Shown: piece by piece, positions 1-30,732 of the stretch | Position numbering within the stretch: position 1 is the first letter of the stretch | Layout: the number at the start of each line of letters is the position of its first letter | Virus record (IMG/VR): IMGVR_UViG_3300020378_000020 | Coordinates: 1-30,732 of that record | Source: a virus | DNA length: 30,732 nt | Reading direction: 5' to 3' (one strand) | Notes under the pieces: model-generated | Databases searched by the model: none | What the model was told of the DNA's origin: nothing | The model's input: only the letters and a program-made list of their open reading frames with translations | Made by a program: the position numbers and the translations under genes

Positions 1-482
1 ACCCAGTTTTCGAAATTGGTGACGATAGTTCAGACGATAACCTAGACAGAGGTATCAAATTTAAGTACAACGATAGTGGTGCTAAACTTGGTTTCTTTGG
101 TATGGACGATTCAACTGGTAAATTCGTTGCATTAAAAGCTGCTACAGATTCTTCTTCAGTGTTCTCAGGAACAGCAATGCCTGCTGTATTTGGTGCATTA
201 GAAGTATCATCAGTTGCAATGTCAGGTTCAATTTCGAACTACGCTGGTTCAGCTCCTACAGACGGTCAAGTTCTAATTGGTGATACATCAGGTGGAGTTT
301 TTGATGCAGCTACTCTTACTGCTGGTGAGGGTATAGACATCACTAACGGTGCAGGTGCAATCACAATCGCTGGTGAAGATGCAACAACAAGTAATAAAGG
401 TGTTGCCTCATTTGCAAGTGCAAACTTCACAGTATCAAGTGGTGCAGTTTCAATAACAGCAATAGACGGCGGTACATTCTAA
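1..482 (+). CDS. Fibre-like virion protein, 5' truncated by window edge
   Basis: The reading frame is open from base 3, so the start lies outside the window; the first in-window ATG (102) is internal. The visible part begins with a segment rich in Asp and Ser (IGDDSSDDNLDRG) and continues with Gly/Thr/Ser/Ala-rich beta-type sequence. It ends AIDGGTF, nearly the same ending as the small gene at 2747 (AIDGGTI). This composition is typical of the repetitive fibre or virion surface proteins of marine T4-like phages. It is followed after 22 bases by the next fibre gene, which has its own AGGAG ribosome binding site. The exact role (fibre shaft, adhesin or baseplate decoration) cannot be told. Confidence 0.7.
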   Translation, partial: PVFEIGDDSSDDNLDRGIKFKYNDSGAKLGFFGMDDSTGKFVALKAATDSSSVFSGTAMPAVFGALEVSSVAMSGSISNYAGSAPTDGQVLIGDTSGGVFDAATLTAGEGIDITNGAGAITIAGEDATTSNKGVASFASANFTVSSGAVSITAIDGGTF

Positions 483-504
483 GTATTATTAATAGGAGTC
501 AATA

Positions 505-1329
505 ATGGCAACAGTTATTCAATTCAAAAGAAGTTCTACTCAGAACTCAGTGCCTACTACAAGTGATTTAGCACTTGGTGAGTTGGCAGTAAATACCTAT
601 CACGGTAGGTTTTACACTGAAAAAAATGACGGTTCAGCTGCCATTGTAGAGGTTGGGTCTAACCCAAAAACTCTAACTATCAATGATGCAATAACATTTC
701 CAACAGCAGACGGTTCTAACGGACAGTTACTTTCAACAAACGGTTCAGGTACTTTAAGTTTCACTGATGCAGCTTCATCAGGTGTAACAACATTTACTTA
801 CTCCGTAACAGGTAACCAAACAGTATTTACAGGTAATGATGATAATTCAGCTTCATTAGCATATACTGTAGGAATGGAACAAGTCTATTTGAATGGTGTT
901 AAACTAGTAGTAAGTGACGACTATGCCACAACTAACAATACTACAATTACACTACAAGCAAATGCTGTATCAGGAGACGTTTTACAGATTGTAGCGCAAA
1001 CTTCAGTGTCAAACTTAGTTCAGGGGTATTACACTACTTCTGCATTAACAACGACAAACTCAGACCAAGTATTAAGTTCTAACGCAGTCGCTAATAAGTC
1101 AATTAAATATGTCATATTAGCAAAACACGCTAGTGCTGGTACTCATTCTGCTGAAGTATTATTAATAAACGATGGTTCAAATGCGTATTTTACTCAATAC
1201 GGTGATACCTTTACAAACTCTTCAATGTTCTCACTATCTTCAGATGTAAATAGTGGAAACATGAGATTGTTGGTAACACCTGCGAATACAAATACTACGT
1301 TTGAGACTTTTCAGATAAGGATGACATAA
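505..1329 (+). CDS. Tail fibre / adhesin protein with Mtd-like N-terminus
   Basis: This 274-residue protein has a probable structural role at the tail tip or fibre. Residues 1-55 (MATVIQFKRSST..., then LALGELAVNT and IVEVG) resemble the small N-terminal domain that begins many phage fibre and major-tropism-determinant proteins. Residues about 98-165 resemble a common fibre beta domain (VGMEQVYLNGVKLV...). A linker DGSNGQLLSTNGSGTLSF recurs almost identically in the gene at 1834. The last 95 residues form a module shared with the next two genes. A good Shine-Dalgarno (TAGGAG, near 492) precedes the ATG. Family assignment is from pattern recognition; the receptor is unknown. Confidence 0.75.
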   Translation: MATVIQFKRSSTQNSVPTTSDLALGELAVNTYHGRFYTEKNDGSAAIVEVGSNPKTLTINDAITFPTADGSNGQLLSTNGSGTLSFTDAASSGVTTFTYSVTGNQTVFTGNDDNSASLAYTVGMEQVYLNGVKLVVSDDYATTNNTTITLQANAVSGDVLQIVAQTSVSNLVQGYYTTSALTTTNSDQVLSSNAVANKSIKYVILAKHASAGTHSAEVLLINDGSNAYFTQYGDTFTNSSMFSLSSDVNSGNMRLLVTPANTNTTFETFQIRMT

Positions 1330-1342
1330 GGAGAATTAACAA

Positions 1343-1753
1343 ATGGCTAAAACAAACGCTTTTAAAGTTGCTGAGTTAATTCGAGGTATTACATTTGACA
1401 CTGCAAACGATGTCATTGTAACTACTAAACATATTAACTCTAAATCGAAGAAAGTCGGTGATGCAACTAAAACATCAACATCACAATTTACTCTTGATTC
1501 ATTTGCGAAAGCAGATTTCAGAGCTGCAAGATATGTTCTTGCAATGAGTGAAGGTACTAACTTCCATTCTACGGAAGTAATGTTAGTACACGATGGTTCG
1601 GTTGTTACACTTACTGCATACGGTACACTAAAGGATACTACACTTGCAACAGTAGATGCAGACATTAGTGGTGATAACGTTCGTTTATTGGTAACACCTG
1701 CGAGTGCAAACTCAACAGTTATCAAATTTGATAGAACATTGGTAGATGCGTAA
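1343..1753 (+). CDS. Small fibre-associated protein carrying the shared C-terminal module
   Basis: This 136-residue protein consists of a short N-terminus (about 44 residues) joined to the same C-terminal module found in the genes on either side. Module landmarks are TSTSQFTLDSF, ARYVLAMSEG, EVMLVHDGS and VRLLVTPASANST. Lacking the Mtd-like head, it may bind as a separate subunit to the neighbouring fibre, or be a cut-down paralog. The start has AAGGAG 6-7 bases upstream and lies 13 bases after the previous stop, so the two genes are probably co-transcribed. A strong terminator follows at 1775. The function beyond virion structure is unknown. Confidence 0.7.
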   Translation: MAKTNAFKVAELIRGITFDTANDVIVTTKHINSKSKKVGDATKTSTSQFTLDSFAKADFRAARYVLAMSEGTNFHSTEVMLVHDGSVVTLTAYGTLKDTTLATVDADISGDNVRLLVTPASANSTVIKFDRTLVDA

Positions 1754-1774
1754 TCTTCAATAAATCATAAATCT

Positions 1775-1801
1775 AAAGGGTCTCTCAGGAGACCCTTTTT
1801 T
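1775..1801 (+). terminator. Rho-independent terminator after the first fibre operon
   Basis: A 10-bp perfect stem (AAAGGGTCTC / GAGACCCTTT) with a TCAG tetraloop is followed by a T run (TTTTTTCT). It begins 22 bases after the stop of the gene ending at 1753 and lies directly upstream of a late promoter, so it separates two transcription units. Confidence 0.9.
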
Positions 1802-1820
1802 CTAGTACAACCCTCAAAAG

Positions 1821-1828
1821 TATAAATA
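1821..1828 (+). promoter_or_regulatory. T4-type late promoter (TATAAATA), predicted leaderless
   Basis: A perfect TATAAATA octamer is followed by five bases (GTAGT) and then the ATG at 1834. In T4 late promoters the octamer occupies about -13 to -6, which puts the predicted +1 on the A of this ATG. No Shine-Dalgarno is present between the octamer and the start. Confidence 0.8.
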
Positions 1829-1833
1829 GTAGT

Positions 1834-2646
1834 ATGGCTACTCAATCCAAATTTTTTGCAGACTTAGGTGTTAAATCTTTAACCCACTCGGAAATCGATG
1901 GTAATTTGACCGTTGGTGGTAATTTAACAGTTCAAGGAACCCAAACAATTATTGATTCGACTACAAGTTCAGTTGTCGATTCAATGATGGAACTTGCAAG
2001 TGGGAATACAGATGCAGACTTAATTGATATTGGTTTCTATGGAAACTATAACGATGGTTTGTCAGACGGTAATGCATCAGAATATACAGGACTTTTCAGA
2101 GATGCATCAGATTCAACATGGAAATTGTTTGACGGATTGGAAGAGGAACCATCTACAACGGTAAATACCAGTGGAACTAATTACGCACTAGCAGATTTTC
2201 AGGCAGGTGATGTTACTGCAACTACATTAACAGCTGCAAATTTAACATATCCTTCCAGTGACGGTTCAAATGGTCAAGTTTTAAAAACAAACGGTAGTGG
2301 TACACTATCTTTTGGTGATGCAGGTGGACTTTCATCAGGAACACTAACAACAACCTCAACATCACAAGCAACACTCGACTCTTGGGCAATCGCAAGTTAT
2401 AGAAGTACAAAATATCAAATACAAGCAAGTGATTCCACTTCAGGAGAGTATCACGTTATTGAAATACACACTTTACATGATGGAACGACAGGATACCATG
2501 TTCAATACGGAGAATTCCATACAGGTTCTTCTCCACTTGCAACATATACTGTTGACATAAACAGTGGAAACCTTAGACTCAGGGTAACACCTGCAAGTAC
2601 TAACTCAACTGTTTTCAAATTTAAGAAAATAGAAATAGACGTATAA
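1834..2646 (+). CDS. Tail fibre-like protein, third carrier of the C-terminal module
   Basis: This 270-residue protein opens with a segment typical of marine T4-like fibres (KFFADLGVKSLTHSEI, then NLTVGGNLTVQGTQT). A middle domain follows that recalls other cyanophage/pelagiphage structural proteins (IDIGFYGNYNDG, YTGLFRDASDSTWKLFDGL). Residues about 150-168 (DGSNGQVLKTNGSGTLSF) match the linker of the gene at 505. Residues 176-270 match the shared C-terminal module (LHDGTTGYHVQYGEF, LRLRVTPASTNST). The start is fixed by the late promoter ending six bases before it; no ribosome binding site is visible. The likely role is a fibre or tail-tip structural protein. Confidence 0.75.
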   Translation: MATQSKFFADLGVKSLTHSEIDGNLTVGGNLTVQGTQTIIDSTTSSVVDSMMELASGNTDADLIDIGFYGNYNDGLSDGNASEYTGLFRDASDSTWKLFDGLEEEPSTTVNTSGTNYALADFQAGDVTATTLTAANLTYPSSDGSNGQVLKTNGSGTLSFGDAGGLSSGTLTTTSTSQATLDSWAIASYRSTKYQIQASDSTSGEYHVIEIHTLHDGTTGYHVQYGEFHTGSSPLATYTVDINSGNLRLRVTPASTNSTVFKFKKIEIDV

Positions 2647-2695
2647 ACTTTTTTACATTTATTGTTTATAAGGGTCATTCAGAAACCCCTAAACA

Positions 2696-2703
2696 ACTAA
2701 ATA
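2696..2703 (+). promoter_or_regulatory. Late-promoter variant (ACTAAATA)
   Basis: ACTAAATA lies 43 bases upstream of the ATG at 2747. The same octamer also occurs upstream of genes at 7102, 16676, 25354 and 29434 in this window, which supports a phage promoter element. An AGGA Shine-Dalgarno (ATAGGAAAA) precedes the gene. Confidence 0.5.
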
Positions 2704-2746
2704 ATCGTATAGTTTATAATAAACCCACATATAATAGGAAAATTTC

Positions 2747-2980
2747 ATGGCAACAACAAATAAATTCGTTATAGAATACGGACTTAAAGTAGGAACTGCT
2801 GATGTTATTGACTCTTCAGGTAAAATTGCAGCCGCAGCCCTGTCGTCAATCGATACAGATGATATAACAGAAGGTTCATCAAATCAGTATTTTACCACTG
2901 CAAAAGTGGATACCCATTTAGCAAATGCTTCAGCTGCAAAAACACTTGCAAACGTTGCTATTGACGGAGGCACAATCTAA
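2747..2980 (+). CDS. Small fibre-related protein, N-terminal paralog of the next gene
   Basis: This 77-residue protein resembles the beginning of the large fibre downstream. It carries the same kind of opening (EYGLKVGTADVIDSSGKI versus NGLSVGGVEVINSSGD) and the motif ITEGSSNQYFT seen again in that fibre as ITEGSSNLYFT. It ends AIDGGTI, like the C-terminus of the gene that ends at 482. The stop overlaps the next start (TAATG), so translation is coupled. It may be a capping or adaptor subunit of the fibre, or a gene split from a longer ancestor. No enzymatic motif is seen. Confidence 0.65.
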   Translation: MATTNKFVIEYGLKVGTADVIDSSGKIAAAALSSIDTDDITEGSSNQYFTTAKVDTHLANASAAKTLANVAIDGGTI

Positions 2981-5040
2981 TGGCAGGAGAAAAGAATTTT
3001 AATATCAAGAACGGTTTATCCGTTGGTGGTGTAGAGGTAATCAACTCTTCAGGTGACTTAGTTGCTGCTGGAGTAGGAACTGCAGTTAACGAAGCAATCG
3101 CAGATAAGATTGGTGGTATTATAAGTGCAACAGGTGGTGCAACTGCAACATATAATGACGGTGCAGACACTATCGTAATTGACGTACCAATTACTGATGA
3201 AGATAACATGGCGTCAAACAGTGCGACTGCAATACCTTCACAACAATCAGTTAAAGCATACGTTGATTCACAAATTTTAACAAAAGACAATACAGACGAA
3301 ATTACAGAAGGTTCTAGTAATTTATATTTTACTAACGCAAGAGCAGATGCAAGAATATCAAACGCAATTAAAGACGAAGATAACATGGCGTCAGATAGTG
3401 CAACTCATGTTCCTTCACAACAATCAGTTAAAGCATATGTAGATGCAGTCACAACATCACTTAACTCACAAGATTTAGATATAAGTTCAGATAGTGGAAC
3501 TATAGATGTTGATTTAGATACTGAAACATTTACTATTGCTGGTGGTGCAGGTATTGATACATCTGCAACTGGTACTACATTAACAATCGCAGGAGAACTT
3601 GCAACAGAAACAAACGCTGGTATCGCAACATTTGACGGTACAGACTTTACAGTATCAAGTGGTGACGTAACAGTTAATGCAGAAAGAATCCAAGACATTG
3701 TCGGTGCAATGGTATCGTCAAATACTGAGTCAGGGATTACAGTTGCATATGAGGACGGAGATGGAACACTAGACTTTACAGTCGGTACACTTAACCAAGA
3801 TACAACAGGAAACGCAGCTACTGCTACTGCATTAGAGACTGCAAGAACTATTGGTGGTGTGTCATTTGACGGTTCTGCAAGTATAAACCTGCCAGGTGTA
3901 AACACTACAGGTAACCAAAATACTACAGGAAGTTCTGCATCATGTACAGGTAACGCAGCTACTGCTACAGCACTTGCAACTGCGAGAACAATTCACGGTG
4001 TATCTTTTGACGGAAGTGCAAATATTGACCTTACAGAAGTAGTTCAAGATACAGTAGGTGCAATGTTCAGTTCGAACACTGAAACAAACGTAACAGCAAC
4101 TTATCAAGATGATGATGGAACTATAGACCTAGTAGTTGGAGATACTACAGGAAACGCCGCTACAGCAACTGCATTAGAAACAGGAAGAACTATCGGAATG
4201 ACTGGTGATGTTGTTTGGACATCTGCAGCTTTTGACGGTTCAGGTAATGTTACAGGTACTGCAACAATTCAAGCTAACTCAGTTGCATTAGGAACAGATA
4301 CAACTGGTAACTATATGTCAGACGTATCTGCAGGAACTGGTGTTACAGTTTCACATACTGCAGGAGAAGGTTCGACTGCAACAATATCTATTGGACAGGC
4401 AGTTTCAACTTCTTCAGACGTTACTTTCGGAGATATAGCTGCAACAGATTTAACACTTAGTGGAAACTTAACAGTTAATGGTACTACAACAACTGCATCT
4501 TCAACTAACACTGTAATCGCAGATACATTGATTGAGTTAGGAAACGGTACATCAGGAACACCTGCAAACGATTCAGGTTTTGTAATCGAAAGGGGTTCAT
4601 CTGATAATGCATTTATTGGTTTTGACGAAAGTGCAGACAAGTTTACAATGGGTACAGGGTCATTTACAGGTGCAAGTACAGGTAACCTAACAATTACAAC
4701 TGGTACTCTTGTTGCAAACTTAGAAGGTAATGTCACTGGTGCTGTAACTGGTAATGCAAGTACAGCAACTACATTACAAAATGCAAGAACAATCAATGGT
4801 GTATCTTTTGACGGAAGTGCAAACATAACAACCTTGACTGCAGGAACAGGTGTTTCTGTATCAGGAACTGCAGTTTCTATTGGACAAGCAGTTGCAACAA
4901 CGTCAGATGTAGAGTTTAATGAGATAACTACAAACTACGCAAGTAATTCAGGTGGAGTCGCAAGAAATATATACCAATCAACCTCAGCTCCAGGCGGTGG
5001 TGACGGTGCAGTTGGTGATTTGTGGATTTTATACTCTTAA
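2980..5040 (+). CDS. Large repeat-rich tail fibre protein
   Basis: This 686-residue protein is built almost entirely of Thr/Ser/Ala/Gly/Asn-rich repeats. Two copies of a segment beginning DEDNMAS and containing PSQQSVKAYVD lie near residues 74 and 132. Several copies of TTGNAATATALETARTI(G/H)GVSFDG-type units lie from residue 270 onward, with further NLTVNGTTTT and NLEGNVTGAVTGNAST stretches. This is the usual make-up of a trimeric beta-helical fibre shaft in marine myoviruses. The C-terminus (IYQSTSAPGGGDGAVGDLWI) is a common fibre ending. It starts within the stop codon of the preceding gene (TAATG). Receptor specificity cannot be inferred. Confidence 0.85.
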   Translation: MAGEKNFNIKNGLSVGGVEVINSSGDLVAAGVGTAVNEAIADKIGGIISATGGATATYNDGADTIVIDVPITDEDNMASNSATAIPSQQSVKAYVDSQILTKDNTDEITEGSSNLYFTNARADARISNAIKDEDNMASDSATHVPSQQSVKAYVDAVTTSLNSQDLDISSDSGTIDVDLDTETFTIAGGAGIDTSATGTTLTIAGELATETNAGIATFDGTDFTVSSGDVTVNAERIQDIVGAMVSSNTESGITVAYEDGDGTLDFTVGTLNQDTTGNAATATALETARTIGGVSFDGSASINLPGVNTTGNQNTTGSSASCTGNAATATALATARTIHGVSFDGSANIDLTEVVQDTVGAMFSSNTETNVTATYQDDDGTIDLVVGDTTGNAATATALETGRTIGMTGDVVWTSAAFDGSGNVTGTATIQANSVALGTDTTGNYMSDVSAGTGVTVSHTAGEGSTATISIGQAVSTSSDVTFGDIAATDLTLSGNLTVNGTTTTASSTNTVIADTLIELGNGTSGTPANDSGFVIERGSSDNAFIGFDESADKFTMGTGSFTGASTGNLTITTGTLVANLEGNVTGAVTGNASTATTLQNARTINGVSFDGSANITTLTAGTGVSVSGTAVSIGQAVATTSDVEFNEITTNYASNSGGVARNIYQSTSAPGGGDGAVGDLWILYS

Positions 5041-5046
5041 TAAATA
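5039..5046 (+). promoter_or_regulatory. Late-promoter variant (AATAAATA)
   Basis: AATAAATA overlaps the stop of the large fibre and lies 26 bases ahead of the ATG at 5073. It is followed by ATAAGGTAA, a usable ribosome binding site. The octamer departs from consensus in its first base. Confidence 0.4.
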
Positions 5047-5072
5047 AGAGTATACTATAGGATATAAGGTAA

Positions 5073-6371
5073 ATGGCATCAGGAAAACAACACGTCAAAA
5101 CCCCTTCAGGGTGGAATGCAACCCAAGGTGCTTGGGTGAAAACGGGTGGCACAACATGGAAAGCAGTAGACCAAATTTACATTAAAACACCTTCAGGGTG
5201 GAATAATGCATCGGGTCAATCAAATGTACAACAACCATATCCGTACATAGCAAACTCTCAAACACCTTATATTGCTAACGCACAACAACCTTATCCGTAT
5301 ATTGCAAACTCGCAAACACCTTATATTGCGAATGCACAAAATCCTTATCCGTATCAGGCAAATAGTCAGACTCCTGTTATTGCTAACGCACAACAACCGT
5401 ATCCATATCAGGCGAATAGTCAGACTCCATATATTGCGAATGCACAACAACCATACCCATATATTGCAAATAGTCAGACTCCATATCCTGCAAATGCTCA
5501 ACAACCATATCCGTACATAGCAAACAGTCAGAGTCCATTTACATATCAGAACAGGTCACCATTTACATATAGAAACCCTGTTTCTGCACAACAACCATAT
5601 ATTGCAAATGGTCAAAACCCGTTTACATATAACGCAAGGTATCCTGCAAATGCAAGACAACCTAGTAACGGACAAAACCCATTTACATATAACGCAAGGT
5701 ATCCTGCGAATGCTAGGTATCCTGCAAACGGTCAGAACCCGTTTACATATAATGCAAGGTCACCTTTCACCTATAGGGTTCCGTTTACCTATCGAGTACC
5801 TTACATTGCAAACGCAAGGCAGCCTGGTACATATAATGCAAGGTCACCTTTCACATATCCATATAGTTCATTCCCATTCGGGGGTGGTGGTTGTTTCATA
5901 GCTGGAACACAAATTTGGATGGGTGATAATAAACACATTAATATTGAGGACGTTAAAGTTGGTGATTCAGTAATGACATTTGACTTTAATCATATGAAAC
6001 TTATGCCTCAAAATGTAACTCAGGTTATGGTTCCAAGAGAAAATATTAAAGTTTGGAATATAGAATTTACAAACGGAAAAACACTAGGTGTAACTGGTGG
6101 TCACCCGATACATACTAGTTCAGGGTGGAAATATGCGAATCAGGAAGAGTGCGATAACGAATTAGCGTCAGGTGCTGATTGGGGAATCGATTTAGTAGAA
6201 GAACTCCAAGTGGGAGATGAAGTCTTTGCACTAGGAGAAGAAGGTGTAACAGTTAAATCCATAACAGAAAATGGAACTGCGACAGTATATCATTTAACGT
6301 CCGTTGAACACACTAAAACATATTTTGCAGACGGTGTGTTGGTACATAACGGTTATTACGGGAAACACTAA
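5073..6371 (+). CDS. Pro/Tyr-rich repeat fibre protein with C-terminal Hint (intein-like) domain
   Basis: This 432-residue protein has three parts. Residues 1-50 hold two KTPSGWN motifs (9-15, 38-44). Residues 53-268 are low-complexity tandem repeats: five 18-residue units of the PYPYIANSQTPYIANAQQ type (5235-5504), then irregular SPFTYQNR, NPFTYNARYPANAR and VPFTYR units. Residues 274-426 form a Hint fold. It starts at Cys274 after a GGGG linker (GGGGCFIAGTQIWM) and has a block-B TGGHPIH (Thr341, His344). It ends YFADGVLVHN with His425-Asn426, followed by only six residues (GYYGKH). Hint domains cleave peptide bonds at their ends. The +1 residue is Gly, not Cys/Ser/Thr, so bacterial-intein-like processing is more likely than classical splicing. 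The cleaved product and its role are inferred. Confidence 0.8.
   Translation: MASGKQHVKTPSGWNATQGAWVKTGGTTWKAVDQIYIKTPSGWNNASGQSNVQQPYPYIANSQTPYIANAQQPYPYIANSQTPYIANAQNPYPYQANSQTPVIANAQQPYPYQANSQTPYIANAQQPYPYIANSQTPYPANAQQPYPYIANSQSPFTYQNRSPFTYRNPVSAQQPYIANGQNPFTYNARYPANARQPSNGQNPFTYNARYPANARYPANGQNPFTYNARSPFTYRVPFTYRVPYIANARQPGTYNARSPFTYPYSSFPFGGGGCFIAGTQIWMGDNKHINIEDVKVGDSVMTFDFNHMKLMPQNVTQVMVPRENIKVWNIEFTNGKTLGVTGGHPIHTSSGWKYANQEECDNELASGADWGIDLVEELQVGDEVFALGEEGVTVKSITENGTATVYHLTSVEHTKTYFADGVLVHNGYYGKH
5235..5504 (+). repeat. Five 54-bp in-frame tandem repeats
   Basis: Five consecutive 54-base units encode 18-residue variants of PYPYIANSQTPYIANAQQ. Units differ mainly at synonymous or near-synonymous positions (ATT/ATA, GCA/GCT, ATT/CAG), which fits expansion followed by drift. 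A sixth partial unit leads into SPFTYQ-type repeats that continue to about 5870. Confidence 0.9.
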
Positions 6372-7069
6372 TGCCACAGGGTAACGCACAACAACCATCT
6401 ATTGCGAACAGTCAAAGTCCGTTCACATATAATGCTAGGTATCCTGCGAATGCTAGGTATCCTGCATCTGCTCAACAACCGTATATTGCGAATGCGAGAC
6501 AACCTTTCACATATAGGGTTCCATTTACCTATCGAGTACCTTATATTGCGAATGCGAGACAACCGTTTACATACAGACACCCATTTACATATAGGGTTCC
6601 ATACATTGCGAATGCAAGACAACCATTTACTTATCAAAACAGGTCTCCGTTTACATATAGAAACCCTGTAAATGGACAACAACCTTATATTGCAAACGCA
6701 AGACAGCCTGGAACATATCAAAGAACTGGACAGACACCGTTTACATATCAGGCAAGACAGCCTGGAACATATCAAAGAACTGGTAGAACACCGTTCACAT
6801 ATCAGAACAGACAACCTTCTACATATGCAAGACAAGGACAAACTCCTTTCACATATCAACATAGACAGCCAGGAACTTATGAAAGACAAGGTCAAACACC
6901 TACTACATATCAAAACAGGCAGCCTGGAACATATGCCCGACAAGGACAAACTCCATTTACATATCAAAACAGACAGCCTGGAACATATGCAAGACAAGGT
7001 AGGACACCAGTCATTAGGTGGGATAATACACTATCTCAACAATGGCCTGCGACACCAGTTACAAGTTAA
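6371..7069 (+). CDS. Arg/Pro/Tyr-rich repeat protein, partner of the Hint fibre
   Basis: This 232-residue protein is repeat sequence over nearly its whole length, in the same style as the upstream gene (NARYPANARYP, RVPFTYRVPYIANARQPF). From residue 110 to 217 it becomes six regular 18-residue units such as NRQPGTYARQGQTPFTYQ. It ends with a non-repeat tail, WDNTLSQQWPATPVTS. It is strikingly basic: many Arg, one Glu and one Asp in total, and no Lys. The start overlaps the upstream stop (TAATG), so it is translated by coupling. It probably belongs to the same fibre assembly. No enzyme motif is present. It could alternatively bind DNA or a negatively charged surface; the sequence does not decide this. 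Confidence 0.7.
   Translation: MPQGNAQQPSIANSQSPFTYNARYPANARYPASAQQPYIANARQPFTYRVPFTYRVPYIANARQPFTYRHPFTYRVPYIANARQPFTYQNRSPFTYRNPVNGQQPYIANARQPGTYQRTGQTPFTYQARQPGTYQRTGRTPFTYQNRQPSTYARQGQTPFTYQHRQPGTYERQGQTPTTYQNRQPGTYARQGQTPFTYQNRQPGTYARQGRTPVIRWDNTLSQQWPATPVTS
6698..7021 (+). repeat. Six 54-bp in-frame tandem repeats
   Basis: Six 54-base units encode (A/N/H)RQPGTY(Q/A/E)R(T/Q)G(Q/R)TPFTYQ. The period equals that of the repeats in the upstream Hint protein although the motif differs, which suggests a common structural register of 18 residues. Confidence 0.9.
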
Positions 7070-7077
7070 TTTTTGTA

Positions 7078-7085
7078 ACTAAATA
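7078..7085 (+). promoter_or_regulatory. Late-promoter variant (ACTAAATA)
   Basis: ACTAAATA lies 16 bases upstream of the ATG at 7102. An AAAGGATA ribosome binding site sits between the two. It probably drives the modification-enzyme genes that follow the repeat proteins. Confidence 0.5.
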
Positions 7086-7101
7086 TTGAAAAGGATATAT
7101 T

Positions 7102-8601
7102 ATGAAAAAAATTACTACGCTAGAGCAAGCAAAGTCCACTATTACTAAAGAAACAACCGAGACATTTCATCTTGGGGCACTCAATATTGGTCAAGAAAGT
7201 CTAGACCAAGAAACCTTTGACATAATGAACTGGATGTTCGAAGAGATACTTCCACCACTTAAAATTTTTAAATGGGGTGATATACTTCAACAGAGAAAAG
7301 ATAAAAAGTTCATGGGTTTTAATGGAATGCAAAATAAAGCAATACCATATCACACATATCTACATAAGGGGTATTCGTCTCTTAAAATGCAAGGAAACCA
7401 CGCAGGATTTGGTTTTAAGACACTAGACGGTACAGAAAAATCAATTACCGATTCTATGATTCCACATTACGATGAGATGGTGGGGTCGTGTTATTATCAT
7501 GGTGCAAAAGGACACTGGTTAACACAAAGTATTATGGAAGAAGGACTTTGGGCACCAATCCAAGGATACACTAGAACTGCAGGTGGTAAGTGTCAATTAA
7601 CAATTCACCCAGGCTCTGTTCGTTCCTGTATATTCGAAGAAATGGAAAATGAAGATATGGAACTAATGATATGGGATAGGACTGGTGATTTAGATTTTCT
7701 ACCAAGTGCAACATTCCAAAATGCATTAGATTACTGGAAAGGTAAATTAGATAAAAAGGAAAGACACCTTAATATATCATTTCTATTCACGAGAGGTGCA
7801 ATAGAATGGCAAACAGATTTAGCAGAATTAGGATTTAGAGAAAAGGTATTTGAATTTAACAAAAGAATTACCGAACTTTCTGCAGGTAAACCACTTTCCA
7901 TATACATTGGATATGATAGTACAATGAATGATTTAGAGAAAGTGTGTGAGAAATCAATTAGAGATACAATTCGACTTGCACATTCAACTGGGGAAGGAGA
8001 ACAATACATGAAGTATGACCCAGTTATCAAATTGCTTGACATTTCTAAACTTCCCGATTATAATAGGGAGTACGCAAATCAAAGTACTGAATTTACATAC
8101 AGTAGATTCTTAATTCCATATCTAGAAAATTACGAAGGATTTAGTTTATTCATAGATAACGATTTCATATTTAAGAAATCTCTATTACCTATGTTTTATT
8201 ATCTCAATCCTAATGATGCAGTTGCGTGTATCAAATACCCACAATATCAACATGATGAATCTAAATTTAATGGAGAAGTTAATATAGACTATCCATGTAA
8301 GTTGTGGTCTTCAATGATGTTCTTCAATAACAGTCATGAGGACTGTAAGAAGTTAACACCTGAAGTAGTAAACACTTGGACTGGAAAACAATTACACCAG
8401 TTTGAGTGGACTAACGCAATATCCGAAATACCTCAAAAATACATATTTGTGGAAGGTTATGACAATCCTGATGAAAAATGGGATTACACTGGAATCCATT
8501 ACACTAGGGGAGGCCCATGGATAAATGATATGGATTATTCGTCAATAAATAATCTTGAAGTGTACCACAAGTACAAAAACCTCTATGACAACACAAAATA
8601 A
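7102..8601 (+). CDS. GT8-like (glycogenin-type) glycosyltransferase with N-terminal extra domain
   Basis: In this 499-residue protein the C-terminal half looks like a GT-A family 8 glycosyltransferase. It has an SIYIGYDSTMN strand near residues 264-274, an EFTYSRFLIPYL segment, and LFIDNDF with Asp352-Asn-Asp354 as the metal/nucleotide-sugar DxD motif. NDAVACIKYP follows. Family 8 enzymes move sugars from UDP- or similar donors; glycogenin modifies tyrosine. Residues 1-260 are not part of that fold. They contain GLWAPIQGY and LTIHPGSVRS, faintly recalling ParB/substrate-binding sequences, but I do not identify them. It lies directly after two Tyr/Pro-rich repeat proteins, so virion glycosylation is a reasonable inference; host surface modification is the alternative. 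Confidence 0.7.
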   Translation: MKKITTLEQAKSTITKETTETFHLGALNIGQESLDQETFDIMNWMFEEILPPLKIFKWGDILQQRKDKKFMGFNGMQNKAIPYHTYLHKGYSSLKMQGNHAGFGFKTLDGTEKSITDSMIPHYDEMVGSCYYHGAKGHWLTQSIMEEGLWAPIQGYTRTAGGKCQLTIHPGSVRSCIFEEMENEDMELMIWDRTGDLDFLPSATFQNALDYWKGKLDKKERHLNISFLFTRGAIEWQTDLAELGFREKVFEFNKRITELSAGKPLSIYIGYDSTMNDLEKVCEKSIRDTIRLAHSTGEGEQYMKYDPVIKLLDISKLPDYNREYANQSTEFTYSRFLIPYLENYEGFSLFIDNDFIFKKSLLPMFYYLNPNDAVACIKYPQYQHDESKFNGEVNIDYPCKLWSSMMFFNNSHEDCKKLTPEVVNTWTGKQLHQFEWTNAISEIPQKYIFVEGYDNPDEKWDYTGIHYTRGGPWINDMDYSSINNLEVYHKYKNLYDNTK

Positions 8602-8612
8602 TGTGGTATAAT
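8585..8612 (+). promoter_or_regulatory. Sigma-70-type promoter with extended -10
   Basis: ATGACA (8585-8590), a 16-base spacer and TATAAT (8607-8612), preceded by TG-N (TGGTATAAT), make a near-consensus host promoter. It overlaps the end of the glycosyltransferase gene. The predicted mRNA has a short leader with AGGAAAA before the ATG at 8636, so the downstream genes can be expressed independently of late transcription. Confidence 0.65.
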
Positions 8613-8635
8613 AGATAGATTATAGGAAAATTATT

Positions 8636-9205
8636 ATGAACGTAAGAAATGCTTTAATATTTACCGAAGACGGTAACCTTTTCGTTAGAAAACCTAACGG
8701 ACTTGAATATGAGTTTCAAAATGTAGATAGACCTGAGTTGGGATTTGAGTACGATGTTCTAGTATATGACGATATAGAAGTTAAAGTCGTAAAATGGAAT
8801 CCCGAAGTTAATTTTGATATGCAAGAAAAATCAGACCTTTCTCCTGATGAGAAAGATATGATTGAACAATACATTGCAAATTCAGAACCACCTCTAGGAG
8901 TAAATCTAAACAATCAATTAATGTCCAAATTGAACAATAGAGTAAATGATTTTTTGAAAGAATGTATTGATATACATGGATTTACAGATTTAACTGAAGT
9001 TACTTTTGCAGGAAGAGAAGGGTCAAATCACCCATGTCGTTCTAATGCAAGAAGAGTCATGGAATATGGTGATGCACTTTTTAACATACTAGACCAAATA
9101 TGTGCTGAAATCAAACAAACTCGTGAAGACATATTGAAAGAATATGAGGAGTATGAACAACATATTCCAATACCAACAAAACTTCCCGACCATCAACAAA
9201 GGTAA
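8636..9205 (+). CDS. Conserved-looking phage protein of unknown function
   Basis: I do not recognise this 189-residue protein. The N-terminal 65 residues look like a small beta domain (ALIFTEDGNLFVRKPNG, YDVLVYDDIEVKVVKW). An acidic linker follows. The C-terminal half is helical and contains a polar signature, EVTFAGREGSNHPCRSNARRV, then a Glu-rich tail with coiled-coil character. There is no signal peptide or membrane segment. It has a clear AGGA ribosome binding site and its own sigma-70-like promoter. It is followed after 3 bases by an oxygenase gene, so it is probably co-transcribed with the modification enzymes. Confidence 0.6.
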   Translation: MNVRNALIFTEDGNLFVRKPNGLEYEFQNVDRPELGFEYDVLVYDDIEVKVVKWNPEVNFDMQEKSDLSPDEKDMIEQYIANSEPPLGVNLNNQLMSKLNNRVNDFLKECIDIHGFTDLTEVTFAGREGSNHPCRSNARRVMEYGDALFNILDQICAEIKQTREDILKEYEEYEQHIPIPTKLPDHQQR

Positions 9206-9208
9206 AGT

Positions 9209-9919
9209 ATGGAGATAGTTCACTTAGATGAACCATTCAAAATACAAGACTTACCACTAACAAAGGTTTATGTATTAGATAATTGGTTAGCCCAACCCTT
9301 ACACCACCACTATGATTCGTGGATTTCTCGAAATAATATTTGGAGTAAAACAAATCAAGTTGAGAGTGGTTCGTCCACGGGTTTACCACATCATAGTTTT
9401 TGGGGTGCAACCTTTTTTAGACATAATTATGCGATTGATAGGGATACTAAAGTTGAAGAAACTTGGTTTACAAGATACCTAGATAGAAGACTACAAACTG
9501 AATTCGGGTTTAAGTGGGTTAGGTTTCAGTATGCAGGTTTAAACTCGCAAACTGTAGGATTACAAGGAACAACCCATTCAGATTGCGATAAAGACGATGC
9601 TTGGAATCTTTCGTTTTTATACTATCCAAATAGATTTTGGAATCCTGCGTGGGGTGGAAGATTGAGATTCTATGATTCACCACAACAAGGATTAGACGGA
9701 AGAGACGAACATATTAAAAATCACCAAATAGGTGAGGTTGATTTTAAACCAAATAGACTTATTATGTTTGACGGAAGAATACCACATGGTGCAGATGCAC
9801 CCGAAGAGTCTGCAAGATATATGGACAGAAGGTCACTTGTAATTCGTGGAGACGAAGTAAGACTAGAAGAAGAAGGAGAGAATTATCATGCCAACGATAG
9901 ATTTTCATACATACGATAA
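9209..9919 (+). CDS. 2-oxoglutarate/Fe(II)-dependent oxygenase (prolyl-hydroxylase-like)
   Basis: This 236-residue protein has the double-stranded beta-helix iron triad. HSD motif: His123 and Asp125 in GTTHSDCD. Distal His: His193 in IPHGA. A 2-oxoglutarate-binding Arg is near 207-208 (DRRSLVIR). The intervening SFLYYPNRFWNPAWGGRLRFY is the usual core of phage prolyl-4-hydroxylase-like enzymes. Such enzymes hydroxylate protein side chains, nucleobases or small molecules; the substrate is not encoded in the motif. Its position next to Pro-rich fibre proteins suggests a protein substrate, as inference. The last 32 bases overlap the next gene, whose ribosome binding site (AAGGAGAG) lies inside this one. 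Confidence 0.85.
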   Translation: MEIVHLDEPFKIQDLPLTKVYVLDNWLAQPLHHHYDSWISRNNIWSKTNQVESGSSTGLPHHSFWGATFFRHNYAIDRDTKVEETWFTRYLDRRLQTEFGFKWVRFQYAGLNSQTVGLQGTTHSDCDKDDAWNLSFLYYPNRFWNPAWGGRLRFYDSPQQGLDGRDEHIKNHQIGEVDFKPNRLIMFDGRIPHGADAPEESARYMDRRSLVIRGDEVRLEEEGENYHANDRFSYIR

Positions 9920-10826
9920 AGAAACAGTAAGAAACTTTAGACCAGTTCTCGCAAAATCTGTTGCTCCTAGTTGGTGGAAAAAGGCAAAAGTTGCTGAAGT
10001 GGTAAATGGTATAGTTGCAAAAACTATTAGGTCTTGTCCTGCAATGCAAGATTGGTTATCTTCAGGTTATCTAATCCTCGCAAATAGAGACATATATGTA
10101 AGAAATGGTGTAACACCTGAAGATTCAAATACAAGATTTTTCCATACCGAAGATACTGTATTGGACGAAATGGAAACTTATGCATCTGCAACACACCCAA
10201 CTATACAAATGCATGATGCATTCTCGTATATGTCTACAAGTGATGCACCAGTAAAAGATGCATTTAAAATGTCTAATCCTTGGAACATAACTACACCACC
10301 AGGCTATTCGTGTTTTTATCTAGACCCATTCTTATTTCAAAATGATTACTTTGCAACATGGCAAGGTATTATTGATACAGATAAATTCAATGTAAACAAA
10401 GATAACTCTCAAATTATCTTTTATCCTAAAGTGAATCATTCGTTTGTTATTAAGAAAGGAACACCTATATGTCAGGTAATTCCTTATCAAAGAGAAGAGT
10501 GGGTTGCAACGTATACAGTAAAAGACCATAAATCATATATTACTAATCTATCCGAATACACTACAGAAAGAGAAGACGGTCATAAGACTATGGCAGAATT
10601 ATCTAGAACAGGACTTGCAGATGAATTGCATAAGGCAGGGCCATATAAGAGAGGAAGAAGGTGGCAACCTAAACATAAAGATTTCAAAGAGGATTTAGAA
10701 GGGTGTCCATTCGACCCTAAAACAGGTAAATTAAAACCTGAGTTTCAACAAGAAATGGAAAAAAACTTTAAAGAAGAACAATTAAAAAGAACAGACTTAA
10801 ATTGGGACGGACAAGATGGCAGTTAG
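9888..10826 (+). CDS. DUF6065-like protein
   Basis: In this 312-residue protein, residues 28-65 (APSWWKKAK..., then IRSCPAMQDWLSSGYLI) and the aromatic-rich centre (PPGYSCFYLDPFLFQ, IIFYPKVNHSFVIKKGTP, ICQVIPYQREEW) resemble the DUF6065 proteins found in marine phages. These are often near oxygenases and glycan genes. The centre looks like a beta-barrel or cupin-like domain. The C-terminal 80 residues are Lys/Glu-rich and helical. The ATG at 9888 is supported by a strong AAGGAGAG seven bases upstream. The function is unknown; the family name is from memory of its signature and should be treated as tentative. Confidence 0.6.
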   Translation: MPTIDFHTYDKETVRNFRPVLAKSVAPSWWKKAKVAEVVNGIVAKTIRSCPAMQDWLSSGYLILANRDIYVRNGVTPEDSNTRFFHTEDTVLDEMETYASATHPTIQMHDAFSYMSTSDAPVKDAFKMSNPWNITTPPGYSCFYLDPFLFQNDYFATWQGIIDTDKFNVNKDNSQIIFYPKVNHSFVIKKGTPICQVIPYQREEWVATYTVKDHKSYITNLSEYTTEREDGHKTMAELSRTGLADELHKAGPYKRGRRWQPKHKDFKEDLEGCPFDPKTGKLKPEFQQEMEKNFKEEQLKRTDLNWDGQDGS

Positions 10827-11526
10827 ATTATTATTCCCAACCCCTATTTTTCATAGAAACTTTACACAAGAAAATCTTTCAGACGATAGAGGATTTGATA
10901 AAGATTATTGTTTAATGTTAAGAGATGAAATGGATGCGATGCGAAGAAGAGACCCAGTGGGTAGACAACTTTCAAATCAATATACAGGTTGGCAGTCAAA
11001 TGACGGGTGTGAGTCTAATCCTACTTTTCAAAAATGTATGAATAGAATCATAACATTTTTTAATGACGAAGCATTACCTTATCATGGATTAGACCCTAGT
11101 CTTTGTAAAATGGAAATAACAAATTCATGGGCAAACATTAACGACAATGGTGCTTGGAATGCACCACACTTACACAATGGGTGTTGGTATAGTGGTGTTT
11201 TTTATATACACGCAGAAGGTGATGAAGGACGTATTTCATTTCTTGATACACACCAAAAGGTTGCAGCTGATTTTCCTAACAGTCCTAGAACCCCAACTTC
11301 ATATCCTTTTTTACCTGTAACGGGTGAGTGTATATTGTTTCCAAGTGGTCTAATGCATATGGTTGAACCAAATCCTACAAATAAAGAAAGATATAGTATA
11401 TCATTCAACACTATTATAAATTACGAATCACTCGAATCAGGTCATGCAAGAAACGGTCAAATAGAAGACTATAATGAAAATGAATTTTTATTTGATTTAG
11501 ATATGAAAGGAAACCCAATCAGATAG
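10816..11526 (+). CDS. 2OG-Fe(II) oxygenase, LFPTPIF family
   Basis: This 236-residue protein opens with LLFPTPIFHRNF, the hallmark start of the Pfam 2OG-FeII_Oxy_5 (TIGR02466) family. It also carries NSWANIN (103-109), NAPHLHNGCWYSGVFYI with His118 and His120, and the distal half ECILFPSGLMHMVEPN (His181). ERYSISFN follows (Arg192). All expected ligand regions are present, so the enzyme looks intact. The substrate is unknown for the family. It overlaps the preceding gene by 11 bases and closes the modification cassette; the next gene has a separate late promoter. Confidence 0.88.
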   Translation: MAVRLLFPTPIFHRNFTQENLSDDRGFDKDYCLMLRDEMDAMRRRDPVGRQLSNQYTGWQSNDGCESNPTFQKCMNRIITFFNDEALPYHGLDPSLCKMEITNSWANINDNGAWNAPHLHNGCWYSGVFYIHAEGDEGRISFLDTHQKVAADFPNSPRTPTSYPFLPVTGECILFPSGLMHMVEPNPTNKERYSISFNTIINYESLESGHARNGQIEDYNENEFLFDLDMKGNPIR

Positions 11527-11534
11527 TCTAATTC

Positions 11535-11542
11535 TCTAAATA
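11535..11542 (+). promoter_or_regulatory. T4-type late promoter (TCTAAATA), predicted leaderless
   Basis: TCTAAATA is followed by five bases (GTATT) and then the ATG at 11548, the same spacing as at 1821 and 19221. The predicted +1 falls on the start codon and no ribosome binding site is visible. Confidence 0.6.
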
Positions 11543-11547
11543 GTATT

Positions 11548-11808
11548 ATGGAAATTGTAGTAGACGCTCATATCATTTGGAATGTAATTCTAACTTTAGT
11601 TTTAGGCCCTTTAGGGTTTCTAGTCAGAAACTTACTAGCGGAACAACAAAGACTATCTATTTTAATTAACAGAACTAGAGAAGAAGTTGCTAAAGATTAC
11701 GTCACTAGAGAACAAATTGAGAAAGATTTCCAAAGATTAATCGATACTATTGAAAGAATAGACGAAAAAATAGATAGACTCCAATCTAAGACTTACTTCC
11801 AAGAATAG
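11548..11808 (+). CDS. Small membrane-anchored coiled-coil protein
   Basis: This 86-residue protein has one hydrophobic helix (about residues 8-28, IIWNVILTLVLGPLGFLV). A charged heptad-like helix follows (EEVAKDYVTREQIEKDF, then LIDTIERIDEKIDRLQ) and probably forms a coiled coil. The layout is that of a single-pass protein with a long cytoplasmic or periplasmic stalk. It could be a lysis or superinfection factor, or a small virion protein; it shows no lipobox or endopeptidase motif. It has its own late promoter with no leader and sits between the oxygenases and the neck genes. Confidence 0.65.
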   Translation: MEIVVDAHIIWNVILTLVLGPLGFLVRNLLAEQQRLSILINRTREEVAKDYVTREQIEKDFQRLIDTIERIDEKIDRLQSKTYFQE

Positions 11809-11820
11809 GTTCCCAAATGG

Positions 11821-11828
11821 TATAAATA
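11821..11828 (+). promoter_or_regulatory. T4-type late promoter (TATAAATA) for the neck-terminase operon
   Basis: A perfect octamer is located 12 bases after the stop of the preceding gene. It would give a leader of about 29 bases before the gp13 ATG at 11863. Confidence 0.85.
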
Positions 11829-11862
11829 GTAGTAGTTAAGATTATTACTACTGGAAACTATT

Positions 11863-12678
11863 ATGGCAGCACCTAATTCAAAAGCAACATTTAAAGAATA
11901 CATCAAACGAGCATTAGGTCATCCTGTTGTTGAAATCAATATAGATGACGACCAATTAGACGATAGAGTCGATGAAGCACTGCAATATTTCCGTGAGTTT
12001 CACTACGATGGTTCAATTAAATGTTATTTAAAACATAAAATTACGCAAACTGAGATAGATTCATTTAAGACAAATGAAACACACTCAGCTGCAACAACTG
12101 GAACACAGGCAATCGCAAACCAAACTTACGAGGAAGGTAAGAATTATATAACACTTCCTGAACACGTTCTTTCAGTTATTAACATATTCCCATTCCATTC
12201 GGGAACCCAATCAAATATGTTTGATATTCAATATCAACTAAGATTAAATGACTTGTGGGATTTAACTTCTACAAGTGTTTTATATTACCACCAAGTGCAA
12301 TCTCATCTCGCACTTCTAAATCAGATGTTGGTCGGTCAAGTACCCATAAGATATAATATGCACGCTAATAGATTGTATATTGACTATAATGCAGAGAAAC
12401 TATCTGCAAATGAGTACATTATTATTGAATGTTATAGAAAGATAGACCCAAATGATATGACAGATGTCTATAACGATATGTGGTTGAAAAAATATGCAAC
12501 TGCAAAAGTTAAATATCAATGGGGTGAAAATTTATCAAAATTCCAAGGTATCGCATTACCAGGCGGAGTGACACTTGATTCTGAACGTATGAAGACTGAA
12601 GCACAAGAAGAAATCACAAAACTAGAGGAAGAATCAAGGTTAAATTACGAAATGCCTGTTATGGACATGATGGGGTAA
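11863..12678 (+). CDS. gp13: Neck protein gp13
   Basis: This 271-residue protein matches the T4 gp13 head-completion family. The N-terminal signature is FKEYIKRALGHPVVEINI, then DDQLDDRVDEALQYFREFH. The conserved C-terminal half includes LYIDYNAEKLSANEYIIIE and WLKKYATAKVKYQWGENL. In T4, gp13 and gp14 form the neck that seals the filled head and receives the tail. T4 gp13 is slightly longer (about 309 residues). Downstream, gp14 begins 4 bases after the stop, as expected for subunits made together. Residues about 73-87 (AATTGTQAIANQTYE) look like a variable loop. Confidence 0.92.
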   Translation: MAAPNSKATFKEYIKRALGHPVVEINIDDDQLDDRVDEALQYFREFHYDGSIKCYLKHKITQTEIDSFKTNETHSAATTGTQAIANQTYEEGKNYITLPEHVLSVINIFPFHSGTQSNMFDIQYQLRLNDLWDLTSTSVLYYHQVQSHLALLNQMLVGQVPIRYNMHANRLYIDYNAEKLSANEYIIIECYRKIDPNDMTDVYNDMWLKKYATAKVKYQWGENLSKFQGIALPGGVTLDSERMKTEAQEEITKLEEESRLNYEMPVMDMMG

Positions 12679-12682
12679 GGTT

Positions 12683-13540
12683 ATGCCTACTAACGTATTT
12701 TTCAACCACGCAGTTAACACCGAACAACACCTATACGAGGATTTAGTTGTTGAGTCTCTACGAATGTATGGACATGAGACTTATTATTTACCAAGACAAA
12801 TAATAGAAGAAGACACGATTCTAAATGAAGATGTCCAGTCTAAATTTGGTGATGCGTATTCAGTTGAAATGTATATTGAAAATGTAGAAGGGTATGAGGG
12901 TGAAGGTGACTTAATGTCTAAGTTTGGTGTCTCAGTTCGTGACACTGCAACTTTTGTAATATCACTAAGAAGTTGGGAAAGATTTATATCCTTAGACGGA
13001 AACCTTGCAACCTCACTTAGACCTAATGAAGGTGATTTAATACACTTACCACTTTCAGGTTCTATGTTTGAAATCAAATTCGTAGAACATGAGAATCCTT
13101 TTTATCAGGTTGGTAAATTATTTGTATTTAAACTTCAGTGTGAATTGTTTGAATACTCAGGAGAAGATTTCGATACTAATGTTACTGATATTGACCTTAT
13201 CGAAGACGAACAAGCATATCATATTGATATGACAATGGCTGCAGGTGGTTCAGGAAATTATGTTGCAAACGAGAATGTTACATTGAATAGTGTAGTGGTT
13301 GGAGAAGTTATTTCTTGGAACCCAACAACTAGACAACTTAAAATTAGAGATAACACTAAGACACTTGTGGTCGGAGATGTACTTGTTGGTGCAGACGGAA
13401 ATGCATCGCACACAATCGCAAGTATTGTTGACGTAATGACTATGAGTAACGATGGAGCTGCAGATAACTTAGACTTTGAACAGAAAGCAGATAATTACTT
13501 AGACTTCTCAGAGACAAACCCATTCGGTGAGGTTACATAA
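12683..13540 (+). CDS. gp14: Neck protein gp14
   Basis: This 285-residue protein is recognised by the gp14-type opening NVFFNHAVNTEQHLYEDL, then ESLRMYGHETYYLPR. The rest of the T4-like core includes FGVSVRDTATFVISLRSWER, SMFEIKFVEHENPFYQVGK and LFVFKLQCELFEYS. Near residues 188-250 there is an extra small beta domain (VTLNSVVVGEVISWN, DVLVGADGNASHTIASI) between the core and the C-terminal DFEQKADNYLDFSE segment. This partly explains why it is longer than T4 gp14 (about 256). It works with gp13 in neck assembly. The stop overlaps the gp15 start (TAATG). Confidence 0.92.
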   Translation: MPTNVFFNHAVNTEQHLYEDLVVESLRMYGHETYYLPRQIIEEDTILNEDVQSKFGDAYSVEMYIENVEGYEGEGDLMSKFGVSVRDTATFVISLRSWERFISLDGNLATSLRPNEGDLIHLPLSGSMFEIKFVEHENPFYQVGKLFVFKLQCELFEYSGEDFDTNVTDIDLIEDEQAYHIDMTMAAGGSGNYVANENVTLNSVVVGEVISWNPTTRQLKIRDNTKTLVVGDVLVGADGNASHTIASIVDVMTMSNDGAADNLDFEQKADNYLDFSETNPFGEVT

Positions 13541-14589
13541 TGTTTGGAACTCATTTTTATCACGAAACTATTAAAAGAAGTGTATCTATCTTTGGTACAC
13601 TGTTTAATAATATCACGATTAAAAAAACAAAGGCAGACGGAACTGTTCTTGCACAACAGATAGTTCCTATATCATATGGGCCTAAAGCAAAATGGTTAGC
13701 GAGATTAAACGAAGAACCAAATCTAAGTGATAATAATAGGAGTGCAATCAGTTTACCTAGACTTGCATTCGAAATTACAGGGTTTCAATATGATGCAGAT
13801 AGACAACAAAACAAACTAATCCGAACAGAAAAAGGTGGATTAAACGCAGACAAATCTAATCGGGGATTCCAGTATGCACCAGCGCCTTACACAATAAGTT
13901 TTACACTAAGTGTTCTTGCGAAACAAGCTAATGACGGACTTCAAATTGTAGAACAGATACTTCCATATTTCCAACCTGAATATACAGTCACCATGAAAAT
14001 GATTGACGATATGAGTGAAGTTAGAGACGTACCAATTACACTTACAGGTGTAGAAATGACAGACACCTACGAAGGAGACTTTACAGAAAGAAGAGTTATA
14101 GAACATACACTTACGTTCGATATGAAAATATACTTCTTCGGCCCAATATACAATGGTAAGATTATCAAGAATGTTATCGAAAGAACATATGTTAATCCTA
14201 GTGTTACTAAAGGATTTACGTCAACACAAATAACAGAGTCAGGTCTAGTGAAAGAAGTTAAACACTACGAACCTGCATTCGGTGAAGTTGCAAACGCACA
14301 AAGTTCAAGTACAACAGTAAATTTTGCGAGTGCAATAAATAGTTCTATAAGTGTTGGAGATGAGGTATTCGATACAGGTAATGCAACAAATCCTACAGTT
14401 AGTAGTATTGCAAATAATAAATTATCAGTTGTATTATCAAGTGCAATTACACTTTCGAAACCAACCACACTTAAATTTGTAGGTTCAGTAGACCCTGAAG
14501 ATACATTCGTAGTTGCAGAAACAGTGAATTTCTATGATGACGGAACGAGTAAAACATTCTCAGACAATCAGACAGAAGATGCGAGTTAA
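13540..14589 (+). CDS. gp15: Proximal tail sheath stabiliser gp15
   Basis: This 349-residue protein starts MFGTHFYHETIKRSVSIFGT, then LFNNITIKK. It contains PISYGPKAKWLARL, PRLAFEITGFQYDADRQ and YAPAPYTISFTLSVLAKQ, all typical of the gp15 family. gp15 caps the tail and sheath and connects them to the neck. T4 gp15 has 272 residues. The excess here is C-terminal: from about residue 253 there is an added beta domain (TTVNFASAINSSISVGDEVF and following), then an acidic tail ending NQTEDAS. The start codon is inside the gp14 stop, so the two are translationally coupled. Confidence 0.92.
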   Translation: MFGTHFYHETIKRSVSIFGTLFNNITIKKTKADGTVLAQQIVPISYGPKAKWLARLNEEPNLSDNNRSAISLPRLAFEITGFQYDADRQQNKLIRTEKGGLNADKSNRGFQYAPAPYTISFTLSVLAKQANDGLQIVEQILPYFQPEYTVTMKMIDDMSEVRDVPITLTGVEMTDTYEGDFTERRVIEHTLTFDMKIYFFGPIYNGKIIKNVIERTYVNPSVTKGFTSTQITESGLVKEVKHYEPAFGEVANAQSSSTTVNFASAINSSISVGDEVFDTGNATNPTVSSIANNKLSVVLSSAITLSKPTTLKFVGSVDPEDTFVVAETVNFYDDGTSKTFSDNQTEDAS

Positions 14590-14592
14590 ATT

Positions 14593-14988
14593 ATGGCAAA
14601 AGATATTGATTCAAAATTGGATGAAATCCTAGATATTTCTACCGATATTCAAAAAGAAACCAAAGTAGTTAAATTACCTGCTCGTGCAGAGTCGGTGGAT
14701 AACGACTACAAATATGGTCGTGAGACTCTCTACAATCTCGTAGAAAGAGGACAAGATGCAATAGACGGTATCTTAGACCTATGCAAAGAAACAGAACACC
14801 CACGTGCCTACGAAGTTGCAGGACAACTAATAAAAACAGTAGGTGATACTGCAGAAAAACTTTTAGACCTACAAAAGAAAGTAAAAGACTTAGAAAACGA
14901 AAACCCTAATTTGAGGTCACAAACAAATAATTTATATGTGGGTTCAACTTCAGAACTACAAAAGTTTTTGAAGAAAAATAAAGACTAA
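14593..14988 (+). CDS. gp16: Terminase small subunit gp16
   Basis: This 131-residue, mostly helical protein matches T4 gp16. Features are a central NDYKYGRETLYNLVERGQD helix, the AIDGILDLCKETEHPRAYEV segment, and a coiled-coil region (AEKLLDLQKKVKDLENEN). The small subunit forms a ring that recognises concatemeric DNA and stimulates the gp17 motor. It is somewhat shorter than T4 gp16 (164). It starts 3 bases after gp15, and its stop overlaps the gp17 start (TAATG), giving the usual 16-17 stoichiometric coupling. Confidence 0.92.
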   Translation: MAKDIDSKLDEILDISTDIQKETKVVKLPARAESVDNDYKYGRETLYNLVERGQDAIDGILDLCKETEHPRAYEVAGQLIKTVGDTAEKLLDLQKKVKDLENENPNLRSQTNNLYVGSTSELQKFLKKNKD

Positions 14989-16580
14989 TGACAGAAGCGA
15001 AAAATGACGGGTATCTAGGTAATACCCTAATCAAAAAGGCTGGAGTAGAAGTTCAGTATACCGAAGAACAGTTGAAAGAATACGTCAAGTGTTCAGAAGA
15101 CCCTATACACTTTATTGAAAACTACACGCAGATTATCTCACTAGACGAAGGTATGATTCCATTTAAACTTCGTGGGTATCAGGATAAACTAATAAAACAC
15201 TTCAATGAGAATAGATTTAACGTAGTCCTTGCGAGTAGACAGTCGGGTAAATCAATCACTTCTTGTGCATATTTAATATGGTACTTACTGTTTCACCCTG
15301 AAGTTACTGTTGCTATACTTGCAAACAAAGGTGCAATCGCAAGAGAAATGGTCGCCCGTATCGTAACGATGTTGGAGTCTGTTCCATTCTTTTTACAGCC
15401 TGGAGTCAAGATTCTAAACAAAGGTAACATAGAATTTGCGAATGATAGTAAACTGGTTGCAGCTGCCACGTCTTCAAGTTCGATTCGTGGACTTTCAATC
15501 AATTTACTATACTTGGACGAGTTTGCATTCGTAGAAAATGCAGAAGAATTCTATACTGCGACATATCCCGTTATCACTTCAGGTAAACAATCTAAGGTTA
15601 TTATTACTTCTACTGCGAATGGTGTTGGTAATATGTTCTATAAGATATATGAATCTGCAGTTCATGAACAATCAGAGTATCGTTCTTTTACAATTAATTG
15701 GGACGATGTGCCAGGCAGAGACGAAGAGTGGAAGAAACAGACCATTGCAAACACTTCAGAAACACAATTCGAACAAGAGTATGGTAACTCATTCTTAGGA
15801 ACAGGTAATACACTTATCAGTTCTAACTGTTTATTGGGTATGAGAGCATTAGATGCAGAATGGGGTAAGGAAGACTTTTCCATGTATAAACAACCTGAAG
15901 AGGGTCATACCTACGTTTGCACGGTGGACGTTGCAAAAGGAAGAGGTATGGACTATTCTACGTTTACAATATTTGACACTTCAGTTCAACCATTTGAACA
16001 GGTCGCAACATATAGGAATAGTATGATAAGTCCTATGTTGTTACCTGATATTATAAACAAATATGCGACTGCATATAACAATGCATTAGTAATTATTGAG
16101 AATAATGCAGAAGGAGCTATGGTTGCAACACAATTACACTTCGACATAGAGTATGATAATGTTTTTGTTCAGGGACAAACCAAAACAGAAGATATTGGTG
16201 TAACCATGAATAAGAAAATAAAAAGGATAGGGTGTTCTACTCTAAAAGAGTTGTTAGAGGAAAATAGACTGGTTTTATGTGATAGGAACACCATTACTGA
16301 GCTGATGACATTCATAAATAAAGGTATGTCGTTTGAAGCGGCAAAAGGGTATCACGATGACCTAGTAATGAATTGTGTATTGTTTAGTTGGTTTGTTACA
16401 ACGGAATATTTTCACCACTTAACAAATCATCAGATAAAAGACCTTTTATACGCAGAACAACAAAAGTTAATAGAAAATGACCTACTACCTGCAGGTATCT
16501 TTGGTGCAAGTAACAAAACACCCGAAGCTACTTCCTTTGTAGACGATGAAGGGGATAGGTGGTATGTCGAAGGAAACTAA
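14988..16580 (+). CDS. gp17: Terminase large subunit gp17 (packaging ATPase and nuclease)
   Basis: This 530-residue protein pumps DNA into the prohead and cuts it. The ATPase half has Walker A ASRQSGKS (82-89) and Walker B LLYLDEFAF (Asp177, Glu178), followed by the coupling motif VIITSTANG. The RNase-H-like nuclease half has Asp314 in TVDVAKGRGMDYST, IIENNAEG, and Asp457-Asp458 in GYHDDLVMN. These are the acidic residues expected for the metal site. It is complete and shows no intein insertion, although the window carries a Hint domain elsewhere. An ACTAAATA element overlaps its stop and may contribute to gp18 expression. Confidence 0.96.
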   Translation: MTEAKNDGYLGNTLIKKAGVEVQYTEEQLKEYVKCSEDPIHFIENYTQIISLDEGMIPFKLRGYQDKLIKHFNENRFNVVLASRQSGKSITSCAYLIWYLLFHPEVTVAILANKGAIAREMVARIVTMLESVPFFLQPGVKILNKGNIEFANDSKLVAAATSSSSIRGLSINLLYLDEFAFVENAEEFYTATYPVITSGKQSKVIITSTANGVGNMFYKIYESAVHEQSEYRSFTINWDDVPGRDEEWKKQTIANTSETQFEQEYGNSFLGTGNTLISSNCLLGMRALDAEWGKEDFSMYKQPEEGHTYVCTVDVAKGRGMDYSTFTIFDTSVQPFEQVATYRNSMISPMLLPDIINKYATAYNNALVIIENNAEGAMVATQLHFDIEYDNVFVQGQTKTEDIGVTMNKKIKRIGCSTLKELLEENRLVLCDRNTITELMTFINKGMSFEAAKGYHDDLVMNCVLFSWFVTTEYFHHLTNHQIKDLLYAEQQKLIENDLLPAGIFGASNKTPEATSFVDDEGDRWYVEGN

Positions 16581-16583
16581 ATA
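16576..16583 (+). promoter_or_regulatory. Possible late-promoter variant (ACTAAATA) at gp17 stop
   Basis: ACTAAATA overlaps the gp17 stop codon and precedes the stronger TATAAATA at 16627. It may be a weaker second start for gp18, or chance, because it is partly formed by the stop codon. Confidence 0.3.
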
Positions 16584-16626
16584 AAAGAAGAGAAATGTAA
16601 TATAGTGTTGTTAGATACTGTATTGT

Positions 16627-16634
16627 TATAAATA
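16627..16634 (+). promoter_or_regulatory. T4-type late promoter (TATAAATA) for the tail sheath
   Basis: A perfect octamer lies 41 bases ahead of the gp18 ATG. The leader contains an AGGAGAAAA ribosome binding site. The octamer sits inside nested inverted repeats (TATTGTT/AACAATA and AATGTAA/TTACATT). Confidence 0.85.
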
Positions 16635-16675
16635 AAACAGTAAACAATAACTTTTTACATTAACAGGAGAAAAGT

Positions 16676-18667
16676 ATGGCATTTCAAGTATCACCAGGCG
16701 TACAGGTCAACGAGATAGACCTTACAAATGTTGTCCCAGCAGTTGCAACAACTACTGGTGCATTCGCTGGTTCATTTCAATGGGGCCCTGTTGATGAAGT
16801 AAAGACAGTTTCAGATTCAAAAAGTTTGGTAGATTGTTTCGGAGAACCTGTTAATTCAGATGCAGGTGCAGAAGACTTCTACTCAGCAGAATCTTTCTTA
16901 AAGTATGGTTCATCATTAAGAGTCGTAAGAATTAACTCTACAGGTTTATTCAATGCGAACGCAAGTGGACACGCATCCACATTGTTAAAACACAACGATG
17001 ACTACGTTAACACCTTTAAAGGTGGTGCTCAGGCAGGAACTGTTGGAAAATTCATTGCAAAATATGCTGGGTCTAAAGGTAATTCACTACAAGTTCAAAC
17101 TTGTGCTAGTTCAAACGCATATTTTAATGATGCAGTAACTACAGCAGGTGCAGCTGAAGCAGTGGGTCAAACAACCATTACAGTAGCAGCGTCAAACGTA
17201 TTCACAATCAGAGATATAATCAAGTTCGCAGGACATGACACTGAGTATAGAGTGTTAACTGCTCCTAGTGGAACAACTATTACTATCGAAGCATTAGACC
17301 AACCTGCAGGAACAGGATTAACTCATGCAGTTGCAAACGGTGCTAATATCGATAGATATTGGGAACATTATGGTTTGTTCAATAAAGCTCCAGGCAAATC
17401 AGGAACAGCAACAGCTGCTGGTGGTTCCGATGACGAAATTCACGTTGTAGTTGTAGACGAAGACGGTGTTATCTCAGGAACAGCACACACTGTATTAGAA
17501 ACATACGGTCACTTATCATGTGCCTCAGACGGTAAAGATGGGTTCGGTGCAACAAATTACTACAAAGATGTACTCGCAAACAAATCAGAGTGGGTATATT
17601 GGTCAGGTCATTCAACAGGAACACACGCAAGTGCAACTGAGACAAGAACACACGCAGGTTCAGCTTCAACTGCATTTGGAAGACCTTCAAGTCCTGAAGT
17701 TTCATCACTAAGTGGTGGTGCAAATGGAAGAACTGCTACTGCAGGTCAAAAACAAACTGCATGGTCAGACCATTTCGAAGATGCAAGTTCAATCGATATA
17801 TCTTTCCTAATCGTTGGTTCAACAAGAACTGATAACGGTTCAGGAACAGACCAAGACATTCTTGCAGATTGGACAACACAAGTAAACCAAGCAATCTTAC
17901 TCGCAGAGAAAAGAAAGGATTGTATGGTTATCGCAAGTCCAAGACGTGCATCATGTGTTAACGTATCTTCAGAATCAACACAAACAACTAACGTATTAGC
18001 AGATTTTGCTACTGCATCTTCTTCAAGTTTTGCAGTGTTTGACTCAACATGGGTTTATCAATACGACAGATTTAACGACAAGTACTGTTGGATTCCTGCA
18101 AATGCTCACACAGCAGGTATCATGGCAAGAAGTGACTTACAGAGAGATGCATGGGTTTCCCCTGCAGGTTTCACTAGAGGTCAATACTTAGGTATCACTA
18201 AACTTGCTTACAATCCAAAACAGGGTTCAAGAGATGACTTGTATCGTGCAAGAGTCAACCCAGTAGTTACATTCCCTGGCCAAGGGACAATACTATTTGG
18301 TGACAAAACTGCACTAACATCACCTTCTGCATTTGATAGAATTAATGTAAGAAGATTATTCATAGTCCTAGAGAAAGCAATATCAACTGCCGCTCAAGCA
18401 CAACTCTTTGAATACAACGATGCATTCACAAGAGCACAATTCAGAGCTGCGATAGAACCTTTCCTAAGAGACGTGAAAAACAGAAGGGGTCTAACAGACT
18501 TCTCAGTGGTTTGTGATGAAACAAACAACACTGATTCAGTCATGGACAGAAACGAGTTTGTATGTTCAATCTTCGTTAAACCTTCACGTTCAATTAACTA
18601 TATAACTTTGAACTTTGTTGCTGCTAGAAGTGGTGTTCAGTTCGAAGAGATTTATAACGCAGTTTAA
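16676..18667 (+). CDS. gp18: Contractile tail sheath protein gp18
   Basis: This 663-residue protein is almost the length of T4 gp18 (659). The N-terminus MAFQVSPGVQVNEIDLTNVV and the FQWGPVDEV segment are typical of sheath proteins. So is the conserved C-terminal assembly domain: FPGQGTILFGDKTALT, INVRRLFIVLEKAI, then RAAIEPFLRDVKNRRGL, ending RSGVQFEEIYNAV. A variable region at about residues 160-226 includes a small beta domain (TTITVAASNVFTIRDIIKF). Sheath rings surround the gp19 tube and contract on infection. The gene has a late promoter and strong Shine-Dalgarno, consistent with high expression. It is followed by gp19 after 14 bases. Confidence 0.96.
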   Translation: MAFQVSPGVQVNEIDLTNVVPAVATTTGAFAGSFQWGPVDEVKTVSDSKSLVDCFGEPVNSDAGAEDFYSAESFLKYGSSLRVVRINSTGLFNANASGHASTLLKHNDDYVNTFKGGAQAGTVGKFIAKYAGSKGNSLQVQTCASSNAYFNDAVTTAGAAEAVGQTTITVAASNVFTIRDIIKFAGHDTEYRVLTAPSGTTITIEALDQPAGTGLTHAVANGANIDRYWEHYGLFNKAPGKSGTATAAGGSDDEIHVVVVDEDGVISGTAHTVLETYGHLSCASDGKDGFGATNYYKDVLANKSEWVYWSGHSTGTHASATETRTHAGSASTAFGRPSSPEVSSLSGGANGRTATAGQKQTAWSDHFEDASSIDISFLIVGSTRTDNGSGTDQDILADWTTQVNQAILLAEKRKDCMVIASPRRASCVNVSSESTQTTNVLADFATASSSSFAVFDSTWVYQYDRFNDKYCWIPANAHTAGIMARSDLQRDAWVSPAGFTRGQYLGITKLAYNPKQGSRDDLYRARVNPVVTFPGQGTILFGDKTALTSPSAFDRINVRRLFIVLEKAISTAAQAQLFEYNDAFTRAQFRAAIEPFLRDVKNRRGLTDFSVVCDETNNTDSVMDRNEFVCSIFVKPSRSINYITLNFVAARSGVQFEEIYNAV

Positions 18668-18681
18668 CAGGAGTAAGATAA

Positions 18682-19179
18682 ATGTCAAGTATAGACCAAT
18701 TTAAAGCGCAATTAATAGGTGGTGGCCCAAGGGCAAACAGATTTAGAATCTTTCTACCTCGTGCTGGAAACAAAATCGAATTCCTTGCAAAAGGGTCTCA
18801 AATTCCTGCTGCTAATATAGGTGAAACACCCGTACAATACAAAGGTATGATATTGAAACTTGCTGGTGAAAGAACCTATGACGATTGGACTGTTACAATT
18901 ATCAATGATAATGAATTCAGTGCCAGAACTGCATTAGAACAGTGGCAACAAGAGATACAAGGTCATGGTGTTTCAACAGGTATGGCAACAACAGACTACT
19001 TATTAAGTAGAGGTTTTGTAGAACAGTTAGGTAAAGACGACTCAGTCCTTGCGAGATACGAATTCTTCAACTGCTTCCCTAAATCAATCGGTTCAATCGC
19101 ATTAACTTACGAAGCCGAAAATCAGTTGGAAGAGTTTGAAGCGACATTCGCATACTCGCATTGGGAAAGAGTCATTTAA
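18682..19179 (+). CDS. gp19: Tail tube protein gp19
   Basis: This 165-residue protein compares with 163 in T4. It shows the tube-protein pattern GGGPRANRFRIFLPR at residues 13-27, IEFLAKGSQIPAANIGETPV, and YDDWTVTIINDNEFSAR in the middle. Its C-terminus (FEATFAYSHWERVI) is characteristic of marine T4-like gp19. Hexameric rings of this protein stack to form the DNA conduit inside the sheath. A TAACAGGAG ribosome binding site overlaps the gp18 stop, giving co-expression. A 16-base perfect palindrome begins at its stop codon. Confidence 0.95.
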   Translation: MSSIDQFKAQLIGGGPRANRFRIFLPRAGNKIEFLAKGSQIPAANIGETPVQYKGMILKLAGERTYDDWTVTIINDNEFSARTALEQWQQEIQGHGVSTGMATTDYLLSRGFVEQLGKDDSVLARYEFFNCFPKSIGSIALTYEAENQLEEFEATFAYSHWERVI

Positions 19180-19223
19180 GTTCTTTAGAAAGAACAGTGA
19201 ATAAGACTATGATTAGGTCTTAT
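19180..19223 (+). promoter_or_regulatory. Two stem-loops between gp19 and gp20
   Basis: The first is a perfect 16-base palindrome, GTTCTTTAGAAAGAAC (19180-19195). The second is a 7-bp stem ATAAGAC/GTCTTAT (19201-19207 and 19217-19223) with a 9-base loop. Its right arm overlaps the TATAAATA promoter of gp20. Neither has a following T run, so they look more like RNA-stability or processing elements than terminators. Confidence 0.45.
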
Positions 19224-19228
19224 AAATA
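19221..19228 (+). promoter_or_regulatory. T4-type late promoter (TATAAATA), predicted leaderless, for portal
   Basis: A perfect octamer is followed by five bases (ATAGT) and the ATG at 19234. The predicted +1 coincides with the start codon. No Shine-Dalgarno is present. Confidence 0.8.
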
Positions 19229-19233
19229 ATAGT

Positions 19234-20787
19234 ATGGATATATTTGGATTTGAAATCACTCGTAAGAAAGACGAGTTAAGAGCTACCGAGGTCAAAACTG
19301 CAAAGAGTTTTGTGCCTCAGGTCGATGATGACGGAACACCAGTCATCTCGCAACAAGCAGGTTTTATATCGGGTGGGGCATATGGTGCCTATGTCGATAT
19401 GGAAGGTGGTATCAAGAATGAGATTGAACTCATTCGAAGATACCGTGAAACTTCCTTAGTACCTGAATGTGACGCAGCTATTGAAGATATAGTGAATGAG
19501 TGTATCACATCGGATAGTGCCGATAGGATAGTAACACTCGACCTCAGAGACGTAAAGCTCTCTGATAGCATTAAGAAAAAAATGCAAGACGAGTTTTACG
19601 CAATCCTATCAATGATGAAGTTCAATCAGAACTCTCACGAAATATTCCGAAAATGGTACATCGATGGAAGAATTTACTTCCATAAGGTCGTTGATAGCAA
19701 TCGAACCAAAGCAGGTTTGGTTGACATCAGGAATGTTGACCCTCTTAAAATTAAGAAGGTTAGAAACATAGAGACCAAAAAAGACAAGAAGTTAGGTGTA
19801 GACATTGTTAAGAAAGCGGAAGAATTCTACATTTTTAACGATAAAGGTTTCGAAAAGACTGGTACTAATGAAGGTACAACAGTCAAAATTGCACCTGAAG
19901 CGATTACATATACGACTTCAGGATTGTTAGATTATAACAAAAATGCAGTTGTTGGTTATCTGCACAAAGCATTGAAAACTGCGAACCAGTTATCAATGAT
20001 GGAAGATGCACTAGTAATCTATAGATTGTCTAGAGCACCTGAAAGAAGGATATTCTACATTGACGTAGGTAACCTTCCAAAGGCAAAAGCAGAACAGTAT
20101 CTTGCAGATGTTATGAACAAGTATAGAAATAAACTTGTATATAACGCAGATACTGGTGAAATCAAAGATGATAGAAAACATATGAGTATGTTGGAAGATT
20201 TTTGGTTACCAAGAAGAGAAGGTGGTAGAGGAACGGAAATTACAACCTTGCCAGGTGGACAAAACCTTGCAGAAATTGACGATGTAGAATACTTCAAGAA
20301 GAAGTTATATCAGTCATTAAATGTTCCAAGTTCTAGAATGGAAGCTGAGAACGGATTCAATATGGGTCGTTCTTCAGAGATTTCTAGAGACGAATTGAAG
20401 TTTAATAAGTTTACTAACAGACTTCAGAAGAAGTTTGCTAGATGTTTTACTGACCTTTTAAGAACTCAATTAGTTCTTAAAGAGATTGTTCGTGCAGAAG
20501 AGTTTGATAAAATAAAAGATTTTATACAATACGACTACACTGCAGACAATCACTTTACTGAACTAAAAGAACAAGAGATTATGAGAGAAAGGTTAGATGC
20601 ATTAGGAAGTGCATCTGAGTATGTTGGTAAATACTTCAGTAATGAGTATGTAAGAAAGTATATCTTACGTCAAACTGAAGAAGATATTAAAGAAATTGAT
20701 GCTCAAATAGCACAAGAAAAGGCTGACGGTGTTGGTCAAGATGACCAAGACGGTTTTTACAACAGTAATGAGTTTGGAGATAATTAA
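19234..20787 (+). CDS. gp20: Portal protein gp20
   Basis: This 517-residue protein compares with 524 in T4. Family landmarks are MDIFGFEITRKKDEL, then GIKNEIELIRRYRETSLVPE, AAIEDIVNECI and KWYIDGRIYFHKVVD. Others are RLSRAPERRIFYIDVGNLPK, KAEQYLADVMNKYRNKLVYN, and FWLPRREGGRGTEITTLPGG. The dodecameric portal nucleates prohead assembly and is the DNA gate and motor dock. The acidic C-terminus (QDDQDGFYNSNEFGDN) is typical. The start is fixed by the predicted leaderless promoter and family N-terminus. The stop overlaps the start of the next small gene (TAATG). Confidence 0.96.
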   Translation: MDIFGFEITRKKDELRATEVKTAKSFVPQVDDDGTPVISQQAGFISGGAYGAYVDMEGGIKNEIELIRRYRETSLVPECDAAIEDIVNECITSDSADRIVTLDLRDVKLSDSIKKKMQDEFYAILSMMKFNQNSHEIFRKWYIDGRIYFHKVVDSNRTKAGLVDIRNVDPLKIKKVRNIETKKDKKLGVDIVKKAEEFYIFNDKGFEKTGTNEGTTVKIAPEAITYTTSGLLDYNKNAVVGYLHKALKTANQLSMMEDALVIYRLSRAPERRIFYIDVGNLPKAKAEQYLADVMNKYRNKLVYNADTGEIKDDRKHMSMLEDFWLPRREGGRGTEITTLPGGQNLAEIDDVEYFKKKLYQSLNVPSSRMEAENGFNMGRSSEISRDELKFNKFTNRLQKKFARCFTDLLRTQLVLKEIVRAEEFDKIKDFIQYDYTADNHFTELKEQEIMRERLDALGSASEYVGKYFSNEYVRKYILRQTEEDIKEIDAQIAQEKADGVGQDDQDGFYNSNEFGDN

Positions 20788-20960
20788 TGAGTAAGATAGC
20801 GAGAGAAATAGTTGATACAATAGCAGATAAAGAACTTGCAAATGCAAAGGATTTAATCAATCAAGGTATCAAAGAAAAGGCTGCACAAGCAGTTGATTTC
20901 AAGAGAGTTGAAAGTCAAACTAACTGGATGGAAGTTCCTGCAGAGGATACTGAAGAGTAA
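20787..20960 (+). CDS. Small prohead core protein, gp67 position
   Basis: This 57-residue ORF, starting in the gp20 stop (TAATG) and ending in the next start (TAATG), is too well coupled on both sides to be chance. It is charged and helical (IAREIVDTIADKELANAKDL, then IKEKAAQAVDFKRVE) with an acidic end (PAEDTEE). Its place between the portal and the protease is that of T4 gene 67, a small prohead internal protein. The sequence alone is too short and divergent to prove homology, so the identification rests on synteny and composition. Confidence 0.65.
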   Translation: MSKIAREIVDTIADKELANAKDLINQGIKEKAAQAVDFKRVESQTNWMEVPAEDTEE

Positions 20961-21256
20961 TGAAACAATTTACCGAGATAATGGTAGAACTAAATGAAGC
21001 GAAGTTTAAACTTCCTTCAGGACACAAAGAACTCGAAAGAGACAGTGTCAAAGTCGGTAGTAAAATGCACGACATAGTTTTTAGTCAGAAGTCAGGTAAA
21101 GTACACGCATTCGTAGATGGTCAAAGTATGGGAGACCCATATAGAGACCTAAAGACTGCAAAGAAAGAGTTTAAAGACATCAAACAGATAATGAAACAAA
21201 TGGGTGAAGATTTTGATGTCTCAATAGAGGAAATAATAAATGAAATTAATAGCTGA
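20960..21256 (+). CDS. Probable prohead core protein, gp68 position
   Basis: This 98-residue protein starts MKQFTEIMVELNEAKFKLP and is rich in Lys, Asp and Glu. It has a compact beta-like centre (SKMHDIVFSQKSGKVHAFVD) and a helical C-terminus (LKTAKKEFKDIKQIMKQ). It lies between the gp67-like gene and protease gp21, the place of T4 gene 68. The start overlaps the upstream stop (TAATG), and its last 17 bases overlap gp21. Assignment is mainly by gene order; it could be another conserved small head protein of marine T4-like phages. Confidence 0.6.
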   Translation: MKQFTEIMVELNEAKFKLPSGHKELERDSVKVGSKMHDIVFSQKSGKVHAFVDGQSMGDPYRDLKTAKKEFKDIKQIMKQMGEDFDVSIEEIINEINS

Positions 21257-21887
21257 ATTTAACGAAACCATATCACCCGTTATTACGGAAGCTGCAAACG
21301 GTAAGAAAGAATACTTCATTGAAGGTGTATTCATGCAGTCCGACATTAAAAACAGAAACGGTAGAGTCTATCCAAAAGCAATTATGGAGAAGGAAGTTAA
21401 CCGATATAAGAAGGAGTTCGTAGAGAAAGACCGTGCATTCGGTGAACTAGGACACCCTGAAGGCCCAACTATTAATTTAGATAAAGTATCTCACTTAATC
21501 CAGTCCCTTGAACTGGAAGGTAAAAACTATGTGGGTAAAGCAAAAGTTTTAAGTACTCCAAACGGAGAGATTGTTAAGGCTCTCATTAATGATGGTGCAA
21601 AACTCGGAGTATCTTCTAGAGGACTTGGTTCACTAGAACAAAAGGGTAACGCACAATATGTTAAGGACGATTTTCAACTTGCAACTGCAGGTGATATAGT
21701 CGCAGACCCTTCTGCACCTGAGGCATTTGTCGAAGGAATTATGGAAGGTGTTGAGTGGGTAATGGAAAATGGTATCTTAACAAGAATTCAAGTTGAGACT
21801 ATGCAGAACGAAATGCGTAATGCTAAGAGAAATCAACTTGAAGAAACGAAGTTAAATCTATGGAAAAGGTTCGTTGAGAGTCTATAA
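21240..21887 (+). CDS. gp21: Prohead maturation protease gp21
   Basis: This 215-residue protein (T4: 212) is the serine protease that processes the scaffold and capsid proteins inside the prohead. The characteristic segments are IKNRNGRVYPKAIM, GELGHPEGPTIN with the catalytic His72, and LGVSSRGLGSL with the catalytic Ser in VSSRG (Ser125/126). FQLATAGDIVADPSAPEAFV follows. All expected residues are intact. It begins inside the gp68-like gene, so translation is coupled. The expected substrates, gp22 and gp23, follow immediately and contain L-x-E sites. Confidence 0.95.
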   Translation: MKLIAEFNETISPVITEAANGKKEYFIEGVFMQSDIKNRNGRVYPKAIMEKEVNRYKKEFVEKDRAFGELGHPEGPTINLDKVSHLIQSLELEGKNYVGKAKVLSTPNGEIVKALINDGAKLGVSSRGLGSLEQKGNAQYVKDDFQLATAGDIVADPSAPEAFVEGIMEGVEWVMENGILTRIQVETMQNEMRNAKRNQLEETKLNLWKRFVESL

Positions 21888-21890
21888 CAT

Positions 21891-21898
21891 ATAAATAA
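21891..21898 (+). promoter_or_regulatory. T4-type late promoter (TATAAATA) for scaffold and capsid
   Basis: A perfect octamer lies just after the gp21 stop and 39 bases ahead of gp22. The leader carries an AGGAGAAAA ribosome binding site. Because no other promoter is seen before gp23 and the gp22-gp23 gap is 24 bases, it probably serves both. Confidence 0.85.
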
Positions 21899-21937
21899 AA
21901 TAAAGTAATACATAAAGTATTAAAACAGGAGAAAAAA

Positions 21938-23275
21938 ATGGCAGAGTTAGAAAATAACCTAGAAACTACTGAAGAAGTAGTTGAGACTATTGAAGAGGGT
22001 CAACAACCTGATTCTAAGTCTGAAAAAGGTGACAAGAAACCAGTCAAACAAGGTTCATCCGATGCTGAATCAATAGAAGCAGGCAAAGCGGAAGTCGTCC
22101 CAGTTGAAACCAATCCTGTTGACAAAGCAGTTAAAGCAGTAAAAGACGCTGAGAAGAAAGTTCCTTCTAATGAAGGTGACCCTCAGAAGAAAGGTGCTGG
22201 TAAGGCTGAAAAGCAAGAGAAAATCAAAGAAGATGCAAAACCTTCAAAGATGGAATCAATTAAAGCTATAGTCAACGTAATGAAGGAAATGACAAAAGAC
22301 GAACTCCAATCAGTATTGTCTACAATATCTGAATCAGAAGAGGACGATAGTTTGACTAAAGCAGAAGTTGCGAGAGCAGTTGTTGAGTCTTTGAAGACTA
22401 TGGACGAAGACAAAGTTGGAGAAATCCTAGAGTCTTTATCTAAAGAGGAAGAAACTGAAGTTGTTTCAGAAGAATCAGAAGAAGATGCAGTTGCAGAAGA
22501 AGTTTCTGCAGATGTTGAATCCTCACTAGTTGAAATTGAAATAGATGACGACCTATCAGCGATTTCAGAAGCACTAGACCTATCTGAAGAGAATTCAGAA
22601 AAAGCTAAGACAATCTTTAAAGCTGCAGTTCAAAGTAAAGTTGCAGAAATTAAAGAAGAACTTGATGCAAAATATCAAGAAGAATTAAAAACCACAGTTG
22701 AGACTGTCAAAGACGACCTTTCGGAAGCAGTTGACAAGTACTTAACATATTGTGCAGAAGAGTGGACGAAAGAAAACGAACTCGCAATCGAACGTGGTTT
22801 GAGGTCAGAAATGACTGAGAACTTCATCGAAGGACTTAAAACATTGTTCGTAGAACACTACGTTGATGTCCCTGAAGATAAGTACGATGTTATTGACGAA
22901 CTCGCAAATCGTCTTGAAGAGATGGAAGCAAAACTTGACGGTGAAGTGTCTAATAACATGGCAATCACTGAAGAGTTAGACGGTCTCAAAAGACAAAATG
23001 TTGTATCAGAAGCATCGAAAGATTTGACTGATACTCAAAAAGAGAAACTTTCTTCACTTGCTGAAGGAGTAGATTTCAAAGATACAGAAGACTTCGCTGA
23101 GAAGGTTTCTGAACTCAAAGAAGCATACTTCAAAGTAGACGGTGAGAAAGTAGAGGCGGAAACTAATATCCAAGAAGGTGCAAATGAATTCGAAGTTGAA
23201 GAAACTGAGAAAGTAGTAAGTGCTGAAATGGAGAAGTATTCGTCTGCAATAACCAAACTTAACCCATTGGGATAA
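21938..23275 (+). CDS. gp22: Prohead scaffold protein gp22
   Basis: This 445-residue, highly acidic, helical protein lies between the protease and the capsid gene, the fixed place of the T4 scaffold. The N-terminal 115 residues are a disordered Glu/Lys/Pro-rich tail (LETTEEVVETIEEGQQ). An Asp/Glu-rich coiled-coil region follows (SKEEETEVVSEESEEDAVAE). The C-terminal half carries the scaffold core (AAVQSKVAEIKEELDAKYQE, TENFIEGLKTLFVEHYVDVP) and ends SAITKLNPLG. It is much longer than T4 gp22 (269), mainly through the acidic N-terminal part. Scaffold is degraded by gp21 before packaging. Confidence 0.9.
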   Translation: MAELENNLETTEEVVETIEEGQQPDSKSEKGDKKPVKQGSSDAESIEAGKAEVVPVETNPVDKAVKAVKDAEKKVPSNEGDPQKKGAGKAEKQEKIKEDAKPSKMESIKAIVNVMKEMTKDELQSVLSTISESEEDDSLTKAEVARAVVESLKTMDEDKVGEILESLSKEEETEVVSEESEEDAVAEEVSADVESSLVEIEIDDDLSAISEALDLSEENSEKAKTIFKAAVQSKVAEIKEELDAKYQEELKTTVETVKDDLSEAVDKYLTYCAEEWTKENELAIERGLRSEMTENFIEGLKTLFVEHYVDVPEDKYDVIDELANRLEEMEAKLDGEVSNNMAITEELDGLKRQNVVSEASKDLTDTQKEKLSSLAEGVDFKDTEDFAEKVSELKEAYFKVDGEKVEAETNIQEGANEFEVEETEKVVSAEMEKYSSAITKLNPLG

Positions 23276-23299
23276 GTTTTAATTTAAAGGAAAAAGAAA

Positions 23300-24595
23300 A
23301 TGTTTTTATCAGAAAACTTACAAGAAAAGTGGCAACCGATTCTAGAACATTCCGATTTACCAAAAATCGAGGATAACTACAAGCGTGCTGTTACTGCAGT
23401 AATTCTTGAAAACCAAGAGAAAGCTCTACAAGAGCAGAACTTGCAAGAAGCTGCACCTTTAAATGCTACTGGAACAGGTATTTCTAACTGGGATCCTATA
23501 TTAATCTCATTAGTTAGACGTGCTATGCCAAATCTCGTTGCATACGACATTTGTGGAGTTCAACCAATGACTGGCCCTACAGGATTAATCTTTGCTATGA
23601 AAGCAAGATATAATGATTATCCTTCAGGAACAAGATTAGCTAAAACCGAAGCTATGGGTATTGACGAAGTACATTCTGATTACTCAGGCGGAGCTAACCC
23701 AACAGCTGCAGGCCCACTTGCTGCTCAGAACCAAGACCCATTTAACGGGAACTATGCGACTGACACTGGTGAAGGTATGTCAACAGCTAGTGCAGAAGCA
23801 CTAGGTGATGTTGAAGCTTCTAACGGTTTTGCTCAAATGGGTTTCTCAATCGAGAAAGCTACTGTTACTGCTAAGTCAAGAGCATTAAAAGCTGAGTACA
23901 CACTCGAACTTGCACAAGACCTTAAAGCAATCCACGGTCTTGATGCAGAATCAGAATTAGCAAATATTCTAAGTTCTGAAATTCTTGCTGAAATCAACAG
24001 AGAAGTTGTAAGAAACGTTAACATACAAGCAAAAACTGGTGCAGCTGCAACAGCTTCTGCAGGTACATTTAACCTAGATGTTGACGCTAACGGACGTTGG
24101 TCAGTTGAGAAATTTAAAGGGTTGTTATTCCAAATCGAAAGAGAAAGCAACGCAATCGCTAAAGAAACAAGACGAGGAAAAGGTAACTTTATCCTTTGTT
24201 CTTCAGACGTAGCTTCTGCATTGTCAATGGCTGGTGTATTAGATTACGCTCCTGCTCTTTCTACTAACCTAAACGTTGATGACACTGGAAACACATTCGC
24301 AGGTGTTCTTAACGGAAGAGTTAAAGTATACATTGACCCATATGCTGGTGTTGATTACTTAACTGTAGGTTACAGAGGAACTAACCCTTATGATGCAGGT
24401 ATGTTCTATTGCCCTTACGTTCCATTACAAATGGTTCGTGCAGTTGGTGAGAACACTTTCCAACCAAAAATCGGTTTCAAAACTAGATATGGTATGGTAA
24501 GTAACCCATTCGTAGGTGCTACACCTTCAGATGGTCTTGCATCTGCAGGTACTAACCAGTACTACAGAAAATTTGCAGTTTCTAACATTCTGTAA
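23300..24595 (+). CDS. gp23: Major capsid protein gp23
   Basis: This 431-residue protein is recognised by the opening ENLQEKWQPILEHSDLPKI, the ISLVRRAMPNLVAYDICGVQ, PMTGPTGLIFAMKARY core, and TRYGMVSNPFVG near the end. A prohead-protease site of the L-x-E type lies at Leu48-Gln49-Glu50, before AAPLNATGTG, so the mature protein probably starts at residue 51. It is shorter than T4 gp23 (521), as usual for marine relatives. The Shine-Dalgarno is AAAGGAAAAAG. A strong terminator follows 26 bases after the stop. No separate gp24 vertex gene is visible in the window. Confidence 0.96.
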   Translation: MFLSENLQEKWQPILEHSDLPKIEDNYKRAVTAVILENQEKALQEQNLQEAAPLNATGTGISNWDPILISLVRRAMPNLVAYDICGVQPMTGPTGLIFAMKARYNDYPSGTRLAKTEAMGIDEVHSDYSGGANPTAAGPLAAQNQDPFNGNYATDTGEGMSTASAEALGDVEASNGFAQMGFSIEKATVTAKSRALKAEYTLELAQDLKAIHGLDAESELANILSSEILAEINREVVRNVNIQAKTGAAATASAGTFNLDVDANGRWSVEKFKGLLFQIERESNAIAKETRRGKGNFILCSSDVASALSMAGVLDYAPALSTNLNVDDTGNTFAGVLNGRVKVYIDPYAGVDYLTVGYRGTNPYDAGMFYCPYVPLQMVRAVGENTFQPKIGFKTRYGMVSNPFVGATPSDGLASAGTNQYYRKFAVSNIL

Positions 24596-24621
24596 ATCAA
24601 AAAAGTTTTAACTAACTTTAT

Positions 24622-24650
24622 AAAACCCCTCACTTCGAGGGGTTTTTTTT
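24622..24650 (+). terminator. Strong terminator after the capsid gene, probably bidirectional
   Basis: A stem AAAACCCCTC / GAGGGGTTTT with loop ACTTC is followed by an eight-T run. Read on the reverse strand it also has a T-rich tail (TTTTATAAAG), so it may also stop transcription of the reverse-strand phosphatase gene. Confidence 0.92.
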
Positions 24651-24794
24651 GTCTCAGATAAGCGAAACCCCAAGTCCTTCTAGCTCTTCAGCAGGTAACT
24701 TGGGGTCTCTAGTTGACTCTCTTTAACTCACCTATCACTAATAAGTTTTTGTCTCCATTTTTCAGGCAGGGTAGTGAACCCCGAATTTGTCAAC
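24651..24794. other. Non-coding stretch with a 9-bp inverted repeat
   Basis: No supported gene is seen here. It contains a perfect 9-bp inverted repeat, ACCCCAAGT (24667-24675) and ACTTGGGGT (24698-24706), with a 22-base loop. A short reverse-strand open stretch ending at about 24652 lacks a start codon and is not called. The inverted repeat could be the terminator or 3' stability hairpin of the phosphatase mRNA; on that strand the following bases are only moderately T-rich. Confidence 0.5.
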
Positions 24795-25241
24795 TTAAAA
24801 ATCTCCTTCGGCGACTTGAACACAAGTGGTTCCTCTTTGTCTCCACATATCAACAACTTTGTTTCTATCGTCAAAGACAATGTCGATTTTTCCACCGAAC
24901 TCTTCGAATTTATCTGCAAGGTCAGATTTGAATTCTTCATCGGGTCTAAAATCACCATCAGGTCTTAAAAACAAACCTTTATGACCGTCACCAATCCACT
25001 CAGAAATCTGTTTCTCAGTAACGTCTCTTTGTGACTCATTTCTCGCAGAAAAGAACGCAACATCGTCACCCCTTGCAATATGTCTTTTTGCAAGGTCGCA
25101 AACCCATTCAACAGGAGTATCATTTATAGTTTCTTCTTTAAATGACTTCCAGTCTGCAGGTCTTTGAACAACGAAATGTCTTCTATGCTCTACATCAGCG
25201 ATAGTTCCGTCAACGTCAAAAATTATAGTTTGTTTTTCCAT
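24795..25241 (-). CDS. Free-standing PseT-like polynucleotide 3'-phosphatase (HAD family)
   Basis: This 148-residue protein aligns by eye with the C-terminal phosphatase domain of T4 polynucleotide kinase. HAD motif I is IIFDVDGTIAD (Asp9, Asp11) and motif II is VAFFSARNE (Ser65). A Lys lies in the EEFKSDL helix and motif IV is IDIVFDDRNKVV (Asp124-Asp125-Arg). The end, MWRQRGTTCVQVAEGDF, is close to the PseT C-terminus. The 5'-kinase domain is absent. It likely removes 3'-phosphates from RNA or DNA, for example after tRNA cleavage by host defences, or acts on nucleotides. It is the only reverse-strand gene. ATG 25241 is preferred because the promoter overlaps any earlier start. Confidence 0.85.
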   Translation of the reverse strand: MEKQTIIFDVDGTIADVEHRRHFVVQRPADWKSFKEETINDTPVEWVCDLAKRHIARGDDVAFFSARNESQRDVTEKQISEWIGDGHKGLFLRPDGDFRPDEEFKSDLADKFEEFGGKIDIVFDDRNKVVDMWRQRGTTCVQVAEGDF

Positions 25242-25247
25242 GGTTCT

Positions 25248-25277
25248 ATTATACGAAAAAATGCAACCCATTGTCAA
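25248..25277 (-). promoter_or_regulatory. Consensus sigma-70 promoter, predicted leaderless
   Basis: On the reverse strand, TTGACA (25277-25272), an 18-base spacer and TATAAT (25253-25248) form a perfect-hexamer host-type promoter. Six bases (AGAACC) separate it from the ATG, so the predicted +1 is the A of the start codon at 25241. This implies early, host-polymerase expression of the phosphatase. Confidence 0.85.
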
Positions 25278-25301
25278 CTGTTTTTAGCACTTTTTTAGCG
25301 T

Positions 25302-25309
25302 ACTAAATA
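25302..25309 (+). promoter_or_regulatory. Late-promoter variant (ACTAAATA)
   Basis: ACTAAATA lies 44 bases upstream of the ATG at 25354. A TACAAT (25315-25320) further along could act as a weak -10, but no good -35 accompanies it. The leader has a strong CAGGAGAAAA ribosome binding site. Confidence 0.4.
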
Positions 25310-25353
25310 TAAGGTACAATTAAGTACATTACACATACACACAGGAGAAAATT

Positions 25354-25569
25354 ATGAGTAATTCTAAATCAGGGTTCGAAATCAGAGCCGACTTATTATC
25401 CCAAGCAGAGGGTATTTTAACCAGTAATTATCAAAGAGAAGTTGACGCTATCTATGCACACAACGATTCATTCCCTAATGATAAGAAACCATTACCTTTA
25501 AGAGAAATCACTGGTGAAGAGGTTATTAGAGTTGCAAGACAACTAAATGAGTTTGTGACAGAGAAATAA
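25354..25569 (+). CDS. Small conserved-looking hypothetical protein
   Basis: This 71-residue soluble protein starts MSNSKSGFEIRADLLSQAEG and continues with mixed helical sequence (EEVIRVARQLNEFVTEK). Proteins of this size and start (RADLL) occur after the capsid gene in marine T4-like phages, but I know no function for them. It has no membrane segment or metal site. The strong Shine-Dalgarno and position with other small late genes suggest a minor structural or regulatory role, which is inference only. Confidence 0.65.
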   Translation: MSNSKSGFEIRADLLSQAEGILTSNYQREVDAIYAHNDSFPNDKKPLPLREITGEEVIRVARQLNEFVTEK

Positions 25570-25577
25570 CCTAAATA
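25570..25577 (+). promoter_or_regulatory. Late-promoter variant (CCTAAATA)
   Basis: CCTAAATA begins directly after the preceding stop and lies 19 bases ahead of the ATG at 25597. ACGGAGATA supplies the ribosome binding site. The final seven bases, CTAAATA, are those of the other variant elements in this window. Confidence 0.45.
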
Positions 25578-25596
25578 GTAATACACGGAGATAACT

Positions 25597-25809
25597 ATGC
25601 ACAAAAATGTTAAAGTATTGGAAGGGCCATGGGAAAGGGAAAACTTTCCTAATGGAGAAGAAACTACAGATGTAATCAGTAGAAAAACTATTACTTTATT
25701 CAAAGAAGACGGTTATCTATGTGAAAAAACTACAGTAAGAGAGTATCGAGATGGAGACTATTTCGATACCTCTTCTTCACGAAGGATATGTAAAGTAAAT
25801 GACGACTGA
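25597..25809 (+). CDS. Small hypothetical protein
   Basis: This 70-residue protein is predicted to be mostly beta: KNVKVLEGPWERENFPNG, then SRKTITLFKEDGYLCEKTTV. It ends with a polar SSSRRICKVNDD. It contains two Cys but no recognisable metal-binding spacing. It has a ribosome binding site (CGGAG) and a late-promoter variant, and its last 11 bases overlap the next tail gene. That placement supports a late, possibly tail-related role. I do not recognise the family. Confidence 0.6.
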   Translation: MHKNVKVLEGPWERENFPNGEETTDVISRKTITLFKEDGYLCEKTTVREYRDGDYFDTSSSRRICKVNDD

Positions 25810-26338
25810 GATTAATAAATCAATACTGAATAAAAACAATTTTCGTCTGTTAATAGACAAAGTTCCAACAGTAGAATACTATGTTCAGACAGTAAATATT
25901 CCAGGCTTATCATTCCAAGAAACTGTTTTACCAGTAGGTGCAGGAGTCGATGCATATTTTCATGGTGATAAAGTTGAATATGAAACACTGAATGTATCAT
26001 TTTTAGTAGACGAAGATTTATCAAATTATCAAGAAATGTATGATTGGATGATGGGAATTGTTCCAGTCAAGGATAGCGATGATTTTGCTTCGTTAACTGG
26101 AAGTCAGAAGAATACACTAAGTGTATCAGGAATGGACGGAGATAACCTAAAAACTACCTCTCAGATTACACTTGTAACCAATACCAACAAGAACATACCA
26201 AACAGATTTTTCAAGTTTTATGATGCATTTCCTATAAGTTTAGGTGCATTAGAATTACAATCAGGTGCAGAAACAGCTCCTGTTACTTGTGATGTTCAGT
26301 TCAGATTCAACTATTACGAGATAGGAACCAAGTCCTAA
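25799..26338 (+). CDS. gp3-like tail completion / tube-like protein
   Basis: This 179-residue protein (T4 gp3: 176) has a tube-type opening, NFRLLIDKVPTVEYYVQTVN. IPGLSFQETVLPVG follows, with later NRFFKFYDAFPISLGALELQ and a beta-rich end (VTCDVQFRFNYYEIGTKS). Length, position between gp23 and uvsY, and tube-like features fit gp3, which terminates the tail tube in T4-like phages. A gp19-like baseplate/tube paralog is the alternative. It overlaps the previous gene by 11 bases. Only fold-level similarity is visible by eye, so the gp number is provisional. Confidence 0.6.
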   Translation: MTTEINKSILNKNNFRLLIDKVPTVEYYVQTVNIPGLSFQETVLPVGAGVDAYFHGDKVEYETLNVSFLVDEDLSNYQEMYDWMMGIVPVKDSDDFASLTGSQKNTLSVSGMDGDNLKTTSQITLVTNTNKNIPNRFFKFYDAFPISLGALELQSGAETAPVTCDVQFRFNYYEIGTKS

Positions 26339-26345
26339 AACCCCT

Positions 26346-26353
26346 TATAAATA
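26346..26353 (+). promoter_or_regulatory. T4-type late promoter (TATAAATA) upstream of uvsY
   Basis: A perfect octamer lies 28 bases before the uvsY ATG and 14 bases before a sigma-70-type extended -10. uvsY could therefore be transcribed in both the host-polymerase and the gp55 phase. Confidence 0.7.
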
Positions 26354-26364
26354 CTACTATATTG

Positions 26365-26373
26365 TGGTATAAT
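26365..26373 (+). promoter_or_regulatory. Extended -10 promoter for uvsY
   Basis: TGGTATAAT (26365-26373) matches the extended -10 (TG-N-TATAAT) and repeats the string found at 8604-8612. A TTATAA near the -35 position is poor, as is usual for extended -10 promoters. The predicted +1 is within 0-2 bases of the ATG at 26382. Confidence 0.55.
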
Positions 26374-26381
26374 GGTATATT

Positions 26382-26825
26382 ATGAACTTAGATGAAATTA
26401 AATTGATGTGGGAATCCGATTGTGAAATCGATGATATTGAATTAGATAAATCTTCCTTAGAAGTTCCCAAACTACACGCAAAATATCTAGACTTACTTTC
26501 TAGTAAGTTACTAGTCCAAAAACAATACCAAATGAAATACGATACATTACTTAGAGATAAGTGGTTATGGTATAATGGTAAATTAGATGATGAGACCATA
26601 AAAGAATATGGGTGGAAACCTGATGCATTAGACGGTGTAAGAGTTATGAAAAATGAAATGCACCACTTCTTCAATGCAGATAAAGACCTTCAGGATATGA
26701 GTGCAAAAGTAGAATACCTGAAAGTAACTATAGATTTTTTAAGAGAGTGTTTACAAAACATTACATGGAGACACCAAACGATTAAGAATACAATCGATTG
26801 GAGAAAATTCATGGCAGGTAACTAA
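26382..26825 (+). CDS. uvsY: Recombination mediator UvsY
   Basis: This 147-residue protein (T4 UvsY: 137) is helical and basic with the UvsY pattern. The parts are an acidic start with IELDKSSLEVPKLHAKYLDL, the centre RDKWLWYNGKLDDE, KNEMHHFFNADKDLQD, and the C-terminal FLRECLQNITWRHQTIKN. DWRKFMAGN, close to the T4 ending, closes the protein. UvsY loads the UvsX recombinase onto gp32-covered single-stranded DNA during recombination-dependent replication. It is followed, after one base, by a hydroxylase gene and then uvsW, its usual partner. Confidence 0.9.
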   Translation: MNLDEIKLMWESDCEIDDIELDKSSLEVPKLHAKYLDLLSSKLLVQKQYQMKYDTLLRDKWLWYNGKLDDETIKEYGWKPDALDGVRVMKNEMHHFFNADKDLQDMSAKVEYLKVTIDFLRECLQNITWRHQTIKNTIDWRKFMAGN

Positions 26826-26826
26826 A

Positions 26827-27498
26827 ATGATATTGAAAAATTATGTGTGGCAAGCACCTGAGTTTTTTACAAGACAAGAAATCCAAGAACTAATCACTGC
26901 ATCTGATGTCTTACCATGGCACGCTGGTCAAGTAGGGACACCTGCAGATGAAGATTCAGAACAAGAGGGTGGAACGGAAGACCACAACATTCGTAGTTCT
27001 CAGATAAAATGGTTTCTAATGGAACAGAATCATATGCCTAAACATATAGAAAACAAACTATATCAGGCAATAGACATTGCAAATGAACAATGCGAATGGA
27101 ATCATGCGTGGGATTATATGGAGAATCCTCAGTATACTGTTTACAATGAACAGAAACAAAGACAAGGAGACTTCTATACTTGGCATACAGATTCAGGCCC
27201 ATTTTTATATTCTAACGGTTGTCATAGAAAATTAAGTATGACCGTACAGTTATCAGACCAAGACGATTACGAGGGTGGTCACTTTCAGTGGTTAGAACCT
27301 CACCAACAGTTTGATAAAATGTTTACAAATGTTTCTAATATAGACATGACCGATGCAGTTAAGACATTATCTTTTTCTGCAAAAAGTATTGGAAGTGTTG
27401 TGGTATTCCCTTCATTTCTATATCATCAAGTAACACCAGTACTAAGAGGAACTAGAAAATCATTAGTATGTTGGTTTAGTGGAAAACCTTATGTCTGA
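26827..27498 (+). CDS. PKHD-type 2OG-Fe(II) hydroxylase
   Basis: This 223-residue protein carries an intact iron/2-oxoglutarate site. It has FYTWHTDSGPF with His120 and Asp122, YEGGHFQWLEP, and VVVFPSFLYHQVTPV with His200. GTRKSLVCWFSGKPYV follows, with Arg210 expected to bind 2-oxoglutarate. This is the PiuC-like PKHD pattern common in marine T4-like phages. Its substrate is unknown. The third oxygenase of the window, it lies within a recombination/replication operon rather than beside the fibres. It starts one base after uvsY and overlaps uvsW by 8 bases. Confidence 0.88.
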   Translation: MILKNYVWQAPEFFTRQEIQELITASDVLPWHAGQVGTPADEDSEQEGGTEDHNIRSSQIKWFLMEQNHMPKHIENKLYQAIDIANEQCEWNHAWDYMENPQYTVYNEQKQRQGDFYTWHTDSGPFLYSNGCHRKLSMTVQLSDQDDYEGGHFQWLEPHQQFDKMFTNVSNIDMTDAVKTLSFSAKSIGSVVVFPSFLYHQVTPVLRGTRKSLVCWFSGKPYV

Positions 27499-28903
27499 TG
27501 TTGTTAGAGTCTCGAAAATAAATGAAGTGTTCCTTAAAGTCGATTGTGACGATGGACTTGCAAAGGAACTCTTCGAATTCTTTTCTTTTAAAGTACCAAA
27601 CGCAAAGTTTATGCCTTCCTATAAAAATAGAATGTGGGACGGTAAGGTATACCTATTCTCTATTAAAACACATAAAATCTATATCGGATTACTTCCATAT
27701 GTTGACGAGTTCTGCAGGGAAAGGGGATATGAATTTGAAGGTGTTGAAGAAGTACTTGGAACAAAACAAAGAGACAAGTGTAGTCAGTCATGGTTGGCAG
27801 ATTTAAAACTTCCATTCGAACCTAGAGATTATCAGATAGATGCATTCAATACTGCAATACAGTATGGAAGACAACTATTACTTTCACCTACTGCAAGTGG
27901 TAAATCATTAATCATATATCTACTCGCAAGATACTACAACAAGAAAACTGTTATTATAGTTCCTACTACTTCACTAGTAGAACAAATGACAAAGGATTTT
28001 AAAGATTATGGATATGATAAAGAGATTTGTAAAATTTATTCGGGTCAGCCTGTATTTGATTCGGACATCACCATCACTACATGGCAGTCATTTAGTAAGG
28101 CGCCTAAAAATGTCATGGAATCTTTCGAAGTTGTCTTCGGAGACGAAGCACACCTCTTCAAAGCAAACGTCCTCAAAGGAATCCTTGAAAAAATGAAAAA
28201 CACTGCGATTCGTTTTGGTACTACTGGTACACTTGACGGAACCGAAGTTCATAGATTACAACTGGAAGGATTATTTGGGCCAGTCAAAAAAGTTACAACG
28301 ACTGTAGACTTAATGGAAGAGGGAACGATTGCAAACCTAGACATAGACATTCTTATTCTAAAACATAAGAAAGTTAAACTACCTACCTATCAAGAAGAAA
28401 TGGATTACTTGGTATCGAATGATAGTAGGAATGAATTTATATGTAATCTAGTTTATAGTTTAAAAGGAAACACACTTGTACTATTCCAGTATGTTAAAAA
28501 ACATGGTGAAGTATTACATGGTAAAATGTTTAAAAGACTAGGGGACAAACTACACTACGTTTTCGGTGGTACAGACGTTACTGATAGAGAAGACGTAAGA
28601 ACTATAGTAGAAGGAAGTGACGAAAATGTTATACTTGCATCGTACGGAACTTTTTCTACTGGTGTAAACATAAAAAAGATTGACAATATAATTTTCGCAA
28701 GTCCTTCTAAATCTAGAATAAGAAATCTACAGTCTATTGGTAGAGGACTCAGGAAGGGAAAAGATAAAAATAGAATGCGATTGTTCGATATTGCTGACGA
28801 CATAGGGGGTACGAATTATACTCTCAATCACTGTAAAGACCGTATAAATATATACAACGAAGAAGGATTTAACTATGAAATCAAGCAGTTCGAACTAAAA
28901 TGA
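27491..28903 (+). CDS. uvsW: UvsW RNA/DNA helicase
   Basis: This 470-residue SF2 helicase unwinds R-loops and branched DNA and helps switch T4 replication from origin-dependent to recombination-dependent. The N-terminal domain (ELFEFFSFKVPNAKF, MWDGKVYLF) matches UvsW. Helicase motifs are Q-type PRDYQIDAF, I SPTASGKS (132-139), Ia VPTTSLVEQM, II GDEAH (Asp218-His221), III GTTGTL, V ASYGTFSTGVNIK and VI LQSIGRGLRKG. An in-frame GTG at 27479 would add four residues. ATG 27491 is chosen because MSDVVRVSKINEV aligns with the T4 start. It overlaps the upstream oxygenase and the next gene (ATGA). Confidence 0.95.
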   Translation: MSDVVRVSKINEVFLKVDCDDGLAKELFEFFSFKVPNAKFMPSYKNRMWDGKVYLFSIKTHKIYIGLLPYVDEFCRERGYEFEGVEEVLGTKQRDKCSQSWLADLKLPFEPRDYQIDAFNTAIQYGRQLLLSPTASGKSLIIYLLARYYNKKTVIIVPTTSLVEQMTKDFKDYGYDKEICKIYSGQPVFDSDITITTWQSFSKAPKNVMESFEVVFGDEAHLFKANVLKGILEKMKNTAIRFGTTGTLDGTEVHRLQLEGLFGPVKKVTTTVDLMEEGTIANLDIDILILKHKKVKLPTYQEEMDYLVSNDSRNEFICNLVYSLKGNTLVLFQYVKKHGEVLHGKMFKRLGDKLHYVFGGTDVTDREDVRTIVEGSDENVILASYGTFSTGVNIKKIDNIIFASPSKSRIRNLQSIGRGLRKGKDKNRMRLFDIADDIGGTNYTLNHCKDRINIYNEEGFNYEIKQFELK

Positions 28904-29349
28904 AATATCAAGTAATCAAACTTAAAACTGGACAAGAGTTATGTGGAATGGTGTCTTATAAAGAGAACACTATAGAAGTCACTTTACCTATGATTTGTCA
29001 GTTGACTAAAATATCTGCAACAAATACTCTTGCAACGTTTATACCTTACAACCCACTTGGGAATGATTCTATCCTTACAATAGGAAGAGAAAGTGTTATG
29101 CATACTAGTAATATGAATGACCAATTTATTCCCTTTTATGATGAGGCTTCTGCGAAGTGGTTAAGTATGGTTGAAGACGGAACTATTCCATTGACCAACC
29201 AATTACCTTCTGCAAAAGAATTCCTTAAAGAAAGAGTGGACGAAATGTTAAACACTTTGTCTGATGAGGAACTCGCACAATTAGAAGAGGACACACTTCA
29301 AGAAGACTACTTTCATGTAGCACCTGATGAGAAAAAAATAATTCATTAG
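28900..29349 (+). CDS. Sm/Hfq-like fold candidate, unknown function
   Basis: In this 149-residue protein the first 60 residues look like an Sm-type barrel: YQVIKLKTGQELCGMVSYKE, then TIEVTLPMICQLTKI, followed by a long strand reaching ILTIGRESVM. The rest is helical and acidic (AKEFLKERVDEMLNTL, SDEELAQLEEDTLQ). Sm-like proteins bind RNA or act as assembly rings. Here the sequence only shows the K(L/T)G-x-E turn and alternating hydrophobic pattern, so the fold is tentative. It starts in the last codons of uvsW (ATGA overlap), giving tight coupling to an R-loop helicase. Confidence 0.6.
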   Translation: MKYQVIKLKTGQELCGMVSYKENTIEVTLPMICQLTKISATNTLATFIPYNPLGNDSILTIGRESVMHTSNMNDQFIPFYDEASAKWLSMVEDGTIPLTNQLPSAKEFLKERVDEMLNTLSDEELAQLEEDTLQEDYFHVAPDEKKIIH

Positions 29350-29361
29350 ACTTTCAAACTT

Positions 29362-29369
29362 ACTAAATA
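29362..29369 (+). promoter_or_regulatory. Late-promoter variant (ACTAAATA)
   Basis: The same octamer as at 2696, 7078, 16576 and 25302 lies 64 bases ahead of the small membrane-protein operon, upstream of a sigma-70-like candidate. Confidence 0.35.
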
Positions 29370-29384
29370 AATGCGAAATGTTCA

Positions 29385-29411
29385 TTGACTGAATGAATAT
29401 TATATTATAAC
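29385..29411 (+). promoter_or_regulatory. Candidate sigma-70 promoter for the small membrane operon
   Basis: TTGACT (29385-29390) and TATAAC (29406-29411) are separated by 15 bases, slightly short of optimum; TTATAA overlaps the same site. It could drive the four small genes starting at 29434, whose ribosome binding site is TTTTAGGAAAA. Confidence 0.4.
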
Positions 29412-29433
29412 TTTAACTTATTTTAGGAAAACC

Positions 29434-29613
29434 ATGACCACAGCAATTATAGATATTGCGAAGAACATGGTGCGAAAAGCTAGAGAAGTTACAGAACTTG
29501 TATCAAATAAAACTATGTGCAAGATTTGTGACACTATCGAATTTCTAGTACTAATGCTTCTTCCATTCGCTTTACCTTTTTTGATTATGTACTTTTCCCT
29601 AGCGGGGTACTAA
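29434..29613 (+). CDS. Small membrane protein (59 aa)
   Basis: This short ORF has a clear AGGA site 8 bases upstream. The amphipathic, positively charged N-terminal part (IIDIAKNMVRKAREVTELV) is followed by a CKIC pair and one strongly hydrophobic helix, IEFLVLMLLPFALPFLIMYF, near residues 36-55. It could be a membrane-active early protein (holin-like, antiholin or superinfection exclusion), but no family is recognised. It is the first of four coupled membrane genes; the next reading frame opens one base after its stop. Confidence 0.6.
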   Translation: MTTAIIDIAKNMVRKAREVTELVSNKTMCKICDTIEFLVLMLLPFALPFLIMYFSLAGY

Positions 29614-29614
29614 A

Positions 29615-29704
29615 TTGAAAAACCAAAACAAACTTCGAGACCACTTGGAGATAGCCACATTAATGACTATCTTCATGGTCTCCATTATCTCGATAACAGG
29701 ATGA
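29615..29704 (+). CDS. Very small membrane peptide (29 aa, TTG start)
   Basis: A TTG one base after the preceding stop opens a 29-residue frame: MKNQNKLRDHLEIATLMT, then IFMVSIISITG. The second half is hydrophobic and could insert in the membrane. Evidence that it is real: AGCGGGG lies about 8-14 bases upstream, and its TGA stop overlaps the next ATG (ATGA), as the third and fourth genes do. An internal ATG at 29663 is an alternative start. The small size makes chance possible. Confidence 0.4.
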   Translation: MKNQNKLRDHLEIATLMTIFMVSIISITG

Positions 29705-29964
29705 AAACGGACGCTTGGAAAAGACCGTTGCCTTCTGCAGTGGACGATTGTGCAAACGTCACTTGTGGGTACGAACAACAATTAGAATTTGTATTCAAAC
29801 CAAGTGATGCGACACCCGAACAGGTGGAAGACTGGTACGAAACCGAACTAAAATGGTGGGGTGACCGTCAACTTAGTATTGTCGCAATCGCAACTGTTGT
29901 CCAAATATCTGCACTCGGATTTATGGCACTAATTATGACTCTCAACCAGTGGTTATTCTCATGA
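29701..29964 (+). CDS. Small single-pass membrane protein (87 aa)
   Basis: Residues 1-56 are soluble and acidic, with a VDDCANVTCGYEQQLEFVF segment holding two Cys and a TPEQVEDWYETELKWWGD helix. Residues about 58-80 form a membrane helix (LSIVAIATVVQISALGFMAL). Topology is probably N-out or N-in single pass; no signal peptide is seen. Both ends overlap neighbouring small genes by ATGA, so the four are produced together. I do not recognise the family. Confidence 0.6.
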   Translation: MKTDAWKRPLPSAVDDCANVTCGYEQQLEFVFKPSDATPEQVEDWYETELKWWGDRQLSIVAIATVVQISALGFMALIMTLNQWLFS

Positions 29965-30101
29965 AATACGGACACTATATAATAGGTACAACATTAATAT
30001 TGTGTATGGGAATGATGTTATGGGGTGTTATAGATAAGATTGGGAGAGGTCGAGATATAGAACAACCGATTGTAATCTCAGGTGCGTATATCCCTTATTA
30101 G
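29961..30101 (+). CDS. Small membrane protein (46 aa)
   Basis: This starts in the preceding stop (ATGA). The N-terminal helix (HYIIGTTLILCMGMMLWGVI, residues 5-24) is hydrophobic. It is followed by a basic stretch (DKIGRGRD) and a short tail ending GAYIPY, suggesting a single-pass protein with the C-terminus in the cytoplasm. It is the last of four coupled membrane genes and lies before the gp55 promoter. The function is unknown. Confidence 0.55.
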   Translation: MKYGHYIIGTTLILCMGMMLWGVIDKIGRGRDIEQPIVISGAYIPY

Positions 30102-30199
30102 CTAATATCCCCCTTGGGACATATTCATTTTATCATGGATTTTGCCCTTGTCTAGTGGTTTTTTGAAAAAAATAAAAAAAATATTTTATTGAAAAACCC
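30102..30199. other. AT-rich intergenic region upstream of gp55
   Basis: No gene is seen on either strand. A short TCCC-CCTT-GGGA hairpin near 30107 lacks a T run. From 30150 there are long T and A runs (TTTTTTG, AAAAAAATAAAAAAAATA), which may act as an UP-like or bent-DNA element upstream of the promoter, as inference. Confidence 0.5.
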
Positions 30200-30229
30200 C
30201 TTACAGAATACACCTTTTCAACGTATAAT
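30200..30229 (+). promoter_or_regulatory. Sigma-70-type promoter for gp55, predicted leaderless
   Basis: TATAAT (30224-30229) with CTTACA at 18-base spacing (30200-30205) and A/T tracts upstream. Six bases (AGAGTC) separate the -10 from the ATG at 30236, so the predicted +1 is the start codon. The stretch CGTATAATAGA-N3-ATG nearly repeats the one at the phosphatase gene. Confidence 0.65.
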
Positions 30230-30235
30230 AGAGTC

Positions 30236-30732
30236 ATGAAAACAAAAAAGAATCCTGAACATTACGTTAATAATAAGGACTTTACAGCTGCTGTTGCCGA
30301 GTATGTAACACAAATTAAAGAGGCAGAATCAGCAGGGAAAACTCCACCTAGAATGTCAGAGTACATAGGAGAGTGCGTATATAAAATTGCGACTCGATTA
30401 TCTACAAGACCAAACTTCATCAACTACACTTATAGAGATGAAATGATATGTGATGCGATAGAAAACTGCATACAATATCTTGGAAACTTTAACATAGAAA
30501 AGTCCTCAAATGCATTTGCATACGTTACTCAGATATGTTACTACGCTTTCTTACGAAGGATACAGAAAGAAAAGAAACAAGTGTATATCAAACAAAAGTC
30601 AATAATGGAATCAGATGTCTCTTTAGACTCATTCCAAACAATAGATGGTTCATACGACCCTGCATTAACTAATACTAATATAGAGTGGTTAAAGGAGAAT
30701 ATGACTCATGTCAATTACGAACCTCGTAAAAC
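30236..30732 (+). CDS. gp55: Late sigma factor gp55, 3' end cut by window
   Basis: The frame is open from ATG 30236 to the window end (165 codons). It aligns by eye with T4 gp55 (185 residues): HYVNNKDFTAAVAEY, then ECVYKIATRLSTRPNFINYT. YRDEMICDAIENCIQYLGNF, NAFAYVTQICYYAFLRRIQK and the basic EKKQVYIKQ follow. This is the region that corresponds to sigma region 2, which contacts core polymerase and the -10-like late element. gp55 directs host RNA polymerase to TATAAATA late promoters, of which this window has many. Its own promoter is of host type, so it can be made before late transcription starts. Confidence 0.93.
   Translation, partial: MKTKKNPEHYVNNKDFTAAVAEYVTQIKEAESAGKTPPRMSEYIGECVYKIATRLSTRPNFINYTYRDEMICDAIENCIQYLGNFNIEKSSNAFAYVTQICYYAFLRRIQKEKKQVYIKQKSIMESDVSLDSFQTIDGSYDPALTNTNIEWLKENMTHVNYEPRK

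Follow-up and report, generated by a model that had tools for sequence, protein, structure and literature searches.

Gene, modules and genomic setting

The gene P0001 occupies positions 5073–6371 of the window, the whole stretch of 30 732 nucleotides of viral DNA analysed here, and encodes a Pro/Tyr repeat protein of 432 aa that ends in a Hint domain followed by six residues. All of the features described here lie on the + strand. The N-terminal module (5073–5219, residues 1–49, KTPSGW...WK..IYIKTPSGWNNASGQ), which is common to Hint-plus and Hint-less members of the family, is followed by a Pro/Tyr/Asn/Gln repeat region (5220–5870, residues 50–266) without Lys, Asp, Glu or Cys, and these four residues are absent from the whole of residues 46–273. 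The Hint/BIL-like domain (5892–6350, residues 274–426) comes directly after a Gly linker, GGGG (5880–5891, residues 270–273), which is the predicted end of the N-extein and places Gly at −1. The domain includes Cys274 in block A, TGGH (341–344) in block B and His425-Asn426 in block G, and the six-residue tail GYYGKH (6351–6368), the predicted C-extein, has Lys as its penultimate residue. All of these residues are as given in the preliminary description of this DNA. The P0001 stop codon overlaps (TAATG) the start of a second repeat protein (6371–7069), which has no Hint domain and a conserved C-terminus, GRTPVIRWDNTLSQQWPATPVTS, and this gene adjoins the fibre gene in both Hint-plus and Hint-less relatives.

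The window carries T4-type portal, sheath, terminase and neck genes, and its portal shares ~56 % identity with the portals of marine cyanophages and of Methylophilales phages. P0001 had been described as a repeat fibre protein. Tandem DNA arrays in its N-terminal part, with main periods of 54–60 bp, bear out the repeats, and the fibre label rests on the gene neighbourhood, namely an adjoining tail-fibre gene (2980–5040) and nearby neck and tail genes. It has no structural support because the repeat region was predicted at low confidence in the full-length model, which was too poor for a description of the fibre fold, and this was dropped. The Pro/Tyr-rich repeat proteins are closely followed downstream by a weak glycosyltransferase family 8-like protein (7102–8601) and two 2OG-Fe(II) oxygenase-like proteins (9209–9919 and 10816–11526), for which modification of the Pro/Tyr repeats is a possible role.

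Identity of the C-terminal domain

The structure prediction and profile search proposed earlier as checks on the Hint assignment were run and both found a Hint match. The Pfam matches of P0001 to Vint (9.4e-8) and Hint (1.9e-7) passed the curated cut-offs, whereas that to Intein_splicing (6.3e-7), which runs through residue 426, did not. A search of PDB sequences returned a Tetrahymena BIL domain (2.2e-4) and DnaB inteins. The AlphaFold2 model of residues 254–432 has pLDDT values above about 90 across nearly the whole Hint region and, when it was compared with known structures using Foldseek, BIL structures (6tmm, 6y75 and 2lwy) ranked first, followed by DnaB inteins, with Hedgehog (1at0) lower. 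Hence, profile, PDB sequence, predicted structure and fold comparison agree in a firm assignment of residues 274–426 as an intein-type Hint domain with all catalytic positions. In our reading, block F has Lys where many inteins have His, which could slow Asn cyclisation.

Three other identities were considered and rejected. The PT-HINT match is below its Pfam cut-off and only six residues remain after the Hint domain, where a pretoxin would have a C-terminal toxin domain. The Hedgehog autoprocessing (Hog) domain shares the Hint fold, Cys1 and the C-terminal position, but it has a sterol-recognition region and does without a C-terminal Asn, whereas P0001 has a C-terminal His-Asn followed by six residues. 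A tail-fibre chaperone of the peptidase S74 type would need an S74 domain, and the Pfam scan of P0001 found none.

The residue at +1, Gly427, is not a nucleophile, which rules out canonical class 1 trans-esterification, as had been noted. P0001 has the Hint fold, Cys1, a C-terminal His-Asn and in-frame presence and absence in homologous genes in common with class 1 mini-inteins (Ssp DnaB, gp41-1), but it lacks a Cys, Ser or Thr at +1 and lies in a Gly linker near the end of the protein, not in a conserved functional motif. The closer likeness is to type A BILs (C. thermocellum, PDB 2lwy), with which it shares the Hint fold, Cys1, a block B T-x-x-H, the C-terminal His-Asn, a non-nucleophilic +1 residue and a variable, non-conserved host protein. 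It differs from 2lwy in that the host is a phage repeat or tail protein, the C-extein, in the fibre family, is 4–13 residues long and follows a Gly-run, and the domain is present or absent in syntenic viral loci. Tetrahymena BUBL1 BIL2 (6tmm, 6y75) is the best match in both fold and PDB sequence, though it is from a eukaryote and has ubiquitin-like domains on its flanks. Searches of the open-access literature yielded no account of BIL or Hint domains that end phage tail proteins. To our knowledge, the biological role of BIL domains is largely open.

Hint-plus and Hint-less members of the fibre family

Scans of viral contigs, with up to 80 loci among the matches listed, indicate at least 257 relatives of P0001. 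No fibre relative was found in the isolate-phage collection, where the best Hint matches were mostly helicase, terminase or ribonucleotide-reductase inteins. The repeat region and the C-terminus vary among the relatives. When 43 non-redundant members were classed by a simple rule, under which L028, L049 and L070 are among the debatable assignments, 14 were assigned a terminal Hint domain and 16 a short Gly-rich tail, while most of the remaining 13 have some other globular domain at the end. Unrelated globular domains occupy the Hint position in L026, L032, L036, L050, L052 and L061, that of L026 being without a Pfam match.

The Hint-bearing L074 is syntenic with the Hint-less L030 and L043 over ~13 ORFs at about 58–85 % identity. 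L074 ends VYFYGGGG[Hint]ISTK-taaTGAG and L030/L043 end VYFYGGGGGGGGFFPQQLK-taaTGAG, so the genes match as far as the Gly-run and then once more in the region of the stop codon. This agreement on both sides suggests that the Hint domain was gained or lost at one point, between the Gly-run and the tail. The same ending in Hint-less relatives bears on the earlier argument that the short tail speaks against splicing: since these proteins also end in a Gly-run and a short tail, that of P0001 behaves as a C-extein and not as a leftover.

In several loci the tail runs into the start codon of the following gene (TAATG) and may also contain the ribosome-binding site of that gene; hence, some of its conservation could reflect a constraint on the DNA. 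That basic tail ends are simply a by-product of ribosome-binding sites is retained as a partial caveat. A final Lys or Arg is also found in tails that do not overlap the next gene (L016 and L074).

Conservation of the catalytic residues

The catalytic Cys1, block B T/S-x-x-H and His-Asn are kept in all but one of the fibre Hint domains (17 others compared), though those of the most distant clades share only 25–40 % identity. The dN/dS values of eight pairs range from 0.09 to 0.22 and, on these values, the domain is under strong purifying selection. The exception, L025 (6001–7263), is a fibre relative in which the Hint domain ends GHLVDS; His-Asn has been lost, Cys1 and the block B His are kept, and it offers a natural test of the N-terminal chemistry alone.

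A Cys, Ser or Thr was found at +1 in none of the 53 terminal Hint domains (0/24 viral and 0/29 cellular), and Lys was found there in 30 of them. Most terminal tails contain Lys, and in five proteins (L122, L127, L134, L167 and L215) a single Lys follows the Hint domain (HNK-stop). Lys lies within the last two residues in 15/15 non-redundant fibre Hint tails with His-Asn, compared to 16 % of other proteins of the same contigs, a bias with a chance of about 2e-5 when the tails are counted as six clades and due in part to ancestry, since a final Lys or Arg is common in Hint-less tails as well.

Hint domains in other tail proteins

Two further tail protein families, both unrelated to the fibre, have the same arrangement of Gly-run, Hint domain and short tail, and both keep their native tail ends. 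The first resembles a baseplate hub, with a match to the phiJL001 Gp84 baseplate-hub attachment domain slightly under the family cut-off, and the second includes one relative annotated as ‘minor tail protein L’. L159, which is tail-assembly-protein-like, is a fourth case of this layout. In a tree of 112 rows, the Hint domains of the fibre, hub and L-like sets form three separate supported clades, the divergent L025 aside. Hence, a Hint-type domain appears to have been acquired by unrelated phage tail proteins on at least three occasions, each time between a Gly linker and a short tail. Roseobacter phage CRP-811 was considered as an isolate with a Hint-bearing hub and was rejected, as its annotation consists of a short hub gene and then the next gene, without a Hint domain.

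In the L-like family, where homology of the tails is stronger than in the fibre family, the Hint-bearing L335, which ends GGGG[Hint]KRDIGRDNRAVLRR, is 90 % identical before the Gly-run to the Hint-less L338, which ends GGGGGDRGGGGGRRAVLRR, and the two have the RAVLRR tail end and the following DNA in common. In-frame presence and absence of the domain was thus seen in three sets of homologous genes (L074 and L030/L043, L335 and L338, L255 and L261). L335 and L412 have Hint domains that are 89 % identical and host parts that share only 58 % identity, while L412 ends RNIQER, as do its Hint-less kin L392 and L399. A Hint domain like that of L335 together with the tail end of its own kin suggests that the cassette moved between hosts, each of which kept its own tail end, and it is mainly this one host pair that points to mobility by recombination. 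A Gly-run precedes Cys1 in 18/26 viral terminal Hint domains, compared to 2/18 viral internal and 5/60 cellular ones, and runs of Gly codons may be the sites at which the cassette is gained and lost by recombination.

A Gly-run followed by a short polar tail, in many cases with Arg or Lys as its last residue, is also the C-terminus of unrelated marine phage tail proteins among the Hint-less relatives (L338, L363 and others), and has the appearance of a shared tail for docking or assembly.

Proposed self-processing and alternatives

We prefer the reading, with a probability of about 0.6, that the P0001 Hint domain is an A-type-BIL-like cassette that excises itself from the Gly linker, with cleavage probably the main outcome and some ligation of body to tail plausible. 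It is preferred because P0001 fits the rules for type A BILs and BIL2. The repeat fibre, ending GGGG, and the tail GYYGKH would be the exteins on either side of the cassette. An N-S acyl shift at Gly273-Cys274 is predicted to convert the fibre to a thioester, and cyclisation of Asn426 would then free the tail. Hydrolysis of the thioester would leave a fibre that terminates in GGGG, and this product probably predominates; alternatively, an amine of the tail could attack the thioester to form fibre-GGGG-GYYGKH, which would resemble natural Hint-less proteins and contain the predicted junction peptide ...SSFPFGGGGGYYGK. For the whole protein, the calculated masses (Da) are 48126 for the unprocessed form, 30498 for residues 1–273, 16941 for the Hint domain (about 17 lower as aminosuccinimide), 17647 for the Hint domain with its tail and 31204 for residues 1–273 ligated to GYYGKH. 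We infer the activity of the cassette, the order of these steps and the balance of cleavage and ligation.

Splicing had been judged unlikely in the preliminary description on account of the +1 Gly and the six-residue tail. That judgement does not hold, as type A BILs, which have His-Asn and no nucleophile at +1, share this layout and, though they mostly cleave, can splice via attack of a freed amine on the N-terminal thioester (PMC4031507). However, another review holds that A-type BILs are unable to ligate their flanks (PMC7765530), so the sources differ on this point. By analogy with type A BILs, we predict autocleavage of P0001 with or without splicing. Ligation of body to tail is plausible in view of the retained tail, which resembles the ends of Hint-less proteins; the missing +1 nucleophile, the shortness of the tail and its overlap with the next start codon in several loci argue against it. 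The persistence of L025 without His-Asn argues against self-excision itself. The findings suggest that proteins made by viruses with such cassettes cleave, and may also re-ligate, themselves.

A bolder version, which we put forward only tentatively, is that phage tail genes have repeatedly captured mobile BIL-like cassettes at runs of Gly codons, and that these need no +1 nucleophile to splice, the body being linked to a short basic tail via the alpha-amine of the tail or, as in Tetrahymena BIL2, a Lys side chain. If so, mature virions would hold self-ligated or isopeptide-linked tail proteins.

Cleavage alone, in which residues 1–273 and the Hint domain are released, the tail of six residues is lost and the thioester undergoes hydrolysis, would serve to time maturation or trim the fibre end. 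The products of type A BILs arise mainly from cleavage (PMC4031507; PMC7664689), the P0001 tail is just six residues and some relatives stop exactly at HNK. We nevertheless consider this explanation rather unlikely, as it leaves unaccounted for the retention of tails like those of Hint-less relatives, the Lys bias in their last two positions and the native tail ends kept in the hub-like and L-like families.

Transfer of the fibre thioester to an amine elsewhere, for example on a tail Lys (forming an isopeptide), on a different virion protein or on the cell surface, is improbable, though not without precedent. BIL2, the closest fold, attaches its N-extein to the side chains of Lys residues, those in other proteins among them (PMC8616854), and this measured ligation is a precedent for attack by an amine, the isopeptide being only possible in P0001, where Lys is present in most related tails and common at +1. 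The thioester proposed earlier stands as a fair prediction, still of an intermediate, but its suggested delivery to the host surface finds little support, because baseplate-hub-like and L-like proteins share the arrangement.

It is also doubtful that the domain is an unreactive folded tip or receptor-binding module. Other fibre members do have unrelated globular C-termini at the same place and L025 lacks His-Asn, but the retention of Cys1, the block B His and His-Asn in the other 17 fibre Hint domains and the strong purifying selection speak against lost activity. That the domain trimerises and folds the fibre before cutting itself off, in the style of peptidase S74, would suit its C-terminal position and predicted self-cleavage but is highly improbable, as in 16/43 members the C-terminus is classed as no more than a short Gly-rich tail, so that the fibre needs no C-terminal domain in general, the hub protein also bears the cassette, and the Pfam scan gave no S74 match.

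Syntenic loci that pair Hint-plus with Hint-minus genes, captures on three independent occasions at like sites, and short exteins provide a natural setting in which the question of whether BILs splice, cleave or transfer is directly testable. If the cassettes ligate, they would be small tools for protein ligation free of a +1 nucleophile.

Marine virus proteins of ~740–925 aa (L109–L111, L121, L132, L138–L142, L146, L147, L150, L154, L161 and L166) were seen to consist of two, three or more Hint-like modules in a row, the next module beginning almost directly after each HN.

Follow-up and report, generated by a model that had tools for sequence, protein, structure and literature searches.

Does a run of seven genes, lying between a tail-fibre-like gene and the neck gene of a marine T4-like phage, encode fibre proteins together with the enzymes that finish them? 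We addressed this question in the window, that is, the whole stretch of 30,732 nucleotides of IMG/VR record IMGVR_UViG_3300020378_000020, where a first-pass annotation had described two repeat proteins, a glycosyltransferase (GT), two intact Fe(II)/2-oxoglutarate (2OG) enzymes, an unknown protein and a DUF6065-like protein as a possible modified-adhesin system.

The seven-gene cassette and its inheritance

An ORF check of the window confirmed this layout: all seven cassette ORFs are present and intact, with abutting or overlapping reading frames (all features are on the + strand). Upstream lies FIB (2980..5040), a tail-fibre-like protein of 686 aa that matches PHROG tail fibre families (best E 1.8e-38) and aligns in part with 13 phage records, several of which bear a tail fibre annotation. 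On the other side, a small protein, M86 (11548..11808), separates the cassette from the bordering neck/head-tail adaptor gene N271 (11863..12678), whose product is 37% identical to the annotated head-tail adaptor Ad2 of phage C48C1. M86 is kept beside the neck gene, with a tblastn match in 57/57 cluster representatives.

The full set was found in 46 of the 57 sequence clusters, the remaining 11 being cut by contig ends, and its order (REP1, REP2, GT, U189, OG1, D6065, OG2) was invariant in 46/46. Contig ends aside, none of the 57 clusters splits the cassette genes, and the co-occurrence in related phages on which the first-pass proposal depended is thus conserved. The viral scans behind these counts covered the best 80 of 278 (REP2), of 216 (U189) and of 267 (D6065) relatives; 254 loci were sorted, and five without U189, cut by a contig end, were left out before clustering. 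The surroundings vary while the set stays constant, as extra genes are inserted and the Hint domain of REP1 is lost. In none of 42 outgroup T4-like loci (37 distinct) does any cassette part precede the neck gene; these loci came from the best 80 of at least 590 neck relatives after 39 of the 81 neck loci, with less than 2.5 kb upstream, had been left out. The neck protein is 64-100% identical among carriers and 35-48% in the 42 outgroup loci. The fixed order in the clusters and the absence from the outgroup therefore indicate that a single phage clade inherits the cassette as a unit, and since all carriers belong to that clade, shared ancestry may account for part of the strict linkage.

Repeat rods with a period of two residues

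REP1 (5073..6371, 432 aa) consists of an N-terminal Trp-containing segment, Tyr/Pro repeats and a C-terminal Hint domain, and REP2 (6371..7069, 232 aa) was characterised by its ORF, its 54-bp repeats, its composition and an alignment of 11 sequences. In both genes the tandem repeats recur every 54 bp (TRF scores 313 for REP1 and 311 for REP2). Tyr, Pro, Gln and Asn are abundant in the repeats; REP2 contains zero lysine, and its C-terminal end, PVIRWD..LSQQWP, is conserved in the alignment of 11. Even proline spacing in the window is far above chance: the spacings were 34 even and 0 odd in the REP1 repeats and 25 even and 1 odd in REP2, where the single odd spacing precedes the repeats; the 18 other window proteins, taken as a control, gave 49 even and 53 odd. 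Across 99 REP proteins, 3362 spacings were even and 4 odd, with the tyrosines on the opposite phase, and the period-2 rule was obeyed by 668 of the 672 distinct repeat units. Between the window and locus L016, differences at codon positions 1, 2 and 3 numbered 19, 20 and 57 in REP2 and 53, 51 and 127 in REP1; since they concentrate at position 3, both frames are under protein-level selection. Even proline spacing with tyrosine on the opposite phase is the pattern expected of an extended two-faced rod, which would expose Pro/Ile on one side and Tyr/Phe on the other and form part of a virion fibre. The virion location is suggested by gene position, because no relative of REP1 or REP2 was found among annotated virion proteins, the N-terminus of REP1 also being without a match.

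The first-pass annotation had likened the system to collagens and plant extensins, with which it shares Pro-rich repeats and oxygenases. The repeats themselves speak against that likeness: their period is 2 and not 3, REP proteins contain no Gly-X-Y triplets, and the proline spacings of 2, 4, 6, 8 and 10 follow no rule of three. No spacing of 1 occurred among the 3366 spacings of the 99 proteins, so that prolines are never adjacent and there can be no Ser-Pro(n) run of the extensin kind. Together with the lack of lysine in REP2, this led us to reject a collagen or extensin reading of the rods. Candidate relatives of REP2 in cultured phages were also set aside; the only matches, in 8 Pseudomonas phage records, look unrelated, and the one inspected has an SNTGYQSAA-type repeat. 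A search of a bacterial and archaeal genome collection gave 10 pattern matches to REP2 and zero relatives.

The Hint domain of REP1 (5892..6371) passed the cut-offs of both PF14623 (32.5 bits, cut-off 27) and PF01079 (31.4 bits, cut-off 29.7). It has the residues of the family, namely a Cys at the start, TGGH as the TxxH block and a C-terminal HN followed by Gly, and these key residues are conserved in 10 aligned domains (the window's own row beginning one codon late), where the residue after the C-terminal Asn is Gly in 9/10 and Ala in 1/10. A splicing intein was rejected, as no Cys, Ser or Thr follows the C-terminal Asn and PF14890 scored 29.8 bits against a cut-off of 35.8. Lacking the splicing nucleophile, the main Hint form probably cleaves itself off REP1, and such cleavage would leave a Gly-rich REP1 end resembling the one that other members encode directly. 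The domain is optional (19/46 clusters, plus two with variants) and is absent from 25/46 REP1 proteins. Hint processing as the final step of the system, as first proposed, is therefore not borne out; slightly fewer than half of the clusters have a Hint domain or variant appended to the REP1 C-terminus.

The predicted finishing enzymes

The glycosyltransferase GT (7102..8601, 499 aa; phrog_28018, E 1.4e-41) is a fusion in which an N-terminal domain of no assigned family, GTN (residues 1-258, approximately), precedes a GT8-like part with a GT-A fold (259-499). We call it only GT8-like because PF01501 scored 21.8 bits, under the curated cut-off of 24.3; the family labels given earlier to this protein and to D6065 thus fell short of their cut-offs, whereas those of the two 2OG enzymes exceeded theirs. 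The GT-A fold is clear in the AlphaFold model (pLDDT 86.9), which matched the LPS enzyme LgtC (Z 16.8 over 209 residues, rmsd 3.2), GlyE (Z 15.3, 18% identity) and glycogenin (Z 15.0). As these three fit the model almost equally, the tyrosine specificity read from glycogenin does not follow; the acceptor cannot be read from the fold, and tyrosine would be one option among several. Residues D352, D354 and H466 are invariant in 47 sequences, and we take D352/D354 to be the DxD metal site of the GT-A fold. A stretch of GTN, IHPGSVR, resembles in our view a ParB-like domain, an assignment rejected for want of a PF02195 match in the window.

U189 (8636..9205, 189 aa), with an N-terminal beta part and a C-terminal helical part, gave no convincing Pfam or NCBIfam match and zero relatives in 50,697 phage records. 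Its predicted model (pLDDT 93.2) had no Foldseek match under E 0.001 among solved or viral structures, and comparison with a tail-fibre chaperone of the Pam3 gp25/Tfa kind (7ypx_a) gave Z 4.4 across 88 residues only. Kinship with a small cyanophage protein beside fibres was rejected (profile comparison probability 0.1), and DUF4376 (PF14301) had no match in the window. Both GTN and U189 were encountered solely alongside REP genes, matches to GT in the 50,697 records covering residues 260-490 only.

OG1 (9209..9919) is an Fe(II)/2OG oxygenase by PF13640 (31.8 bits, cut-off 27; phrog_274, E 3.1e-19), and its residues H123, D125, H193 and R203, presumably those binding Fe and 2OG, are invariant in 11/11 relatives. 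By sequence, narrower identities were not upheld: a single solved prolyl hydroxylase gave a weak profile match (E 0.03), and the NCBIfam FlmC match reached 33 bits against a cut-off of 240. When the five non-repeat proteins were compared with defence-system proteins, a generic 2OG match of OG1 was the only one. OG2 (10816..11526), of the TIGR02466 family (93.5 bits, cut-off 62.5; PF13759 66.1 bits, cut-off 27), likewise has the expected His/Asp/Arg residues invariant in 11/11 relatives and is related to the solved structures 3bvc and 2rg4. Between the two oxygenases, D6065 (9888..10826; phrog_7084, E 2.1e-32) scored 14.4 bits with PF19541 (DUF6065), far under the cut-off of 26.6, and PF19541 matched only 2/12 of its relatives at E <= 0.1. 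It is homologous to a cyanophage protein (hhalign probability 97.6).

Cyanophages also carry the D6065-like/OG2 pair, but there it adjoins tail-fibre genes of quite another kind and is accompanied by halogenases and additional oxygenases. Among 39 clusters of cyanophage-type D6065 loci, drawn from the best 80 of 91 relatives, an oxygenase or oxygenase-like gene was near 33, a halogenase near 28 and Gly-rich fibre genes near 21; here, 'oxygenase-like' is our own reading of two profiles (OGy, OGz) built from cyanophage proteins that match no Pfam family. The islands of S-RIM44 and Sf-FP1 occupy the same place, from the tail-fibre genes to the neck gene, and carry homologues of D6065 and OG2 whose order is the same and whose reading frames overlap. 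They differ from the cassette in their Gly-rich fibres, a tryptophan halogenase and more oxygenases, including 2OG/JmjC, and have neither a GT of the cassette kind nor U189. Because the pair adjoins fibre genes without Tyr/Pro repeats, D6065 and OG2 need not act on such repeats, and the original assignment of all the enzymes to the repeat proteins was too broad.

Proposed fibre tailoring and its alternatives

We propose, at what we judge to be even chances, that the locus is a cassette for fibre tailoring, confined to one clade of T4-like marine phages, in which the rods are made with their own finishing enzymes: GT with its extra N-terminal domain, OG1, OG2, D6065 as a putative partner of OG2 and U189 as a putative helper. 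Before assembly, the oxygenases would hydroxylate fibre side chains, GT would add a sugar, and the modification would change fibre stability or receptor binding. Most likely, at least GT and OG1 act on the rods. A GT8 enzyme dedicated to a serine-rich-repeat adhesin is known in GlyE of Streptococcus pneumoniae, one of the closest folds to GT, although the cassette differs in its Tyr/Pro/Gln/Asn-rich repeat, its added oxygenases and its single glycosyltransferase. According to PMC4691112, Mimivirus modifies its collagen-like proteins with a virus-encoded L230 hydroxylase and glycosyltransferase. There, too, a repeat-rich structural protein and the modifying activities (predicted, for the cassette) come from one virus; in contrast, Mimivirus has collagen repeats and hydroxylysine-glucose, whereas the cassette, in a bacterial virus, has period-2 Tyr/Pro rods, a lysine-free REP2 and separate oxygenases.

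The enzymes could instead modify another subunit, such as FIB or a tip protein, with the rods playing only a structural role in the same fibre. We consider this rather unlikely: FIB lies directly upstream of REP1 and the cyanophage pair shows that its target need not be the Tyr/Pro repeat, but FIB diverges strongly between representatives (31-83% in partial alignments, not counting the near-identical L003), whereas enzymes and rods persist, and GTN and U189 keep company only with REP. Slightly less probable still is an action on host surface polysaccharide or the making of a small molecule, to which LgtC as the best structural match of GT would point, as would the GT-domain relatives in Mosig, DLP_6 and S-SCSM2R, which sit among glycosyltransferases or methyltransferases. 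Parts of the literature point the same way, in that GT8 enzymes of pelagimyophages have been ascribed to host O-chain modification (in PMC7029224) and a cyanophage halogenase/2OG/cupin cluster was predicted to serve a secondary metabolite or capsule decoration (in PMC7824862). However, no nucleotide-sugar or small-molecule scaffold genes were recognised in the cassette, and in 46/46 clusters the set stays bound to two repeat genes where the tail-fibre region adjoins the neck gene, whereas the glycosylation clusters described in PMC7824862 are sporadic and polymorphic.

Common descent only, with a block acquired by one ancestral phage and synteny persisting without shared function, would explain why presence tracks the clade defined by neck identity. 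We hold it to be improbable, as U189 has diverged to ~50% identity, yet the set is neither lost nor inverted nor split, and this in a region that admits insertions and is described in PMC7029224 as hypervariable in related phages. No description of the cassette was found in print by title and abstract among open-licence papers, a search whose scope makes this absence weak.

Beside the proposed tailoring of the rods, we tentatively suggest a broader reading, in which T4-like marine phages carry co-inherited enzyme sets that may finish adhesive fibres after translation, one oxidising and glycosylating rods built on a two-residue rule and another, in cyanophages, halogenating and oxidising Gly-rich tail-fibre adhesins. 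If so, tryptophan halogenase, 2OG oxygenases and GT8, hitherto assigned to host metabolism, the envelope or secondary metabolites, would be virion-tailoring enzymes, and genes that are common in marine T4-like phages but unexplained would gain a function. A rod with a strict period-2 rule, neither collagen-like nor extensin-like, could be a new fibre fold. If the proposal holds, bacterial viruses chemically tailor their fibres with enzymes of their own, which is testable, since fibre peptides should carry fixed mass shifts. In summary, the cassette suggests that a group of ocean bacteriophages chemically finishes its own attachment fibres.

Gene content and linkage of the block

The 30,732-base virus record has a T4-like order, in which tail-fibre genes are followed by the block, the neck (head-tail adaptor) gene, the terminase and further structural genes. 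Seven ORFs make up the block (5073-11526), all on one strand and each abutting or overlapping the next (the overlap is 1 base between REP1 and REP2, 32 between OG1 and D6065 and 11 between D6065 and OG2), which confirms the first-pass observation of repeat proteins together with enzyme genes. REP1 and REP2 are Tyr/Pro repeat rod proteins, and a Hint domain was identified by family match at the C-terminal end of REP1. GT matches the GT8-like family at its C-terminal end, and U189, a 189-aa protein, gave no convincing family match in profile searches. OG1 (PF13640) and OG2 (PF13759, with solved relatives 3bvc and 2rg4) are Fe(II)/2OG oxygenases that retain the expected residues, and D6065, encoded between them, matches DUF6065 at a sub-threshold level only. 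Outside the block, a third 2OG oxygenase lies downstream of the head genes (26827-27498, plus strand; PF13640, 48.6 bits) and weakly matches PKHD-type hydroxylases. A minus-strand ORF amid plus-strand genes (24795-25277) reads as having a HAD-like start, FDVDGTIADV.

Linkage was examined with four probes (GT, 30 loci; REP2, best 80 of 278; U189, best 80 of 216; D6065, best 80 of 267). GT, U189, OG1, D6065 and OG2 followed in this order at all 80 of these best REP2-probe loci, and the pooled 254 loci showed a single gene order, with gaps at the left contig end only and with GT split into two ORFs in two cases. Clustering at 95% U189 identity reduced the 249 loci with U189 to 57 clusters, among which the lowest U189 identity to the window was 50%. 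In 46 clusters, the two repeat genes were visible along with the complete set; in the remaining 11, the first visible gene was cut by the contig end or started at most 55 bases from it.

In C48C1, the nearest cultured phage by terminase (55%), the neck gene comes directly after structural genes, and U189, D6065, GT and OG1 are absent from the whole record in searches that each recovered carriers or relatives. Starting from C48C1, a neck-gene scan (best 80 of at least 590) added 41 loci in which 2.5 kb or more precedes the neck gene. The resulting outgroup comprised 37 distinct loci, C48C1 counted, 15 of them with at least 7.9 kb before the neck gene, and no part of the set was found upstream of the neck gene in any of the 37. 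These loci have neck identities to the window of 35-48%, and the carriers of 64-100%. The set is thus either wholly present or wholly absent, but also tracks one clade; phages between 48 and 64% were not seen in these scans. In our judgement, the seven genes very probably form one functional unit.

The REP1 C-terminus is variable: across 46 clusters, it is a Hint domain in 19, a Hint variant in two, a Gly-rich tail in 10, another domain in eight and something else in seven. A different Hint-like domain (GCFLCCVHD...), which the main group's Hint profile does not match, ends REP1 in L103 (5736-7001) and L105 (2-1162). Small genes of 85-100 aa lie between REP1 and REP2 in L053, L075, L237 and L250, where REP1 ends in another domain and not in Hint. 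In some relatives (e.g., L007, 10699-11991), a 430-aa gene sits between D6065 and OG2; the only match for this gene, to a biotin carboxylase model, is marginal (E 0.0066), and it is possibly an ATP-grasp ligase. In two clusters, the gap between GT and U189 holds an insertion, which we read as an ABC-type ATPase (L093, 9568-10197) and a peroxiredoxin-like protein (L100, 3751-4260).

A two-residue period in the repeats

The units of which REP1 and REP2 are built are short (for example, PFTYQNRQ, PGTYARQGQT, PYIANAQQ and PANARY), and both genes have a higher period of 54 bp. What is new and most striking about these repeats is that they follow a parity rule. Across 99 repeat proteins from 57 clusters, the distance from one proline to the next is even in 3362 cases and odd in 4, and the rule holds for 668 of the 672 distinct inter-proline units. 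These counts are inflated by the common ancestry of the units, yet unit lengths differ (2, 4, 6, 8 and 10 residues) and are still even. The fraction in phase with proline is 0.00 after rounding for tyrosine (2918 residues) and phenylalanine (1119), and 0.97 for isoleucine. In 18 other proteins of the window, used as a control, 49 proline distances are even and 53 odd.

This period is consistent with an extended, beta-like rod that has proline on one face and Tyr/Phe on the other. A polyproline II or collagen helix takes about three residues to complete a turn, so the likeness to extensins or collagens that had been proposed for the repeats is contradicted, and the absence of lysine from REP2 excludes collagen-type lysine chemistry on this protein. 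The modified-adhesin interpretation stands in part, supported by the single order of the set across the 254 loci and corrected as to the analogy. Alternative long open frames overlie the repeats (5220-5504 and 6368-6997, minus strand; 5602-5901 and 6672-7082, plus strand); these are probably a by-product of repeat composition, because codon position 3 is the most variable in the REP frame.

Specificity of the enzymes and their possible substrates

The GT structure model is confident (pLDDT 86.9) and its C-terminal half has a GT-A fold, but the scores of its structural matches, LgtC (Z 16.8), an Anaerococcus GT8 (16.0), GlyE (15.3) and glycogenin (15.0), are too close for the fold to tell the acceptor. 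Relatives in cultured phages (18 records) cover the C-terminal half only, and those inspected are distant from any rod, some lying amid glycosyltransferases and methyltransferases; in print, GT8 is tied to host O-chains (PMC7029224). The N-terminal part of GT (residues 1-258) and U189 were met solely in this cassette in the searches made, and they seem specific to the Tyr/Pro rods.

D6065 and OG2 are not rod-specific, because the pair also occurs in cyanophages beside Gly-rich tail-fibre genes. Remote D6065 relatives were found in haloviruses, where no annotated oxygenase lay nearby in two records inspected, and in cyanophages. S-RIM44 and Sf-FP1 carry a D6065 homologue at the same genomic place as the window (E 2.6e-20 and 6.4e-14; hhalign probability 97.6), in the order Gly-rich tail-fibre genes, a small protein, one or two tryptophan halogenases, D6065, six genes of oxygenase kind (four matching 2OG or JmjC families in Sf-FP1), one or two small genes and neck. 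OG2 is also homologous (E down to 1.4e-29), and the D6065-OG2 order is that of the window, the two frames again overlapping (by 11 and 8 bases). Matches to PHROG tail families were obtained for the Gly-rich proteins; the small protein, listed as unknown in PHROGs, only resembles known fibre chaperones.

A scan from the cyanophage D6065 proteins (best 80 of 91 loci) gave 39 clusters. Near D6065, an oxygenase or oxygenase-like gene was recognised in 33 of them and a halogenase in 28, while Gly-rich fibre genes and the small protein were each seen in 21. An OG2-type oxygenase was immediately next to D6065 in 19 clusters, and five had nothing recognised in the neighbourhood. Cyanophage-type islands with halogenases, DUF6065-like genes and several 2OG/JmjC oxygenases directly follow Gly-rich tail-fibre genes in L266, L268 and L349-L390, and 13 loci (L395, L397-L400, L415 and similar) have two DUF6065-like genes beside a halogenase and an oxygenase, with no recognised fibre gene. 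One of the cyanophages inspected, S-RIM4, has D6065 away from the fibres. Other roles have been put forward for such genes: published work ties cyanophage halogenase to antibiotic protection (PMC2984593) and a halogenase/2OG cluster to a secondary metabolite or to decoration of the capsule (PMC7824862), and assigns cyanophage 2OG enzymes a part in nitrogen signalling (PMC3037559).

What the data demonstrate is the gene content, its linkage, the conserved residues and the geometry of the repeats, and the modification and cleavage steps proposed here are inferred. Whether the rods are the true substrate of at least one cassette enzyme is, in our judgement, evenly balanced. If they are, GT and OG1 would be the best candidates for rod modification, and OG2 with D6065 may target a feature common to other fibres. 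The REP1 Hint domain retains the residues needed for Hint chemistry and is without the splicing nucleophile; its self-release would leave a Gly-rich rod end, resembling the ends encoded directly in 10 clusters. In the most likely mechanism, hydroxylation and glycosylation of the rods and their fibre partners would take place inside the infected cell, ahead of assembly.
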